From positions 1-64,000 of the forward strand of contig JAKFUT010000092.1 in assembly GCA_021732565.1 (NCBI GenBank): a stretch of 64,000 nucleotides of DNA, read 5' to 3'. The DNA is from Candidatus Obscuribacterales bacterium. Lineage in GTDB: Bacteria; Cyanobacteriota; Vampirovibrionia; Obscuribacterales; Obscuribacteraceae. Shown here piece by piece: positions 1 to 64,000 of the stretch. Under the pieces are notes generated by a model. It was not told where the DNA came from and searched no databases. It saw nothing but the letters and a program-made list of their open reading frames with translations. Within the stretch, counting starts at the first letter, position 1. Each line of letters opens with the position of its first letter. Made by a program: the position numbers and the translations under genes.

Positions 1-3000
1 TAGTGTATCGATCATCACATTACCCGCCGCGGAGGAAACGACGGAGGCTGCCACTATGTCGACGGCAGAACCGGCTGAGTTGGCGATCAGTTTTACATCG
101 CCAACTCCGGCGCTTATGGCTGCCACTGAGATTGTGGTGCCTGTTGCTTTAGGATCGATGGTTACAGTAGATCCGGAAGCGATGATTCTTCCGGAAAGAT
201 TATTGCTGCCAGTAACTGCGTTGCCGACAACATTTACCGTTTGCCCGAACTGATCCAGTGTAATGGTGCCGAATGTGCCGCTAGCCGAACTGGCGTTGAT
301 GGTTCCGGTTCCGGTGAGGGTTACATCTAGTGCTGCCACGGCGTTATTAGTAATGGCAATGTTGCCTCCGGTGCCTGAGCTGGCCGCTCTGGCGTTAATA
401 TTGCCGCTAACAAAACTGTCTGCAGTGGAGGCGCCCACAGTAAAGGTGTTAGCAGGATCGTCGAAGGTCAAAGTGATTGCTCCGCCGGCACTGGTTCCTT
501 TGCTGTCGGCGTTCAAGGTGTCGTTGACTTGCAACTTGCCAGCACCGGTGGTGCCGGCGCTCAAAATGATAGTGGCGCCGGTACCGCGATTTCCCAATGG
601 TGAAGCATTTAGCGATCCGGTGTCGACGATGATGTCTCGCCCGGTGGATACAGTCACCGATCCACCATTGCCGTTGGCACTGCCGGCAGAGCCTCCTGTG
701 GCGGAAACGTTGAACTGGCCGGCACCAAAGCCCATGGAGAGATCGGCGGTGCCGCTGGCAATCAGTTGCACAATGCCACCGGTTCCGCTACCGGAAGCGT
801 TGGCCCGAATTGCAAGCGGTCCGGTAATATTGATTGACGAGCCTCGTATGCCAATTTGCCCGCCCCCGAAGCTACCAACCAGTGAGGCACTTACAGAAAG
901 TGTTCCGCCTGGCAGATCGACCGCTCCAGTGCCGGCGTCGATACTGATAATGCCACCACTGCCACCACCGGCCGAGGCTGAGGCTGCTATGTCGGCGGCA
1001 TTAGAGAGACTGATGCCACCGCCTCCTGATGCGATCAGGTTTACTGCTCCTCCGTTTCCCGATGTCGCTCCGGCGTTGGCCGATAAGGTGCCGTTGACTC
1101 CATTTATAGTGGCTCCTGGTTGGATTGCGAAGTTTGTGGCGCTCTTTGAAGTCAGATTGATGGAGCCCCCGTTGCCAGCGCCCACGCCGTTGACGCTAAA
1201 CACTCCGTTAACCAGAAGGTTTCCCGTACCGGCTGTGCCCGCCGTGAGCGAAACGGTGCCACCGTTGCCGTTCACGCCCACCGGCGTTGCTGAAAGAGCT
1301 GCCCCTGCAGCCACAATATCTCTGCCGGCAGACGCGGTGATAGATCCGCCCGTGCCACCGCCTGAACCGGCGGAACCGCCATGAACGGAAGCACTTATTT
1401 CACCGCCACTGTTCCCGAAACTGACATCGGCGGTGGCGCCTGAGGCTGTAACACCAATGATGCCACCATTGCCTGTGCCGGTGGCATTGGCGGTGATCGT
1501 CAACGGGGCTGCCCCGGTGAGGGTGAGAGATTGAGAGCTTATGTTCACACTGCCGCCGGTGAAGCTCCCGGGGCCGACGGCATTCACGGAGAGAGTTCCG
1601 CCATATATAGATGCGTTTCCCGTGGCGTTAATGTTTATGGTTCCGCCGTTGGCACCCCCGGCCACTGTGGGAGCAACGGAAAGATTGCCAATGGTGGACA
1701 CTGTCATGTTTCCCGTGCTCTGCAAGGTAATAGTGCCACCCAGCCCGGCTGCGGTTCGGGATGAAATATTGCCGTTATTGGTGAGATCGCTGTTGTCTAA
1801 GTTGAAGGTGACGGGAGCGGTGGCTGCCAGGTTTACACTGGCGTCTACGGTCACCGCGCTTCCGCTCACAGACATAGTGGTTGGACCTTGCAGGTTGATT
1901 GTGGTTACTCCCGCTCCGGCCGTTTTGGAAAAGGTAAGTGACTGACCGGCTGACGGGCTTATAAGGATTGAGCCCGTACCCGAGGCGGAGAGCGTGGTGG
2001 TGAGAGTATCTGGAGAAGTTATTGTCAGTGCTCCGCCTGAGGGACCAGAGCCAATGATGATATTGTTGGCGCCGCTGGTGAAGATGCCGGCTCCGCCTGG
2101 CAAGAACAGGTCGGGTGAATTGACCGTGACGCTGCTGGCGGTGCTGTTCAGGAGGGAATTGAGCGTCAACGTGCCGTCTGTAGCCAGCTTAATCGCTGCC
2201 GAGGCAACTACGCCAGTTCCGCCGCTCAGAGTCGTGATGCTACCCGCTTGTGCGGCACCGCTATTGAAACTGCCTGCAGTGACCGCGCCAGTGGCGCTAT
2301 TGATGGTAACGCAGGGCGAGCATCCTCCTCCTCCAACTATGTTAGGAGTTGCGGAGGAAAGATTAACCGAGCCGGAACCTGCCGCACCCTGCGCTGCTAT
2401 TCCGCCGATGTTTATTCCGGTTCCCGATGCGGCTCCGGCAATTATTGTGACTGCGCCAGCTAGACCGGCACCGGTTCCTGAGCTGTTGAGCGTGATGGCG
2501 GCCGGTAGAATGATGGAGCCGGCGGTGCCGGGGGTGAAACCATCATAAGCGACCAATGTGATCGACCCGCCGCTCCCATTAGCAGCCGTTGAGCGGGAGG
2601 AAAGCGAAGTGATGGCCGGACCGGTCAGGTTAATGTTGCCGCCCGTTGACGAGCCCCCTGTGATTGTTAGCACGCCGGCATTTGAGGTAAAGTCGGCGCC
2701 AGCGACCATGATAATGTTTCCACCATTCCCGCCGGCTGAAGCGGTGGTGATGGCTCCCGCACCGGCACTAGTCAAAATATTTCCGGAAGCCACCACTGCA
2801 AGTGGTGCGCCGGCAAATGCCCAGGCTCCGCTAATGGTTACATCACCGGCGAGATTTATAAACGAGGGATCACCGCTGATCTGCATGTTTCCGAGGTTCA
2901 GCGATGCCGTCGATGCACTTACATGTGCTTCACCTGCACTTATATTTAAGATGCCGGTGATGTCGCGAATGTCTATTGTGGCAACACCCTGTCCGGAAAA

Positions 3001-3918
3001 AACGTTAACTTCGTGAGAGCGCAAATCTCCCGAAATCAGACTGGTGTCAAACTTGCCGGTGCCGGCTGAGTTGCCGATGTTAACCGCGCCGTTCAATGCT
3101 TCTAGAATGCCGCCGTTATTGTTGAAGACAATGTTGCGTGTAACATCGGACAAAACATTGATGTTGTTGGCATTCGACGTAATTAACCCGCTGTTCATGA
3201 AAGTGCCGGTGCCTGATATCAAATTGATATTGGTTAGAGCTTGCATTACAGCTGTGTTGACTGCCGACTGAGCAGCATTGATGATGGAACCGCCAGCCAT
3301 GGCGGTCAGGCTACCTGAGCTGGAAATCGTACCGGCATTAATGATGTTTTGTGATGCGATTAACTGCAAGTTCAAACTGGAAACTGCTCCTGCCAACCCT
3401 TGCGGCAGAACGGAAGTTATTAGCCCTCCGGGTTGATTCCAGATGTTTACAGCACTAATGGTTGCGGTGGTGACGTTGGTTGAACTGGAGAAGGCCTGCA
3501 AAATGCCCGCATTGGTCAGGTTCCCTGAAAGGTTGAGCGTGGAATTGAGCCCGAAATCATAAACAGCCGTAACACCTTGTGGAACAACAATGTTTCCAAT
3601 ATTGTGCGCGCCATTCAAACTGAATGTACCACCGATCGCAGTGCCGACGCCGCTCAGCACAATTGTCTGGGCCGCACCGCTCAGTACCTGGTTCACGGCA
3701 ATATGCTCAGCCGGCGTTAACAAATCGGAGCCTGTTACAGTTTTTTGACCGGCAGTGGTAAGCAGTGTGACTGCATGCCCGCCGACTTGACTCACTGCCG
3801 CATCTCGCTGCGTTGATGAAAGATCGAGATTCTCGGTTCCTGAACCGGTTGCTGCCTGTGCTAAAGCTGGTGCCAAGCACAAGTTGAACACTAAGTACAG
3901 GGAAATACTTATTCTCAT
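1..3918 (-). CDS. Giant exported beta-helix-type repeat adhesin, N-terminal part (continues past left edge)
   Basis: Reading the minus strand from ATG at 3918 gives 1306 codons with no stop to position 1, so the 3' end is outside the window. The N-terminus is a clear signal peptide (basic start, hydrophobic core, cleavage site near ALAQA, residue about 22). The mature part is almost free of charged residues and rich in Gly, Ser, Ala, Thr, Asn, Ile and Val. It has repeated short motifs such as NAGTI, GGSIT and SGGNI, typical of right-handed beta-helix filamentous-haemagglutinin-like or autotransporter passenger proteins. An SD-like AAGG lies about 7 nt before the ATG, and a TATAAC -10-like hexamer at 3949-3954 may be the promoter. 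Likely role: surface or secreted adhesin (inference). The transporter or anchoring domain, if any, is not visible. Long Pro/Ala/Val-rich plus-strand frames over this interval are antisense artefacts of its composition. Confidence 0.85.
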   Translation of the reverse strand, partial: MRISISLYLVFNLCLAPALAQAATGSGTENLDLSSTQRDAAVSQVGGHAVTLLTTAGQKTVTGSDLLTPAEHIAVNQVLSGAAQTIVLSGVGTAIGGTFSLNGAHNIGNIVVPQGVTAVYDFGLNSTLNLSGNLTNAGILQAFSSSTNVTTATISAVNIWNQPGGLITSVLPQGLAGAVSSLNLQLIASQNIINAGTISSSGSLTAMAGGSIINAAQSAVNTAVMQALTNINLISGTGTFMNSGLITSNANNINVLSDVTRNIVFNNNGGILEALNGAVNIGNSAGTGKFDTSLISGDLRSHEVNVFSGQGVATIDIRDITGILNISAGEAHVSASTASLNLGNMQISGDPSFINLAGDVTISGAWAFAGAPLAVVASGNILTSAGAGAITTASAGGNGGNIIMVAGADFTSNAGVLTITGGSSTGGNINLTGPAITSLSSRSTAANGSGGSITLVAYDGFTPGTAGSIILPAAITLNSSGTGAGLAGAVTIIAGAASGTGINIGGIAAQGAAGSGSVNLSSATPNIVGGGGCSPCVTINSATGAVTAGSFNSGAAQAGSITTLSGGTGVVASAAIKLATDGTLTLNSLLNSTASSVTVNSPDLFLPGGAGIFTSGANNIIIGSGPSGGALTITSPDTLTTTLSASGTGSILISPSAGQSLTFSKTAGAGVTTINLQGPTTMSVSGSAVTVDASVNLAATAPVTFNLDNSDLTNNGNISSRTAAGLGGTITLQSTGNMTVSTIGNLSVAPTVAGGANGGTININATGNASIYGGTLSVNAVGPGSFTGGSVNISSQSLTLTGAAPLTITANATGTGNGGIIGVTASGATADVSFGNSGGEISASVHGGSAGSGGGTGGSITASAGRDIVAAGAALSATPVGVNGNGGTVSLTAGTAGTGNLLVNGVFSVNGVGAGNGGSINLTSKSATNFAIQPGATINGVNGTLSANAGATSGNGGAVNLIASGGGGISLSNAADIAASASAGGGSGGIISIDAGTGAVDLPGGTLSVSASLVGSFGGGQIGIRGSSINITGPLAIRANASGSGTGGIVQLIASGTADLSMGFGAGQFNVSATGGSAGSANGNGGSVTVSTGRDIIVDTGSLNASPLGNRGTGATIILSAGTTGAGKLQVNDTLNADSKGTSAGGAITLTFDDPANTFTVGASTADSFVSGNINARAASSGTGGNIAITNNAVAALDVTLTGTGTINASSASGTFGTITLDQFGQTVNVVGNAVTGSNNLSGRIIASGSTVTIDPKATGTTISVAAISAGVGDVKLIANSAGSAVDIVAASVVSSAAGNVMIDTL

Positions 3919-4722
3919 AATATGACCTTGATAACGTCCCACCCCAATGTTATATACCCGGGATTCCTGGAAAGTTCCTGCTAATCTGGATTCTCAGATT
4001 CTTTTTTCTTGCAGGAAAGCAGAAAAAGGTCCAGTTTTTTCACATATGCTTCACGTAACAGCTATTCGTTTTTTGAGTTTGAACGTGGATTTTGAAGTTC
4101 CAGCTTCATTTAGCTGAGCGAGGTATGCCTTGGTTTGTTTATGACTGTTCCACTGCAAGACTTTTTCATCAGTCGATATCAAAGGCATGGTTTTCGGAAG
4201 AGGAGTGGTTGAGAGCCGTCGAGTGCAGCCTATTAGCACTTGAGTCGATGATTTCAAGCTGTCGAGACCTACAGCAGGAGCGTGGCTACGAGCCAGCCAC
4301 TCACCCGCCGAGTCAGGTATTAAACTCTTGACAATAACAACGCTGGCATATTTCTATGGGTACGCCAAAGTGCAGGCAAGATTTGCACTTGACTATAACA
4401 AAGGTGCTATTTAATGCTCCTGGCGGAGGAATTGCACCCGATGTGTGCCTCGCGACGATACCAAAGGTGATATTTTTTTGTGCAATTTATACCACTCTTG
4501 ATATAGTCAAGCGACAAATAGCTCAGTGGTGGTATTCTTTTGGGGCTGAAGATATATCACGCATGGGAAGTGCTTGCACGTTGAATCCACAAATAAGACG
4601 GTATTCAGGAAGGGCACATCGCCGGCTTAACTGCTTCTAAAATAAGCGGACTCTAAATAAACTCCATGCGATTTAGTGGAAAATAGCTGTATCTTCACAA
4701 CCAGCATTTCCAGGTGGTTACT
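3919..4722. other. Intergenic region, no convincing gene
   Basis: This 800-nt stretch separates the adhesin start from the small membrane protein. A 79-codon plus frame at 4092-4331 has protein-like composition in its middle (SEEEWLRAVECSLLALE), but it lacks a usable ribosome site and a recognisable family, so I do not call it. A long imperfect inverted repeat is listed separately. The left 100 nt probably hold the adhesin promoter. Confidence 0.5.
4388..4511. repeat. Imperfect inverted repeat, possible remnant of a small element
   Basis: The arms cttgactata (4388-4397) and tatagtcaag (4502-4511) are perfect 10-bp complements. The match extends inward imperfectly to about 19 of 25 positions. 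The enclosed segment has no ORF of note. It could be a degenerate miniature element or simply a long stem; there is no clear target-site duplication. Confidence 0.25.
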
Positions 4723-4899
4723 ATGCCGGCGCAGATTCACGAACCGCAATCGGTGTCCACGGACAATCCCGAGGCGATCAGCGAGAAGACCAGAGAGATT
4801 CCCAAGTGGGCTTTATTGTTAGGGTTGGTTGCTTTCCTGGTCTTTAATGCCATGTTTCTCATATTCGCGATGTCGCTGGCGTCAGGCAATCCAGGCTAG
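4723..4899 (+). CDS. Small single-pass membrane protein, unknown function
   Basis: A 58-residue protein from ATG 4723. I prefer this start because AGGTGG (4712-4717) sits 5 nt upstream; a GTG at 4714 in the same frame would add three residues. The first half is polar and charged. Residues about 31-51 form one strong hydrophobic segment (WALLLGLVAFLVFNAMFLIF). The C-terminus is short. I do not recognise the family. The likely topology is a cytoplasmic N-terminus with a single membrane anchor. No operon partner is visible on this strand. Confidence 0.45.
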   Translation: MPAQIHEPQSVSTDNPEAISEKTREIPKWALLLGLVAFLVFNAMFLIFAMSLASGNPG

Positions 4900-5430
4900 C
4901 TGCCTCGCAGCCGCCTGGGGCGGCAATGGCCACGGCTAGGCCCGGCTCGGTACCAGACTCACAGTTGCCTCGCCGTCACGGAAATCTCGACGAACACCGG
5001 TTCGTCGTTCGTCGTTCGTCGTTCGTCGTTCGTCGTTCGTCGTTCGTCGGGATCTACTATGCGTAGCCATAATAAACATTCCTCCTTCCTCCTCCTGCTT
5101 CCTGCGCTTTTCCAGTGGCGCATGATCAATCCCCGGGCCTTCAGGAGTCCCGATAAACCATTACCAGGAAAATACCGCCGAATCAGTAGCAAAGGTCCAC
5201 AGGATGCGCTGTGGCTTGGTAAGGCTTCCTCCAACACAGGGGATGAAAGAACCGGTATGACCAAGTGAGTCGCATTTTGGGACTTTGGATCATTCCCTCA
5301 GTGATAGAAGGTGTCAAGTGCCGGCCGACGTTGCTATTTGCTGGATTGCAGCGCCGGATCGAATATCTCATCATGGAGAGTAATTGCCACCGGGTTCCTG
5401 CGCCAGGGCGGTCTGGTATCAGGATGTGCG
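4900..5430. other. Intergenic region with microsatellite
   Basis: This 530-nt region contains the heptanucleotide array at 5001-5049. Short overlapping frames exist on both strands (for example 5059-5268 plus and 4959-5264 minus), but none has a good start site or family resemblance. The minus-strand frame through the array ends in FVEISVT, a PAS-like septapeptide also present in the neighbouring HK. That may be a relic or chance. Confidence 0.45.
5001..5049. repeat. Seven perfect tandem copies of a 7-bp unit (ttcgtcg)
   Basis: The sequence is exactly 7 x 7 bp with no mismatches, flanked by cgaacaccgg on the left and gatctac on the right. A 7-bp unit is not a multiple of three, so copy-number change would shift any frame crossing it. 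No confident gene crosses it, so its effect, if any, would be on transcription or a very small product. Confidence 0.9.
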
Positions 5431-7275
5431 TCACTCTACCAGTGGCACTTCAAAAAAGAACGTGCTGCCGCTTCCTTCGACGCTCCGCACACCGATCTGC
5501 CCGTGGTGGCTATCGATGATTGCCTTTGAAATAGCTAGTCCGAGTCCCGTTCCTTTCTTGCGGGCGCCGTCAGAGGCTTTAACTTGTTGAAAGCGCTCAA
5601 AGACGCTGTCCAGGTGACTTGCGGGAATGCCTCGTCCAAAATCGACAATGCGCACTTCAGCCATCTTGCCGTTCTTTTCTGCTTCGATAACTACCTTTTG
5701 CCCTGGCTGCGAGAACTTAATAGCATTGGAGAGGAAATTGATTACCACCTGGATAAGGCGGTCTCTGTCGGCGATCACGCCTATGCTCACAGGTTGATAT
5801 TGCACTTCAATCTGGCACTGTTCTGCATAGGTGCGCACTGACTCCAGAGAATGAGTAAGGACTTTATTGAGGTCTACGGGTTTCAGTTCCATACGCATTT
5901 TGCCGGCTTCCATCTTTTCTATGTCCAGCAAATCGTTTATCAAACCTATTAGCCTGTCGATGCTGTCGCTGGCAACCTGAACTCGCTTCGTTCCCGATTG
6001 CGTCAGGTCTCCGTAGGTGCCTTCGTGCAAAAGCTCTAATGTACCCTGCACCGCGGTTAGTGGCGTTCTCAGGTCATGACTGACCATTGCTACAAACTCC
6101 CTTTTTAGTCTTTCCACTTCATGGCGATCTGTTACGTCTTGAAGAATGATCAAAAATTGTTTGCCTTGCGCGTCGGCAAACTTCGTTACCGAGATCTCAA
6201 CGAAAAATGTTTCGCCGGATCGTTTTTGAGCTACCGATTCATTGGTCTTTATGATTAGACCTTTTCTGTATTCGTCAGTGCGTTTTTCTTTGTGTCGAGA
6301 CCCGGATTGTGGTATCAGGTCATTCAATGTCTTACCTTGCAGTTCTTCGCCTGAGTAGCCGAACATTTGTTCCAGCCGCCCGTTTACCATTTGAATGATG
6401 TCAGTCTCGTTTACTAACAAAACGCCCAGCGGCATATTCTCAATTATTGATCTCACATTTGCTTCATTAGCCAGTGCAGTTTCGGTCATTTCGAAAAGGC
6501 TGTTTTGTGCACTATTGAGTTTCTCTGCCATCGAGCGAAAATTACCATCGAGATCGGATATTTCATCCTCTTCTGCAAGCGCCGGTAGCAGGGCTTCTCC
6601 GCTTGCCAGCCGGCGATTGTTTTCCATGAGCATTTGCAATCGACCCGTTACGTTCTTGCTCATGTATGTTGCCAGCCAGAGGGCAAGTACAACATCTGCC
6701 ACTATGAGTGCCAGAACGGTGCTCTCCAGCGCCACTGCTCTGCGCCGTTCACTGCGAGTTCGTTCTTCATCTGCGCCATGGTATTTGCGGGCAAGTCTAT
6801 CAACCCCGTATTTGATTGAAATACCTGCTTTGAACAAAACTGCAAGGCTGGAGATGCTGGCAAAGGACGATTCCTCGATAAGGTTTTCCTTGCTGTCCTC
6901 GAGCAGCACAACTGTTTTCCTGAAGACTTTTGCCAATTTCTCTGCTTCTAATTGGTCTTCCTTGTTATCTTTCGATATCTCCGAGAGTCGTGCAATGCTC
7001 GCCGTGGCAGACTTAACCGTGTCTTCGTAGGACTTAAGAAAGTTGTTGTCTCTCGATTGCTTGAATTGCACCAGTGCCATGCATGCTTCCTCGGTGGCCT
7101 TGCGCAGATTATTCACTTGTTCGAGTACGGCAGTAGCGTGGGCTTCCCTTTCAGCTTCTAGCTTGGCCACGTGAAGTTGACCCAGTAGAACAGTGACGAA
7201 AATTAGTTGGAACGCAAATGGCAGTGCGACAACAAACAATCCTTTTTGATGAATTTTTAGCTTCAGTGTGCTCAT
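5431..7275 (-). CDS. Membrane sensor histidine kinase (HAMP-PAS-HisKA-HATPase)
   Basis: A complete 614-residue HK. TM1 at about 13-33 and TM2 at about 187-207 bracket a helical extracytoplasmic sensor domain of about 150 residues resembling CHASE3-type four-helix sensors. A HAMP linker follows (about 208-260), then a PAS domain (about 265-385) ending in the FLIILQDVTDR signature. Next come the HisKA H-box VSHDLRTPL with phospho-acceptor His400 and a full HATPase lobe: N-box NFLSNAIKFS, G1 DFGRGIP, G2 KGTGLGLAIS. All catalytic motifs are intact, unlike the two HK-like proteins at 9.5-12.4 kb. It probably autophosphorylates and transfers to a response regulator; no regulator gene is adjacent, and the nearest is at 15758-16429. 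Start ATG 7275 lacks a strong SD. Confidence 0.95.
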   Translation of the reverse strand: MSTLKLKIHQKGLFVVALPFAFQLIFVTVLLGQLHVAKLEAEREAHATAVLEQVNNLRKATEEACMALVQFKQSRDNNFLKSYEDTVKSATASIARLSEISKDNKEDQLEAEKLAKVFRKTVVLLEDSKENLIEESSFASISSLAVLFKAGISIKYGVDRLARKYHGADEERTRSERRRAVALESTVLALIVADVVLALWLATYMSKNVTGRLQMLMENNRRLASGEALLPALAEEDEISDLDGNFRSMAEKLNSAQNSLFEMTETALANEANVRSIIENMPLGVLLVNETDIIQMVNGRLEQMFGYSGEELQGKTLNDLIPQSGSRHKEKRTDEYRKGLIIKTNESVAQKRSGETFFVEISVTKFADAQGKQFLIILQDVTDRHEVERLKREFVAMVSHDLRTPLTAVQGTLELLHEGTYGDLTQSGTKRVQVASDSIDRLIGLINDLLDIEKMEAGKMRMELKPVDLNKVLTHSLESVRTYAEQCQIEVQYQPVSIGVIADRDRLIQVVINFLSNAIKFSQPGQKVVIEAEKNGKMAEVRIVDFGRGIPASHLDSVFERFQQVKASDGARKKGTGLGLAISKAIIDSHHGQIGVRSVEGSGSTFFFEVPLVE

Positions 7276-7659
7276 GATCTATTACTTACATGGAGTGTTT
7301 GGGATGCGAGGTTTGCGAGGAAGCCGCCGGTGGGAGTGCAGGGTGGATATTTTATCAAAGTGAAGTGGCTCTAAACCGGAGATTGACTTAATTGCAGGTT
7401 GCTTTGTTGTGGTGAACACGATTGATTTTGCAGTATGAATGTTACGGCAATAGTTCACGGTTGTGTCAGATTTGTCGCAATTTGCCTGTCCGGCTGCATT
7501 GCGTCTTGCTGAGGAGATGAACAAATTTATTCTTCTGGTCTGCTGGTGGTTCAAGAATCCTTGACCGAGTTTCGAAGTTGTATGCGTAGCTGTCCTTGAG
7601 GTCCTGCATCCGCGAACGAACTTATGTCGAGATTCGAGAAGCGATTTCTGACTTGCGAC
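7276..7659. other. Intergenic region, nothing recognised
   Basis: This 384-nt region lies between the HK start and the stop of the upstream gene on the same strand. It is expected to hold the HK promoter. A 90-codon minus frame at 7282-7554 has no SD and low-complexity basic composition, and is not called. Confidence 0.5.
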
Positions 7660-8592
7660 CTAGAATCCTTTATTAGAATCAGGCGGTTGGTGCAATAGCC
7701 ACTTCTTATATACCAGAACACACTTTTCGAACCCGAATCTGTAATCTCCTGTATCGGAGGCGCAGAAAATGGGAGGTAAACTATGATTTCTCATGTCGAA
7801 AATGGGCTGGCTGCGAAAAGGACAGGCAGCTTTAATTGCCTGTAGGCAACTCTCGTCTAAGGATGCATTTCCACTGTCGTGGACGATCCGCAAATTGGTA
7901 ATCTGCCCGCTGGGCAATAGTCTGAAAGCAACGATAACCTGTTTTATTTCATCGGTATTTTGTGTTGGAGACCAGTGCCGGACCACAGCATTTTTCATTT
8001 CTATCAGATAAGGCCTGCACTGACAGTGCGCAAATGCATTATGTGGACAAGCATAGCGCCATAGCTTGCCTAAATCTTTGTCTTTTGATTGGCGAGCCGC
8101 TGATGTGGTGCCTGGTCGCTCCCAATCCGTATCAATGACGGTTTTTTCGGGAAGCTCATTCTTTGCTTTGAATAGGGCTGAATCGAAATTTAGCTGGTAC
8201 TCCACGCCTAACGAGCTACCGCCATTTGGGAAATGTGGAAATGGAGCTGCCTCTTTAATTGCGCACAGACCGGCCTGTTCCGCTGCAGATTTGTTACTTC
8301 TTTTGACGAGTCTTACGTTGGTTGTCATTCCATTTGGAAGAATTCTGAACAGCACCTCGAAAGCTTCATTCTCAAGTCCTCGTGGAGGTGCCCACCTTCT
8401 TAGAATGCGCGCTTGAATATACTGAACGTAAGATGGCCAATACTCCAGGCCTTTGATGGGCTCACCGACAGAAATCCTGGCTGCATCCGTTGGATTCGGA
8501 TTCCGTTTGGATGAGCTTGTCGGCTCGGAGCAAGCCTTGGGAACACCGCTTGCCAATAGAACTGCGCCGAGCATCGCCACAATCTCTCTCAT
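7660..8592 (-). CDS. Exported protein with two TonB C-terminal-like domains
   Basis: 310 residues from ATG 8592, chosen because AGAGGTG lies 8 nt upstream and the N-terminus then reads as a signal peptide or lipoprotein-like leader (MREIVAMLGAVLLASGVPKACS). A longer in-frame extension to 8670 would bury that leader. Two copies of a TonB_C-type module are visible. One is centred on residues about 55-130 (IQARILRRW, VLFRILPNGMTTNVRLVKRS, AIKEAAPFP). The second is at about 205-280 (MKNAVVRHW, VAFRLLPSGQITNLRIVHDSG, AIKAACPF). The TonB N-terminal membrane anchor and Pro-rich spacer are absent, so this is not a classical energy transducer. It is more likely a periplasmic binding or assembly protein (inference). 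Function unproven. Confidence 0.75.
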   Translation of the reverse strand: MREIVAMLGAVLLASGVPKACSEPTSSSKRNPNPTDAARISVGEPIKGLEYWPSYVQYIQARILRRWAPPRGLENEAFEVLFRILPNGMTTNVRLVKRSNKSAAEQAGLCAIKEAAPFPHFPNGGSSLGVEYQLNFDSALFKAKNELPEKTVIDTDWERPGTTSAARQSKDKDLGKLWRYACPHNAFAHCQCRPYLIEMKNAVVRHWSPTQNTDEIKQVIVAFRLLPSGQITNLRIVHDSGNASLDESCLQAIKAACPFRSQPIFDMRNHSLPPIFCASDTGDYRFGFEKCVLVYKKWLLHQPPDSNKGF

Positions 8593-8861
8593 GTGATCAA
8601 CACCTCTTTTAGGCTGTGCTGAATAATCTACCTCCAGCCATTCAATGCCAAACGAGAAGATTTGCGGCAATCAAGAAAAACAGGAATAGTTGGTGGTCTT
8701 AATCAATTGTGGTTTCTTCGAGCGAACATCGTATAAAGGGCTTGACGTCTGCCTCGCTCAGTGCATTCCATGGGATCGGGACACAACGGCACAGTTATCT
8801 GTGGAAAAGAAAAGACGACAAGCGTTTCGAAAGGTTCATTACGAAGATTTCGGTCACATGA

Positions 8862-9035
8862 ACCTCTCTGAATTTGTCAAACATCTTGAACGTGAAATCT
8901 CTGAAAGCATTGAGAATCGCAGATGTATCACTGCAGAACGTTGAATCATTGCTGCCTTTTGAGAACTTGAAGTCCCTGGTTCTGGAAAATTGCAAGATAC
9001 GAGATCTTTCAGCGCCGCTGCAATTAAAAATAACG
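8862..9035 (+). pseudogene. Remnant of a leucine-rich-repeat gene
   Basis: After an in-frame TGA at 8859-8861, the frame reads SLNLSNILNVKSLKALRI..., then LKSLVLENCKIRDL. The two LKxLxL cores are exactly 22 residues apart, the canonical LRR period. No start codon with an SD precedes it, the upstream part of the frame has no LRR sense, and the downstream part (to 9188) loses the pattern. I read it as a decayed piece of an LRR protein. An alternative is a very short TTG-initiated ORF (8874-9188), which I think unlikely. Confidence 0.35.
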
Positions 9036-9242
9036 ACTAACTTAGGTTTTGTTCTGCCACTGGTGCAGCCAGCTCAGAGGTTATATCGGCATGCCCTAAA
9101 TCGGCAGGATGCCGCTTTGGAACGCCGGCGCCTGGGTGAACACGGCATGACCTATGAAAATATGCGCAAAATGCATAATTTCCCTTAGCAACCGAGTCCT
9201 GAAATGCCCTGAATTTGGGAAATTCGCGAAGCCGAATTGTAA

Positions 9243-9269
9243 GATTTTATGCGTGATACGCATAAAATC
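9243..9269. promoter_or_regulatory. 27-bp perfect palindrome
   Basis: The arms gattttatgcgt and acgcataaaatc (12 bp each) flank a 3-nt centre. It lies downstream of the HK-like gene ending at 9469 and upstream of the TonB-C-like gene (start 8592), both on the minus strand. It could be the stem of a terminator for the 9469-14787 operon (it lacks a T-run) or a dimer-binding operator. An AT-rich symmetric site with a tight centre fits an operator at least as well. Confidence 0.4.
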
Positions 9270-9468
9270 ATATGCAAGCACAATACCCTAACCCGGTGCG
9301 CTCGAAAGCACATGGCTAAGTACGGGATTTCGGCCCTTTGAGAGTTCAGTAAGTGCGACTGCGAATTCTGCCTGTTTTGTCGTCGCCAGCGAGCGTCGGA
9401 GATACTGGCTGATTCGAGTATACTGCCACCTTCGTAAGTCTTATCAACCAAGCATGTATCTATACAAT

Positions 9469-11022
9469 CTAGTGTTGAACCACCAATTGCGGCGAACGGT
9501 TACAAGGCAATTTCACCACGATTTCAAAGCGACCGTTATCCAGCCACCTGGTTGACAAAGTAATTCCGTGTAGCGTGAAAAGCTTGTTCGACAGGTAGAG
9601 CGATTGCTGGGCAAGGAGATCGTTGGAAACAATTGACAGCACCATTCCGAAGTGAGCCGGTGCAGCATGAACGCTGGGTGGATCCGGCAGAATGTCAATT
9701 ACAATGACCACCTCGTCATTTTGTGAACGAGCTCGGCAAGTAATCTCTTCGTCCGGATCTGCAATTGACACGGACCACAAAAGCAGGTTCGCAAAAGCTT
9801 CCGTCAACTGGTAAGGATCGGCATGGATAGTAGCAGGACACTCCTCTTCCATGGTCACAGTAAGGTTTGCTGATAGTTGCGTCAGTGTTTGATCGACAGC
9901 AGCATCGAGAATCTGAAAACAATCTACTGTATGACGTTCGGCATCCACTCTTCCGTAGACAACTCGCTCCAGGGCCAAATAGTTCTCAAACATGGTAGTC
10001 GTTCTCAATACTCGCGACTTGACCGTGGCAAAGTTCTCGGCCAACTGGTCCGGGGCCTCGTTGGCTACGAGAATGAGCTCGAGCCCCATGAAAACGGAAG
10101 TGAGTGCGCCGCGCAGGTCGTGCGCAATTCCTCGCACATTGGCGGTTTTCGACTGACCGTAATTGGTTTCTGCTTCAAGTTCATGAAAGACAGCGAGATA
10201 TTTCGCTCGGTCGGCGCTCAGGGCAACATTGCAGAGACAATCGGTGCCAGGTCCGTCGGTAGTCTCAATCGTTATGCATCCGTGCCAGGCGTCGCGAAAC
10301 TGCAAATAAATCTGCAGTGATTTCAGGGCCGATTCCAGTGAACAGTGTTTTTCCGTGGCTTCATCCAGTCCAAAGAATCTTCGCCCCTGATCGCTAATAC
10401 GAAGTATCTTCAGCTCAGGGGACAACCATGCCATGTTTACGGGAGATGAAGACCAAATTGCTCGATCAAGGTCGTCGGGTAGCCGCTGTTGGTCCCTTAA
10501 ATTTGCCAGAAGGTCTTCCACCATCCGGCTCTGTCCATCGGAAGTCTTGAGTACTTGCAGGTGTCGCCTGCTACCATGAATCGACAGGAATGACAGCGCC
10601 ACAGCAATCGCGGCCATCGCTAATACTCCGAAAAGGGGAAGCTTCGGGGGCTCGGCATGTGACCCTGTTGCTTCATAGGTTTCCTGCAAAATAGCTTCAT
10701 ACTCGTGGCGTTCGGCATCGGATCTTCGGGAACCGGCAAATGACCATATGGTTCGGTATCTTCGCCATAAGGGTGTTAACCCGGGCGACTGCTCCGACGC
10801 TTCCCGATACTGACTGTCTAGTTCCAGGGAATTTTGACCGGTTCTGTTCTCAGGACTCACCGCCTCATGGAGTCGGGAAACTGCCGGTGCTCCCGCTTTG
10901 ACGGGGGCGAATATGAGCTGTACCCCGGACAGGGAAATGACCTGAGCCACCAAGAGCGGTGCCAGCCAGGCTGCCAGGACCACCGGTCTTGGTATAAGCT
11001 TGGTTTCCAGCGATTCTCTCAT
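9469..11022 (-). CDS. HK-like membrane protein with H-box but degenerate ATPase domain
   Basis: 517 residues from ATG 11022, which overlaps the preceding gene's stop as ATGA (translational coupling). An upstream start at 11058 is possible. TM1 lies at about 13-38 and TM2 at about 130-150, with an extracytoplasmic stretch between them. A PAS-like region follows, then an H-box GIAHDLRGALTS with His301 in the correct context. The C-terminal lobe keeps the HATPase length but not its chemistry. The N-box reads NLLLWSVSIA (Trp where the Mg-binding Asn should be). The G1 position reads DILPDPPS instead of DxGxG. G2 (GxGxGL) is absent. On family knowledge it should be phosphorylatable but unable to bind ATP. 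Its operon partner shows the mirror-image defect. Confidence 0.8.
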   Translation of the reverse strand: MRESLETKLIPRPVVLAAWLAPLLVAQVISLSGVQLIFAPVKAGAPAVSRLHEAVSPENRTGQNSLELDSQYREASEQSPGLTPLWRRYRTIWSFAGSRRSDAERHEYEAILQETYEATGSHAEPPKLPLFGVLAMAAIAVALSFLSIHGSRRHLQVLKTSDGQSRMVEDLLANLRDQQRLPDDLDRAIWSSSPVNMAWLSPELKILRISDQGRRFFGLDEATEKHCSLESALKSLQIYLQFRDAWHGCITIETTDGPGTDCLCNVALSADRAKYLAVFHELEAETNYGQSKTANVRGIAHDLRGALTSVFMGLELILVANEAPDQLAENFATVKSRVLRTTTMFENYLALERVVYGRVDAERHTVDCFQILDAAVDQTLTQLSANLTVTMEEECPATIHADPYQLTEAFANLLLWSVSIADPDEEITCRARSQNDEVVIVIDILPDPPSVHAAPAHFGMVLSIVSNDLLAQQSLYLSNKLFTLHGITLSTRWLDNGRFEIVVKLPCNRSPQLVVQH

Positions 11023-12353
11023 TCTGACGCCGGAGGAAGCGTAAACCAGAAACAGCATCCCGGCGAACCACTATTATTTTGAACCCCGATGTCACCTCCG
11101 TGTTGCCTGATGATTTGTTTGCAAATGCTCAATCCCAGTCCAAAGCCCTTTTGCTGTCGCCCCGCCTGGCGAAACGGTGAGAAAATTTCACCGAGATGGT
11201 CTTGTGGAATTCCTGTGCCTCGGTCTTCAACTTCTATGCGAAAGAATTCTGCAACTTGACTGATCCGCACAGTAACCTGCGAATGAGGTGGTGAAAATTT
11301 GAGTGCGTTGCCAATCAGATTTTGAATTACCCTCTCCACCTTATATCTTTCTACAAGTGACACACAGATAAAAGCACAATCGCTAACCTGCAGACTAATA
11401 TTTCTGACCGTCGCTACTGGAGATAAGTCACGCACCACCGTCACCAATAACTCATGCAAATTGGCTCTTTCCCTCACACCTGCTCCCGTGCTGTCCTCCA
11501 ACTCCAAGAGCATGTTTTCGAGAAAATCAACTCTGCCGCCAATGTGTTGCAATTTCTTCTGCAGGGGCAATTCACCGTGGTAGTATCGACAAAATGCTTC
11601 GGTGAGTTCGCGTAGTTCTCCCAGGCAATTGGCAAAGTTATTGCGAATGGCTTTCCCTAGTTTCCGCCTTAGTTGCTCTTCTGCTGAAAACACCGTCAAA
11701 TCGCGGGCAATCACGATGTAACCCCGGCCATACCACGTAATGGTGAGCGAGACGGGCACGTCCCTGCCAGAGCGAGAAGCAAACTGGCAACTGAGCGCTG
11801 TGGAAGAATTCTTCCCCTGCAGTTCCTTCATCTGTACGGTTATCAGTTCCTTGTCCGCCGAGCGGAACAGATCGCAAAAAGGTGCCCCGATGAAATCGGG
11901 TGCATCGCGGCGGGTGATTTTTTCCGCTGCCGGATTCATCTCCTGCACATTGAATACCGAACTCACCAGGAAGATTGAGTCGGGGCAGTCTGAGAACAGC
12001 AGTGTCATGTCGCTGCTTGTCGCCGCCAGCTCGGTTCCGCGTTTGAACAGCTCACGACAAAGAGGCTCTACCAATGCCGGAGGTGCAGCCATCTTGCCGG
12101 CCATAACTGAGTGTCGCCAATTACAAACATAGCGACGAACATCTCCTGTAGCCTTGAAGAGCAGTAACCCATAGGCAATCGCCGACACGGAGGAGAGCAA
12201 GACCGTTGCAATCGCGCCAATCATACAAATCTGCTGCACACTAGCTTGTGATGGATGGCACTGAGATACGACTAAGAATACCCAACATAATGCTGTGGCT
12301 ATACAAGAAACCGAGCCACAACCAATTACCAGTTTCACTGCATCAATGTACAC
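11019..12353 (-). CDS. HK-like membrane protein with intact ATPase but no phospho-His
   Basis: 444 residues from GTG 12353, preceded by AAGGA at 5-6 nt and overlapping the stop of the upstream Ser/Thr kinase by 11 nt. Two TM segments are visible (about 8-30 and 42-68). A PAS domain (about 115-225) ends in YIVIARDLTVFS. The dimerisation helix reads NNFANCLGELRELTEA: Gly245 sits where HELRTPL has His, and the following Pro is also lost. The HATPase lobe is complete: N-box NLIGNALKFS, G1 EDRGTGIP, G2 QKGFGLGLSI. It should therefore bind ATP but cannot self-phosphorylate on the canonical residue. The neighbour encoded from 11022 supplies the missing His. Confidence 0.85.
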   Translation of the reverse strand: MYIDAVKLVIGCGSVSCIATALCWVFLVVSQCHPSQASVQQICMIGAIATVLLSSVSAIAYGLLLFKATGDVRRYVCNWRHSVMAGKMAAPPALVEPLCRELFKRGTELAATSSDMTLLFSDCPDSIFLVSSVFNVQEMNPAAEKITRRDAPDFIGAPFCDLFRSADKELITVQMKELQGKNSSTALSCQFASRSGRDVPVSLTITWYGRGYIVIARDLTVFSAEEQLRRKLGKAIRNNFANCLGELRELTEAFCRYYHGELPLQKKLQHIGGRVDFLENMLLELEDSTGAGVRERANLHELLVTVVRDLSPVATVRNISLQVSDCAFICVSLVERYKVERVIQNLIGNALKFSPPHSQVTVRISQVAEFFRIEVEDRGTGIPQDHLGEIFSPFRQAGRQQKGFGLGLSICKQIIRQHGGDIGVQNNSGSPGCCFWFTLPPASE

Positions 12354-14787
12354 GGGATTCCTTGTCTGTTTTCGATTTTTCCGAGTCAGTTTTGGAAATG
12401 ATTGACTGAAGAAGCAAGCGTTCGTTCACAAATGTGGTTGGTATGTCGTTGGTAAGTTGCAACAGGTTGTTGCGATGAAAAGTTCTTACGTCTCTATTCC
12501 ACTGTGTAGTGTTTATTCGCGCGAGCAAACGAAGCAGTTCCTGGCGGTCTTTGGTCCTTAAACTGAGGTTACACTGAGAAATTAAGTACAACATGTAATG
12601 GCGGTCATTGGCCAGCAGTGCGACTTTGGAAATGATTGACTGAAGCAGCAAGTGTTCGTTTACAAATGTGGTTGGTATGTCGTTAGTAAATTGAAGCAGA
12701 TTGAATCGATGAAAGGATTCCGCATCTGCACTCCACTTAGTAGTGTCTATTTGCGTCAGGAAGCGATGCAACCCCTGCTGGTCTTTGCTCTTCAAACTGA
12801 AGTTACACTGGCCAATTAAGTACCACAGGTAATTGCGATCATTGACCAGAGCTGCGACTTTTGAAATGTTTGGCTGAATAAGCAGGTATTCGCCGGGAAA
12901 TGATGTCTGTATGTCGTTGGAGAGTTGAAAGAGGTCGATTCGATGATATCGGCTAACCTTGTCAGTCCAGGCTGTGGTGTGGATCAGAGCGACCAGGCGA
13001 TGCAGCTCCTCCTGGTTCTTAAGGCGTATATTAAGATTACACTGAGAGATCAAGCACGAGAGGTAGCCCTCATCGTTAGGCAGGAGTGGCGGGTGACCAG
13101 TGGCTAACTCGTGTTCATTGGCTTTCAGATACATTTGCTCAAGGTCTCTAAACTCGTGGAGAGCGGCCATATCTTCACCGCGAGCTCTTCTCGCCGTGCC
13201 TGCATAGCTTGCACAGTCCGCCAGGATAAGACGATCCAGGCCGTCCTTATAGAGCCGAATTTTTGCAATCCAGCTAAGTGCTTCACTAGTTCTGCCAGCA
13301 CTAACTAGCGCGTCGATTATGTCTATCATGGTTTTGAATGTTTCCAGATCACGATCACCGCGTGTCTGACGTGTCAATCGATACATGCTCATCCGGAAAT
13401 CAATCACCTGATCTGATGTGATACCTTTCAGTTGGCTGATTGCCACCAGCAATTCTGTCTGAAGGTTATGCGAAGGTACTTGACGCAGCTGCGCCAGAAC
13501 ATCCAGCGATCCGCAAACGGTTTCAATGTAGATGTTCTGAATCTTTTCCGGCGTTGGTTTCTTCTTTACCATCGAGACCGCTTGCTCGATGGTGTCCTCG
13601 GCCACCGAAGCTGCTGCAGCCGAGTAACCACCAGCAGCAAGAGCTCTAGATAGCTTCAGTTCCGCCGTTAGTGCATCGGGGTGCGGAGCGGCTAAATTTC
13701 TTTGCAAGAAGGCTGTGTAATAGTCATGGGCGGAAGACGTATTTCCTGTCATGAGCGATTGTTCAATCAAGCGGCAGGCGCATTCCATTCGTGTATTTGA
13801 CGAGACCAATGGAGATGAAAGAACACAACAGAAAACTCGTTCTCGACAACACACGCATAGTCCAGTCAGCACCAGAAGGCACGCAGCGACTGTTGCAGCC
13901 CTTCGAATTGAGATTGGAATTTTAGCGCGGGGGACGAGGTCAGGTGTTTCAACGACAGATTGCAATGCTTGTTGAAACTCGCTCATCTTCTGGTATCGCT
14001 GTTTAGGGTCCTTGTTAAGCGATTTGTTGACAATGCGTTCAACCGGCAGTGGTACTGGTTGAGGCGAGAATTGCGATAACCCGAGAGGCTCTTGGCTGGC
14101 ATGTTTGTAGAGTGTTTCCATGGCTGTCTCTGATTCGAACAATTTTCTTGCGCTGATCATTTCATACAAAACGCAGCCCAGAGAGTAAATGTCGCCTCGG
14201 CTGCCGGCCCGTGGACCCTCTGGCGGCATATAGCATGGAGTACCGATGAGTTGCCCTGCGATTGTAAGTTGGGATTCTTTTCCTTTGTCGAACGTCGCTG
14301 CTGCCAATCCGAAATCAATTACCTTTGCAAAGTCGCTGCCAGGGTCGGAAGAAATAAGAATGTTGCCCGGTTTAAGGTCTCTATGCACGATTCCTTGAGA
14401 GTGTACGAACTCCATCACCTGGCACACTTGAATGGCAATCGCCACGGCACGACGCCAATCGAGGTGTCCCTCTTCCCTCAAAACTTGACTGAGACTCTTC
14501 CCCTCAATCAGTTCGGTGACGATGAAGACATTGCCCGACTCATCCTTCTCGAAAGAGAAGATTTTCAGCAGATGGGGATGATTAACCCTGGTCAAAATCC
14601 GGGCTTCCCGTTTGAATCGTCCGAGCCATTTGGGATCGCTCGATAGACTTTGATGAAGGAATTTTATTGCGACAGGACGTTGGAGCTTGAGATCCTGCCC
14701 TCTAAACACCAATGACATTCCGCCTTCGCCCAGCTCGTTCATTAGCTGGTAGCGGTTGTTGATAATTTGGAACTCAATGCCGGACAT
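12343..14787 (-). CDS. Eukaryote-like Ser/Thr protein kinase with TM and tandem C-terminal repeats
   Basis: 814 residues. The N-terminal kinase domain (about 10-280) has all motifs: GEGGMS P-loop, VAIKF with Lys42, HRDLKPGN with Asp137, DFG at 158-160, and the activation segment GTPCYMPPE. A TM helix at about 296-315 separates it from a roughly 490-residue, mostly helical (TPR-like) C-terminus. That region ends in three nearly identical 78-residue units. The C-terminal part should lie outside the cytoplasm. It is the first gene of a coupled operon with the two HK-like genes (11-nt and 4-nt overlaps), which suggests a joint Ser/Thr and His-Asp pathway. No clear SD precedes ATG 14787. Confidence 0.92.
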   Translation of the reverse strand: MSGIEFQIINNRYQLMNELGEGGMSLVFRGQDLKLQRPVAIKFLHQSLSSDPKWLGRFKREARILTRVNHPHLLKIFSFEKDESGNVFIVTELIEGKSLSQVLREEGHLDWRRAVAIAIQVCQVMEFVHSQGIVHRDLKPGNILISSDPGSDFAKVIDFGLAAATFDKGKESQLTIAGQLIGTPCYMPPEGPRAGSRGDIYSLGCVLYEMISARKLFESETAMETLYKHASQEPLGLSQFSPQPVPLPVERIVNKSLNKDPKQRYQKMSEFQQALQSVVETPDLVPRAKIPISIRRAATVAACLLVLTGLCVCCRERVFCCVLSSPLVSSNTRMECACRLIEQSLMTGNTSSAHDYYTAFLQRNLAAPHPDALTAELKLSRALAAGGYSAAAASVAEDTIEQAVSMVKKKPTPEKIQNIYIETVCGSLDVLAQLRQVPSHNLQTELLVAISQLKGITSDQVIDFRMSMYRLTRQTRGDRDLETFKTMIDIIDALVSAGRTSEALSWIAKIRLYKDGLDRLILADCASYAGTARRARGEDMAALHEFRDLEQMYLKANEHELATGHPPLLPNDEGYLSCLISQCNLNIRLKNQEELHRLVALIHTTAWTDKVSRYHRIDLFQLSNDIQTSFPGEYLLIQPNISKVAALVNDRNYLWYLIGQCNFSLKSKDQQGLHRFLTQIDTTKWSADAESFHRFNLLQFTNDIPTTFVNEHLLLQSIISKVALLANDRHYMLYLISQCNLSLRTKDRQELLRLLARINTTQWNRDVRTFHRNNLLQLTNDIPTTFVNERLLLQSIISKTDSEKSKTDKESRVH
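12391..13092 (-). repeat. Three tandem 234-bp coding repeats (78 aa) in the Ser/Thr kinase gene
   Basis: The landmark tttggaaatg recurs at 12391, 12625 and (as ttttgaaatg) 12859, an exact 234-bp period. Copies 1 and 2 (3' end of gene) are very similar at DNA level and copy 3 is more diverged, which indicates a recent duplication in frame. The encoded unit runs from YLxSQCN through LLLQSIISK and looks like a pair of helices. Confidence 0.85.
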
Positions 14788-15466
14788 GTCGATTAGTTAT
14801 TGATCATCCACTGGAGTCGCAAGCTTGCTCGATCACTGTCAATATGCCCTGCTGTCTCCACCACTAAGCATTTCGCATCTCCAGGGGTGTGATAAAGCGT
14901 CTTCATCTAATCTTCGTGCATGACACTGTTTGAAAGACAAACGGTGTCGATTCTCCCTGAATCGATTGTTTTTAGCGCTTGCGGCGGCTTCTCCGTCGCT
15001 TCGTCTGCGCTCCACTGGTTTTACGCCCGAGCTCGCTTAACGAGTTTCAATCAGAGTAACCTCCAACAATTTTCTGTTCTCTCAGAAACACTGGAATTTT
15101 GGCTACGGCGTGAGGACACACCAGAGGCTCTTGTGTGACTCATGTTGAGGAAAATCGACTTTAATATATGGCAAAGGTTCTGCTTCAATTCAAGCTCGGC
15201 TGGAATCTGTTCGTTCTTTCGTTCTTGTATGTGCAGTCGCTACCACAGCGGAGTTCCGGAAGGCATGCTGTCGACCGAGGATGAATTTGTTGCCGAACCA
15301 GGACTAACACAATCCTAACAAAACAGCACTAGAGTTTTCATCGAGAAGTCGATGGTGGCAGGTGCGAAATTCAAACCAAAACAATTTCGACAAACTCCGC
15401 TCGTCTGAGCACATGTTTCTAATGACGAACAGTGGTTTTGTGACGCAATATTCAGGAGAGTATCTA
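14788..15466. other. Intergenic region, probable promoter of the kinase/HK-like operon
   Basis: About 680 nt between the divergently placed Ser/Thr kinase (minus) and a small plus-strand gene. A 72-codon plus frame at 14920-15138 shows no SD or family features. No RNA gene is recognised. Confidence 0.45.
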
Positions 15467-15691
15467 ATGGACGATTTTTGCTCATCTTCTTCCACCGACG
15501 ACCAAAGTTCAGCGGCGATCCGTTCTAAGATCTGCTATCTCAACCGCCTCTGCGAATTCCTGCCGACGGAGGTGAATAAGGAACTGTTACTGATAATTCT
15601 GGAGATGTGTCAAGACTCAGCGGAAGAAGCGTGGACATTGGGCCGCCAGAGTCTTGCAGCAGAGTTGTCACCCATCGGTCTGCAACAATAG
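15467..15691 (+). CDS. Small acidic helical protein, unknown
   Basis: 74 residues from ATG 15467, preceded by AGGAG at the right distance (about 8 nt). In-frame upstream starts (15362, 15410) have no SD. The N-terminal 17 residues are Ser/Asp-rich. The remainder (about 18-65) is predicted amphipathic helix (AIRSKICYLNRLCEFLP, KELLLIILEMCQDSAEEAW). I do not recognise the family. It lies between the response-regulator gene and the kinase/HK-like operon but on the opposite strand, so a partner or phospho-signalling role is only a possibility. Confidence 0.5.
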   Translation: MDDFCSSSSTDDQSSAAIRSKICYLNRLCEFLPTEVNKELLLIILEMCQDSAEEAWTLGRQSLAAELSPIGLQQ

Positions 15692-15757
15692 CCGGACACT
15701 TATTCCAGTCGGTCTTTTCCCCTACGATAAACAGCCCGGACTCTCCGCCTAATACGG

Positions 15758-16429
15758 CTACACGTCGAGCCTGTAACCGATTCCATGTACAGTAGTTATC
15801 AAAGATGTTTCGTCTTTCGTGTCGATCTTTGCTCTCAGTCGATTGACATAAGTTCGAATTGCCCCGGCCGATGAATCGGAATCAGTTGGCCACACACGTT
15901 CAATTAACGCTTCTGAAGTGAATACCTGAGCGGGGTGTCTCAGCAAAAATTCCAAAAGTGCAAATTCCTTGGGCAACAAATTTACGTCTACTCCGTTTTT
16001 TGTCACTCGGTGCTGCTCTGGATCCAGGACGATGTCGCGAGCCTTCAGCTGTTTCGACACGACCGCTGCGGGGCGGCGCAGGAGCGCGCGAATGCGGGCA
16101 GACAATTCTTTCATATGGAAAGGTTTTGTAAGGTAGTCGTCCGCACCCGCGTCTAGACCAGCCTCTTTATCGTCAATCTCGCGTTTGCCGGTCAACAACA
16201 GAATGGGAGTAGTTCCGCCACCCGAGCGATAACTCTTACAGATATCTATTCCTTCCATGCCGGGCATGTTCCAATCGAGTACCACGGCGTCGTATTCGTA
16301 GAATTTAAGTCGTTCCAGGGCTTCCTTGCCGTTATCGACATGATCGACCATGTATTGCTGCGAACTTAACCAGTCTATAACCACATCTGCCAGAGCTTTT
16401 TCATCTTCTGCAAATAGTATTTTGGCCAT
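15758..16429 (-). CDS. OmpR/PhoB-family response regulator
   Basis: 223 residues. The receiver domain (about 1-120) has acidic pocket residues E8-D9, phospho-acceptor Asp52 (VVLDWNMPG), the switch Thr in LLLTGK and the KPF lysine. A winged-helix DNA-binding domain follows (about 130-223) with LLPKEFALLEFLLRHP, RTYVNRLRAKID and the C-terminal VHGIGYRLDV. All residues needed for phosphorylation and DNA binding are present. Its usual role is a transcription regulator controlled by an HK. It is the only regulator in the window, on the same strand and about 970 nt upstream of the kinase/HK-like operon, so it is the obvious candidate acceptor. That pairing is inferred. Confidence 0.95.
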   Translation of the reverse strand: MAKILFAEDEKALADVVIDWLSSQQYMVDHVDNGKEALERLKFYEYDAVVLDWNMPGMEGIDICKSYRSGGGTTPILLLTGKREIDDKEAGLDAGADDYLTKPFHMKELSARIRALLRRPAAVVSKQLKARDIVLDPEQHRVTKNGVDVNLLPKEFALLEFLLRHPAQVFTSEALIERVWPTDSDSSAGAIRTYVNRLRAKIDTKDETSLITTVHGIGYRLDV

Positions 16430-16925
16430 TCCGTTAGCCCCATTTTAATTAGCGGTCCTAGAATGGATGATCTTAGCGCGCATGAGCTTGAATTTCGCGC
16501 CGCTGTCGCATGGTCCAGCGAGATAAGTGGGGGATTAAGCTTGACAAGCAGTCCTCCGTCCATTATGCTCGAAATGTGCGCGATTGCTCCGTGCATATTT
16601 CACTGTTATTCTCCTTACCAATCCAAATCTCAAATACTCAAAAACCGGTGCTCTCTCACGCTGAGTCACTTTTCGACAAGGCTGCGCCGGGTTCGCAGAT
16701 AATGCGGCGGTCGCCATGCATGCGACTTCTCGCGATACTCATTACTAACTCATTATCACGGTGGCTATTACCATCCGGGGAGACCCGGGTGGTGGCTCCG
16801 TGCTTAGTTGCACTTCCGGTTATGTGCATCGGTATCATGGGTGGTGGCGACTGTCCGTTTGATTTCAGCCAGTTGTTGCTCTGTGATTCCTTGTATTTTG
16901 CATTGGCGCTATTCGGAGCTTGATT
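16430..16925. other. Intergenic region between divergent genes
   Basis: About 500 nt between the response regulator (minus) and the Sel1-repeat gene (plus). Frames such as 16510-16923 lack an SD and family resemblance. It presumably holds two divergent promoters; none could be assigned firmly. Confidence 0.45.
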
Positions 16926-18401
16926 ATGGCTGATAACGAAGGCTGTTCGCCTGGTATTGGCTCGTCGGAGGGCATTGCTCTCCTTGATATGGTCGCTTTA
17001 TTACGTTCGGCAGAGACTGGAAATGCCGAATGTAGTTATGAGTTTGCTGAAAGGCTCTGGCGTGGCATTGGCGTTGCTCCCGATCGAGCAGCTGCTGAGA
17101 AATGGTACCAGAACTCCGCCGTTGACGGTCATCCTTCTGCTCAAACAATGCTGGGTGACATCTGGAGGAGTGGTCTCAACGGCCGTTACTCCGCGAGGCT
17201 TGCCGTTTTCTGGTACAAGCAGGCCGCAGCGGCGGGCTCAGCAGACGGACAGTACCGGCTGGCTTGTTGCTACAAAGACGGAGAGGGTGTTTCGCGCAAT
17301 CAGACCCGCTGGGTTGCAATGCTGCAGAAGGCGGCAGATTCCGGTTCATTGAAGGCGATGCTGGCGCTGGGCGATCACTATTTGTCTGGTTCACTGCTCA
17401 ATCGAAATTGGGAAAGGTCGGTGCATTGGTATTCACGCGCGGCTGAAAACGGTGATGTACCCTCCTCTTTCCTTATAGGTCAGATATTTCGGCATGGCGG
17501 GTTCGGCGTGACTATAGATTTGGAGGAAGCCGTCTTCCATTTTCGCCTCGCCGCCGATCAGGGTTTGTGGCAAGCTCAGGTGGAACTGGCTCGCACACTT
17601 CTCTTTCAGAACGCTTACTCTGAGGAAGCAATTTACTGGCTGAAAAGAGGCCTTGATTATGCCGGTGATGAAGATGTCTTAGAGGCAGTTGGCAAGGTTC
17701 AGACTGGTGAATTGACGGTAGTTCGATGGCAATCGCCCCAGTGTCCGCTGAGGGTTTCCCTGGAGGAATTACACGCTGAAGCAGCCCTTGAACTGACTAA
17801 GCGAGAAGAGATAGATCTCCTCGGTGCCTTGGGAGATCACCAGGCTCAGCTGGAATTGGCAGAAATTCTCTGGCGTGAAGGCAACCCGATTCCTGCGGCG
17901 CAGTGGCTGGAACGTTCCGCCCGCGGAGGTTTGGCAGAATCGCAGTACCGGATGGCATTGATGTATCAGACCGGATTTCCGCTTGCTCGAAATCGAGAGA
18001 TGCAGGCGTACTGGTGCAATCTAGCAGCGGGACAAGGGCACAAGTCGGCCAAGGACATGCTTGCCTCATTATTTGAAAAGGGCGACGGTGTGGAACGTAG
18101 CGATGCACGCGCTCAACTGTGGGCTACTTGCAGACCTGGCGTTGCATCTGGTGCTAGTATAGACAGTTCGGATTTCTCGATAGAGGAAATCGTCGATTCC
18201 AAGCCCGGCGGTACGTTGTATCGGCGAGTGCGTCCTGGTCGCGAGCCGCTGGTCGTGATTCGCATTGTCGCTCCCGGAACTGGTCGCAACGGGATAGCAC
18301 GGGTTTTCTGGTTGCGTGTACCTTCTCATATCGACAGTGTTTCACTTGCATTAACTTGGGCCTTGCAAAAGTTACGTGATTCTCAGGAGCAACCCGAGTG
18401 A
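16926..18401 (+). CDS. Sel1-like repeat protein
   Basis: 491 residues from ATG 16926 (GGAG about 7 nt upstream; a TTG at 16920 would add two residues). It contains about eight to nine Sel1/SLR helical repeats in two blocks. The first is about residues 30-235 (typical WYxxAAxxGxxxAxxxLGxxY patterns, for example AEKWYQNSAVDGHPSAQTMLG). The second is about 300-400 (AAQWLERSARGGLAESQYRMALMY). The last roughly 75 residues are a separate compact domain without Sel1 sense. There is no signal peptide, so a cytoplasmic scaffold is likely. Sel1 proteins usually mediate protein-protein contacts in signalling or envelope stress; its partner here is unknown. Confidence 0.85.
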   Translation: MADNEGCSPGIGSSEGIALLDMVALLRSAETGNAECSYEFAERLWRGIGVAPDRAAAEKWYQNSAVDGHPSAQTMLGDIWRSGLNGRYSARLAVFWYKQAAAAGSADGQYRLACCYKDGEGVSRNQTRWVAMLQKAADSGSLKAMLALGDHYLSGSLLNRNWERSVHWYSRAAENGDVPSSFLIGQIFRHGGFGVTIDLEEAVFHFRLAADQGLWQAQVELARTLLFQNAYSEEAIYWLKRGLDYAGDEDVLEAVGKVQTGELTVVRWQSPQCPLRVSLEELHAEAALELTKREEIDLLGALGDHQAQLELAEILWREGNPIPAAQWLERSARGGLAESQYRMALMYQTGFPLARNREMQAYWCNLAAGQGHKSAKDMLASLFEKGDGVERSDARAQLWATCRPGVASGASIDSSDFSIEEIVDSKPGGTLYRRVRPGREPLVVIRIVAPGTGRNGIARVFWLRVPSHIDSVSLALTWALQKLRDSQEQPE

Positions 18402-18432
18402 TTTGTCCGCGAGTGCTTTCACCACAAACTGA

Positions 18433-18471
18433 GGAGAGTCGAGAGCCTCCAATTCGGGCTCGCGACTCTCC
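18433..18471. terminator. Strong hairpin between convergent genes
   Basis: The arms ggagagtcgagagcc (18433-18447) and gggctcgcgactctcc (18456-18471) pair with a single mismatch around an 8-nt loop. It lies 32 nt past the Sel1 gene stop and before the KGG gene end on the other strand. There is no good T-run on either side, so termination efficiency is uncertain. A shared bidirectional terminator is the simplest reading. Confidence 0.5.
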
Positions 18472-18565
18472 GGACAATGAAGCACTTCTGCATCTTTGGC
18501 GAAGTTAAAATTAGGAACTGTGACAGACAGTCGTTTCAACGAAGCGCTGTGAACTGTTTGATTTT

Positions 18566-18901
18566 TTACACTGACTCAGGCTCTTGTTCGTCTTCTTCCA
18601 TGATAGTCGGTTCCTCGAATTCTTCGCTCTGGCTGCGCTGTCTGCGAGCTCCCTGCGAGGCGTGGCCTCCCTTACGACCGGCCTCCGCTGCTTCTTCGGA
18701 AGTGAATTCGTGTGCTTTGCCCGATTGGTGCGCCGCTCGTCCACCTTTGCGACCGGCCTCCGCTGCCTCTTGCGAAGTGAATTCGTGTGCGCGTCCCGAC
18801 ACGTGCGCAGCCCTACCGCCTTTACTTGCGATCTCTCGTTGCTTTTCGGGAGGCATTGCAGCAAACCCTCGATGAGATTTCCCTTCCTTATCTTGAACCA
18901 T
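18566..18901 (-). CDS. KGG-repeat stress protein (YciG/con-10-like)
   Basis: 111 residues from ATG 18901, with a perfect AGGAGG upstream. Three KGG motifs are visible: EIASKGGRAAH, EAGRKGGRAAH and EAGRKGGHAS. They are separated by about 23-residue units (SGxAHEFTSxEAAEA). The C-terminal tail is acidic and Glu/Gln-rich. The family comprises small hydrophilic, probably disordered proteins linked to general stress or desiccation in bacteria and conidiation in fungi. The molecular function is not established. The repeat units are close to identical, consistent with internal duplication. Confidence 0.88.
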   Translation of the reverse strand: MVQDKEGKSHRGFAAMPPEKQREIASKGGRAAHVSGRAHEFTSQEAAEAGRKGGRAAHQSGKAHEFTSEEAAEAGRKGGHASQGARRQRSQSEEFEEPTIMEEDEQEPESV

Positions 18902-19538
18902 CGCTCTTCCTCCTCGTTCTGTTCATATGGGTTTTGACAACTGATGATGGCGAATGTTCCGAACTGCAAGTTTGTCTACATAGCGCTACTCGTCTGTATT
19001 GTCCAAGAGTGGCTGTTTACGCATGTTTTCATTTGCAGTTACACCGACGGCACACACATGAATTTGTTGTGCGTAATAATTGAACGGTACGGAAGAGTTC
19101 CGTGCAAAGCTCCGATTCATGAGGCTTAGGCATCGATGATAATACCCGCACAATGGTGGCACAGGTGGTGAAAAAACTTGTTAGTGTGTTGTACCGCTAC
19201 ATCAGTGTGACTGTCACTTAGCCGCAAAATTGGCTTCCAATCATGATTATGAGATTGTGCACATGAATTACAGTCTGCGATCCGGTGAGCACAATGTGTG
19301 TAGCGCTCTATTCGGCAAGCCGGAGCAAAAGCAGCAAACGCGCTCCAGGCGGGCAACAGTAGCCGTTAATGGCAATCACCAAATGTTACTTGAACGGCTC
19401 CAGCGCAATACACTGGACCTGGTAACGGACCTTTAGTTCCGAAGCAGGGGAGGGGAATTGCTGATGACTTAACGCTTTCCGGTACACGAAGGAGCACCGA
19501 CAACGGTAATGAGCGGGGCTCAACAGCGAAGACCCTTA
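18902..19538. other. Intergenic region, nothing recognised
   Basis: About 640 nt upstream of the KGG gene and downstream of the DUF429 gene. Short frames exist on both strands, none with SD plus protein-like composition. No tRNA-like fold noticed. Confidence 0.45.
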
Positions 19539-20534
19539 TTAGACGGGCGCCGCCAACTTCTGCGGCTCGAAAATCCAGCCTTCAATCAAGACGTCAATGT
19601 TATTGCAAGCGAATGGATCTGCAAACAATGTGGTGTCGTGCGCATACATTGCTGTGGCATAGCATGCCACAAGGGCGTCGAGTGCATGATCCGAGTCGAC
19701 AACAAAATGCTCGAACTTTTGCGGAAAGAATAATTTTGGTGCAATATTTTTCGTCTTTTCTCTAACCGACAATAATCCTTGAAGTAGTTTGTGACGGGTA
19801 GACTGCATCTTTTCCTTATCTTTCTTCTCTTTGCTCTTATAACCTGTATCAGGCAGACCAAGGCAATTCAGTGTAGTTCGCGGATAGATCTCAAGCACGT
19901 TGCAGTGACCGGGACCGCTGTCATGAAACGGCAGAATGGTGAATTTATCTGGATTAAGCGATGCCAGCATGCGCATTCCGTGCCAGGTCATCTGAACCAT
20001 GGAAGGATTTCCCCTGTGTAGAGGGCTTACGCCCTGTACCGTTGTCGCCTTGTCGGTAAACCGTTTTGGCTCCTTCTTAAACCGATGCGCCAGATCCTGG
20101 AACATGTCCAGTGGCATAAAAACCAGATGCTCGACTACTTCCTGCCATTCTTGAAAAGGGGCACGATCTGCCTTATCCGAAAGATAATTGAGAAACTCCC
20201 GCGGCAAAGAGAAGGGAAAATCCAGACCGACCGAGTGTAAGTTGGTCAGTTTGGACAGTTCTCCAGCCAGTGTATGTATCCCGATTTTGGAAAGTTGAGT
20301 AACTTCCACTCCAGTACCGGTGAGGGTGGCTACAACCAGCCACGTCTCGTTCGGCATATCTTTGGAGCCGGTGCAGTCCGCGCCCGCTATCAGCCTCTCG
20401 GTTGGGACAGATCGTGTCAGGTTGAGTTTCTCGAATCCCATAGTTCGGTTCCAAATCCGCAGACCAGCTAATTTTACCCCGGGGTGGAACTGAAGAAATC
20501 GGTAATTTTTATGAGTCGTACGGGGAACAGACAT
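19539..20534 (-). CDS. DUF429 family protein (predicted RNase H-like nuclease fold)
   Basis: 331 residues. Family landmarks are present in order: an early acidic motif in IAGADCTGSK (about residue 50), the VGLDFPFSLP motif (about 100), EIYPRTTLNCLG (about 215) and a C-terminal DHALDALVACYATAMYA motif (about 280-295) with conserved Asp residues. DUF429 proteins are predicted nucleases or nucleic-acid-processing proteins; biochemistry is sparse. An alternative start at Met32 (20441) would place the conserved core nearer the N-terminus. Neither start has a strong SD. It stands alone, with no operon partner. Confidence 0.75.
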   Translation of the reverse strand: MSVPRTTHKNYRFLQFHPGVKLAGLRIWNRTMGFEKLNLTRSVPTERLIAGADCTGSKDMPNETWLVVATLTGTGVEVTQLSKIGIHTLAGELSKLTNLHSVGLDFPFSLPREFLNYLSDKADRAPFQEWQEVVEHLVFMPLDMFQDLAHRFKKEPKRFTDKATTVQGVSPLHRGNPSMVQMTWHGMRMLASLNPDKFTILPFHDSGPGHCNVLEIYPRTTLNCLGLPDTGYKSKEKKDKEKMQSTRHKLLQGLLSVREKTKNIAPKLFFPQKFEHFVVDSDHALDALVACYATAMYAHDTTLFADPFACNNIDVLIEGWIFEPQKLAAPV

Positions 20535-20780
20535 TGCTAATCTAAATACATAGAGAGGATTCTCAGTTTTGTTCAGCGGCAGATAAAAGTTACAAGCTCT
20601 GACGCCGAATCCGAAAAGGTGGATGAGACAAGCGATTCGGCATGACGAATCGGTCGCCCTTACGGGGGTGTAGCCCGAAAGAGGTGAACTATATACTCAT
20701 TAGAGATCTTTTCGTTGATCTATTGTTGTGGAACAATGAAGACGTAGTGGTGCTAGTTCTACTTGGAAAGAGGTCAGGAG

Positions 20781-21044
20781 ATGGCAAAAAAGGAAGCTGC
20801 CCCCACGGATGCCCCTAAGGAGACCGCAGCAGAGGCTGAGGTTGCCAAAGGTGGTGGACCCCAGGCTGTTATTCTGGAAATTCGTACGCCCTCAGGCGAG
20901 GTATGGGGACAGATAATGGCGCCCGCAAAGGAGTTCAAGACGGGATCGAGCGGTTTCTATGCGAACGGAAAGGTGATTGATCCGCAAACGGGCAACCGAT
21001 ATCAGGTTGGCTGTAATATCATTCTTATCGGTAGCAAGAAGTAA
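20781..21044 (+). CDS. Small conserved-looking protein, unknown function
   Basis: 87 residues from ATG 20781, which has AGAGG 7 nt upstream. An earlier TTG at 20763 is less likely. The first 25 residues are Lys/Ala/Glu-rich and probably disordered. The remaining 60 (AVILEIRTPSGEVWGQIM...) look like a small beta-barrel or OB/SH3-like domain, with alternating hydrophobics and Gly turns, ending in Lys-Lys. No signal peptide. I do not recognise a named family; nucleic-acid or protein binding is possible but unsupported. Confidence 0.7.
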   Translation: MAKKEAAPTDAPKETAAEAEVAKGGGPQAVILEIRTPSGEVWGQIMAPAKEFKTGSSGFYANGKVIDPQTGNRYQVGCNIILIGSKK

Positions 21045-21342
21045 GCTAGGCTTACCTGTCTGCATTACCACGAACGGCTAAATGATTGTCTGGTCATTTG
21101 ACTGGATGAGCTTATTTTGGCTGCAAGTAATTTGCGGTGTGCCTTTTCACGAAGCAGAGTCAATTAACTCTTGACTTGGCTCAGCCACGATCATGTCTCA
21201 TTTCGGTGAGGCAAGGTTAGGTTGGGCTGGTTCTGCTTGCTCATCAAACCATCGTGGCAATAATACTCCCCGGACTCAAGAGGGCGATGCGATTGTTTAA
21301 AAGCCGAGTGCTAAAAGGCGCAGCTAACAATTGCCGCCCCGC

Positions 21343-22494
21343 TTAAATTCCGTCGGCGGCTGATAATGCGGGTGTACGCCTGGCGTCTTCTTCGAAGCCC
21401 TTGAAACGTTGTCCGATAGAGTCAGCCGCTACGATAGCGTCTGCTACCGCTTCTGCGGTTACTTCAAAGGGCTCGTTATGCGCTGTTTCACCAGGGGCTA
21501 CGGTGCGGCTTGCGATTCGTCCGAGAAGATCAGACGACATGTCGGTTAACCCGATATCCGCCAATGTGACAGGCAGACCTACGGAGAGACAAAACTCCAG
21601 CACTTCTTCAATCTCGGCTGTAGGTTGTCCTTCGAGAACCAGCTGGGTGAGCAGTCCAAACGCAACTTTCTCTCCATGGTAAGAGCTGTGAGTCTCAGGC
21701 GCGACTGTGAGCCCGTTGTGTACTGAATGCGCGACAGCCAGGCCACCAGATTCGAATCCAAGACCTGAAAGCAGAGTGTTGGCTTCCACCAGCCGTTCCA
21801 GAGCCGGAGTGACGGAGCCTGTGGATACCGCCCGCATGGCATCTGCGCCGTCATCGAGAAGCGTGTTGTAGCAGAGTTCAGCTAGAGCTCTGGCGCTTAT
21901 GGTGGTGGCACCGCCGACCTGGTTTCGCTTGCAAGCATTGAAAACTGTTCTGGCTTCAAACCATGTGGCAAGCGCATCTCCCATACCCGCAACTAATAGC
22001 CTCACCGGCGACTTGGCAATAATCGCCGTGTCCACCAGGACAAGATCCGGGTTTCTCTTGTAGAAAAGATATTCTTCAAATTCCCCTTCCGGCGTGTAGA
22101 CAACTGAAAGAGCACTGCAGGGTGCATCGCTGGATGCCAGCGTGGGGCAGTTAACCACGGGAAGGTTCAGTGCCGCCGCCACTGCTCTGGCAGTGTCCAG
22201 CACTTTTCCACCTCCGGCGCCGACAATAACGGTGGCTTTGTGATTGATCGCTTCGCTCTTGCACCGTTCAATTTCACGGTGAGAGCACTCTCCACTAAAG
22301 TCAACAGTTGCGTATTCTAGACCTGCCGCGAAAAATGTTTTTTTCCAGGTAGCGGCGAGCAACTGTTGAGCGTGCCTTCCAGCAATTAGAAGAGCGACTC
22401 CAGTCAAACCGAGTTTTTTCATCTCTTCGCCCAGCGAAGCTGTGGCGTTTCTTCCTTGAACATAGCGCGCCGGCGCACAAAAGACGGATAACAT
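21343..22494 (-). CDS. gldA: Glycerol dehydrogenase (iron/zinc-containing ADH family)
   Basis: 383 residues from ATG 22494 (GGGAG about 8 nt upstream). This is the NAD-dependent metal-containing polyol dehydrogenase fold. The N-terminal nucleotide domain has VIVGAGGGKVLDTARAVA (about 95-110) and the CPTLASSDAPCSALSV substrate/nucleotide loop. The helical metal domain carries the expected ligands: Asp in GMGDALATWFEAR, His in AVAHSVHNGL and His in SYHGEKVAFG. The match to GldA in motif order and length is close. Reaction: glycerol + NAD+ to dihydroxyacetone + NADH, in the cytoplasm. Related dehydrogenases acting on other small polyols cannot be excluded. It is transcribed divergently from the DUF4139 gene. 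Confidence 0.9.
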   Translation of the reverse strand: MLSVFCAPARYVQGRNATASLGEEMKKLGLTGVALLIAGRHAQQLLAATWKKTFFAAGLEYATVDFSGECSHREIERCKSEAINHKATVIVGAGGGKVLDTARAVAAALNLPVVNCPTLASSDAPCSALSVVYTPEGEFEEYLFYKRNPDLVLVDTAIIAKSPVRLLVAGMGDALATWFEARTVFNACKRNQVGGATTISARALAELCYNTLLDDGADAMRAVSTGSVTPALERLVEANTLLSGLGFESGGLAVAHSVHNGLTVAPETHSSYHGEKVAFGLLTQLVLEGQPTAEIEEVLEFCLSVGLPVTLADIGLTDMSSDLLGRIASRTVAPGETAHNEPFEVTAEAVADAIVAADSIGQRFKGFEEDARRTPALSAADGI

Positions 22495-22704
22495 GGTATG
22501 AACTCCCAAGAGTTGAAAGGAGCAGGTACAGTCGCCACTGGACCACTTGCAAAAAACTGGAAAAATTTAAGATGGTGCCAGTTGCACTGAATAATACTTG
22601 AGATGTGCCGAGAAATCATTAGCGCTGGTGTAGACTGAACGAAAGACCCGGAGAAACCGTGCACAATCCGGTCATGGCGTTAACGGAATTTTCAGGAGGC
22701 ATCG

Positions 22705-24483
22705 ATGCAAGATCTGTCGACGCGATTTTTTTGGTGTGTGTTATTGGCGATTGCAGCGGATGGTTGTGCTCGGTCGGCACTGGCTGAAGGTGCTGCTCCG
22801 CTCAGCGCTCTGGCTGAAATGCCTGTGAAAGAAATTACCGTTTTCAAAGATGGACACGCATTTGTCTTGCACGAAGGGCCGATGCCCACGGATGCCTCGG
22901 GTAATGTTGTAATGGACTACTTGCCCACACCGGTAATGGGCACATTCTGGACATATGCCACTGATAAGGATGCTCATTTGACCTCAGTGGTATCCAGTCG
23001 TCGCAAAGTGCTTGTTCCGCAAACGGCGCTGACTCTGCGAGAATTAGTGGAAGCAAATACCGGCGCTGATGCCAGAATTGTAGAGCTTCGCGGTGTAGGA
23101 GATAAAGCCGGTATCGTTGAATATGATGCGACCGTAATTGGTATACCGACTCGCACTTCTGAAGAACTTGAGGAAACTAGCCCTCCGAACTCAGGCGAAA
23201 TGTTGCCTGTGTTGGGTGAGGTCGTGCTTTTGCGCACCAGCAGTGGTGTGTCGGCAGTGCCCTTGGCCAAGATTGATTCGATATCGTTCAAAGGGAATTA
23301 TCAAGGCAAATTGTCCAGGACCGAGTTTCGTAATTTGCTTACTTTGAAGCTCAATTGGGGTGCTCAACCAGGCAAGAAAGCTGATGTAGGAATGATGTAC
23401 TTACAGCGAGGTATTCGCTGGATTCCGCAATACAAAGTGCAGATTGACGGGAATGGAAATGCAATCGTTAAGTTGCAGGCTTCCATTATCAACGATCTTG
23501 TTGATCTAAAAGACGTGACTGCTCACCTGGTCATTGGAGTTCCTAAGTTTGCGCTCAAAGGCACGCCCGATCCAATTTCTATGCAGGATACTCTGGCTCA
23601 ACTCTCAAGAAATTTCCGTGATCCGTCGCCCTTTGATAACACATTCAGCAATGCAATAATGAGCCAGCAAGTGGCAGGTGCCATGTCGTCAGAGGGACGT
23701 GAAGAGAGCACCAGGGCGCCTTCGGAAGAAATTGCCGGTTCAGGAAAGGCAGAAGATCTTTTTCTCTACACATTGAAGCATGTCACTCTTAAGAAGGGAC
23801 AGAGAATGGTGGTGCCTGTTTGCGAGACCACGGTAAAGTACAAGGATGTCTATACCCTTGATATTCCTTTTGCTCCGCCGCCCGAAATGCGGCAGTATTT
23901 TCACGGACAGCAAAACCAGGTTGATCGTTTGCTTGGTCAGCCGAAAGTTATGCACGAGATTCGACTGGCAAATAAGTCGCAGTTTCCGTTCACCACGGCG
24001 CCTGCCCTCATAGTCAACAATAATCGTGTTCTTGCTCAAGGGCTAATGACATACACTGCCATTGGTTCTTCCACAGACCTTGTGGTAACCAACGCCATCG
24101 ACATTAAGGTGAAAAAGGAGGACAAGGAAATTGCCAGAACTCCCAATGCGGTTACCTGGCAAAGCGATCAGTATGGAAAGATCGATCTTAATGGCGTAAT
24201 CTCTTTGACAAATTACGGCAATAAACCAGCCGAGCTGGAAATTCGGCGCAATGTACTTGGAAAAGTTGCTTCGGCCGATCACAATGGCGTGGCGGAAATG
24301 GTGAATGTGATCGAAGACGACAATTACCGGCCGGAGGATCTGTATCCAACCTGGTGGCAGTGGTATAGCTGGCCCAATTGGTGGGGACATTTCAACGGCA
24401 TTGGCCGCATTACGTGGAAGATAACGTTGGATCCGAAGCAGTCGGTGGATCTCGGTTACAAGTGGAACTACTTCTGGCGCTAG
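22705..24483 (+). CDS. Exported DUF4139-domain protein
   Basis: 592 residues with AGGAGG before ATG 22705. A signal peptide (about 1-28, ending ALAEG) is followed by a beta-rich body. The strand-rich region around residues 225-300 (GMMYLQRGIRWIPQYKVQI, AIVKLQASIINDLVDLKDV, LVIGVP) matches the DUF4139 domain found in mucoidy-inhibitor-A-like and related proteins. The C-terminal part (about 420-592) contains further beta segments and a Trp-rich tail (YPTWWQWYSWPNWWG). It is probably periplasmic or surface-located. No enzymatic motif is seen. No operon partner. Confidence 0.75.
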   Translation: MQDLSTRFFWCVLLAIAADGCARSALAEGAAPLSALAEMPVKEITVFKDGHAFVLHEGPMPTDASGNVVMDYLPTPVMGTFWTYATDKDAHLTSVVSSRRKVLVPQTALTLRELVEANTGADARIVELRGVGDKAGIVEYDATVIGIPTRTSEELEETSPPNSGEMLPVLGEVVLLRTSSGVSAVPLAKIDSISFKGNYQGKLSRTEFRNLLTLKLNWGAQPGKKADVGMMYLQRGIRWIPQYKVQIDGNGNAIVKLQASIINDLVDLKDVTAHLVIGVPKFALKGTPDPISMQDTLAQLSRNFRDPSPFDNTFSNAIMSQQVAGAMSSEGREESTRAPSEEIAGSGKAEDLFLYTLKHVTLKKGQRMVVPVCETTVKYKDVYTLDIPFAPPPEMRQYFHGQQNQVDRLLGQPKVMHEIRLANKSQFPFTTAPALIVNNNRVLAQGLMTYTAIGSSTDLVVTNAIDIKVKKEDKEIARTPNAVTWQSDQYGKIDLNGVISLTNYGNKPAELEIRRNVLGKVASADHNGVAEMVNVIEDDNYRPEDLYPTWWQWYSWPNWWGHFNGIGRITWKITLDPKQSVDLGYKWNYFWR

Positions 24484-24673
24484 ATTTGCGCTGGACCTTG
24501 AGTGTTACTTTGAGTTGTCCTCACCTGGATTCGCTTAGCTTCACTTCACCCGCTTGCATCGCTTCGGCCTTTCTGTCCGCTTTTGCATCGGCGAATTCAC
24601 GACCATTGTTCTATTGCGATACACAATCCGCTCATTCATGTTTATCAGTTTGGTTCCTCCAAAGGAGTGCAAA

Positions 24674-25180
24674 CTAGTGGGGGGCGGCAGGAAGTGCGGG
24701 TACAGGTTTGGGTACTGATGACGGTCGCGCAATTTGAGTGGCGCTCAACAGCCACTTATCGCCTCGCTTTACGATGACCCTGGTGAAGAACATCTGCTGG
24801 GTCTCAGCGTCCGGCACAACGCGCCGCGATACGCCCTGACTCACTATAACGTTCGGCGCAACGCATTGTGATACCAGTGCTGTATCCTCAAGCTTAGCGC
24901 CAGCGGGCAGTTTCGTCATAAGTCGCTTCACCAGCGATTCTATTTCGCTGCGCCCTTGGGTTACATCGCCCCATTCGTTTTGCATTGTCGCAGTTTCGGT
25001 GAATAACGAAACCATCGATGCCGCATCTCGCTTATCGAATGTCGCAGCATAGTCGGTTTGAAACTTCTTCACGATCTCGTCAGTATCTTTTTGAGATAGC
25101 GACTCTTCCGACATCGCCTTCGTCGGAATCAGAAGCAAAAGCAGAGCGACAATCAAGTTCAATTTCATAATCTTATCCAT
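24674..25180 (-). CDS. Exported SnoaL/DUF4440-like (NTF2-fold) protein
   Basis: 168 residues. Met1 and Met5 are both plausible starts; Met5 (25168) begins the cleaner signal peptide MKLNLIVALLLLLIPTKAMS. The mature part has the NTF2-like pattern: a first helix with FQTDYAATFDKRDAASMVSLFTETATM, then WGDVTQGRSEIESLVKRLM, and strands ending FTRVIVKRGDKWLLSATQIA. It resembles the SgcJ/EcaC group of small proteins annotated from SnoaL homology. The C-terminus is a short Pro/Ala tail. Such proteins bind small ligands or have no known activity; the role here is unknown. Confidence 0.75.
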   Translation of the reverse strand: MDKIMKLNLIVALLLLLIPTKAMSEESLSQKDTDEIVKKFQTDYAATFDKRDAASMVSLFTETATMQNEWGDVTQGRSEIESLVKRLMTKLPAGAKLEDTALVSQCVAPNVIVSQGVSRRVVPDAETQQMFFTRVIVKRGDKWLLSATQIARPSSVPKPVPALPAAPH

Positions 25181-25971
25181 TGTGTCCGATACAGAAAACT
25201 AGCAGGTTGATAGGCCCGAGCCGGACGATTCTAGCGTACTTGTATCAAACGAATCCAGGTTGCGACCATCGTGTGTCCATCCTTTTTGCGAGCGCGAATG
25301 TTCGGGGAGTCGAGCTGCAGATCTGCCGGTCTTCTTTTGTCGCCGTATCCTCCGGACCCGCGTCAGGTAGCCCGTCAGGAACTGTTACTTTAAACGTTTC
25401 TCGTTGTGTTTTAGGAGAAATAGGGACAGCGCTACTATTATGGTTCCTAATGCCAGGCAAAATACGGCGATTAGAGCAAAGAATTCACGCGACTTCGGGA
25501 AGTCTTAATTACTTCAGGCGGGGAAGCCACAAAATAGATCAAGATAGAGCTGACCCGAACAATCGCCCTCGGTATGGTCGCGAGATTGGTTAATCGGGGT
25601 TGCGGCTAAATGACTGGTTAGAATTTCCATTTAATGTATCGCTAACTGGAATGCAACAATGTCTATACAATTTGACGCTAGTGTATAGGCAGGAAGAGCA
25701 AGTCCACGGTCCGGAAGCACGGGCGGGCAGCATACCTGCCGAGTGCGGACTATTTGGTTTGGCGGAAATCTATGTAACTGATCGAACTTAATTCAACGCC
25801 TATCGGCAACTGCTGCCACGGCAGCATGCGCCGGCTGTGGCCTCAAAATATTTTGACCTGGTGTTTCGCCGTCGCTATTGAGTTCGGTGAGCATCAGTTC
25901 GCCGTGAACCATTAGACCTCAACGATTTGAATGCACACATCGATTATCGGATATATTCACCTGGAGCTGCA
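25181..25971. other. Intergenic region upstream of the giant gene
   Basis: About 790 nt. A short palindrome tgctgccacggcagca lies at 25811-25826. Frames such as 25180-25593 and 25600-25791 show no SD and no family features. The region should contain the promoter for the giant gene; no clear -35/-10 pair was identified. Confidence 0.45.
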
Positions 25972-28900
25972 ATGAGCGACGATCTGACTAGTACCGATTT
26001 GCCTTATGATTTCGGATATGAAGATGCTGATGATGATGACGGGCAACCTGCCTCACTGCCCGACCTTGTACCAGGCTTACTCGATGATGCTGCCGCATTG
26101 AGACACCTTATTGCCCGCGTTCCGGTGGGCGGTGCGCTTGGCGGCACTAATTATCTGGACGCTTTTAGAGATTTACTCAAGTCTGCCGGGGATACTTTAC
26201 CGGAAGAAGAAGAGCAACCTCAGGAAGATGAAGATCCCGGTGAGGAAAAGAGCACCGAGACTCGACCCGATGGTACGATCGTTACAACCTACGAAAACAA
26301 TTCCACATTTGAACAGCGCAAAGATGGCAGTTCCATTTCGCGAAATAAGGATGGACGAATAGTCTCCATTCGAACCGCAACTGGCGATGTTATGTCTTTT
26401 GGATACGACAAGGACGGAAAGATAAATAGTTTTCGCACCGCAGACGGTATATGGACAAGTGATGACGGCAAGACCTGGAAGCATAGCAATTTAATGCTTG
26501 GCCAGTCACATCCGGACTGGAAGGGAACGCTCAATCTATCAAAAGAAGGAGTTCTGGAGCGTACCGATGAAAAACAGGAAACCATTCACAGTCTGCGACT
26601 TGACGGGACCTGGACTCTGAAGGACAAAAACAATAGAATCCTTCAGGAGCTTAGCGGCGACGGTACAAATACACGCAACGCTTATTCTGAAGCGGGTACT
26701 CTAACGTCCAAGCTCGAGCAGAAAAGAGATGGCCTTATCACGGTGACCGACAGCAATGGCAAGCTCACTGAAGTTTATCCTATAAATGGTTCGTTCAGAC
26801 AGATTGAGCGTTCGCCCGAAGGAAAAGTCACCGGGATACAAATGTCGAATGGCACTCGTTGGGAATCAACCGACGGCAAAACATTCAAACACCCGAACGG
26901 CGAAACGATTACCGGGCAGCCTGAGCTAACAACCGACGGTAGTGTGCAGTTCAAACAGTCGGACGGAAAAATTCTTCGCCTTAACCGCGATGATTCCAGA
27001 GAACTTCTTCAAGGTAGCAAGCTACTCGAGAAAACCAATGCCGATGGTACAAGAATAGTTTTTGACGAGTCGGGTCGTGTTCAGAGAACCGTCGCGCCAA
27101 ATGGACAAATTCGCGTCTTCGGGTATACGGGCAATCGACTTACTTCCGTGCAAGATCCCGATGGAACCATCAGATGGGCCTCGTCAGACGGAAAGGCGTG
27201 GACGAAAGCAGGAACGCGCGAAGCAGTCAATGAAGAGCGCTCTGTTTCGGCCGATGGAATCTACACTTCCGTAAGGGCGGATAAGAGCAGCCTCTCTGTC
27301 AGACCGGACGGATCCAGTGTGAGCAAAGATGCTTCCTCGCGAGTCATGTCGGTTACAGACAAACTCGGTCGTACAACTACTTTCGGTTACGACACGGCTG
27401 GAAAGCTGAACAATGTGAAGTATCCGGACGGCAAAGAACTATCGACCACAGACGGAAAGACCTGGAAGAACAAAGAAACGGAGCAAACCGTTGAAATTGA
27501 ACTCTCAGTTTCAATCAACGGCACTCTGACGGAAAAGTCTGAACATCCGGAAAAGACTGTGGTCAGAGAGCTAGACGGTTCACGGCAAGTCACTGATCGA
27601 AACGGTACACGCCGACTTGAGCCACGCAACGATGGTTCGACTGTTATCACAGATCCAGCCGGCCGCGTCACTCAGGTGTTAAATGGCGACGGCACCGCGA
27701 AATACTACCGATACAACTCGGGTGGGCGTGTGGTTGAAGTTAGCGAAGGAATCGCTAAAGATCTGAACGACCGCGAAAATATTACTTGGACAAAAACGCT
27801 CACCACTGCCGACGGCACTACCTGGAAAAGTCACGACGGGAAGGAAGAATGGCGGGGACAGGTTTTTGTCGGTAGGGACGGAAGCGAGCAGCGCAAGGCT
27901 CAAGATGGAACTGTCACTCGCGCTGCAAGCGATGGAGCGATTGTTAGCACCAACAAAGACGGCCTGGTTACCTTCGTGCGATGCACAGGCGGCAGAGAGA
28001 TTCATGCCGAATACACTGATGGTAAGTTAACGAAATTCAAGAACGGCAACTCCGAATGGACCACTACTGATGGTGGCAAGACATGGAAATCAGGTAACGA
28101 AACCTTTGAAGGCGGGATCAGGTTACTCGCCGACGGTACCATAGAAACTACGACTAATGACCGAGTCTACCAGTACAGACCGAATCATGGACAAGTTGTA
28201 AGCGACAAATCCGGAAAGGTGCTTCAACGATTATTGATCGGAGAAACTCCGGTCGAGTATTCCTACGAGACCAACGGTCGAATTAAGGAACAAACAGAAA
28301 CCCTTGCCGACAGAACAAGAGTTACCAAAGATGGCAGCGGCAATATTGTGCGCGTCTCGCTTCCTAATGGTGAATGGAGACAGTTTGAAAGGGGTGCCGA
28401 CGGACGTGTCGTCGCGATAAGGGAATCGAACGGTACAGCTTTCACATCTGTAGACGGCCGATCGTTTCGCTTGCAAGGCACCGATAATGTCTTTACAGGG
28501 CGCCTTGAGATATCGCCTTCCGGTGCATATAACTTCCACACAGTGGATGGCACTCGCCTCGAACGCGGTCTAGACGGGGCTATACGCGTCTTTGACGGCG
28601 ATGGCAAGCTACGTTCATTGACGTCGGCCGACCGCAGACACGTAGCCTACGATGAAACAGGCCGGGTTACAGAAACGATTGATCCAAACGGCAATCACCG
28701 AAAGTACGCTTACAAGGAAAATCTGCTCGTTTCAATCACCGAGCCCAACGGTGCTGTCTTTAGCAGCGTAGACGGTAAAGCCTGGAAACAAGTCGGCGGA
28801 CCGCGCTCGGCGGAAAGTGAGCGCAACGGTACCTATGCTCTCGATAAAGAAGGTAATTTGACCTTCACCAGAGCAGACAACCGCAGGTTCGTTCATGGAA

Positions 28901-31900
28901 ACAACGGTTCCAGTATAGAATTTGCTGCTTCCGGTTTGCCGGCTTGCATTAAGTACCCGGACGGATCTGTTCGCAACGTCGATTATAACGACAAGGGTGA
29001 AGCCACTAGAGTCAGGCACCCTAATGGTGATACGTGGAACAGAATTTCCGAGAGAGAATGGCAAAAAGCCGGCACTAATGAAAAATGGCAAGGAACTCTT
29101 GTATTTAATCGCGATGGAAGCTACAAAGAAACCGCTGCCGGCAGTGAACGCGAGTACAGAGCAGATGGTTCAATTGAAGTTAGAGACCGTGACGGCCACC
29201 GCATCGAGAAGAAGAATAACGACGGTTCCTGGACTATTCGAAATGATAAGGATCAGATAACCGCTACCTGGGATGCGGCTGGAAAGTGGCGCCGATTCGA
29301 GTACGATGCGAACGGTCGTATGGTTAAGACTACCGACGCACAGGGAACTTGGAGCACCACCGATGGTACAACCTGGTCTCACGACAAACTTGGCAAGCGG
29401 GAACAACTCAGTTTCAATCTGACACAAGACGGTGTGCTTCGCATGGAGTCGCCGGACGGCAAAGCGATCACCCGAAATACCGATGGTTCCTCAATTGAAA
29501 CCGACAAATCGGGCAAAATACTTAAGCAAATTGCTGCTAACGGAAAAGAACGAACCTTCGAATACGATAGAGACGGTCGACTGAATAAAGTAGTTCAGCC
29601 AGACAATTCTGTCCTTGTCACCAGTGATGGTGGCAAGACATGGACTAAACAAGGCGATGAGAGCGGGTCCAAATATTCCGTTGAAATGATCGGCGCTGGT
29701 GGATTTGCCGTCACCAACACTCAAACCGGCGAACGCATCGAATCCTTCTCAACCGGACGCGTACTAACAACCGACCGATCAAAGCGTGCCGCGGTTGATG
29801 TGAAACCCGACGGTAGTTATACCAAGTGGACTTATGGCGAAGGGCGCGTACCACAGTCCACCGAGAGAGGCCTTGCCGACGGGACCATTCTTTGGGCAAA
29901 TGACAAAGGTCAGATCGTTAAGACAAAGACGCGCGACGTCGTCAGAGAGTTCGCCTACGATGACAAAGGCAAGCTCAACTATGTGAAGGGACCGGACGGT
30001 ACCGAATGGCGTTGCCGAGACGGCCAGCGGTGGTTTCGCAGTGGTTCTAATGTTGCCTGGATCGGCGAATTAGGCGTCACCCCCGATGGTGACTTTATCT
30101 GCAACGATAAGGAAAAAGGAGAGAGTAGTCTCTATAAACGAGACGGCAGTGTATTAGTTCAGACTACCGAACCTCAGACCGCGCGGTTCTATAATGTAGA
30201 AGGCCGGGTAGTCGAAACGCGTGACTTTGCCGGAAAGCTAAAACAGTACGGTTATGATTCAACCGGTAAATTAAACCGCTTTGTCGAATACGAAGGAAAT
30301 CCGCCGGCTGCAAAAGTTTGGACTTCGACCGACGGAGAAAATTGGACTTCGGGCAATCAAAAAATGAAGGTCCGCCTCTCTGTCGACTCCGTCGGCACCC
30401 TTTCCCGGAGCGACTCTGCCACCGGCCGAGCGATTGTGGAAAGGTTAAAGGAAGCGCCCATCCGTATCAACCCGGAGACCACCGGTGCAACTGCTGAAGC
30501 AATTCGAAAGGCGTTATATCCCGGACAGAGAGTTATAGATGCCGTCGACAATCCCACCGGCAACAGATACGTTGATACGGCCATTGACGTGCTTGCTTGG
30601 ACCAACCCGCTCTTTTATGTGCAACGAGAAGCGGTTCGCTCAACCACGAAAGTCTATCAAAATCTCGCCAAAGACTGGCAGTACATAGAAAACGCCCTCA
30701 AGAATCTGTCCGAACCGGAACGGGAAGCTCTAAAAGCGGATTACAAACGCCGATTCGGCGTGGAACTGGAAGCAGAGCTGAATACTTTCAAATCGGAAGC
30801 AGAATGCGAGAAAACGCTTAATGCTCTCAAACGCAAAGACGGAGAGCCGGACTATGCCGGAAACATTCATGCTGCTATAACGGAGCTGAATCAATCTTTC
30901 TTCGGCCGGTCGAGAACCAATTGCGAAAAGGACATAAGAGACACGATTTCGCGCTTGAGTTCAAATCAAATTGCCAAGCTCGAGGAGGAGTATCGCAGGC
31001 GTTATGGCGTTTCTCTCGAGCAGGCTTTATTGCGTGGAGATTTGTCGTCCTTTTCGAAGGAAGCTTTGAAAATTCAGCTGAAAGGCACCGATGAAATACG
31101 CAAGAATCCGGACCTCACGCTAGAGCTTGCTGACTTGGCGATAAAGAACCGTAGTGTGGAATTGTTCGAAGAAGCCTTCCGCAGTGCTTCGCCGGCAGCT
31201 CGAGCCAAGTTCAAGGAACAGAATGGCGAGCAACGACTCAAGAATGCTTTTGAAGGTCATTGGTATAACGCGCTCTTACTTGCCCATCCATTGTTGCAAC
31301 TGACCGCCAATGCCCTTGATGTGAATACCAATATTACTGACACCGATTTGCGTCATGTGATGGATTATGCTCAATACGGAAAATTGTCGACCGCCACTCA
31401 GGTGCGCGATAACACCTCCTGGTTGGGCGACAATGAGAAGGCAATTGAGTCTTCGCTTCACAATATGAGCGAGGAAGAGCGCAAGCACTACATGATCGGG
31501 CAAGCGCTTGTTCGCGGAGACGAGGACAAAGACATCGTTCGACGTTTTCCCGACTTCGACAAGATGCCGGATGCGGATAAGCAGAAGGCTCGCGACTTTT
31601 ACAACACGTTGCACAATGCACTTGATCGCGCAGCCGGAATCTGGTTCTCGAGACAATCCCAACAGGCGGAAATGGCTAAGTGGGAGGACATGATTTCGCA
31701 AAAAGGCGGCGGCATCATTTCCAAGATAGCCGATCACGTTGGCATGATTTACAACTCGGGCGACCAGAAAGTCATTCACGACATCGAGAAGATAAGCAAA
31801 GCAGACTGGGAAGCATTGCACAAATTGCCCGCTGCAGAGCGCGCCGAGAAACTCGCGGCCCTTGAGCAATTGATTACAAGCTTCAAGGGTGCGGCATTCG

Positions 31901-34900
31901 CTGAGAGATGCATGGGTCTGCTTCGCGAGAAATTAGCGGCGACCAGCTACGAAGATGCGCAAAAAGTCGGAAGGCGGACGGTGCTTCAAACACTGACGGA
32001 TAATGATCACTGGTATGGCAATAACAAAGAATATGTCTATGAAGCGATTGAAAATATGCCAGCGGCGGAAAGGGCGAAATATTACGATGCCAACGATACA
32101 ACTTATCGAGATCAACTAAACAGAGAATTAGAGAAATTCCTTGGCAAAGGAGCGACTCTAGACTCGGCTCTGGCGATGCTGGCACGGGGGTCCAAAGATA
32201 AAGCTCCAGTAATGGACCCTCTGGATAAGCTAAATCTGCGCATTTTGCAGAACGATGAACAGCGCCGCTACGTTAACGCCGGGCAAGCAGCATTAACTGG
32301 ACCTGGTGGAACGGTTTCTCTATTGACCGGTGATCGCTCTGTCCAAATGGCGGGTCAAGCAAGCGGACTTCTGACCAACTACCCTGCCGATGCCGTACGA
32401 GACCTCGCGGAACTCTTCAAAAAAGATCCGGAGTCTTATCGAACGTTTAAAGCGAAGTATGACAGTGATTCTGAATACCGAGGAAAATTCCTGGCTGCCG
32501 CGCGATCTTTGTATCCTCTTCAACTGCAGTTCGACCGATATATAAAGCCTCTCATCGAAAAAGGTGAATTGAAACCGGAGATCTTAGCGGGGTTGCGTGT
32601 CGGAATACTTTCAGATGACGATGCCGGATTCATGAAAGATTTCGCCGGAATGTCGGCAGCTGACCGCAACGCTCTTCTTCAAGATGAAAACCGCTTGAAC
32701 GTCGCTTTCAGCGCGTTAAGCGGCAGGGAAAGAGAGGTGGCAACCAATCTGCTGCGCCAGGGCAAGGCTAATCCGGAGGATCTTGCAAGGGCCTGCGTGA
32801 TCGGATTTGGCACCAGGAAAGAGGAAGTAATTCAAGCCTGGAAAGATCTAAAACCGGAAGAAAGAGAAGCGGCCAAACTGGCCTATGCGCGTAAATATGG
32901 ATCAGATATTAGTTTGGATTTACGAGGCAAAATTGGAGCTGACGAGGCCGAAGACATTCTCGATCGCCAGGGAAGCCCCGAGGAGCGACTCGATCGGATT
33001 CTGCAGCGCTATTACCGTAGTTATGACGGAATCGGCAAATATTTCGTAGATACTTTTTGGGATGGAACCGGTCATCAGAGCCGGGATATGACAAACCAGC
33101 TAGTTGCCATGCAGGCGGAGTACAGCTCCGTGTTTGAACGCATGAAAGACACGCCGGAATTCAAAGAAAAGATGGAAGCGCTGGTAAAGGCACTCAAGGA
33201 TTTCAAAGAATCAAAAGAGCAAATGGCCGATGCGGTTGTCGATGCTCTAATTGCGGTGGCAGCTGTCGGTGGAGCTTTCTTCACGGGCGGGGCAAGTCTC
33301 AGCTTGCTGGCCGTTACTGCCATCGCCGGTGCGGCATTAAAAGTTGCCGTGAAGGCCGGAATCATGGGCGCCGATTACAATTGGAATAGTGCCCAACCAC
33401 TGATTGATGCATTAACTGGAGCTTTTGATGCTGCCACAAGCTTCATCGGACCGGGAGAGATTGCCGCACTTTGCCGCATGGGCGAACAAGCAGCTGCCAA
33501 AACAGCCAAAGCGGCAATAACACAGGTAGGCAAAGCGGTATTGAGAGACGGCGCAGAAAAAGCAATTGAAAAAGAACTGGCCGCCATGATGCGCAATGCC
33601 CTGGCTACCGGCTCAAAACATCTCGATGAAAAGGCGCTGGAAGCTCTGGCAATGAGAGCCGTAAAGGAAGGAGACGCCGCGGCGGTAAAGGCGCTGACGC
33701 AAGCTCTAAAGACTAATCTTGAGTCTACTCTCAAAACGGAAATGCAAAGCGTCTTGAAGAATCTAGCTAGAGAATATCTCTTGATCATGTCTTCCGGTGC
33801 ATTAGGCGGTGGCGTGTCGGGCACCGTACGCGGTATGGCAGAGTGGGATCCGAACCTCAGCGTGTCAGATAATCTTCAGCGTGTCGCCACCACCGGTGCG
33901 ATGTCGGCCGGTATTGGAGCTGGTGCCGCTGGTGCGTTCACCACCGTCTTCAAAGTCGGCGGTGCAGCCTGGCGTACAGGCAGAGGATTATTCAAAGCCG
34001 CCCCTCACGGGGAAGGTGGCGCGGTACATGTTCACCCTGAAGGCGGGCATGGTCCGGGTCACGGACCCGGAGAGGGCGGGCACGCTCCGGCGGAAGGAGC
34101 CGCTGTAAGGCCGGCTGAAGGCGTCAGACCGCATCCTGATGCACATCCGCTGCAACCTGGCGATGCAAAGTTGCCGCGCCCGGCCGAAGTCCACGGACCG
34201 GTTCAGGCGGAAGCTGTTCGTCCGACCAATGATTTTGCCAACGGGCACCAGATGAAAGAGCGAATTCCCGATGGTTTCACCAATGCCGGTGCGGGAACCG
34301 AAGTGCATCCGTCAGGCAAGTTTGACGCGCCCAGGGCCGCGGTTGTAGTCGATCGCAAGGCAGATCAAGTATTGCGCAATACTGTCAACGAAGCTCGCCA
34401 GCATTTGGAAGAGTTGACGCGCCAACGTGGACCATTGACACCGCAACAAAAGATGGAAGCCTTAACCGAGTTTGTGCGCAGCAAGTTTCCGAAAAGCGGT
34501 TCTGGAGGCCAGGACGCCAACAGGCTATTCGCTGATATGTATGCCACTTTCATGGCTGAAAACGCCGGCAAGCGTGTTCCTCTAGGTGAGTTCATCAAAG
34601 GTGGCATGGGCGGCTGCTCAGAGCAGGCATTGCTTCTTAAAGTCTTAGCCGATGATCTTGGCGTGCACGGAGTGACGCTTGTACGAGGAAACGGCACCGG
34701 AACTGGTGCGTCTATCAATCATGTGTGGGCCACCCTCGATCAAGGTGGAGGTAAGCCAGCGCTGGTATTTGATCCAAGGCAAAATACAATTGGCCGGCCA
34801 TACTCAGACATGCCCGGGCGTTACACACCAGGGGCTGATATGTCTACGCCACGCCTCAAGCCGGATCATACTGCCACCGCAGGTGAAGCGGGCGGCTGGC

Positions 34901-36405
34901 GAGTCGTTCGTGAAACCCCCGACGGAAAGGTGGTGGTTCAGCATGACGGAGCCCGCGTTCTTAGCCGCGAGCAAGCGTCTGCACTGGTTGAACTGAATCC
35001 GCAAATTAGAGAACAGGGTCTGAAGGTCGGGCAGGAATATCGCATCAGAAAACCGGATGGAACCGTTGAAGGCGGCTGGAAGGTTCAAGGTATTAGCGAG
35101 TCGGGCGAAGTCGTCCTGGTAAAACAAAACGCCGTCGAGATGACGGTACCAAAGAGCCAGCTTCGTCGCCTTAATCCTGAGTTGTCCGCACATACTCCGA
35201 CTGCTGAGGAAACGGCGTTGTTGCTCAAGAACGCCAAAAATCTGGACGAACTAAATGATGCTGCGCTGCACGCTCTAAGTCATCCCGACGACCCTAAGGT
35301 GAAGGCAGCGCTTCAAGAGCGCCTTGAACGAGAGCTTAAGGACCCGGCCGGGAAAATTTCCGCTCACGATTTAGCAGGAATAATGGATGATTTCAACATC
35401 AAACCAAACGCTGAAATGCAGGCCGCGTTGAAGAAGAGAGTGATAAGTGAGATTGGAAATTCTCCTGAGCTATTTCACCCGGACAAACTGCATCAACTTA
35501 ATCAAGCCCTCGAGAAGCTTGGATTGAAGTCTGATAAGGAAGTGGGTGAAGCTCTGGTGAAACGCTTCGCTAATGAAATTGAGCATAATGCCGCTTTGTT
35601 CCATGGTGATAATTTAGACACCATGCGGTCGTTGATGATGCAGATGAAGCTTCATGAACAACACGTCGTTCGCGAAGCATTAGAGCGGCGGATTGCTGCT
35701 GAGTTCGCGAATAATCCCGACTTGTTTCGCGGCGGGAACTTCGATTCATTACGGGGCTTGCTCAAGGAGGCGAACCTGGAGCAATCGACAGTCGTGAAAA
35801 ACGCGTTAAGAGACAGGGTCGCCCATGAAATGCGAACCGGTGATCTCGCTGATGTGTTGTCTACAGGGCGCATGAAGGACCTCTGTAAGCAATTGGGACT
35901 CAATAATGAACCGGTCATTAAAGACGCTCTTTGGAACAGGGTAAGAACGGAGCTAGGTGACAACCCCGGTTCCAAGACCGAGCTGCTTGGTCGCTTGAAG
36001 AATGCGGCTGAGCAATTTGATGAGCCCAGGGCGTTCAACCAGGTCCGTTATTATGAGATGTTCGACACGGTTTCGGATTTTGAGTGGATCGTGAAGCTCA
36101 ACGATAAAAGCCTTGGCGACTTGAATCAGATCGGTCGCCTGAAAGGCCAGACTAGAATGGGAATGTCGCCACACCACTTTGAAGACACTTTCCTGAGACC
36201 GTTTGGTTTCCGAGGAAAAGAAGTCGGCAGAGGAAAGCACAACCAGGGTATCTTCGGGCCCGCTGGACAGCTCACGGTAGATGGCATACCAATTGGATAT
36301 GCAATCAGGCACGGTGGCAATGAACCGGATAGCGTAAAAGCGGCCTATCAAAGAGAGTTCCTCAAAGCGCTGGAAACGGCTATATTGAGAGGTGATCATA
36401 AGTAA
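25972..36405 (+). CDS. Giant RHS-like polymorphic-effector-type protein with transglutaminase-like and C-terminal HicA-like domains
   Basis: 3477 residues from ATG 25972 (TGGAG 6 nt upstream; an in-frame TTG at 25927 is weaker). In order: an acidic N-terminus without signal peptide (1-95); about 14 YD/RHS-like repeats with 'DGkxW' inserts (about 95-1485); a long charged helical region with annexin-like xxYxxxYGxxLxxxL patterns (about 1490-2420); hydrophobic Gly/Ala segments (about 2420-2470 and 2605-2680); a His/Gly/Pro linker (about 2680-2755). Next come a transglutaminase-like domain (about 2790-2970) with Cys2882, His2917 and Asp2934, a small beta region, about five helical repeats of about 45 residues (about 3090-3340), and a C-terminal domain (about 3390-3477) with GRGKHN and IRHGG. 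The architecture fits a contact-dependent or secreted effector. A HicB-like gene follows at 29 nt, as an immunity gene would. The secretion route is unknown. Confidence 0.85.
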   Translation: MSDDLTSTDLPYDFGYEDADDDDGQPASLPDLVPGLLDDAAALRHLIARVPVGGALGGTNYLDAFRDLLKSAGDTLPEEEEQPQEDEDPGEEKSTETRPDGTIVTTYENNSTFEQRKDGSSISRNKDGRIVSIRTATGDVMSFGYDKDGKINSFRTADGIWTSDDGKTWKHSNLMLGQSHPDWKGTLNLSKEGVLERTDEKQETIHSLRLDGTWTLKDKNNRILQELSGDGTNTRNAYSEAGTLTSKLEQKRDGLITVTDSNGKLTEVYPINGSFRQIERSPEGKVTGIQMSNGTRWESTDGKTFKHPNGETITGQPELTTDGSVQFKQSDGKILRLNRDDSRELLQGSKLLEKTNADGTRIVFDESGRVQRTVAPNGQIRVFGYTGNRLTSVQDPDGTIRWASSDGKAWTKAGTREAVNEERSVSADGIYTSVRADKSSLSVRPDGSSVSKDASSRVMSVTDKLGRTTTFGYDTAGKLNNVKYPDGKELSTTDGKTWKNKETEQTVEIELSVSINGTLTEKSEHPEKTVVRELDGSRQVTDRNGTRRLEPRNDGSTVITDPAGRVTQVLNGDGTAKYYRYNSGGRVVEVSEGIAKDLNDRENITWTKTLTTADGTTWKSHDGKEEWRGQVFVGRDGSEQRKAQDGTVTRAASDGAIVSTNKDGLVTFVRCTGGREIHAEYTDGKLTKFKNGNSEWTTTDGGKTWKSGNETFEGGIRLLADGTIETTTNDRVYQYRPNHGQVVSDKSGKVLQRLLIGETPVEYSYETNGRIKEQTETLADRTRVTKDGSGNIVRVSLPNGEWRQFERGADGRVVAIRESNGTAFTSVDGRSFRLQGTDNVFTGRLEISPSGAYNFHTVDGTRLERGLDGAIRVFDGDGKLRSLTSADRRHVAYDETGRVTETIDPNGNHRKYAYKENLLVSITEPNGAVFSSVDGKAWKQVGGPRSAESERNGTYALDKEGNLTFTRADNRRFVHGNNGSSIEFAASGLPACIKYPDGSVRNVDYNDKGEATRVRHPNGDTWNRISEREWQKAGTNEKWQGTLVFNRDGSYKETAAGSEREYRADGSIEVRDRDGHRIEKKNNDGSWTIRNDKDQITATWDAAGKWRRFEYDANGRMVKTTDAQGTWSTTDGTTWSHDKLGKREQLSFNLTQDGVLRMESPDGKAITRNTDGSSIETDKSGKILKQIAANGKERTFEYDRDGRLNKVVQPDNSVLVTSDGGKTWTKQGDESGSKYSVEMIGAGGFAVTNTQTGERIESFSTGRVLTTDRSKRAAVDVKPDGSYTKWTYGEGRVPQSTERGLADGTILWANDKGQIVKTKTRDVVREFAYDDKGKLNYVKGPDGTEWRCRDGQRWFRSGSNVAWIGELGVTPDGDFICNDKEKGESSLYKRDGSVLVQTTEPQTARFYNVEGRVVETRDFAGKLKQYGYDSTGKLNRFVEYEGNPPAAKVWTSTDGENWTSGNQKMKVRLSVDSVGTLSRSDSATGRAIVERLKEAPIRINPETTGATAEAIRKALYPGQRVIDAVDNPTGNRYVDTAIDVLAWTNPLFYVQREAVRSTTKVYQNLAKDWQYIENALKNLSEPEREALKADYKRRFGVELEAELNTFKSEAECEKTLNALKRKDGEPDYAGNIHAAITELNQSFFGRSRTNCEKDIRDTISRLSSNQIAKLEEEYRRRYGVSLEQALLRGDLSSFSKEALKIQLKGTDEIRKNPDLTLELADLAIKNRSVELFEEAFRSASPAARAKFKEQNGEQRLKNAFEGHWYNALLLAHPLLQLTANALDVNTNITDTDLRHVMDYAQYGKLSTATQVRDNTSWLGDNEKAIESSLHNMSEEERKHYMIGQALVRGDEDKDIVRRFPDFDKMPDADKQKARDFYNTLHNALDRAAGIWFSRQSQQAEMAKWEDMISQKGGGIISKIADHVGMIYNSGDQKVIHDIEKISKADWEALHKLPAAERAEKLAALEQLITSFKGAAFAERCMGLLREKLAATSYEDAQKVGRRTVLQTLTDNDHWYGNNKEYVYEAIENMPAAERAKYYDANDTTYRDQLNRELEKFLGKGATLDSALAMLARGSKDKAPVMDPLDKLNLRILQNDEQRRYVNAGQAALTGPGGTVSLLTGDRSVQMAGQASGLLTNYPADAVRDLAELFKKDPESYRTFKAKYDSDSEYRGKFLAAARSLYPLQLQFDRYIKPLIEKGELKPEILAGLRVGILSDDDAGFMKDFAGMSAADRNALLQDENRLNVAFSALSGREREVATNLLRQGKANPEDLARACVIGFGTRKEEVIQAWKDLKPEEREAAKLAYARKYGSDISLDLRGKIGADEAEDILDRQGSPEERLDRILQRYYRSYDGIGKYFVDTFWDGTGHQSRDMTNQLVAMQAEYSSVFERMKDTPEFKEKMEALVKALKDFKESKEQMADAVVDALIAVAAVGGAFFTGGASLSLLAVTAIAGAALKVAVKAGIMGADYNWNSAQPLIDALTGAFDAATSFIGPGEIAALCRMGEQAAAKTAKAAITQVGKAVLRDGAEKAIEKELAAMMRNALATGSKHLDEKALEALAMRAVKEGDAAAVKALTQALKTNLESTLKTEMQSVLKNLAREYLLIMSSGALGGGVSGTVRGMAEWDPNLSVSDNLQRVATTGAMSAGIGAGAAGAFTTVFKVGGAAWRTGRGLFKAAPHGEGGAVHVHPEGGHGPGHGPGEGGHAPAEGAAVRPAEGVRPHPDAHPLQPGDAKLPRPAEVHGPVQAEAVRPTNDFANGHQMKERIPDGFTNAGAGTEVHPSGKFDAPRAAVVVDRKADQVLRNTVNEARQHLEELTRQRGPLTPQQKMEALTEFVRSKFPKSGSGGQDANRLFADMYATFMAENAGKRVPLGEFIKGGMGGCSEQALLLKVLADDLGVHGVTLVRGNGTGTGASINHVWATLDQGGGKPALVFDPRQNTIGRPYSDMPGRYTPGADMSTPRLKPDHTATAGEAGGWRVVRETPDGKVVVQHDGARVLSREQASALVELNPQIREQGLKVGQEYRIRKPDGTVEGGWKVQGISESGEVVLVKQNAVEMTVPKSQLRRLNPELSAHTPTAEETALLLKNAKNLDELNDAALHALSHPDDPKVKAALQERLERELKDPAGKISAHDLAGIMDDFNIKPNAEMQAALKKRVISEIGNSPELFHPDKLHQLNQALEKLGLKSDKEVGEALVKRFANEIEHNAALFHGDNLDTMRSLMMQMKLHEQHVVREALERRIAAEFANNPDLFRGGNFDSLRGLLKEANLEQSTVVKNALRDRVAHEMRTGDLADVLSTGRMKDLCKQLGLNNEPVIKDALWNRVRTELGDNPGSKTELLGRLKNAAEQFDEPRAFNQVRYYEMFDTVSDFEWIVKLNDKSLGDLNQIGRLKGQTRMGMSPHHFEDTFLRPFGFRGKEVGRGKHNQGIFGPAGQLTVDGIPIGYAIRHGGNEPDSVKAAYQREFLKALETAILRGDHK
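26254..30420 (+). repeat. About 14 coding repeats of about 100 aa (YD/RHS-like core plus 'DGkxW' insert)
   Basis: Each unit carries a YD-like core (for example FGYDKDGKINSF, FEYDANGRMVKT, FEYDRDGRLNKV), then a proline/asparagine-glycine turn, then a tryptophan motif of the form (S/T)(S/T)DGxxW(K/T). Examples are TSDDGKTWKH, ASSDGKAWTK, STTDGKTWKN, SSVDGKAWKQ, STTDGTTWSH, VTSDGGKTWTK and TSTDGENWTS. Canonical YD repeats are about 20 residues and lack the tryptophan insert. The spacing here is about 100 residues. Confidence 0.85.
35240..35990 (+). repeat. Helical tandem repeats of about 45 aa near the C-terminus of the giant protein
   Basis: About five units with the pattern ALxxRxxxEhxxxxxhhxxxxhxxLxxhhxxhxh. 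Examples run from ALKKRVISEIGN, ALVKRFANEIEH, ALERRIAAEFAN, ALRDRVAHEMRT and ALWNRVRTELGD. They sit between the transglutaminase-like domain and the C-terminal domain and may form an alpha-solenoid spacer. Confidence 0.7.
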
Positions 36406-36434
36406 GTGGCGAAGACCGAACTTGGGAGGAAAGA

Positions 36435-36773
36435 ATGACAAAAGGTCGCATAGAACGAACAGCTATTTGCTACTTCGATAAAGAGGATGACTGTTTCGTG
36501 ATCAAGTCGCCTCTGGCATTTATCTGCGCCACAGGCGAGAACGCAGAACAAGCCCGAGCACATTTCAGTAAAGAGCTTGAGGCTTGCGGGGTCTCACCGG
36601 ATGCCGAGCAACGAATTGCCGAGGTTGTATTATCGTCGGCCGACGATCAGATACATCCGTTGGCAGCCACCTACTTGAATAAACTGGCGCGAGAATTGGG
36701 ATGCACGCGTGGGCAGGCTATTGAATATCTTGTACTTTTTCATCAAGTAGCCGAGCTTCCTGAGAATAAATAG
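36435..36773 (+). CDS. HicB-like / ribbon-helix-helix protein, candidate immunity partner of the giant protein
   Basis: 112 residues from ATG 36435 with GGGAGGA at good spacing. The N-terminal half (AICYFDKEDDCFVIKSPLAF, then a helix NAEQARAHFSKELEACG) follows the HicB antitoxin pattern of a degenerate RNase-H-like strand-strand-helix fold. The C-terminal half (YLNKLARELGCTRGQAIEYLVL) looks like a ribbon-helix-helix DNA-binding segment, a common HicB partner domain. It starts 29 nt after the giant gene stop, so the two are very likely co-transcribed. No separate hicA gene flanks it; the only candidate HicA is the C-terminus of the giant protein. It could instead be a regulator of the locus. 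Confidence 0.75.
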   Translation: MTKGRIERTAICYFDKEDDCFVIKSPLAFICATGENAEQARAHFSKELEACGVSPDAEQRIAEVVLSSADDQIHPLAATYLNKLARELGCTRGQAIEYLVLFHQVAELPENK

Positions 36774-36812
36774 CGAGCTCGTGCATTTCTGCGACGAACA
36801 ACTTCGTTGCAT

Positions 36813-39800
36813 TTACTCGATAACAACAATCGGTAACCCAAGGTCTTTGATTTGCGACCATAGTGGTCGTGGAACAACGAGTGATCCTTGCCCTGCAGTT
36901 GCTTTCAGCCAACTGGGACTTTCACCGCTGCCGGTTAGTGCTGCCGGATTGCCAAGACCTTCCAGGACGATTGATCGCCCTTGTCTTACAATTGCCAAAC
37001 CGGCAATGGTCGCATTGCTGATCTTGGATTCGTTGTATCCCTCGAGCGGGCTTCCGTCTCGTTCGGTAGTGAGTGCTTCTATGATTGTCTTATGGGCTCT
37101 CGCCAATGGACTGTCACTACCAGCGGTGCGATTCAATTCATCAAGGTTGTTAAAGCCGGCCAGTTGCCTTCGCACTTCATTGAGCGCTGTAAGCGGATCT
37201 GTGCCGAAGCCCAGTTTCTGAAGCTTCCCACCAACTTCCACAGCTAGTTCCCGACCACCTTGCGCAGCCCAAGATCTGGCTAAACGAACATGTCCGTGCC
37301 AACCCACTCCGCTGCCCGAGTAGGTCGAATCTCGTGATGCCTGTGCCGTTGACTCAAAGGGCCCTTTCAAAATTGGAAACATACTGTTCCCATTGTCAAA
37401 CAGAAGTCCATGTCCCGGTCTGATAATGGAGACGGAAGCAGAGAATTCAGGCGATTCAACAAGCGATCTCTGACGGAAGAAACTAAGTAGATCCGGTGTA
37501 GTGTGAGCATAAAGTACGTAGTCACCGGCAACAACCATTGTAAATCGGCCCGGCAACGCAGAAGTTAAGACCGGCAAAACATGGCTACCTGACTGCGCAA
37601 CTTCTGCTGCAAGAGCTTTAGACATTGCATCAAGCTCAGTGGCAACCTCGGCCGTGAACAACTTGTCGCCATTTGCCACCGCGCGAATATCGGCTTTATT
37701 CATAAGGCGCAACTGTTCGACAGCATATGGATTTCTATAACGAACGGCCAATTCTCCGATGTGTTGCGCATTGGCTGCTCGATCCGCGACCGGTTCACCC
37801 GGCCTGTAACTCGCTTCGGTATGCCAGTTTATCAGTTCAGCTATGCGAGTGATTTGTTCGGGCGAATATCCAAGCGTTCCTAACACTCCGTGTGCAATGC
37901 TGGCCGATGCCTTTTCATGCCCGGGGTCGTACACCCCGGCTCGCTTGCCAGTATCATGAAGGAGCACCGCCCACAAAACATTCGTTTGAGCATGCGGGGG
38001 GAGTTTATGGAAATCGGCATCGGCTCGCAGCTTCTCGATTGCTCTTATCGTATGCGCATCAACAGGAAGGTCGTGGGCGCCAACCTGTGGTCGGCCGACA
38101 ATCCCGCCGTCGGCGTGATCTCCAAAAACACGAGGAAATAGCTTGCCCAATTCCCCACTTCCCATAAGCTGAGCGAGTTTTTGCGGTTCCAGAAAAGCTG
38201 ACTCCACTGTTGCTCGCAGTTGGCTCTGCTCCGTTTCAGAGAGATGCGTCAGCCGTGGCATTCTTAACTCGGGCAGTCGAACCATATGGGGTTCCAATAT
38301 ACGGCTGCGATGAAGGGCCGCTACTTCACGACCGGCAAAAGCACGCCAACCATAGTCGTGGCTGGCATTTGCCAATGTCTCATTCACTGGTCGCCAGACG
38401 TTCTTCTCGAAAACCGCCGGTGCTGTAGCAGTGAATCTTCCGGCCAGAGAGAATGCCAGTGAAACTCTTGGTTCGGTTGACGTGGTTGGTTGTTCTAAAA
38501 CGGCTTGTCCAAGCATTTTAGCTATTTGAACTCGTTCTCGAGCTGAGGCGGTTGTGAACATTATTCCTAAAGCATCCTGCACCATCGTGTGATCAACGGT
38601 TTCTGCACCCACCCTTCCGTCCAATGCCTTGCGCACTGCGCGGGCCAGGGAGGCCTCGTGCAGAGTGCTTACCAGCTCACTTGACTGAACAATAGAGTTC
38701 ATGTCTCCAGCGTTGCGAGCAACTGCTCTAAGAACCTCGGGCTTGGTGACTGCCAAATTCTCACCGAGAACGCGCGAAGCAACGTTACTTTGATCGAACA
38801 TAAGGCGAGATAAGAAATCGGCCGGCAACACTTCAGCCATAGCGTGGCGATGAGCGGGCTCAAGTTTCGCCCACCATCCCCGTACTGCCACTAGATCTTC
38901 ACCGCTGAGCCTTTGCACCTGGCCAAAGGTTTGAGCGATCACTTTTATTGGTTCTCCGGCTGCAGGGATTTTCTCTACAGCGTACAACGGCATCATCGAG
39001 AGCAATTCGCTGCGCAGCTGGCCTGACGAAAATTCGCCGATCTGTTTTGCTAAGAATGGAAGATGCTCAGGGGGAACATCTCTGAATACGAATGACAAAT
39101 CGCGAGAGGGAAAGTGTTTGAGAGCGTGCACCATTGCGGCTGCTCGATCACCGGGTGGCAGGCTGTGAATGTCGTTGATGAGCAAAAGTGGTTCTCTTGT
39201 CGAGGCGCTTTGTTTCCACACCTCGAGGGCGGGCGAGCCCAGCGGTTCTTGCAGTGGGCTTTCCAAAAGCGCTCGTCGTTGTGACTCAACTTCCTCAGCT
39301 TGAATCCTTGTTACTTCTCTACGGTAATTAGTCCGGTTCATCATGCCGCCGGGAATAGCGGCGATACCGTCAAGGGTGCCTTGCAGTAGAGCTCTTCTTA
39401 CGACTTCACTGTAATCAATTGACTGCCCGCCTAAGGTTTTTTGACGATTGATTTCGCCGATCGCACCAGATGTGATTCCGAAAATGCCACCATTTAGTAT
39501 GGTGGCTGTGAATGGAGAGGACGAAAGGTTACCGAAGAGTCCGTGCTGAATCAGATGCGAGCCACCGAAGATGAGTATGTCGGCTCGAATTGCATCTTTG
39601 TTACACGTCTCTTTCTTTACTTTTGACAGTCCTGCCTGAAAATCGTAGTTTCCGTCTTTGTCTATGTATGTTTGACGATTGAGCCCGGTTTCCAGTGAGC
39701 GCATGCTCATGCCCAGAAGAACACCCTTAGTTGCAGGGCTGAGGTGAAAGTAGTTAGAAGTGGCAAATATTCCGCGCAGAGCCAGCCCCTTCGCCGCGCC

Positions 39801-40130
39801 CAGACCGCCGTCCATAACCTGGTTTTCCAGGCTGTCACCCCACTTCACCGAATCTAAGACGTTCACTCCCACAGTGGCGATGACACCATATTTTCCGGGC
39901 ATGAAGAGTGCTGCCGTCTTGGCCATTCCACCGGCATAGTGGACAAATTCCTTGCGCGCGTTTTTGTTTTCAGGGCTTTCTTTCCAGACGGTGCTCAAAA
40001 GTCCGTCAATGCCGCCTTCGAGCAAGCCGGGCTTTACGGGTGGACCGTCAATGACCTCGACATTTAATTGTCCTCCGCTAAAGAGAGGACTAACAGATAA
40101 CCTGGTGGTAGATTCGAAGGATGATTTCAT
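36813..40130 (-). CDS. Large HD-domain protein, function unknown
   Basis: 1105 residues; AGGAA is 6 nt before ATG 40130. The N-terminal third (about 60-240) is Gly-rich with several hydrophobic stretches (MAKTAALFMPGKYGVIATVG, LGAAKGLALRGIFA, GGIFGITSGAIGEI) and could associate with membranes or form pores. The middle is helical. An HD phosphohydrolase-type domain lies at about 690-800: VDAHTIRAIE, LLHDTGKRAG (HD codons at 37953-37958), HEKASASIAHGVL and ELINWHTE, like the HD domain of GlnD uridylyltransferases and related enzymes. HD domains hydrolyse phosphoester bonds with metal; the substrate is unknown. The gene is convergent with the giant protein/HicB-like pair (39-nt gap) and divergent from a kinase gene, so it may belong to the same locus. 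Confidence 0.75.
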   Translation of the reverse strand: MKSSFESTTRLSVSPLFSGGQLNVEVIDGPPVKPGLLEGGIDGLLSTVWKESPENKNARKEFVHYAGGMAKTAALFMPGKYGVIATVGVNVLDSVKWGDSLENQVMDGGLGAAKGLALRGIFATSNYFHLSPATKGVLLGMSMRSLETGLNRQTYIDKDGNYDFQAGLSKVKKETCNKDAIRADILIFGGSHLIQHGLFGNLSSSPFTATILNGGIFGITSGAIGEINRQKTLGGQSIDYSEVVRRALLQGTLDGIAAIPGGMMNRTNYRREVTRIQAEEVESQRRALLESPLQEPLGSPALEVWKQSASTREPLLLINDIHSLPPGDRAAAMVHALKHFPSRDLSFVFRDVPPEHLPFLAKQIGEFSSGQLRSELLSMMPLYAVEKIPAAGEPIKVIAQTFGQVQRLSGEDLVAVRGWWAKLEPAHRHAMAEVLPADFLSRLMFDQSNVASRVLGENLAVTKPEVLRAVARNAGDMNSIVQSSELVSTLHEASLARAVRKALDGRVGAETVDHTMVQDALGIMFTTASARERVQIAKMLGQAVLEQPTTSTEPRVSLAFSLAGRFTATAPAVFEKNVWRPVNETLANASHDYGWRAFAGREVAALHRSRILEPHMVRLPELRMPRLTHLSETEQSQLRATVESAFLEPQKLAQLMGSGELGKLFPRVFGDHADGGIVGRPQVGAHDLPVDAHTIRAIEKLRADADFHKLPPHAQTNVLWAVLLHDTGKRAGVYDPGHEKASASIAHGVLGTLGYSPEQITRIAELINWHTEASYRPGEPVADRAANAQHIGELAVRYRNPYAVEQLRLMNKADIRAVANGDKLFTAEVATELDAMSKALAAEVAQSGSHVLPVLTSALPGRFTMVVAGDYVLYAHTTPDLLSFFRQRSLVESPEFSASVSIIRPGHGLLFDNGNSMFPILKGPFESTAQASRDSTYSGSGVGWHGHVRLARSWAAQGGRELAVEVGGKLQKLGFGTDPLTALNEVRRQLAGFNNLDELNRTAGSDSPLARAHKTIIEALTTERDGSPLEGYNESKISNATIAGLAIVRQGRSIVLEGLGNPAALTGSGESPSWLKATAGQGSLVVPRPLWSQIKDLGLPIVVIE

Positions 40131-40258
40131 GCGCTGTTCCTTGGTCTAGAGTATCATCGAGTAGCGCGCTGGCGCCCCGGGGGGATCACCACGACATGCG
40201 GGAAGTACCATGATGTGACGTGCGCAAGGTACAATATTTCCACGGCGGAGGAGAATGA

Positions 40259-41224
40259 ATGCAGGAGCAAATGTCTTGGGTCGGGCTGCAGGTGGGCGAT
40301 TATCTGGTCGAAGAGCAATTAGGAGAAGGGGCGTTTTCCTACGTTTACAGGGCATTTGACTTAACCGGTTTGAAGCCGGCGGTAGCAATAAAGGTTTCGA
40401 AACCGCCTGAATTTATTTCGCTAAACCGTAAAGTACGAGCAACTTCGGCTAAAGTACTGTGGTCCGGTTTCGTACAAGACGTGCATCCCGATAGCGCAAA
40501 GCTGTTGTCTATTCAAGCAAATAAACTTCGCTCATTTCAACATTCGTCTCTTCTAAAAGTGGAAACGCCAGTCACTGATAGCGGTGGCTGCTATTACATT
40601 ATGGAACTGCTCCAAGGGCAGACACTTCGCCAAATTTGGGAAACCGCTGCTGTGCCCGGCCATCTCCTTCTGAGACTCGCTGTTTCGTTATCCGAACTGA
40701 GCCACGTTCACGGTTGGGATTTTCATGGAGATCTAAAGCCCGAAAATATTTTTGTCACGGGCGATAGATTAGTTCTTCTTGATCCGGGATTCTTTGGCAA
40801 GATTCAATGCCGCGAGGGCGATCTGCAGGTGTCCGTCACTACGCCGGAATATTATCCTGATCTGCAGCCCGATGATCTGTTAGCTTTCGGAATCATAATT
40901 TGGGAAGCCGTTTGCGGTGTTCATCCGCTGTTATCGGGGCAGGATGCTGCTAACGATCTGCCTCATTCTCTTGGAGAAGATGTTCTGCAACAAATTGAGG
41001 CGCGGGAGCTAGCCGGGCGATTCGAACTTTCGCCTCTCCGCCGACTTCAGAAGCCGGAGCAGACTAAGCCGTGGCTCAATCCGCAATTGCGCAATTTGCT
41101 TCTCAAGGGACTCCGGCTCGAGGAAGAGAATGGAAAAATTCATAGGAATGAAGGCTTCAAAAGTTTTGACGAGGTCGTAAATGAGCTGTCGCCACTGCTA
41201 AATCAACTGCAATGTTCAGGGTAG
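40259..41224 (+). CDS. Small Ser/Thr kinase-like protein with HGD and DPG motifs
   Basis: 321 residues from ATG 40259, preceded by GGAGGAG 6 nt upstream. It is a soluble kinase domain with no TM. The P-loop GEGAFSYVY and the VAIK lysine (Lys45) are intact. The catalytic loop reads HGDLKPENI (Gly for the usual Arg). The magnesium motif reads LDPGFFG (DPG for DFG). The activation segment TTPEYYPD lacks the normal APE/SPE. Asp and Asn of the catalytic loop and the metal-binding Asp are kept, so activity is possible. Activation by loop phosphorylation is unlikely because RD-kinase Arg is missing. It is divergent from the HD-domain gene with a shared promoter region of 128 nt. Confidence 0.85.
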   Translation: MQEQMSWVGLQVGDYLVEEQLGEGAFSYVYRAFDLTGLKPAVAIKVSKPPEFISLNRKVRATSAKVLWSGFVQDVHPDSAKLLSIQANKLRSFQHSSLLKVETPVTDSGGCYYIMELLQGQTLRQIWETAAVPGHLLLRLAVSLSELSHVHGWDFHGDLKPENIFVTGDRLVLLDPGFFGKIQCREGDLQVSVTTPEYYPDLQPDDLLAFGIIIWEAVCGVHPLLSGQDAANDLPHSLGEDVLQQIEARELAGRFELSPLRRLQKPEQTKPWLNPQLRNLLLKGLRLEEENGKIHRNEGFKSFDEVVNELSPLLNQLQCSG

Positions 41225-41247
41225 CTGATCCAGCCAGGGCTGCACTC

Positions 41248-41547
41248 TCAAAGCAGTGATTCGTAATGCCTATCCGAGTATCCGAAGAAATTCAGTTGCT
41301 CTGGTATCAAGCCATACAACACATAGGAAAAGAAATAGCCTTCGGGAAAAAGGGCTTGCATTTGCTCAGCGGAGCCGTTTCGTAACGATGTACCAATGAA
41401 ATTGAGTTGAGGCAAGACGTCAGCTCCCAGAGCCGGCGGCAAATAATCTCGCGATGTAGGTCCATATAAGTGCAGATTCTGCACAAACAGAAAAACTGTG
41501 AAGAATAAAGCTAACGCCCCTGTCGTTAGCCTCCATGAGCGCATCAT
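41248..41547 (-). CDS. Small exported or membrane-anchored protein, unknown
   Basis: 99 residues with GGAGG 7 nt before ATG 41547. The N-terminus (RLTTGALALFFTVFLFVQNLHLYG) is a signal anchor or signal peptide. The rest is aromatic-rich with a GSAEQMQALFPEGYFFSYVLYGL stretch suggesting a folded periplasmic or membrane-surface segment. No named family recognised with confidence. It is convergent with the kinase gene (23-nt gap). Confidence 0.65.
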   Translation of the reverse strand: MMRSWRLTTGALALFFTVFLFVQNLHLYGPTSRDYLPPALGADVLPQLNFIGTSLRNGSAEQMQALFPEGYFFSYVLYGLIPEQLNFFGYSDRHYESLL

Positions 41548-41783
41548 AGTGCTGCCTCCACATGTAGCATGTGATTATATGTTTGAGGAACGCATAAGAC
41601 AACGGTCCGTCTCTTATGAGTTTCCGTCAAAGGTAAGTAAGAGATCTTTGGCTCTCGACATGACTCGGTTTTCAGATTGTTGGGCCCAATAATCCGTTTT
41701 ACTACAGCCCGACGGATACGACACCAGCTTCGCTAGACCGATTCTGTGAGGAGACATGGGAGCTTTGCGATTGAGTCTTGTGG

Positions 41784-43055
41784 CTACATCGCGGCGGTAG
41801 AATTCGACTCCAACGGAGCATGGCTTGCGCTGCGTTGTCCGCTCAGTTTGCTGTGATCGTCAATGGTTGGACACAGCGGAATTGCGAACTGATTGCTGAT
41901 GTGATCGGGGTTCTCTTTGTCCGCTGATTTTTGTTTGGCCGAAGAGAGCAATGGACACAGCGGGGCGGCAAAATGACTTTCAAGTAGAGCATGTGTTGTT
42001 TTATTCGGCAACGCATTTTCATTGCGTAAAGCAATTGGTGCCGATTTCTTCAGCGCTTCTTCGGTGAGCCAGTCTGTCACCGAATCGAGCACGACCGGTT
42101 TCAGGTAAGATGTTCCCAGCAACACGTGTCCACATTTCGGCAACAGCACGATCTTCTTGTCTAGGGACGGAAGGTTCTTAAGTATCGCATTCACTTGATG
42201 TGAACCAACAATATGGTCTAGCTCGCCTTGCACTATGAGCACGGGCAGGGATGGATCAATCTTCTTTGCTGACTCTGGTGTTCTCCGAATAAAGAAGGCT
42301 GTTTGAAGAATCTCTCGCGGAGTCAGTCTAATTCGTGAAAGAGGATCACTGATCATTTCGTTGCTAACACGTTTGTCGTCTGCTGAGTAGCGATCAATGT
42401 AGCGAGATACATCCATTAAATGATCGAGGCGCCATATTCCCTTTACGAAATCATTTGCCACCATAAAAGGATTGAAAACACACGGTCGAGTGCCGGCGCT
42501 ACAGAGAATCATTCCATCAAGCAACCCCGGGCTGCTGCCTGCTGCTCGAGTGGCGACCCCGGCGCCGACGCTCTCTCCGATGCAAAAAAGTGGTAACCCG
42601 TGATACTTCCGACGTGCTTGTTTGAAAATTGCAATTAGATCTTCAGCGCTTCTTGAATAATCGACTCTACGCTCGATGGCGGTGTTGCTGCCCGGTTTGG
42701 GGAGGTGATACCGGGCACCGTGCCCCCGCAAATCCACCGAAACCACAATAAATCCGTTTGCCACCAGGTGTTTCGCCAGGGTTTCAAAACTGCCCGAATG
42801 CTGAGTGGTGCCATGAACTGTTATGACGACTCCCTTGGCATTTTCTTTGGATATGGATCCGAAAATTCTTGGTTCAAACTGAAGTCGTTTTATCGGTTCG
42901 GCACCTTCTGCGGCCACCACCGGTGGCATAGAAAGAAGAACTGCCGTCGTTGCAATTAGCACGGCAATCAAGTTTCGCTTCTGCAAAATTTTTGCGACTG
43001 GAAAATCACCGACAGGAAAATCAATGAAGGTGCTGAACTTCAATCGTTTAAACAC
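41784..43055 (-). CDS. Exported alpha/beta hydrolase (monoacylglycerol-lipase / S33-like)
   Basis: 423 residues from GTG 43055 (GAGGT upstream). A membrane or signal segment at about 27-48 precedes the hydrolase domain (about 65-335). Visible motifs are the oxyanion region VVITVHGTTQHSG, SVDLRGHGAR, the nucleophile elbow CIGESVGAG, the acid in IVQGELDHIVG and the catalytic His in LLPKCGHVLLG. This is the lysophospholipase / serine aminopeptidase S33 group; probable activity is hydrolysis of lipid esters in the periplasm. The last about 80 residues are a low-complexity tail carrying two related units (HFAAPLCPLL, QFAIPLCPTI) not seen in typical members. It may be disordered. Confidence 0.85.
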   Translation of the reverse strand: MFKRLKFSTFIDFPVGDFPVAKILQKRNLIAVLIATTAVLLSMPPVVAAEGAEPIKRLQFEPRIFGSISKENAKGVVITVHGTTQHSGSFETLAKHLVANGFIVVSVDLRGHGARYHLPKPGSNTAIERRVDYSRSAEDLIAIFKQARRKYHGLPLFCIGESVGAGVATRAAGSSPGLLDGMILCSAGTRPCVFNPFMVANDFVKGIWRLDHLMDVSRYIDRYSADDKRVSNEMISDPLSRIRLTPREILQTAFFIRRTPESAKKIDPSLPVLIVQGELDHIVGSHQVNAILKNLPSLDKKIVLLPKCGHVLLGTSYLKPVVLDSVTDWLTEEALKKSAPIALRNENALPNKTTHALLESHFAAPLCPLLSSAKQKSADKENPDHISNQFAIPLCPTIDDHSKLSGQRSASHAPLESNSTAAM

Positions 43056-43071
43056 GTCAGACCAACCTCAA

Positions 43072-43098
43072 ACCGTGCAAACCGTGCAAGCCGTGCTT
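43072..43098. repeat. Three tandem 9-bp units (accgtgcaa type)
   Basis: Two perfect copies of accgtgcaa followed by a degenerate gccgtgctt, 17 nt upstream of the hydrolase GTG. It may be chance or a small direct-repeat operator. Confidence 0.5.
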
Positions 43099-43746
43099 GA
43101 CAAGGCGCCAGAGCGACAAGCGACGCAAACTGCGGCTTCTCTACTTTACTTTTTATACTACGTGCTAGGTTACCAGCTCGGCTTTTATTTCTATCATTAA
43201 GTTTGTGAAGAGAAGGTGTGAGTGCAGGTCTCTCTTCGCAACCGTCGTTGACAACTGTTTATCAGATTGCCGCTCAAAACAGCAAATAAAGACAATGTAA
43301 ACGATGTAACAAGTTTCTTTGAATCCTCTAACTCAAGAAACATGTGTCACTCAAAAGCGTCCGGCCGCTTCGATTGCTACACATTCATCTTCCGGTATGC
43401 ACATTGTGGTTTTCTCATAGAGACTTCTAGCGGCTTGATGCAGTTGCTCTAAGCACCCGCGAGACACCCGCTGAGCACCGCGCATAAATGTGGATGGTCA
43501 CGGATGACTAATGCGAGGCGGCGCGTCAGATCATTGGTGCGTCGTCATATGCGAAAAAAAATGCCGCTTCGTGAGGTTCTCTACTTGACCACATCGCTGC
43601 CGATATTCTTTCTCGAAAGAATGTCATTCTCGCTGTCGTCAAGCGGGGCGTGATCCGCATCTTTTTAAGACCAGCGTCTTGCCTGCATCCGTCAAAAGTT
43701 GTCTGTCTTCGACTTGCGTGTTCCCGGCAGACAGGCACGTCAAGAA
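43099..43746. other. Intergenic region, no confident gene
   Basis: About 650 nt between the hydrolase gene and the FKBP terminator. Short frames (43267-43452 plus; 43526-43738 minus) lack an SD. A plus-strand stretch around 43584-43662 reads protein-like (LLDHIAADILSRKNVILAVV) without a start and might be a relic. Confidence 0.4.
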
Positions 43747-43795
43747 GAAAGAGCAGAACTCTGCCGGTTTATGCCGCTGAGAACTCTGCTCTTTC
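43747..43795 (-). terminator. Intrinsic-type terminator of the FKBP gene
   Basis: The outer arms gaaagagcaga (43747-43757) and tctgctctttc (43785-43795) are perfect 11-bp complements. Read on the minus strand, the stem starts 18 nt beyond the FKBP stop and is followed by a moderately T-rich tail (ttcttg). Confidence 0.7.
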
Positions 43796-43812
43796 CTGAA
43801 GTCCCGGATCGA

Positions 43813-44172
43813 TTACTTGACGTCGATTAGTTCGACATCGAACACAAGGGTTGCGCCAGGGGGAATCAATCCGCCGGCTCCTCTGCTGCCATATCCCAAA
43901 TCAGCAGGGATAACCAGACGTCGCTTGCCGCCGATTTTCATGGTGGCGACTCCTTCATCCCAGCCCTTGATGACCTGACCGACGCCAATCTGGAAATTGA
44001 AAGGTTTGCCGCGGTCTACTGAGCTATCAAATTTGTTTCCGTCGGTAAGCCAGCCCGTGTAATGAACCGTCACTGTTTGTCGTGGCGAGGGACTAGCACC
44101 GTGTCCAACTACCTGATCCTCATACTGAAGTCCAGAGGGAGTCGTAACGAGATTCGCGCTGTTGATGTTCAT
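43813..44172 (-). CDS. FKBP-type peptidyl-prolyl cis-trans isomerase
   Basis: 119 residues, the length of a single minimal FKBP domain. Family signatures in order: [51 protein letters not shown] and [17 protein letters not shown]. Aromatic pocket residues (Tyr in HYTGW, the Phe in FDSS, Trp in IKGWDEG, Tyr in LGYG) are present. It catalyses cis-trans isomerisation of Xaa-Pro bonds. No signal peptide, so cytoplasmic. SD AAGGA before ATG 44172. Standalone gene with its own terminator. Confidence 0.96.
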
Positions 44173-44284
44173 AAATCTGGTCCTTTGAACGAAATAGTCG
44201 AAAATAATACCACGGGTCTGGAACTATAATGAGGCTAGTTCTGTGCGTTCGGCGCAGTAACAGTGTCTTTTACGGAGACTCGCG

Positions 44285-47131
44285 TTGAACAACTCCAGAT
44301 TGCTGGTATGGACGGACCAAGGACTGTACTGTCCGCTCGGTGATTTCTTCATAGACCCTCTGAAAAAGGTTTCACGTGCGGTTATTACCCATGCCCATTC
44401 CGATCATGCCAGAGCGGGCAGCAAGGCTTATCTAACGGTGGCTGACGGCTGCTCTGTCTTGCGTGCTCGCATCGCCAAGAAAGCCCACATTGAGTCGATC
44501 AACTACAGTGAAGTTGTCGATGTAAATGGAGTGAAACTGTCATTTCATCCCGCTGGTCATGTTCTCGGGTCGTCACAAGTAAAGCTGGAATATCGCGGTG
44601 AAATCTGGGTGGTGTCTGGAGACTACAAAATTCACCCTGATCCAACTTGTATTCCCTTTGAACCGATTCGGTGTCATACATTCGTCACCGAGTCGACATT
44701 TGCGTTACCGATTTATCGATGGACCTCTTGCGACAAGATATATTCGGATATTAATCAGTGGTGGCAATCGAATCGAGATCGCGGGCTTGCTTCGTTCTTG
44801 CATGTGTATTCGCTTGGTAAGGCGCAGCGAATTCTTGCCAGCATTGATGCCACCATTGGTCCGATTTTTGTTCATAAGGCGGTCAAGAAAATAAATGATG
44901 CATATGCTGCAGCCGGAGTTCGCCTTCCAGGAGCCGGTGTGCTGGGTGAAACCGAGAACGCCGATTTGTCCGGTTCGCTCGTGATCGGTCCGGTATCTGA
45001 TCCTGGCGCGTTTGTCGGTGATGGCGGCTACCGAGTGGCCTCTGCTTCAGGGTGGATGAGAACCAGGCGCCACCGCAGAGCAAGCCGGCTCGATCGAGGA
45101 TTCATTTTGTCCGATCATGCAGATTGGGACGGGCTGCTGGAAGTAATTGAAGAGACTGGTGCCGAGAGAGTGATTGTGGTTAACGGGTTTGTTCACCCGC
45201 TGGTTCGATGGTGCCGCGACAGAGGAAAAGTTGCTGGAGGCACGAGCACTATATCCGGTATCGTGAATGAGGACGCCAAAGCGACTGATGTGACTTCTCA
45301 GAGTGCCGACAGTGATTTCGGTGGCAGTACTCATGAGACCACGGGTGTCACCTTTACCGGTCAAGAACCATCAACACCGACGGTGAGAAACGGCGCGTCT
45401 GACACGCCTGATCTGCCATTATTCTCGGGTGCTCGGATCTTTGATGGCGGTTGCAGAATAATCGATGGTGCAATCGAGACTGATGATGGAGAGCTGCAGG
45501 GCTTTGATCGCGGTTGTTACCAGACGTCGTTTGGTGAACTCTGTTTGCAATTAGATGGAAGTTCGCAGGGGCGGATAACGGCATTGAGCGGTTATTTACA
45601 AGATGCAAATGATGTCGATGCTGCTCATGCTTTGCGCTTACTTCGAGGAATTGAGCCACGCCAGATTCTACGCGCGTCGATATTGCGCGAAATGGCGATC
45701 AGCGAATCGGAATTGAGCGATTGGATGTATCGATTGTGCCACGACGAATCGGGCGATCTGATCGAGACTATCTCGCTCATAGTACCCGCCGCGGTTAAGT
45801 CCGGATCATATTCGCTTGACGCATTGATGGCGAAAGTCAATCATCTCCAACAGATTGACATTGAGGATCGACCTCAACAGATAAAGCAACTCTGGCAAGA
45901 AATCGGCTATGAAGATCGCATGGTGTTAAATCGGGTAATTGCCGGTGGCTTCCGCGTTGAGGAACCGATGCTTGCACCGGCTCTCTCTCTGATGACTGGA
46001 GTGGATGAGCGCGCTTTAGCGTATCAACTTAGAGTTGGTGGTAGTAGTGTCGACTACAACGCAATCATTGCTGGCGCTGCTCGACTGTCGGATGTCATGC
46101 CTCATCCGTTTCATAGGTTTGAAGATGTCGACCGGCCTGCGCAGTTATTTGATCTGCCCCCTGCAGATCTGTGGTCGGAGATTAGATGGGACGGAATTCG
46201 TGCACAGATAATTCGTCGCGGCAAACAGACTTTGTTATGGTCGAGCGAAGGGCAACTCTTGAGCGACTTATTTCCTGAGCTTATAGATGCTGCCGCGTTA
46301 CTTCCGGATCATACTGTGATTGAGGGAGACATTCTTGGTTGGAAACAGGCAGACGTGTTGCCACTTTCGTCGTTGAAGCGGCGCTTGAAGAGTGCGGCGA
46401 CTAAGAAAATGAAAGAAGAAGTGCCGGTTATTTTCATGGCACACGATATATTGCAAGAGAGAGGCAATGATTTGCGCAACGAGGTCTTTGTCGATAGAAG
46501 GTCGCGATTGGAGGTGGTCCTCAGTGCCACCGATGGGAAGTCTGAACAGGAAGTTCAACAACTTCAACTGTTTAGCCCGTGCCGCCTGCAATTGAATCCG
46601 TTGTTGCGATTGGCGCATGCTTCGAATCTTTCGTCGCACGAGGAGTTGAACGATCGGTTGCAAATGGTTGAGACGCTCAAGTCCGACGGACTCGGCATAA
46701 AATTAGGTTCCTCTTTATACGGTGTTGACCAAGCTCCCTGGTTTTACCTGCGACCGTCGCCCGTGATTGTAAATGCTGCTCTGGTTTCAGTTAAAGTGCC
46801 TCGTGGCGAGAATGAAGAGGTTGAGTTTACTTTGGCTCTCATGCAAGAGGGAGAGCTTGTGCCTGTGGCCAAAATGCCGTCATTGGAATTGGGTGAAGTA
46901 GATTCTGGTCGCTTACTCGAATTTATTCGCAACAATACTGTGGAAAAATTCGGACCGGTTCGCGTGCTGAAACCTGACCTGATTTTCGAATTGGCCTGTG
47001 CCGGCATTCAAATCTCGAATCGACACAAGGCAGGGTTGACTGTACGCCGGTCCAAGGTTCTGCGATGGTGCGGCGAAGTCAACGAGTATCCTGTGCATTC
47101 GGTGGATGTCCTACGCCCTGTCACGAATTAG
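44285..47131 (+). CDS. Fusion: ligase-associated MBL-fold DNA exonuclease and ATP-dependent DNA ligase lacking the catalytic lysine
   Basis: 948 residues from TTG 44285 (GGAG about 8 nt upstream). Residues about 8-315 are the metallo-beta-lactamase/beta-CASP exonuclease that accompanies bacterial ATP-dependent ligases: THAHSDHARAGS, GHVLGSSQ, VSGDYK, TESTFALP and SDHADWDGL are intact. A roughly 65-residue variable linker follows. Residues about 380-945 are an ATP-dependent ligase of the same DNA-repair gene set: DNA-binding helical domain, adenylation domain and OB-fold. Motif I reads SEIRWDGIRAQ: the nucleophile Lys of KxDG is Arg634 (codon AGA at 46184-46186). Motif IV is SDGLGIKLGSS (EG to DG) and motif V is WFYLRP instead of WxKxK. 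The nuclease should work; the ligase probably cannot be adenylated. The usual helicase and phosphoesterase partners are not adjacent. Confidence 0.88.
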   Translation: MNNSRLLVWTDQGLYCPLGDFFIDPLKKVSRAVITHAHSDHARAGSKAYLTVADGCSVLRARIAKKAHIESINYSEVVDVNGVKLSFHPAGHVLGSSQVKLEYRGEIWVVSGDYKIHPDPTCIPFEPIRCHTFVTESTFALPIYRWTSCDKIYSDINQWWQSNRDRGLASFLHVYSLGKAQRILASIDATIGPIFVHKAVKKINDAYAAAGVRLPGAGVLGETENADLSGSLVIGPVSDPGAFVGDGGYRVASASGWMRTRRHRRASRLDRGFILSDHADWDGLLEVIEETGAERVIVVNGFVHPLVRWCRDRGKVAGGTSTISGIVNEDAKATDVTSQSADSDFGGSTHETTGVTFTGQEPSTPTVRNGASDTPDLPLFSGARIFDGGCRIIDGAIETDDGELQGFDRGCYQTSFGELCLQLDGSSQGRITALSGYLQDANDVDAAHALRLLRGIEPRQILRASILREMAISESELSDWMYRLCHDESGDLIETISLIVPAAVKSGSYSLDALMAKVNHLQQIDIEDRPQQIKQLWQEIGYEDRMVLNRVIAGGFRVEEPMLAPALSLMTGVDERALAYQLRVGGSSVDYNAIIAGAARLSDVMPHPFHRFEDVDRPAQLFDLPPADLWSEIRWDGIRAQIIRRGKQTLLWSSEGQLLSDLFPELIDAAALLPDHTVIEGDILGWKQADVLPLSSLKRRLKSAATKKMKEEVPVIFMAHDILQERGNDLRNEVFVDRRSRLEVVLSATDGKSEQEVQQLQLFSPCRLQLNPLLRLAHASNLSSHEELNDRLQMVETLKSDGLGIKLGSSLYGVDQAPWFYLRPSPVIVNAALVSVKVPRGENEEVEFTLALMQEGELVPVAKMPSLELGEVDSGRLLEFIRNNTVEKFGPVRVLKPDLIFELACAGIQISNRHKAGLTVRRSKVLRWCGEVNEYPVHSVDVLRPVTN

Positions 47132-47237
47132 CGCAGCTGCAAGACATTAGCGTAGCTGGATCATCCGCGCGATTTCAATTAGTGCGGGTTTGCTATCGAT
47201 GTACTGGAGGTGAGAGAGCTGATCACGGCCTGGCGAA

Positions 47238-47256
47238 AATTGCGCGCGGTGCAATT
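47238..47256. repeat. Palindrome copy 1 (aattgc...gcaatt)
   Basis: The 19-bp site starts aattgcgc and ends gtgcaatt. Its inverted relative lies 87 bp downstream. Both contain the same GC core element gcgcggtgc in opposite orientation. Confidence 0.6.
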
Positions 47257-47324
47257 CTCTACAATCGGCACATGGAGTTAATTGCCGAATTCAGAGGGTT
47301 TGCAGACTTAGATGCTAAGGGAAA

Positions 47325-47343
47325 AATTGCGCACCGCGCAATT
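47325..47343. repeat. Palindrome copy 2 (aattgcgc / gcgcaatt, perfect)
   Basis: The perfect 8-bp arms aattgcgc and gcgcaatt flank acc. Together with copy 1 it could form paired operator sites, ends of a small element, or a terminator structure for the upstream gene. Confidence 0.6.
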
Positions 47344-47750
47344 TCCATAAGGGCAGGAGGGAGACCCTCAGGCATCAACAGTAATTCTAAACGACACGGT
47401 GCATCATTGATCGAGTTGCTCTTCTATTCGTGGCGCCGTCGAACCTATTACTGATGAACCCGAAGCTGAAAGTTTGGTGAAGTGATTGAGTGCTTTTCAG
47501 TGAATGCCTTACGACTGTGTCAGAAATTAACGTATTTTTGAAATTTCTCCGCTAGTTCAATTGGCGTAACAGGCTTCAAAGCTAGTAAACACTGCAAGTA
47601 AGCGACGTTATCAGATTAACATTAAACTAGTCACAGCACCGATTGTGTCTCTTCTCAAGGGGCATATGGAGGTAGGGGAAAGATCGCGCAGTACGGGAAG
47701 AGCGATACTGATTGATCGGTATCTATTCTTCTTCTCTTTCGGAGTCATGA

Positions 47751-48830
47751 ATGAAGGCAGTATCAAGCAATCGGAAAGCAGGCAGGCGTGTGTCTCTGGC
47801 TTCTTTCGCGGGTTTCGTTGGTAAGGCGCCCGTTTGTTTCGGCTTGGCGCTGTCACTTCTTGTCTGCGGTCAAATCGGGGCAAATGCCCAATCATGGGGT
47901 CAGTATAAACAACTCGCCACCGAAGCAAGCTCCAGAAATAACACCGAAGATTCCGTTCTTATGTGGTCTAAAGCCATGGAATTGTCTCGTGCGGACAATC
48001 CGCGCGGGGTTCGCCATGTTCAAAGTGTGGTTGGCCTGGCGCAAGCGTATTGCAGGGAAGGCAAATTCGAGCAGGCCGAACCGTTGTTTAAAGAACTGGT
48101 TGAATTAAAAGAAGCGGGTGAATCGGGTGACGACTTAGACGCCGGTTTACGCGATTATGCAGATAAATTGCAGAACTCCAATCGCAAGAGTGAAGCCGAG
48201 GAACTGCGCAAGAAGTTTTCTTTGAGTGCAGCACAACAAGAGAAGCCCCTTGTTGTTGCGGAGCCGAATATCTCTGAGAGATGGAAGCTGCTCATCGATA
48301 AGGGTGACCGCGAAGCAATGAGCAGGCATGTTGATAACGCAGGGCAGTACTGGCGCCAGGCCCTGTTGCTCGCTCGTAAGCAAGACGATCACAACGACAT
48401 GGTGGCCGAGAGTCTCAATCGCTTAATTCGTTACTATTACACAATTCGACGCTATGACCTGGCGGAGCCCTGTTATCGTGCATCGCTCGCCATAGTGGTG
48501 CGTCAAAAGGGTACACATTCGCTTGAATATCTTGACGCGGTGATGGGGCATGCTCAACTTCTTCGAAAACTTAATCGCAAGCATGAAGCTATTATCGAGG
48601 AGTCCAAAGCCGAGCGAACAGCGGAAATGGCGGGACTAATCCAACCGACCTCCGGTGCGGGGGGCGGTGGTGGCGGGTCTTACACCGGCGGCGGTGGCGG
48701 GTCAAACGAGTTCGCGTTTTTTGGTGGTGGTAGCAGCGGTGGCAGCGGCGGTCATGGAACTCCCGACTCTTATAGTAAGGGGCGCGAGTACGGCGTGCTG
48801 ATGAAACAGATGAGCAATTTTAACTTTTAG
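47751..48830 (+). CDS. Exported TPR-like protein with Gly-rich C-terminus
   Basis: 359 residues from ATG 47751 (GGAG 6 nt upstream). The N-terminus has a long basic leader then a hydrophobic core ending GANAQ, a signal peptide. Two helical TPR-like blocks follow: about 50-140 (VVGLAQAYCREGKFEQAEPLFKELVEL) and about 180-285 (LNRLIRYYYTIRRYDLAEPCYRASLAI, AQLLRKLNRKHEAIIEE). The C-terminal 60 residues are Gly/Ser-rich linker-like. It is likely a periplasmic protein-protein interaction factor. Its 3' end overlaps the convergent neighbour by 11 nt. Confidence 0.75.
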   Translation: MKAVSSNRKAGRRVSLASFAGFVGKAPVCFGLALSLLVCGQIGANAQSWGQYKQLATEASSRNNTEDSVLMWSKAMELSRADNPRGVRHVQSVVGLAQAYCREGKFEQAEPLFKELVELKEAGESGDDLDAGLRDYADKLQNSNRKSEAEELRKKFSLSAAQQEKPLVVAEPNISERWKLLIDKGDREAMSRHVDNAGQYWRQALLLARKQDDHNDMVAESLNRLIRYYYTIRRYDLAEPCYRASLAIVVRQKGTHSLEYLDAVMGHAQLLRKLNRKHEAIIEESKAERTAEMAGLIQPTSGAGGGGGGSYTGGGGGSNEFAFFGGGSSGGSGGHGTPDSYSKGREYGVLMKQMSNFNF

Positions 48831-49596
48831 AGTCTTTCTCTCTCTTTTCAGCCTCTTGCAACATCTTAAAAATTTCTCGTCGTAATTTGTCGATTTTTAT
48901 GACACTGTCATGGAGGATGACGGACTGCTCTGCGACTTTGTTATTAGAGGCATTGGCGAGGTCCTTTTGCATGTTATACAAGGTGAGGTAAGATTGCCTG
49001 ACCTGTTGGAAATAAGGACGCATTTGCTCCAGCTCGTTGAGGGAATCTTGTTTAATGCTATCGGGAAGAACTAGCGCATCGACTTCTTCAGCATACATTG
49101 GAATGAGTTTGGCGATTTCATCGAGATAGAAGTCGAACCAGTTCCGTCTCATAGGTAAATACGGGCCAATCGGCATCATACCGCTGGGGTCGGGAATAGC
49201 TGGAATGATTATCGATCCAACTACATCGGGATCGCCTACCTCTACATAATCTTGCCTGGTTGCCTCTCCTACTAAACCCGCCGCTGCGCGTTCTATCTTC
49301 TTGAGCGCGGCTCCCATCTGCCGTAGCCCTTCGGCTGCAACAATTGCACGAGATTTTACCGACCCTTTCAGTGGCTGTCCGGGCTGCCTATCGGTTGACG
49401 GCGTCAGACTGCCGTTAGCCTGGCCTGGTTGAGACGATGCATTTGATTTGAATGTTTCTGTGGCTGCCGCCGGGGAAGCCGTGTCGAGCGACAATGACTT
49501 TTTCTTTGCGGCAGTGTCCACATTAGAGGCTAGTGCTATCTCTCGGCTAGCGATGAGAAGCAAAAGAATAACCAGGGCGTAATATCGAATAGTCAT
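48820..49596 (-). CDS. Exported helical protein, unknown
   Basis: 258 residues. A signal peptide (MTIRYYALVILLLLIASREIALA) precedes a roughly 60-residue Ser/Ala/Thr/Pro-rich, probably disordered stretch. A helical domain follows (about 85-258) with a strand-like insert PDVVGSIIIPAIPDPSGMMPIGPYLPM. The C-terminus is a charged coiled-coil-like helix. No family recognised. It begins 34 nt after the ferrochelatase stop on the same strand, so the two are probably co-transcribed, though no functional link is evident. Confidence 0.65.
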   Translation of the reverse strand: MTIRYYALVILLLLIASREIALASNVDTAAKKKSLSLDTASPAAATETFKSNASSQPGQANGSLTPSTDRQPGQPLKGSVKSRAIVAAEGLRQMGAALKKIERAAAGLVGEATRQDYVEVGDPDVVGSIIIPAIPDPSGMMPIGPYLPMRRNWFDFYLDEIAKLIPMYAEEVDALVLPDSIKQDSLNELEQMRPYFQQVRQSYLTLYNMQKDLANASNNKVAEQSVILHDSVIKIDKLRREIFKMLQEAEKREKDSKS

Positions 49597-49630
49597 GAAC
49601 CTCTATAGCGGTGTGTTGTCATTCTTTCAA

Positions 49631-50662
49631 CTATTGGCTTGTAGAAGTGCCGGTCTGATGTACTGGTTGCTGTGGGCTGTTTGCGATCGAACAACAATCA
49701 AAAGCGCATGACTGAAATGAGGCAGGCTCCGGCGACATTAACTTGGCGGTGATCAGTTCGCGAATCATGCTAACGAAAGAAGGGTGTGTTCCCGCAGTTT
49801 TTGCTCGGTACAGCCTCACTCCCATTTGTGAAGCAACGTCGCGAGCTTCGACATCGATATCGTACATTACTTCCATGTGATCCGAAATAAAACCTACCGG
49901 TTGAATTACCACGTCTTGAGATATCGATTTCGTACTTATTTCGCGAATAAAATCGCAAATATCCGGACCAAGCCAGGCCTGCCCGGGCGGGCCGCTGCGG
50001 CTTTGGTACACTAGAGTGTAATCGCGTCTACCAGCACGTGCGCAGACAAGCCTGCATGTTTCCTCAAGCTGAGACGTATATGAACAATTGTCAGCCATGT
50101 AGCTCGGAATGCTGTGCGCCGTGAAAACAATCTGTGCTCCGCCGCGCCGGTCTACCGATATTTCTTCGAGTGTTTGCTGCAAATGGTCTGCATTGGCTTC
50201 GATGAACAGAGGATGATCATAGAATACCGGCAGTTTATGAATCACCGGCGCCGCAGCACCGGCAGATTGCCGCGCATTGTCAATGTCGTTGAGGTACGTT
50301 CGGCATCCCGAATATGAACTATACGTTGAGGTTACAAATGCCAAAGCTTTGCGGATACCATGTGCAGTCATCTCTTTCACTGTATCTGTCAAATACGGGT
50401 GCCAGTTTCTGTTTCCCCAGTAAATCGGCAAGGGTATTTCATACTTCTTAAGTTCGTCGGATAGCGCATGAATCAGTAAGCGATTTTGTTCGTTAATCGG
50501 GCTCACTCCGCCGAAAAGCTCATAGTGATGCGCCACGGCCTCGAGCCGTTCAATCGGAATATTTCGTCCGCGTGTGACATTCTTGAGGAACGGCATGACA
50601 TCGTCCATGCCTTCCGGTCCACCAAAGGAGACCAAAAGCAAGGCGTCATAGGGTGAATCCAT
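49631..50662 (-). CDS. hemH: Ferrochelatase, coproporphyrin (actinobacterial) type
   Basis: 343 residues. The N-terminus LLVSFGGPEGMDDVMPFLKNVTRG and ERLEAVAHHYELFGGVSPINEQNR match ferrochelatases of the actinobacterial / coproporphyrin-dependent branch (CpfC) more than the classical protoporphyrin type. Active-site elements are present: the His in VFTAHSIP, SRSGPPGQAWLGPD and the Glu in ISDHMEVMYD. It inserts Fe2+ into a porphyrin. Substrate choice (coproporphyrin III versus protoporphyrin IX) is inferred from resemblance. The C-terminal tail contains SCAFDCC; C-terminal Cys residues ligate an Fe-S cluster in some members. No other haem gene is in the window. Confidence 0.9.
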   Translation of the reverse strand: MDSPYDALLLVSFGGPEGMDDVMPFLKNVTRGRNIPIERLEAVAHHYELFGGVSPINEQNRLLIHALSDELKKYEIPLPIYWGNRNWHPYLTDTVKEMTAHGIRKALAFVTSTYSSYSGCRTYLNDIDNARQSAGAAAPVIHKLPVFYDHPLFIEANADHLQQTLEEISVDRRGGAQIVFTAHSIPSYMADNCSYTSQLEETCRLVCARAGRRDYTLVYQSRSGPPGQAWLGPDICDFIREISTKSISQDVVIQPVGFISDHMEVMYDIDVEARDVASQMGVRLYRAKTAGTHPSFVSMIRELITAKLMSPEPASFQSCAFDCCSIANSPQQPVHQTGTSTSQ

Positions 50663-50812
50663 TGTTCAATTCCAATATAAGGGTGCTTTTCGGGCAGATC
50701 ATATCGCATGCGCACGACTAAAATGCTACGTGCGATCAACTGTGACTGAAAGGCGGTAAAACACTTGGACGGCGTGGAAAAACCTATATAGCTTCTACTA
50801 AGAAGGTCAAAG

Positions 50813-53800
50813 TTGACGTCACAAAATGAACTGGAAAGTAGATCCTGTACAGATCCTGGCGATTTGCCCGAGGGTCGTATTCTCCCTGCAGGAACGATAA
50901 TCAAACCGCATTTTTTGATTACTGAACTGTTGGGTAAGGGGTCTTCGGCCGTTGTGTACCGGGGCTGGCATCAGTGGTTGGGAGTTCCGGTTTCCATAAA
51001 AGTAATACATGACGACGTTCTGCAGTCAGATGAAGGCAAGTCTCGCTTCTTTCGAGAAGCAAAAATTTTGACAAAGCTGCAGCACCCCGCTCTTGCTAAA
51101 CTGTTTTATTACGGTCGCGACCCGGAGGTCGGACACTTTATTGTGATGGAGTATGTGGAGGGTGTGTCGCTCTGTCATGTTCTCAAATCAGGAGCACTGG
51201 AGGTGCGGCGTGCCGCTGGTCTGGTGGCAGAGCTATGCGACGCGATGGATTTTGTGCACGAAAATGGCATCGTCCATCGCGATATTAAGCCCGGCAATAT
51301 TGTTCTGACAAAAGATGAGCAAGCTATCGAACACGCAAGAATCATAGACTTTGGTATTGCTCGGGCAGTATCATCTAACCCTTCGTCAACGGAATCTGTG
51401 GGACCAAAGCACTTAGCCTGCCCGGGTGAATCTGCGGGGAAGCTCACTAGTACCGGTGTGCTTCTGGGGAGCCCGGCTTATATGAGTCCTGAGCAATGCA
51501 AAGGAACCACCATTGACACACGAACAGACATTTACTCCGTGGGCTGCGTTCTGTTCGAGTCTGCATGCGGCAGAGTACCGTTCACCGCCGATGGTGCACT
51601 GTCGGTTATGCAAATGCACCTTAACGATGACGTTCATTTTATGGACGCACCGTCACTTCCACCTGACTTGAAGCAAATAATTTGCAAGGCTATGCAGAAA
51701 GATCCGCAAGATCGATTTCATTCAATGGCTGAAATGCGAGATGCGCTGCGCAACATTAATTTCGATGAAGAGTGCATTCAGGACCGCCCGCCCGAGTTAG
51801 CGAAGAGGTTTCTCCAGGCAATTTGCGCTCTGTTGCTAATATGCGGCGTCGGTATAGGAATGTGGCAGGGATGGCAGGTGACACACTTGGGCAGAGATCG
51901 CACATTATTTTCGGAGCTGCATGCCTCATCGAATTCAGGGGCCGCCATGCGCAAGCTTCGTAACAGAGCTGAGTTAGCGACAATGCCCGTGAGCAAACGG
52001 GCGCAGTATTACGTAGAATGGCTCGGTAAATTTGAGAGAGACTTTTCTCTGGAACAAAGTCTTCCTGTTGCTCTTGCTTATTTTTTTCTTGGCGTTGACC
52101 AGCGCTCTTTGAGCAAAGTCGATGCAACCAGGTCTTTTGTCAATTCGCGACGTCTGGCGCGACTTGTCGCAAGACATGAAGCGGGGCGAGTAAGCTTTGA
52201 CAGCCAAAAGTTTTTCGACGCGGTAAAAATTGTGGTTGATAACTCTGATTGCCTGGAAGACTATTATTCGGGGCGACAAGACCTGACTAGTCTGGCTGCG
52301 TTGATCGCTCAGAAAGCGAAGGACTATCCAGGTGAGCTGGCGACTCTTTATGAAAGGCACGGGGCCATGTCTCTCAATGTTCACGATTTGCAGGCTGCTA
52401 AAGAGTCACTGGCTAAGGCGTATAGTCTGATCTGTGATCGTCGGATTGATCGCCAGGATGTAGTTAGAATTCTTCTGCGACAGTCTTGTTGCCAATGGCA
52501 ACTTGGAGACGAGAAAGGCTGTCGGCGTTTGTTGAAGGAAGTGAGCGATAACCTTTCTTCTCTCGGCAACGAAAAGGCAGACTGCTTCTTTAGAATTGAG
52601 ATGAGCGGCCTGCTCATCGACCTCGGCGAGTATCGCGACGCTCTCACGGAACTGAACAAGATCACTCAGGTCCAACGTGAATTGCCCTTTGAGACACTGA
52701 CAGATGTTGCCAGCTTGAAAGCTGCTGCTTTACGGGGTGTTAAACAGTACTCCCTGGCATATGAAGTGACGCTCGCTGCGCTGAAACGCTTGAAACCTTC
52801 CCATTTCCGGTTTGTCGGGCTGGCTTGCTCGCTAATAATGACTGAGGAGTTAGGAGATCTCGATCGCGGTAATGATGTGCAGGCTCTGCTAAACGGCTAT
52901 TGCAAAGAGGCTCTCACTCATCGTAGGGACGATTTGAAGTACGGATTGAATGTAATCGATGTTGATCTGTGGCGCGCGAGTTACGCATTTGGTAGAAGGG
53001 AATTGAAAGTTGTCCGAAGAGCACTTTTTGATCTGAAAGATTTCTTTGAGCATTGCTCCCCTGAAGTTCTGAGAGTTTGCGGTAGAGTGGACGAAGTGAT
53101 CCTGCTGTTGGAGCAGTCTGGAGACAGCGCTACCGCTCAACAGCTGCTGAAAACAGTTGATGAGCGCCTTCTCTCTTCATTTGGAAACAACATCGGTATG
53201 CAGGCTGTTGTCTCCATCCATTTGTCCTTAATTGATAGTATGTGCAATCTGAAACTTTATCGATCAGCGTTTGAGCAACTGGAACAATTACAGTCGTTGA
53301 TCGGGAATCTTGATCCCGATGGCGACATTTATAGAGTGCGCACGCTGTTGAGGAGAGGTGTATTGTTGAGGCAGTTTGAACGATACACAGAGAGTCTGCA
53401 ATGCTTCAAGAATGCCAGGGAAATCTGTTCCCGTGGCAATATCTCGTGCGTTGATCAGGTTAAGCTAATGGTGAATGAGTCTTCGACTTTGAGCCGGGCA
53501 AACGACTTTAGCGGTGCTGTTGCTACTCTTGAACTGGCGCGTGACCAGTGCGTAGATCCGATAGCGAGAACTCTTCTCCCGGAGGTACTTCATCACCTGG
53601 CTCGGACGCACCGCGAAGGAGGTCAGCTGAAGGAAGCACTATCCGTATATCAGCAATACTGTGATCTGGCGGTAATAATGTCTGGTATCAATACTGGTGT
53701 TCGTATCCAAACTCTAAAGGAATATGCCACCTTGTGCGACCAGCTACACGACGGGGTGCGGGCTAAAAAGCTGGAAGAACAGGTGGAAATGCTCGAAAAA

Positions 53801-53848
53801 TGCCTCAACAGACCACAGAATTTCACGTTAGGCCGTTACCAGATCTAG
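50813..53848 (+). CDS. Array kinase 1: Ser/Thr kinase - TM - TPR protein
   Basis: 1011 residues from TTG 50813 (AAGG about 7 nt upstream). The kinase domain (about 35-320) is complete: GKGSSAVVY P-loop, SIK lysine (Lys63), HRDIKPGN, DFGIA and GSPAYMSPEQC. A TM helix lies at about 335-353. Right after it comes the array signature KRAQYYVEWLGKF, followed by about 600 residues of TPR-like helical hairpins (for example ALAYFFLGVD, LYERHGAMSLNVHDLQAAKESLAKAYSL). The topology implies a cytoplasmic kinase and an extracytoplasmic TPR sensor or docking region. It is the first of six related genes in the same direction. The PASTA domains common in bacterial STKs are absent. Confidence 0.92.
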   Translation: MTSQNELESRSCTDPGDLPEGRILPAGTIIKPHFLITELLGKGSSAVVYRGWHQWLGVPVSIKVIHDDVLQSDEGKSRFFREAKILTKLQHPALAKLFYYGRDPEVGHFIVMEYVEGVSLCHVLKSGALEVRRAAGLVAELCDAMDFVHENGIVHRDIKPGNIVLTKDEQAIEHARIIDFGIARAVSSNPSSTESVGPKHLACPGESAGKLTSTGVLLGSPAYMSPEQCKGTTIDTRTDIYSVGCVLFESACGRVPFTADGALSVMQMHLNDDVHFMDAPSLPPDLKQIICKAMQKDPQDRFHSMAEMRDALRNINFDEECIQDRPPELAKRFLQAICALLLICGVGIGMWQGWQVTHLGRDRTLFSELHASSNSGAAMRKLRNRAELATMPVSKRAQYYVEWLGKFERDFSLEQSLPVALAYFFLGVDQRSLSKVDATRSFVNSRRLARLVARHEAGRVSFDSQKFFDAVKIVVDNSDCLEDYYSGRQDLTSLAALIAQKAKDYPGELATLYERHGAMSLNVHDLQAAKESLAKAYSLICDRRIDRQDVVRILLRQSCCQWQLGDEKGCRRLLKEVSDNLSSLGNEKADCFFRIEMSGLLIDLGEYRDALTELNKITQVQRELPFETLTDVASLKAAALRGVKQYSLAYEVTLAALKRLKPSHFRFVGLACSLIMTEELGDLDRGNDVQALLNGYCKEALTHRRDDLKYGLNVIDVDLWRASYAFGRRELKVVRRALFDLKDFFEHCSPEVLRVCGRVDEVILLLEQSGDSATAQQLLKTVDERLLSSFGNNIGMQAVVSIHLSLIDSMCNLKLYRSAFEQLEQLQSLIGNLDPDGDIYRVRTLLRRGVLLRQFERYTESLQCFKNAREICSRGNISCVDQVKLMVNESSTLSRANDFSGAVATLELARDQCVDPIARTLLPEVLHHLARTHREGGQLKEALSVYQQYCDLAVIMSGINTGVRIQTLKEYATLCDQLHDGVRAKKLEEQVEMLEKCLNRPQNFTLGRYQI

Positions 53849-54025
53849 TCAGGGGCACGGTGATCCGCTTCTCTTCGGTGGAAAGTGGTTTTGCGTCCAC
53901 TAACCGAGTTGCCCTTAAGTAGAACTTGGGCTGACCGCCTTGTCGAGTTTCGCGTGTCAAAAAACTGACAAAGTCTAAATAACCGATTCTCGGGTAAAAA
54001 GTTACCAGACACCAGAAGATTAGCC

Positions 54026-56995
54026 ATGCCAGATTCGGCACACATTGTTGACTCCACCTCGACGGACCCGCCGGGTATTATTCCCCCTGGCACTGTCTTG
54101 CAGGATCGTTTCGTGATTCTAGAGCTTGTGGGCCGTGGAGCAACAGCCACAGTCTATCGTGCCCGACGGTCTCATCTAAACGATTTCGTAGCGATCAAAA
54201 TAGTGCACTCGCATCTCATCCATGCGGGAACGTCTATGAAGAGGTTTTTTCAAGAAGCCAAGATATTGAGCACCTTAAACCATCCGAACCTTGTAAAGCT
54301 CATCGGCTATGGTTCCGATAGACGGTTCGGTCACTACATGATTTTGGAATATGTGGATGGTTTGCCCCTCAAGGTACTGATACAAAAGGCCTTCTCGTTG
54401 GCGAACACGGAAGCGCATTTGACCGGAATTGAGCCGGAAGTAGCAGTTAGATTAGCGGTGCAGATCTGTGAGGCGATGATGTGCGTTCATTCTGCAGGCG
54501 TCGTCCATCGCGATCTAAAGCCGGAGAACATCGTGCTTACTAATCCAGAGACTTTAAGTGGTGCCAAAGTGATCGATTTTGGCATTGCTCTGTCAGAAAT
54601 CGGTTCTTCAGGGGGAGAAGATTCAAACAGTCAACGATTAACCGCTACTTCTTGCCTTCTCGGAAGCCCTCTATACATGAGCCCGGAACAGTGCGCCGGC
54701 CGATCGTCCGATTCCCGCTCAGATATTTATTCGTTGGGATGTATCCTTTACGAAATGCTTTGCGGTTTTCCTCCATTCTCAGATGAACATGCGCTGACAA
54801 TAATGTCAATGCATTTGCGTAGCAGTTTAGATGGAATTCCTTCGATGCGCACAATTCCCGTAACGCTGGAAAAAATAGTGCTCAAGTGCTTGGAAAAAAA
54901 TCCAGCTGAACGATTTGAGAGTATGTCTGAATTGAATTGCGCTCTCACTTCCATTGATTGGTCTTCTACTTCGTCTCATTTTCTTGCCGCTCGACATAAT
55001 AATGCACCGATTTTGGTGGCAAGACTCTCATTGGCTTTGTCTGCCATACTCCTTATTCTTGTGATTGCCATCGGCTTTCGCGGCTCTTTTGTGCAAAAGA
55101 CAGGGGGAAGTCCCCCGCGAGTGAGCGACGATTTTAAGATTGAGCGCAAGCTGCGTCCAGGCAATTTCTTGGTCAATTGGTCGAATTCGAAACGAATTGG
55201 CTATTATCGGCAGTGGCTTGAAAAGTACGGCGCGACTGACTCAATGGGTTCGATCGAGGCAAGTATGTACCTCGGTCAGTATCTTTCTGCTGTTGACAAA
55301 GAACAAAGCTCTCATTATCTGGCGATTGCCCGAGAACGATTGGAAGTTCGTCGCAGAGCACTGATCGATGATCCAGAAAGAGATCCCCTTGAATTCGGCA
55401 AAATTCATTCTCTACTAGCCGATTGCCTGTGTATGCTCGATATGCCGGTGGACCGTTTGAATCTTTTGGAGTCCGATGTCGAACTGATGAAACGGTGGGG
55501 AATGAAACAATACTGTTTTGATATTGCCACTTGTCTCCATGCCCTGGCTGGCCTCCAGACCCTTCGCCATAAGGAGCGTGAGGCGATTAGCCTGCTTGAT
55601 AAAGAGATTCTGGTGCACCGCCGTTACACTAACTTGATAAAAGCCCTGAGTCTGGCATTGATGGAAAAGGCTCGATGGTGTTATCGCGTCGGGCTCAGGA
55701 ATGAGGTGGAGCCCGCGTTGAGAGAAGCAAGGGGAATTGAGGCGCAGTATCCCTGGCGTGGGCTGCTTGATCTGCCGGAGTGGCAGTGCGAGATGTCCAG
55801 AACTTATTACGACGTTGCCATGTATCAAGAAGCTCTGGATTACTCAACTAGAGCCGCTGCCAACTACGCACGATGCGGTCATGACGGTGTCCACGGACTG
55901 GGATTGTCGTTGAATTATCAGTGTGAAGCACTTTGTCATATGAAGCAGATTCCCGCTGCGCTTCGTCGCCTGAAGGATGCAGTGAGGCTACAAAAGAGTT
56001 CTATCATTATGCAATGGGAGTGTCTAAGAAAAATAGTGAATGTATCAGTTCGCGAAAAAGAATCTCACTTTTCAGAGATCGGCTCACTTTCGCGCGAGTT
56101 GTTTGAACAAGGCGTGAGAAGGGGCCAGGTGGAAGAGTCTTATGGCGGTTACCAGGCGGTATGCGAAATTTATTGTGCGACTCAGCGTTCTACTGAGGCA
56201 TCTCAGTTGTTTGAGTACATCAGCAAGCAGATTCGGCAGCTGTCTCCAGCAAGTCTCCTCGCCACCGGGAAGATAGTTCGCTTGAGTTGCGTCTTGTATG
56301 GTGAAATTTGTCGAGACGATGCAGCCATTCAGTTGGTTTCAGCTATTCGTTCTAAGGTTAACTGCGCCGAGGAGCCAGTGGAATATTTGCAGTTTACCGA
56401 AACTCTTATCCTGTGCACAGCAAATGCTGGCCATAAGGAACGGTGTCTGTCTCTGTTAACTGAGACAACCCCTCTGGCTCTACGGATCAAGGAGAAAACA
56501 TTATCGAAGTATGTGAATTATTTGTTGGTAAAGGGTGCTGTTCTACAAACGTTCAAGATAAATTCAGAGGCAAAATCGTGCTTTCAAGACGCACTTGTGT
56601 TATGTCGAGATAGTAAGAACCGCGTGTTGGCCAATGATTATGTTAGCGCTGCAGTTAAATTGTCCACAGTGTACATTGTAGAGGGGAATTTCACTGCTTC
56701 CGAGCAACTATTGGTCGCCGTGTGCAAGCCGTCGGCTCCGCCGTTGTCGTTTCCTGTGAGAGCGTCGGCACTGCTAACGCTGGCAGCCGTTTATACATCA
56801 GTCAACAAACCCGCACAGGCTCTGGCTCGTTATACAGAATTGATTAGCGCACCTTGCAATCTCGACGGCAATGCATTGTATAAAGCGCAGGCGTATGGTT
56901 TGGCTGCCGAGTTATTGAAGCAGCAAGGCAAGACAGAGGCAGCTGTTGCATATCGCAAACAGTCGATTTATTTGTTCAATCTGCTAGGCCGATGA
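54026..56995 (+). CDS. Array kinase 2: Ser/Thr kinase - TM - TPR protein
   Basis: 989 residues from ATG 54026. All kinase motifs are intact: GRGATATVYRA, VAIKIV, HRDLKPEN, DFGIA and GSPLYMSPEQC. The hinge region contains an extra roughly 15-residue insert (KAFSLANTEAHLTGIEP) before helix D compared with array kinases 1 and 4. The TM at about 330-350 is followed by the signature KRIGYYRQWLEKY and a long TPR-like region ending with a clear TPR block (ALARYTELI, AAVAYRKQSIYLF). It lies 177 nt after kinase 1 and 33 nt before the short kinase-like gene, so co-transcription with that gene is likely. Confidence 0.92.
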   Translation: MPDSAHIVDSTSTDPPGIIPPGTVLQDRFVILELVGRGATATVYRARRSHLNDFVAIKIVHSHLIHAGTSMKRFFQEAKILSTLNHPNLVKLIGYGSDRRFGHYMILEYVDGLPLKVLIQKAFSLANTEAHLTGIEPEVAVRLAVQICEAMMCVHSAGVVHRDLKPENIVLTNPETLSGAKVIDFGIALSEIGSSGGEDSNSQRLTATSCLLGSPLYMSPEQCAGRSSDSRSDIYSLGCILYEMLCGFPPFSDEHALTIMSMHLRSSLDGIPSMRTIPVTLEKIVLKCLEKNPAERFESMSELNCALTSIDWSSTSSHFLAARHNNAPILVARLSLALSAILLILVIAIGFRGSFVQKTGGSPPRVSDDFKIERKLRPGNFLVNWSNSKRIGYYRQWLEKYGATDSMGSIEASMYLGQYLSAVDKEQSSHYLAIARERLEVRRRALIDDPERDPLEFGKIHSLLADCLCMLDMPVDRLNLLESDVELMKRWGMKQYCFDIATCLHALAGLQTLRHKEREAISLLDKEILVHRRYTNLIKALSLALMEKARWCYRVGLRNEVEPALREARGIEAQYPWRGLLDLPEWQCEMSRTYYDVAMYQEALDYSTRAAANYARCGHDGVHGLGLSLNYQCEALCHMKQIPAALRRLKDAVRLQKSSIIMQWECLRKIVNVSVREKESHFSEIGSLSRELFEQGVRRGQVEESYGGYQAVCEIYCATQRSTEASQLFEYISKQIRQLSPASLLATGKIVRLSCVLYGEICRDDAAIQLVSAIRSKVNCAEEPVEYLQFTETLILCTANAGHKERCLSLLTETTPLALRIKEKTLSKYVNYLLVKGAVLQTFKINSEAKSCFQDALVLCRDSKNRVLANDYVSAAVKLSTVYIVEGNFTASEQLLVAVCKPSAPPLSFPVRASALLTLAAVYTSVNKPAQALARYTELISAPCNLDGNALYKAQAYGLAAELLKQQGKTEAAVAYRKQSIYLFNLLGR

Positions 56996-57028
56996 AATTG
57001 AATGATACCAACCTGATAGTGACTCGAC

Positions 57029-57739
57029 ATGAGCGAACACGCAAAAGCTGAGCAAGAGATCAATGGAGCCGTCCCACCCCCACAGCCGCTGGCTGCCGGT
57101 ACACTCTTCCAGCGCAAATACAGAATTGTCTCACTTCTGGGCTCCGGTGGTTCGTCTATTGTATATCAAGCTTGGAACTTGGCCCTTGAAGAGAATGTGG
57201 CTATTAAAGTAATTGGAGAAAGACGACCCGGAATTGATGCTTTCCTATTTCGCAGACCTGGCTATTTTGGCGATGCGGCCGGTGACTTTAATCAAGCAGA
57301 GCTGAATGCGAATCAAGACAGGCGGATTCTGGCTAATCGCGCCGTTGCCCCGGCGGCTAAAGCCGTCGTTTTATCAACCTCTGCGTCAATTGATTACCAC
57401 TTTGGTAAGACTGAAAGTACGATACGGCAAATAAACGAAGCGCTGGAACTTTGCCGGCTGTACCCGGAAATCCATACGATGCGTTCAGGGTTTCTTGAAA
57501 CTTTGATAAATGTTTACGCCGATAAAGCTTCTTATGCTCTCCTTGATCGCACAGTAAAATATTTCGACGATGAGACCAGCCAGAGGTGGTCCATAAACGT
57601 TAACATTAAGGCACAGCGCGTTCGAGTACTGAAACGCTACGCTGGCGTGTTAAGAAAACGGGGGCTCAACTCCAAGGCCGCCGCGATCCTTACAGAACTG
57701 GCGGTATGCCAGCGCGACACGGCGCACGGTGAAAGGTGA
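57029..57739 (+). CDS. Array gene 3: internally deleted kinase-TPR protein
   Basis: 236 residues. The first about 68 residues are the start of an array-type kinase: leader, GSGGSSIVYQA P-loop and VAIKVIGE with its lysine. The sequence then jumps, with no stop or frameshift, into TPR-like sequence (NQAELNANQDRRILANRAV...) that runs to a normal C-terminus. The catalytic loop, DFG, activation segment, C-lobe, TM and the YYxxWL signature are all missing (roughly 700-750 residues compared with neighbours). The junction is near 57220-57240. It may encode a small soluble decoy or regulator, or be a decaying gene whose deletion happened to stay in frame. Mis-assembly between paralogues is the technical alternative. 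Confidence 0.7.
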   Translation: MSEHAKAEQEINGAVPPPQPLAAGTLFQRKYRIVSLLGSGGSSIVYQAWNLALEENVAIKVIGERRPGIDAFLFRRPGYFGDAAGDFNQAELNANQDRRILANRAVAPAAKAVVLSTSASIDYHFGKTESTIRQINEALELCRLYPEIHTMRSGFLETLINVYADKASYALLDRTVKYFDDETSQRWSINVNIKAQRVRVLKRYAGVLRKRGLNSKAAAILTELAVCQRDTAHGER

Positions 57740-57898
57740 CCAGTAAACTCTGCCTCTGTGGGGCCATCAACACTGAACAGTCGGGTGGCACTGTTGAGAA
57801 GTTGTTAGCCGGAGAAGCGCGGAGGAACCGGAGAAAACTGGGCAAAGAGTAAATATGTTGACCACGGGGCGGTCAATGCCGCTTGCGGGAGCATTGGT

Positions 57899-60800
57899 TT
57901 GACTCAAACAGGAGAAAGAGACACTCTGGCCGGGAAGGATTTACGGACCTTCTCTATCTCGCGTGATCAGTTGGACTCCGGCACCATATGGAACGCTCGT
58001 TTTCTTATTCTTGAATTGGTTGGTTCCGGCGGTACAGCCAGTGTATATCGCGCCACTAATTTGCAGATGCAGTCAACAGTTGCGCTGAAAATTATGCATC
58101 GGGATCTGGCGGCTGCTTCCGGTATTCAGCGTTTCATGAAAGAGGCTCGCCTTCTCAGTGCACTCAATCATCCGGGAATCGTAAAGTTACATTCGTTCGG
58201 GCAGAGTGATACCGGTGTCCCTTTTATGGCGCTTGAGTTTGTGGAGGGCACAACTCTGGCTCAAATAGTGAAGGAAGCCGGTGCCATCGAACCGGCTAGA
58301 GCCGTGGCGATTGCTTGCCAAATTTGCCATGCCCTGGAAGTTGTGAGAGAGTCGGGTATAGTTCATCGCGATGTCAAACCTGCAAATGTCATCATCTCTG
58401 TTGACTCCAGCGGGGAAGAGACCGCCAAGCTTATCGATTTTGGTATAGCTGGTGGTGGCTATACCGATGCCACGGTGGCCGACAGAATTACCAAAACGGA
58501 TGCATTGATGGGTAGCCCGGCCTACATGAGTCCGGAACAATGCGCTGGTAAGACAGCCGATTCTCGCTCAGACATTTATGCAGTGGGATGCATTCTCTAT
58601 GAAATGCTGTGTGGACGCCCTCCGTTCCAGGATAACAATGCTTACACTGTCATGTCGGCCCACATTAACCAAAAACTCGATCACGTTGCCGCTGTAAATG
58701 TCATTCCCTCCACCCTTGAACAAATTGTTCTTCAATGTTTGCAGAAGGATCCGGACGCACGTTATGGTTGTGCACACGAGTTGGAGGAAGTTCTTGCCGT
58801 AGTTAACTGGGATACAGGTCGTCTTGTTCGTCCGGTAAGGGAAAAGACCAAGCGTGTTTCGACTCCGATTTTGGTTTTGTCTTGCGTCATACTTTGTATT
58901 GTGGTCTGGAGTATTGTTGCCTCTAACAATCAGCACTCCAGAAAGAAGGCGTTTTTGAATTCACTGGGCGGTACGCCGCGAGTAACCTGTTTCTTAATGG
59001 ATCGCGATAGCCTTGTGAAGCAATCTTCCTCCCCGTTGGCACGGGTCTTTTACTACAGAAGCTGGCTCGAGAAATTTGCCGCCGATAATCCTGATCGTGA
59101 AGCAGATGCGTACTTTTACCTCGGTCGAGATCTCTGTCAGTCTGGTCTTGAGATACAGGATTTCACCGTTGCTTATGCCAGGGCCGGTAGAATTTATCGC
59201 AGGAAAATTGATTCATCTGATAATTCAATAAAGACTTCCGTCATTATTGATGCTTACGAGAATCAAGCCTTGATCGAACAAGATAGCCACATGCCGGCGC
59301 TTGCGGTTAAGACGCTTGAAAGCCTGTTGAAACGAATGGGCGGGAAGCTTGGGCCTCCTCGACAGGCCCAAGTTCATCATCAATTAGCGATGCTGCTGTT
59401 GAGTATAAATAAGTACGCCGATGCAGAAACTCACGCCAGGGAGAGTGTGAGCATACTGCAGCGTGCTGGTGGAAACCCCTGGGAACGTGCGATGTATTTG
59501 AATTTGGAAGCAACTTGTCTGGCAAATCAGGGGAGTGTGCGGGAGGCGGGTGATTGCTTGAAGCAGGCCGATGTTTTGGTGGCGCCCATCCTGGCTGATG
59601 GTGGCAATCTCATCAATGCCGACTGGTGCCAATTCAAAGCCGGGGCACTAAAGAGTTTGCTGCAACTGAAAGAAGCGCTGGAATTCTATAAGAAAGGGGA
59701 GACATTGTCTCAAGGTGCTATCGAGGGGATGTTTGGCGTTCTTACGATCATGAATCGCTGGACCGACGTAGCCGAGTACTGTCGCTCTCTTTTGTCACAT
59801 CCGGAGAAGCTTCCTGAAGATTGTCGGTTCTTACCTGTGCTTCTAGCGGTGCGAACCTGGCAAAGAGTTCCCGAACAAATAGATCTAGATGCTCTAGTCG
59901 AGGTCGGCATGGAGAAGTGTTTACCGAAGTCTGCCGATAATCGACCCGCGGCCATTTCAGATTTGCTCATGCTTGCGTATTTGCTTCAGTCTGTTCAAAG
60001 AAACGATCTTGCTGGAGAAGTGCTATTAAAGGCTCTGGCGTATTGCAGACAGACCTATGTCGACGATGAGCCTGGTGGCGTGTTGTCGCCTTACTGTGGT
60101 GATACTTTCTTGCAGTTGGCCTCTGGATTTATTGATAATGGTGATTTCTCACGAGCACTGGAACTGTTAAATTCCTTGGATAAACAAGGCCTTGGCGATT
60201 CCCGCTTTTCCGCTCTTGCCCTTCGGGCAGTTGCGCTCTCGTACCTTGGTAGTCGAGCCGCCGAAGCTCGCGAAGCTCAAGTAAAATTATTGGCAGTGGC
60301 CCGCCCGGATGATCCGCTGGAACTCTTTGAGGCGCAGCTGGTTTCGGCTTGGATTCTGCGAAATTTGCATGACAACAATTATAAGATGTACTTGACGAGC
60401 ATGATGAAGACAGTTGCTCCCAAGTCATTGTTCTTCGAATCATCTTTAAGCCTTTTGAGGGTGAAACATCAGGCTTTCTTGTTTCTGCACGACAATGAAT
60501 TTGCAGATGAAGTAGCCGAACTCGGAATCGAAACAATCGATGATGAAGCGCAACTGTACAGGTGGCTGATCGCCATGGGTGATCAATATAGCCAAGCGCG
60601 TCGTTTCGACATTGCAGGCAAAATGATGCTGCAAGCATGCAACTTGAATTGTGCTAACACGATGCTGCTTGAGTGCAGGCTGGTGGACTTAAATTCGTGC
60701 GTGTTTGCTCTGGAATCCGCCGGGAGAATGTCTGATGCTGTGGTCATGCGCACACGAAGGAGCCAATTGATCGATGAGTTTAATCAGAACAGCACCGCCG

Positions 60801-60931
60801 GTGGACTGCCCGAGTTACCGATGTGCGCAATTGGTTCACAGTTGCTGCCTGGCAGCGCTATAAAGATAAGAGCGAACACGACCACTACACCGATTCGGCT
60901 GGAAAATCCGGCGGACAGAAGGAGAAATTAG
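57899..60931 (+). CDS. Array kinase 4: Ser/Thr kinase - TM - TPR protein
   Basis: 1010 residues from TTG 57899 (GGGAG 7 nt upstream). The kinase is complete: GSGGTASVYRA, VALKIM with Lys64, HRDVKPAN, DFGIA and GSPAYMSPEQCAG. A conserved VNWDTGR element precedes the TM (about 325-343, LVLSCVILCIVVWSIVA). The post-TM signature is ARVFYYRSWLEKF, followed by about 600 residues of TPR-like helices (AMLLLSINKYADAETHARESVSIL). Its N-lobe and the pre-TM element are closest to array kinase 6. A 159-nt gap precedes it. Confidence 0.92.
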   Translation: MTQTGERDTLAGKDLRTFSISRDQLDSGTIWNARFLILELVGSGGTASVYRATNLQMQSTVALKIMHRDLAAASGIQRFMKEARLLSALNHPGIVKLHSFGQSDTGVPFMALEFVEGTTLAQIVKEAGAIEPARAVAIACQICHALEVVRESGIVHRDVKPANVIISVDSSGEETAKLIDFGIAGGGYTDATVADRITKTDALMGSPAYMSPEQCAGKTADSRSDIYAVGCILYEMLCGRPPFQDNNAYTVMSAHINQKLDHVAAVNVIPSTLEQIVLQCLQKDPDARYGCAHELEEVLAVVNWDTGRLVRPVREKTKRVSTPILVLSCVILCIVVWSIVASNNQHSRKKAFLNSLGGTPRVTCFLMDRDSLVKQSSSPLARVFYYRSWLEKFAADNPDREADAYFYLGRDLCQSGLEIQDFTVAYARAGRIYRRKIDSSDNSIKTSVIIDAYENQALIEQDSHMPALAVKTLESLLKRMGGKLGPPRQAQVHHQLAMLLLSINKYADAETHARESVSILQRAGGNPWERAMYLNLEATCLANQGSVREAGDCLKQADVLVAPILADGGNLINADWCQFKAGALKSLLQLKEALEFYKKGETLSQGAIEGMFGVLTIMNRWTDVAEYCRSLLSHPEKLPEDCRFLPVLLAVRTWQRVPEQIDLDALVEVGMEKCLPKSADNRPAAISDLLMLAYLLQSVQRNDLAGEVLLKALAYCRQTYVDDEPGGVLSPYCGDTFLQLASGFIDNGDFSRALELLNSLDKQGLGDSRFSALALRAVALSYLGSRAAEAREAQVKLLAVARPDDPLELFEAQLVSAWILRNLHDNNYKMYLTSMMKTVAPKSLFFESSLSLLRVKHQAFLFLHDNEFADEVAELGIETIDDEAQLYRWLIAMGDQYSQARRFDIAGKMMLQACNLNCANTMLLECRLVDLNSCVFALESAGRMSDAVVMRTRRSQLIDEFNQNSTAGGLPELPMCAIGSQLLPGSAIKIRANTTTTPIRLENPADRRRN

Positions 60932-61204
60932 CTATAAGATTTTGGCGGTCAGTTTCAATACTGGCCAGTAAAGCAATCTATTGCTTTGAATTCAGAGTTT
61001 GTCGCGGCGAATTCGTACAAACAGGCAGTTCTTGCAGTTCCGTCACTGCCTCTTCATGTGCTATGTGTGCGCCGTTCTCGTCGAAAACAGCCGCTTGCGG
61101 GTATAAGACTGAAAGGTCGGTTAAGATGGCTGGCGTGTGCGTACCGGGAATACCTCTTGGTCGAGAAACATGGAAGTGCAGAAGAATGTCTGATCGCTGA
61201 GTCT

Positions 61205-61969
61205 GTGGCGGTCACTGATGACCGTGTATTTCAAGCCGGAGCCGTGGTGGCTGGTCGCTATGAGATTTTGGAACTGATCTCTCATAGCGCTTCATCCAAT
61301 GTATATAGAACCAGGCATTTGCACACCGGGCAGCTTGTTGCCGTAAAAATCATTGACTCCACTTTTGCCGATGCTACCGCTACACTGCGGTTCCAGCGAG
61401 AGGCGAGGTTGCTCAGTAGTCTGAGCCACCCCAATCTCGTCGTATTCTACGCCTTTGGCGAGATCGAAGGCGAGATGCATTACATTGCGATGGAGTATCT
61501 TGACGGAACTACATTAGAAGTCATTCTTAAGCGAGAAGGGCCCCTCACTGCAGAGCGAATCGGCAATTTACCGCATGACAGATACTTTCTGTTTTACAAC
61601 AACGCTGTTATTGCAAGCATTTTATTCAAGAAACCGGAGCTAACCGAAAAATATCTTCGCGAGTTGGAAGAGATGAGCGTTCACGGTGCTAGTTCAACTG
61701 CGGCGATCTATCCCAATATTCTTTATTCAATAGGAGCTTCGTACGACAATGCAGGGCAACCGGACAGAGCTGCAACGTTTTTCGCCAGAGCATTCCTCTC
61801 GGCTCACCGAGGAAACTCTAGCGACTATCGCATTATTTCACTGGCCCGCAAACAGGGGATAGCCGCATGCCATGCAGCTAATCGTGATGACATGCTGGAA
61901 ATGTTTGAAACGCCTACTGGTTCACTCAAGCCAGCGCGTACAGGGAATCGAGCTGCAGGAAGCGATTAA
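61205..61969 (+). CDS. Array gene 5: second internally deleted kinase-TPR protein
   Basis: 254 residues if GTG 61205 is the start. The open frame extends up to 60986, but that extension lacks kinase-leader character. The N-lobe is present (GRYEILELI, VAVKII lysine, FQREARLLSSLSHPNLV) through the hinge MEYLDGTTLEVILKREGPL. The P-loop reads SHSASSN with no glycine, so ATP binding is doubtful. At about 61557-61571 the frame jumps to distal TPR sequence (NNAVIASILFKKPELTEKYL...). The catalytic loop, DFG, C-lobe, TM and signature are lost. The deletion endpoint differs from gene 3, so the two arose separately. Array kinase 6 starts 20 nt after its stop. Confidence 0.65.
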   Translation: MAVTDDRVFQAGAVVAGRYEILELISHSASSNVYRTRHLHTGQLVAVKIIDSTFADATATLRFQREARLLSSLSHPNLVVFYAFGEIEGEMHYIAMEYLDGTTLEVILKREGPLTAERIGNLPHDRYFLFYNNAVIASILFKKPELTEKYLRELEEMSVHGASSTAAIYPNILYSIGASYDNAGQPDRAATFFARAFLSAHRGNSSDYRIISLARKQGIAACHAANRDDMLEMFETPTGSLKPARTGNRAAGSD

Positions 61970-61989
61970 GTTCACGAGGTCTATCGCAT

Positions 61990-64000
61990 TTGGTGGTGCC
62001 AAATAATTCTGAGACATGTTCACCGATTTGTTCCGTTGGCCAGATAGTCGACGGGCGATATGAAATCGTCAACTTCATAGCGCACGGTGCATTTAGCAGC
62101 GTGTTCAAAGTGCGTCACCTATTAACCGGGCAGATGGCAGCTCTGAAAATTCTTGATCCGCTGGTAGCTTCATCAGCTGTTGTGGAACGCTTTGAGCGTG
62201 AAGCTCGAACACTTAGTAGTCTTTCGCACTCGAACATTGTGACATTCTATACATTCGGAACGTGCAATGTCAGCGGCACGTATATCGTTTTGGAATACAT
62301 AGAAGGGCACTCTCTGGCTGAGCTCATTTCCAGCCAGGGTGTGCTTGCACCGGAAATCCTGGTAAAACTCTCCCTCGATGTTTGTGCGGGAATGAGTTAC
62401 GCTCACTTGCACAATGTTTTTCACCGAGACCTTAAGCCGGCCAATATACTGGTAACTTCAGAAGGCACAGCGAAGATAGTCGACTTCGGTATTGCCGAAC
62501 TTCTGGTTTCAAACGATCAAAGACTCACTCATACAAACGCCCTGCTGGGCACACCGGCCTATATGAGTCCGGAACAGTGCACGGGACAAAGTGTAGATGC
62601 CCGATCTGAAATCTATTCGCTCGGGTGCATTATGTATGAGGGGCTAACCGGTCATGCGCCGTTTAAAGCGGAATCAGCTTTGGGTTTGATGGCCTGCCAT
62701 GTGCAGAACGACATAACAACGGTGCCGTTGCCGTGCGACATTCCGTCTAAATTGCATGAAGCGGTATTGCAGTGTTTGCGGAGAAAACCCGCTGATCGGT
62801 TTGGCTCCATGGAGGAGCTGCAAGCAGCTCTTGAGAGAATCAACTGGGATACAGGGCGGATACATCGACCACGGAAAGCCCGGGGGGAGCGCAATTTACG
62901 CTCAGTGGCGCTCTGTTGTGGCGCCGTTATCCTTCTGATGATATTGACGGGCGGGTTTTACTGGAAGTGTCGACAATCTGCTCCTATAGAAACAGCCACA
63001 CCAGCTTCTCTGTCAGTAGGTCGAGTACTCAGAGAAAGAGACAATCTGATCGATAGATATGACGTTCACAAAAGAGTTGATTACTACAAGCTTTGGCTCA
63101 AAACCTACGGAAAAAAAGCTAAGAAAATTGATCTGGCTGAGGCCAGCTTTTCACTATCAACGGATTTGCAAATCAGTTATGCGCCGACAAATGAGATTGA
63201 CGCAGCAAGAGTCGAAGCAATCAAAAACGCCGAAGACCTGATGAGTGATGAACTTACATCTAAGTCCGCACGCATGACATGGAGCGTTGCACTATCGCAA
63301 TTGTACGTAGAGGCAATGTTACTGGATAAGGCCAAATCGCTTCTGCTGACTTCATTGGATAAATATGCCAATACCGACGATGAGAGAAGTGGTGTGGAGC
63401 ATTGTTTAGCGGGCATTTCCCTTCGTCTAAACGATTACAAGAACGCTGAACAATATGCACGATGCTCCATGAGGAAGAATGCTCATGCGGTAGCCCGAAA
63501 TGCAGGCAGGTTGCTGTTGGTAAGGGTGTTGTGGCTGGAGAATAAGCGCGCTGAAGCTGAAACTGAGTTGAATAAGGTGAGAAAGGTCAAATATGACGGG
63601 CACGATTTGAAGAGTGTTCGCTGGTTAGAGGGTTGCGGTGCCACAGAAGCCTTAATGCTCAACTACGAAAATGCCGCACGATATTACGAATCGGCGATCA
63701 CTCTTTGCCGCGCGGGAAGCACTGACGAGGAGCTGCTGGCGCGGTTACTGAGAGAGAGAGGTGTGAATCTGCAAAAGTTTGGCCGGGCTGCAGACGCACG
63801 AATTTGCCTTGAGGAAGCAGTGCGGTCTCGAGCTCGAAATGATCGCTGGGTTACTATGACATGGTATCAGCTTTGCGAATTTTGCTCGACCGGAAAGCTA
63901 AACATGGCGCTACTCAAAGCTGAGCTCAAAAGGCATTCTTCACTTTCTATCGATATAGTCGGGCTGATGAACATTGTCATGACTTTGCAAAGTGTACCCG
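61990..64000 (+). CDS. Array kinase 6: Ser/Thr kinase - TM - TPR protein (continues past right edge)
   Basis: An open frame of 670 codons to the window end. Start candidates are TTG 61990 and GTGs 61993/61996; a GAGG at 61977-61980 best suits the first. The P-loop is weak (AHGAFSSVF: only one of three glycines). AALKIL has Lys53. HRDLKPAN, DFGIA and GTPAYMSPEQC are intact. The pre-TM element INWDTGR and TM (about 305-322, ALCCGAVILLMILTGGF) are followed by the array signature KRVDYYKLWLKTY and TPR-like helices. The missing part is probably the last 300-350 residues by comparison with neighbours. Confidence 0.88.
   Translation, partial: MVVPNNSETCSPICSVGQIVDGRYEIVNFIAHGAFSSVFKVRHLLTGQMAALKILDPLVASSAVVERFEREARTLSSLSHSNIVTFYTFGTCNVSGTYIVLEYIEGHSLAELISSQGVLAPEILVKLSLDVCAGMSYAHLHNVFHRDLKPANILVTSEGTAKIVDFGIAELLVSNDQRLTHTNALLGTPAYMSPEQCTGQSVDARSEIYSLGCIMYEGLTGHAPFKAESALGLMACHVQNDITTVPLPCDIPSKLHEAVLQCLRRKPADRFGSMEELQAALERINWDTGRIHRPRKARGERNLRSVALCCGAVILLMILTGGFYWKCRQSAPIETATPASLSVGRVLRERDNLIDRYDVHKRVDYYKLWLKTYGKKAKKIDLAEASFSLSTDLQISYAPTNEIDAARVEAIKNAEDLMSDELTSKSARMTWSVALSQLYVEAMLLDKAKSLLLTSLDKYANTDDERSGVEHCLAGISLRLNDYKNAEQYARCSMRKNAHAVARNAGRLLLVRVLWLENKRAEAETELNKVRKVKYDGHDLKSVRWLEGCGATEALMLNYENAARYYESAITLCRAGSTDEELLARLLRERGVNLQKFGRAADARICLEEAVRSRARNDRWVTMTWYQLCEFCSTGKLNMALLKAELKRHSSLSIDIVGLMNIVMTLQSVP

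What the first reader, a model, noticed from the sequence alone, without database searches (positions are those of the whole stretch)
36000..36773. HicA-like C-terminus on a giant RHS-like protein, with a HicB-like partner gene directly downstream
Seen: the last about 85 residues of the giant protein contain a GF...GRGKHN...GQLTV...IRHGG pattern, reminiscent of the HicA GSHH motif and following strands. 29 nt downstream is a 112-aa gene with a HicB-like N-half and an RHH-like C-half. Known: polymorphic toxins carry a C-terminal warhead matched by an adjacent immunity gene; HicA RNases are neutralised by HicB. Inference: a chromosomal HicAB module has been converted into an effector/immunity pair by fusing HicA to a delivery protein. 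The HicA resemblance is by eye and weak; the HicB-like call is stronger.
Basis: partly seen in the sequence, partly recalled or inferred. Interest (0 to 1): 0.8.

Follow-up and report, generated by a model that had tools for sequence, protein, structure and literature searches.

The report
HicA-like warhead on a giant protein
A bacterium related to cyanobacteria appears to have attached an RNA-cutting 'toxin' of a common toxin-antitoxin pair to the end of a huge modular protein, leaving its antidote gene next door, which suggests that ordinary self-poisoning gene pairs can be turned into weapons against neighbours; toxicity and delivery are still untested.

Summary
Confirmed: a 3492-aa RHS-repeat ORF (25927-36405) ends in a ~79-aa basic domain and is followed 29 nt later by a 112-aa ORF. 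Neither hits Pfam HicA/HicB directly. Both are, however, homologous to the two genes of a divergent stand-alone HicA-HicB-like family of Obscuribacterales; 20 of 26 such HicB-like loci have the HicA-like ORF directly upstream. That family matches canonical HicA (hhalign 90-93%; shuffles at most 1.9%) and HicB (96%). The tip keeps the G-x-H motif needed for HicA toxicity. The giant's transglutaminase-like core, with intact triad, is shared by a polymorphic family (131/136 core pairs similar, 3/300 tail pairs). A related giant ends in a HigB-like tip followed by a HigA gene; three sister-species giants end in HigB. Best reading: a TA operon grafted onto a giant polymorphic-toxin-like protein, toxin as C-terminal RNase tip, antitoxin as immunity. 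Not shown: fold of the tip (structure search found no HicA), binding, toxicity, export (no trafficking domain, N-terminal hydrophobic segment or T6SS sheath found). New variant of a known kind.

The parts
25927..36405 (+). Giant RHS-repeat protein gene, 3492 aa (TTG start; ATG at 25972 gives 3477 aa)
   Evidence: PF05593 RHS_repeat E 2e-41, 10 stretches
33223..33366 (+). Only strongly hydrophobic segment of the giant (aa 2433-2480); possible membrane-interacting hairpin
   Evidence: Kyte-Doolittle scan; function inferred
34177..35211 (+). Conserved core of the giant family (about aa 2751-3095): transglutaminase/papain-like domain plus a following domain; candidate releasing protease
   Evidence: matches in 26 of 53 genomes of the order, E down to 9e-52; Pfam EDR1_CTR1_ARMC3_pept aa 2804-2922 E 5e-6; triad C2897/H2932/D2949 intact and conserved in 28 of 29 members
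35212..36057 (+). Helical repeats between core and tip; outside this protein found only as a broken copy in contig C114 of the same genome
36166..36402 (+). HicA-like C-terminal tip (aa 3414-3492), pI 9.2
   Evidence: HMM of stand-alone HicA-like family E 9.6e-6, rank 1 of 1156; hhalign to that family 95.5%; pI
36232..36240 (+). G3436-K3437-H3438, the G-x-H motif equivalent to Gly22/His24 of B. pseudomallei HicA
   Evidence: sequence; alignment A3; importance of Gly22/His24 from PMC3969222
36425..36429 (+). Shine-Dalgarno GGAGG, 5 nt before the partner's ATG
   Evidence: sequence
36435..36773 (+). 112-aa HicB-like partner: HicB N-domain (aa 1-50) and two helices of an RHH-like C-part (aa 75-106); candidate immunity protein
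   Evidence: HMM of stand-alone HicB-like family E 7e-18; AF2 pLDDT 85.8; Foldseek best hit 2dsy (TTHA0281), prob 0.97, 1.4 A over 48 columns; lacks the GRPxKG linker present in its stand-alone relatives

Best explanation
The locus encodes a polymorphic-toxin-like giant whose interchangeable C-terminal tip was taken from a divergent HicA-HicB-type toxin-antitoxin operon. The toxin-first gene order lets an in-frame fusion of the giant's 3' end to hicA leave hicB intact as the next cistron. Proposed action: the giant carries the tip to another (probably kin or neighbouring) cell; the intact transglutaminase/papain-like domain upstream of the tip, or a target protease, releases the tip; the tip cleaves RNA with its G-x-H histidine; in the producer the 112-aa HicB-like protein, translated from its own ribosome-binding site 29 nt downstream, binds and blocks the tip. 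The partner has lost the GRPxKG linker of its relatives, consistent with a change from autorepressor-antitoxin to dedicated immunity protein. Shown: architecture, pairwise and family homology, gene order, recurrence of TA toxins on giants of this order. Inferred: RNase activity, neutralisation, proteolytic release, delivery.
For: Tip's closest relative in the order is a small ORF in G305 whose directly downstream gene is the homologue of the 112-aa protein. Two-row profiles find the same pair adjacent in G310, G336, G341 and G312; 20 of 26 HicB-like loci have the HicA-like ORF ending 0-80 nt upstream. Family versus canonical HicA: 90-93% (score 33-35, 40 column shuffles max 13.7); versus canonical HicB: 96% (score 56, shuffles max 18); crossed controls about 0.2%. 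Bridge member G336:C103 hits Pfam HicA_toxin 23.8 bits, E 4.7e-5, over 2-55 of 58. The HicB-like profile retrieves canonical HicB genes, several next to GSH-motif HicA genes, in other Cyanobacteriota. Carrier: shared core 131/136 pairs, tails 3/300 pairs; triad conserved. Second capture: a G343 giant of the same core family ends HigB-like and is followed by a HigA gene (88.7 bits); three sister-species giants end in HigB_toxin PF09907 above cutoff; a Zeta_toxin domain lies in the C-terminal part of another.
Against: Tip and partner alone hit no HicA/HicB model. Tip model has modest confidence (one of five models at 75.6, others 52-60) and no HicA match in the PDB. Several stand-alone relatives lack the histidine, so catalysis in this subfamily is uncertain. 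No trafficking domain or N-terminal hydrophobic segment in the giant and no T6SS sheath in 25 relatives. Many other giants of the family end in segments with no toxin-like match, and three HigB-tipped giants have no HigA within about 1.2 kb. Only one genome shows the HicA fusion.
Confidence: 0.6

Rival explanations
1. Intracellular defence device: the giant is not exported; it is a sensor-carrier that keeps a HicA-type RNase inactive, and phage infection or damage triggers the transglutaminase-like protease to free the tip (abortive infection), with the HicB-like protein as ordinary antitoxin.
For: No signal peptide-like segment, trafficking domain or T6SS sheath found; HicA domains in many contexts are proposed to act in anti-phage defence, including SMC-HicA fusions (PMC10865869); kinase genes near many giants.
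Against: RHS repeats, conserved core with mutually unrelated C-termini, and toxin plus adjacent neutraliser at the 3' end are the pattern of polymorphic toxins (PMC3482391).
Confidence: 0.22
2. Decayed graft: the tip derives from HicA but is no longer toxic; the partner persists as a relic or regulator.
For: Remote similarity, variable histidine in relatives, a broken copy of the giant's helical region in the same genome, and HigB-tipped giants without a nearby HigA.
Against: Open frame of 3492 codons without a stop, retained G-K-H motif, retained partner gene with a strong ribosome-binding site.
Confidence: 0.12
3. Tip and partner are an unrelated effector/immunity pair that only superficially resembles HicA and HicB.
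For: No direct family hit; structure search of the tip found nothing.
Against: Both genes independently match the two genes of the same stand-alone modules in the same order, with shuffled and leave-out controls; partner fold matches 2dsy.
Confidence: 0.06

Closest known systems
HicA-HicB type II toxin-antitoxin modules (PF07927 HicA_toxin; HicB with RHH domain, Class 4 of Gerdes 2024, PMC10865869)
   Same: Gene order hicA then hicB, small basic toxin domain with G-x-H, antitoxin with HicB N-domain and RHH-like helices
   Different: Toxin is the C-terminus of a 3492-aa protein rather than a free 60-80-aa protein; sequences too divergent for the curated models; partner lacks the GRPxKG linker of its closest relatives; none of the 14 HicA contexts in that survey is an RHS giant
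Polymorphic toxin systems with RHS repeats (Zhang et al. 2012, PMC3482391)
   Same: RHS repeats, protease-like domain before the tip, shared core with divergent C-terminal tips, small neutraliser gene downstream
   Different: Tip and neutraliser derive from a TA operon; HicA/HicB do not occur in the held text of that survey and RelE is reported there in a single instance; the transglutaminase-like triad is intact here, while that survey describes inactive transglutaminase domains; no known trafficking domain
HigB-HigA toxin-antitoxin modules (PF09907) as tips of related giants
   Same: TA RNase toxin as C-terminal tip, antitoxin gene next door in G343
   Different: Different toxin fold; in the sister species no HigA gene lies nearby. 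HigB-like and other TA-type domains were already reported among eCIS-associated toxins (PMC11297309)
SMC-HicA fusions (Class 14 of Gerdes 2024)
   Same: HicA domain at the C-terminus of a large protein
   Different: Carrier is an SMC ATPase thought to act inside the cell; no RHS repeats

Membership tests
HicA toxin family (PF07927) | Match to the curated HicA model | tested here: not met
   Tip: no hit at E<=10; only a stand-alone relative reaches 23.8 bits against a cutoff of 27. I therefore call the tip HicA-like, not a member of PF07927
HicA toxin family (PF07927) | Homology at the level of family profiles | tested here: met
   hhalign of the tip's family with 26 canonical HicA: 90-93%, shuffles at most 1.9%
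HicA toxin family (PF07927) | Essential Gly and His of the beta1-beta2 turn (G-x-H) | tested here: met
   G3436-K-H3438 aligned there; essentiality from PMC3969222; the motif is degenerate in several stand-alone relatives
HicA toxin family (PF07927) | dsRBD-like alpha-beta-beta-beta-alpha fold | tested here: inconclusive
   Predicted order of elements agrees, pLDDT 75.6, but Foldseek finds no HicA
HicA toxin family (PF07927) | RNase activity and growth arrest | not testable with these tools
   needs expression
HicB antitoxin family | HicB N-terminal domain fold | tested here: met
   AF2 pLDDT 85.8; best PDB match 2dsy prob 0.97, rmsd 1.4 over 48 columns; family versus canonical HicB 96%; profile retrieves canonical HicB genes. 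That 2dsy/TTHA0281 is a HicB-type protein is my own knowledge
HicB antitoxin family | C-terminal DNA-binding domain (RHH or HTH) in Classes 3 and 4 | tested here: inconclusive
   Two RHH-like helices predicted and aligned with relatives, but the GRPxKG linker is lost and the strand region is of low confidence
Polymorphic toxin system | Conserved carrier with exchangeable C-terminal tips | tested here: met
   131/136 core pairs similar, 3/300 tail pairs similar
Polymorphic toxin system | Toxin tip followed by its neutraliser gene | tested here: met
   By homology only; second case HigB-HigA in G343
Polymorphic toxin system | Trafficking domain or secretion signal | tested here: not met
   No known trafficking domain in Pfam scan, no N-terminal hydrophobic segment, no T6SS sheath in 25 relatives; other routes not tested. 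I therefore call it polymorphic-toxin-like

The most novel reading that the evidence does not exclude
In Obscuribacterales, type II toxin-antitoxin operons with toxin-first order (HicAB, HigBA) have been grafted repeatedly onto the 3' ends of giant polymorphic proteins, turning toxins into delivered RNase warheads and antitoxins into immunity proteins that lose their DNA-binding and autoregulatory parts. This would make the TA-to-effector transition directly visible, with donor-type modules still present as stand-alone operons in relatives.
Probability: 0.4. Interest if true: 0.75.

Novelty: new variant of a known kind. Interest (0 to 1): 0.6.

Why it matters
Toxin-antitoxin modules and polymorphic effector/immunity systems are usually treated as separate worlds. 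Here the stand-alone TA family, the fused giant, and a second independent TA graft coexist in one bacterial order, so the route from selfish or defensive TA module to inter-cell weapon can be traced and tested. It adds a context to the 14 described for HicA domains, and predicts that an antitoxin turned immunity protein should lose autorepression while keeping toxin binding. It also points to a large, little-described family of giant proteins in non-photosynthetic Cyanobacteriota.

Tried and rejected
PDB sequence search with both family profiles: nothing meaningful. Fold search with the tip model: nothing. Phylum-wide weak hits to the tip are unrelated ORFs where read. Plasmids (partner) and phages (tip) by tblastn: no match; the phage query had one N-terminal letter mistyped (T for F), outside the tip. 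An assembly chimera was considered: the frame runs unbroken through helical repeats into the tip and G+C does not change (0.49-0.51); not excluded without reads. A search for stand-alone relatives of the G343 HigB-like tip found none.
Full report
WHAT IS THERE. The + strand carries one open frame of 3492 codons, 25927-36405, with RHS repeats (PF05593, E 2e-41, 10 stretches) and a transglutaminase/papain-like stretch (EDR1_CTR1_ARMC3_pept, aa 2804-2922, E 5e-6). After the stop come 29 nt containing GGAGG and then a 112-aa ORF at 36435-36773. Neither the C-terminal 115 aa nor the 112-aa protein matches Pfam or NCBIfam usefully, so the HicA/HicB call needed independent support.

THE PAIR HAS STAND-ALONE RELATIVES. 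In the 53 available genomes of the order (related public records are titled Candidatus Obscuribacterales), the tip's best match was a small ORF in G305; the gene that follows it is a homologue of the 112-aa protein (E 1e-8 in a single comparison). Two-row profiles of each protein then found many HicB-like genes (23 of 53 genomes) and, independently, HicA-like ORFs directly upstream of the same genes in G310, G336, G341 and G312. Of 26 HicB-like loci examined, 20 have a HicA-like ORF ending 0-80 nt upstream; three of these (L047, L062, L050) were not used to build the model.

CONTROLS. An HMM of stand-alone HicA-like proteins, without the window, ranks the tip first among 1156 six-frame pieces of the window (E 9.6e-6, next unrelated 0.24); an HMM of stand-alone HicB-like proteins ranks the 112-aa ORF first (E 7e-18, next 1.2). 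Removing the relative found by similarity to the tip gives E 5e-5, and removing also the four found by the two-row profile leaves the tip still first, E 0.015. Models of canonical HicA and HicB do not see either protein significantly; the link runs through the stand-alone family.

LINK TO CANONICAL HicA AND HicB. Profile-profile comparison of the HicA-like family with 26 PF07927 members from related genomes gives 90.3% (92.7% without the window row), score 33-35, against a maximum of 13.7 in 40 column-shuffled controls; the HicB-like family against 20 canonical HicB gives 96.4%, score 56.5, against 18.2; crossed comparisons give about 0.2%. One stand-alone member hits Pfam HicA_toxin over 2-55 of 58 positions, E 4.7e-5, slightly below the curated cutoff. 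The HicB-like profile retrieves small canonical HicB genes in other Cyanobacteriota, several of them next to HicA genes with the usual GSH motif. The predicted structure of the partner (pLDDT 85.8) is beta-beta-beta-alpha plus two helices, and its best PDB match is 2dsy/TTHA0281 (prob 0.97), which I know as a HicB-type protein. The tip's model has the order alpha-beta-beta-beta-alpha (with an extra short strand) but modest confidence and no PDB match: inconclusive. The tip keeps G3436-K-H3438 at the place of the Gly22 and His24 that are required for toxicity of B. pseudomallei HicA (PMC3969222); in several stand-alone relatives the histidine is absent.

THE CARRIER IS POLYMORPHIC. The region about aa 2751-3095 recurs in giant frames of 26 of 53 genomes. 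The Cys-His-Asp triad (C2897, H2932, D2949) is intact here and conserved in 28 of 29 members. Cores resemble one another in 131 of 136 pairs, the last 120 residues in 3 of 300 pairs. The window tip is one such tip. Others include a Zeta_toxin domain in the C-terminal part of one giant (PF06414, E 5e-15). A giant of the same core family in G343 ends in a HigB-like segment (14 bits) and is followed, with a short overlap, by a HigA gene (88.7 bits). In the sister species of the window's genus, three giants with no detectable similarity to the window giant end in HigB_toxin (PF09907) above the curated cutoff, without a HigA gene within about 1.2 kb. Many tips have no recognisable function, and some end in a hydrophobic segment.

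MECHANISM. Most likely a TA operon was captured by in-frame fusion: the giant's 3' end joined to hicA, with hicB left as the next cistron. The product would be a carrier with an RNase tip, held in check in the producer by the HicB-like protein and perhaps released by the transglutaminase-like domain. All 16 stand-alone HicB-like proteins in alignment A4, and 25 of the 26 loci overall, contain a GRPxK linker (an AT-hook-like motif) before the RHH-like part; the window partner lacks it and is shorter (112 aa, pI 5.0) (L038 and L060 carry the motif, as searches show, although the first-Met trimming cut it off). This fits loss of autorepression but is inference. Delivery is unknown: no trafficking domain, N-terminal hydrophobic segment or T6SS sheath was found. 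An intracellular anti-phage device is the main rival.

PRIOR ART. The survey of polymorphic toxins (PMC3482391) contains no HicA or HicB in the held text, reports RelE as a tip in one instance, and describes inactive transglutaminase domains in such proteins. The survey of HicA contexts (PMC10865869) lists 14, including SMC-HicA fusions but no RHS or polymorphic-toxin context. HigB-like and other TA-type domains have been reported among eCIS-associated toxins (PMC11297309), so TA-type toxins as payloads are not new in general. The library holds open-licence papers only, so earlier reports may have been missed.

VERDICT. New variant of a known kind, interest 0.6.

Noticed in passing
G321:C10:8851-18492, G321:C10:81322-91863 and G321:C42:1482-7505 (L187-L189): Three giant proteins (3213, 3513 and 2007 aa frames) of the sister species end in a HigB_toxin domain above the curated Pfam cutoff, with no HigA gene within about 1.2 kb.
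   Followed up: partly
G343:C116, L191 5906-6938: A giant of the same core family ends in a HigB-like segment and is followed, with a short overlap, by a HigA antitoxin gene: a second TA graft.
   Followed up: partly
G312:C138 (L103, L128, L132) and G295:C1 near 882820 (L118, L140): Open frames of 17,447 aa (still open at the contig end) and 9,897 aa with the transglutaminase-like core; the first has at least two copies. Among the longest bacterial frames if the assemblies are right.
   Followed up: no
G000:C114:1-1000 (L145): Broken copy of the window's locus in the same genome: a fragment of the giant's helical region next to remnants of the 1105-aa HD-domain gene found at window 36813-40130; tip and partner are missing.
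   Followed up: partly
window 40259-41224 and directly downstream of L104, L105, L113, L136 and L149 giants: Protein-kinase-like genes lie near or directly behind many giants of this family (PF00069 E 2e-10 for the window gene); a functional link is possible.
   Followed up: no
L029/L036 and about 40 loci in the order: A divergent stand-alone HicA-HicB-like family, mostly below Pfam cutoffs, whose HicB-like proteins nearly all carry a GRPxK AT-hook-like linker; the toxin's histidine is lost in several members.
   Followed up: partly
G320:C34 (L124, L143): A giant with a Zeta_toxin domain (E 5e-15) in its C-terminal part, then a C39-peptidase-like end, followed immediately by a 171-aa ORF that could be its immunity gene.
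   Followed up: no
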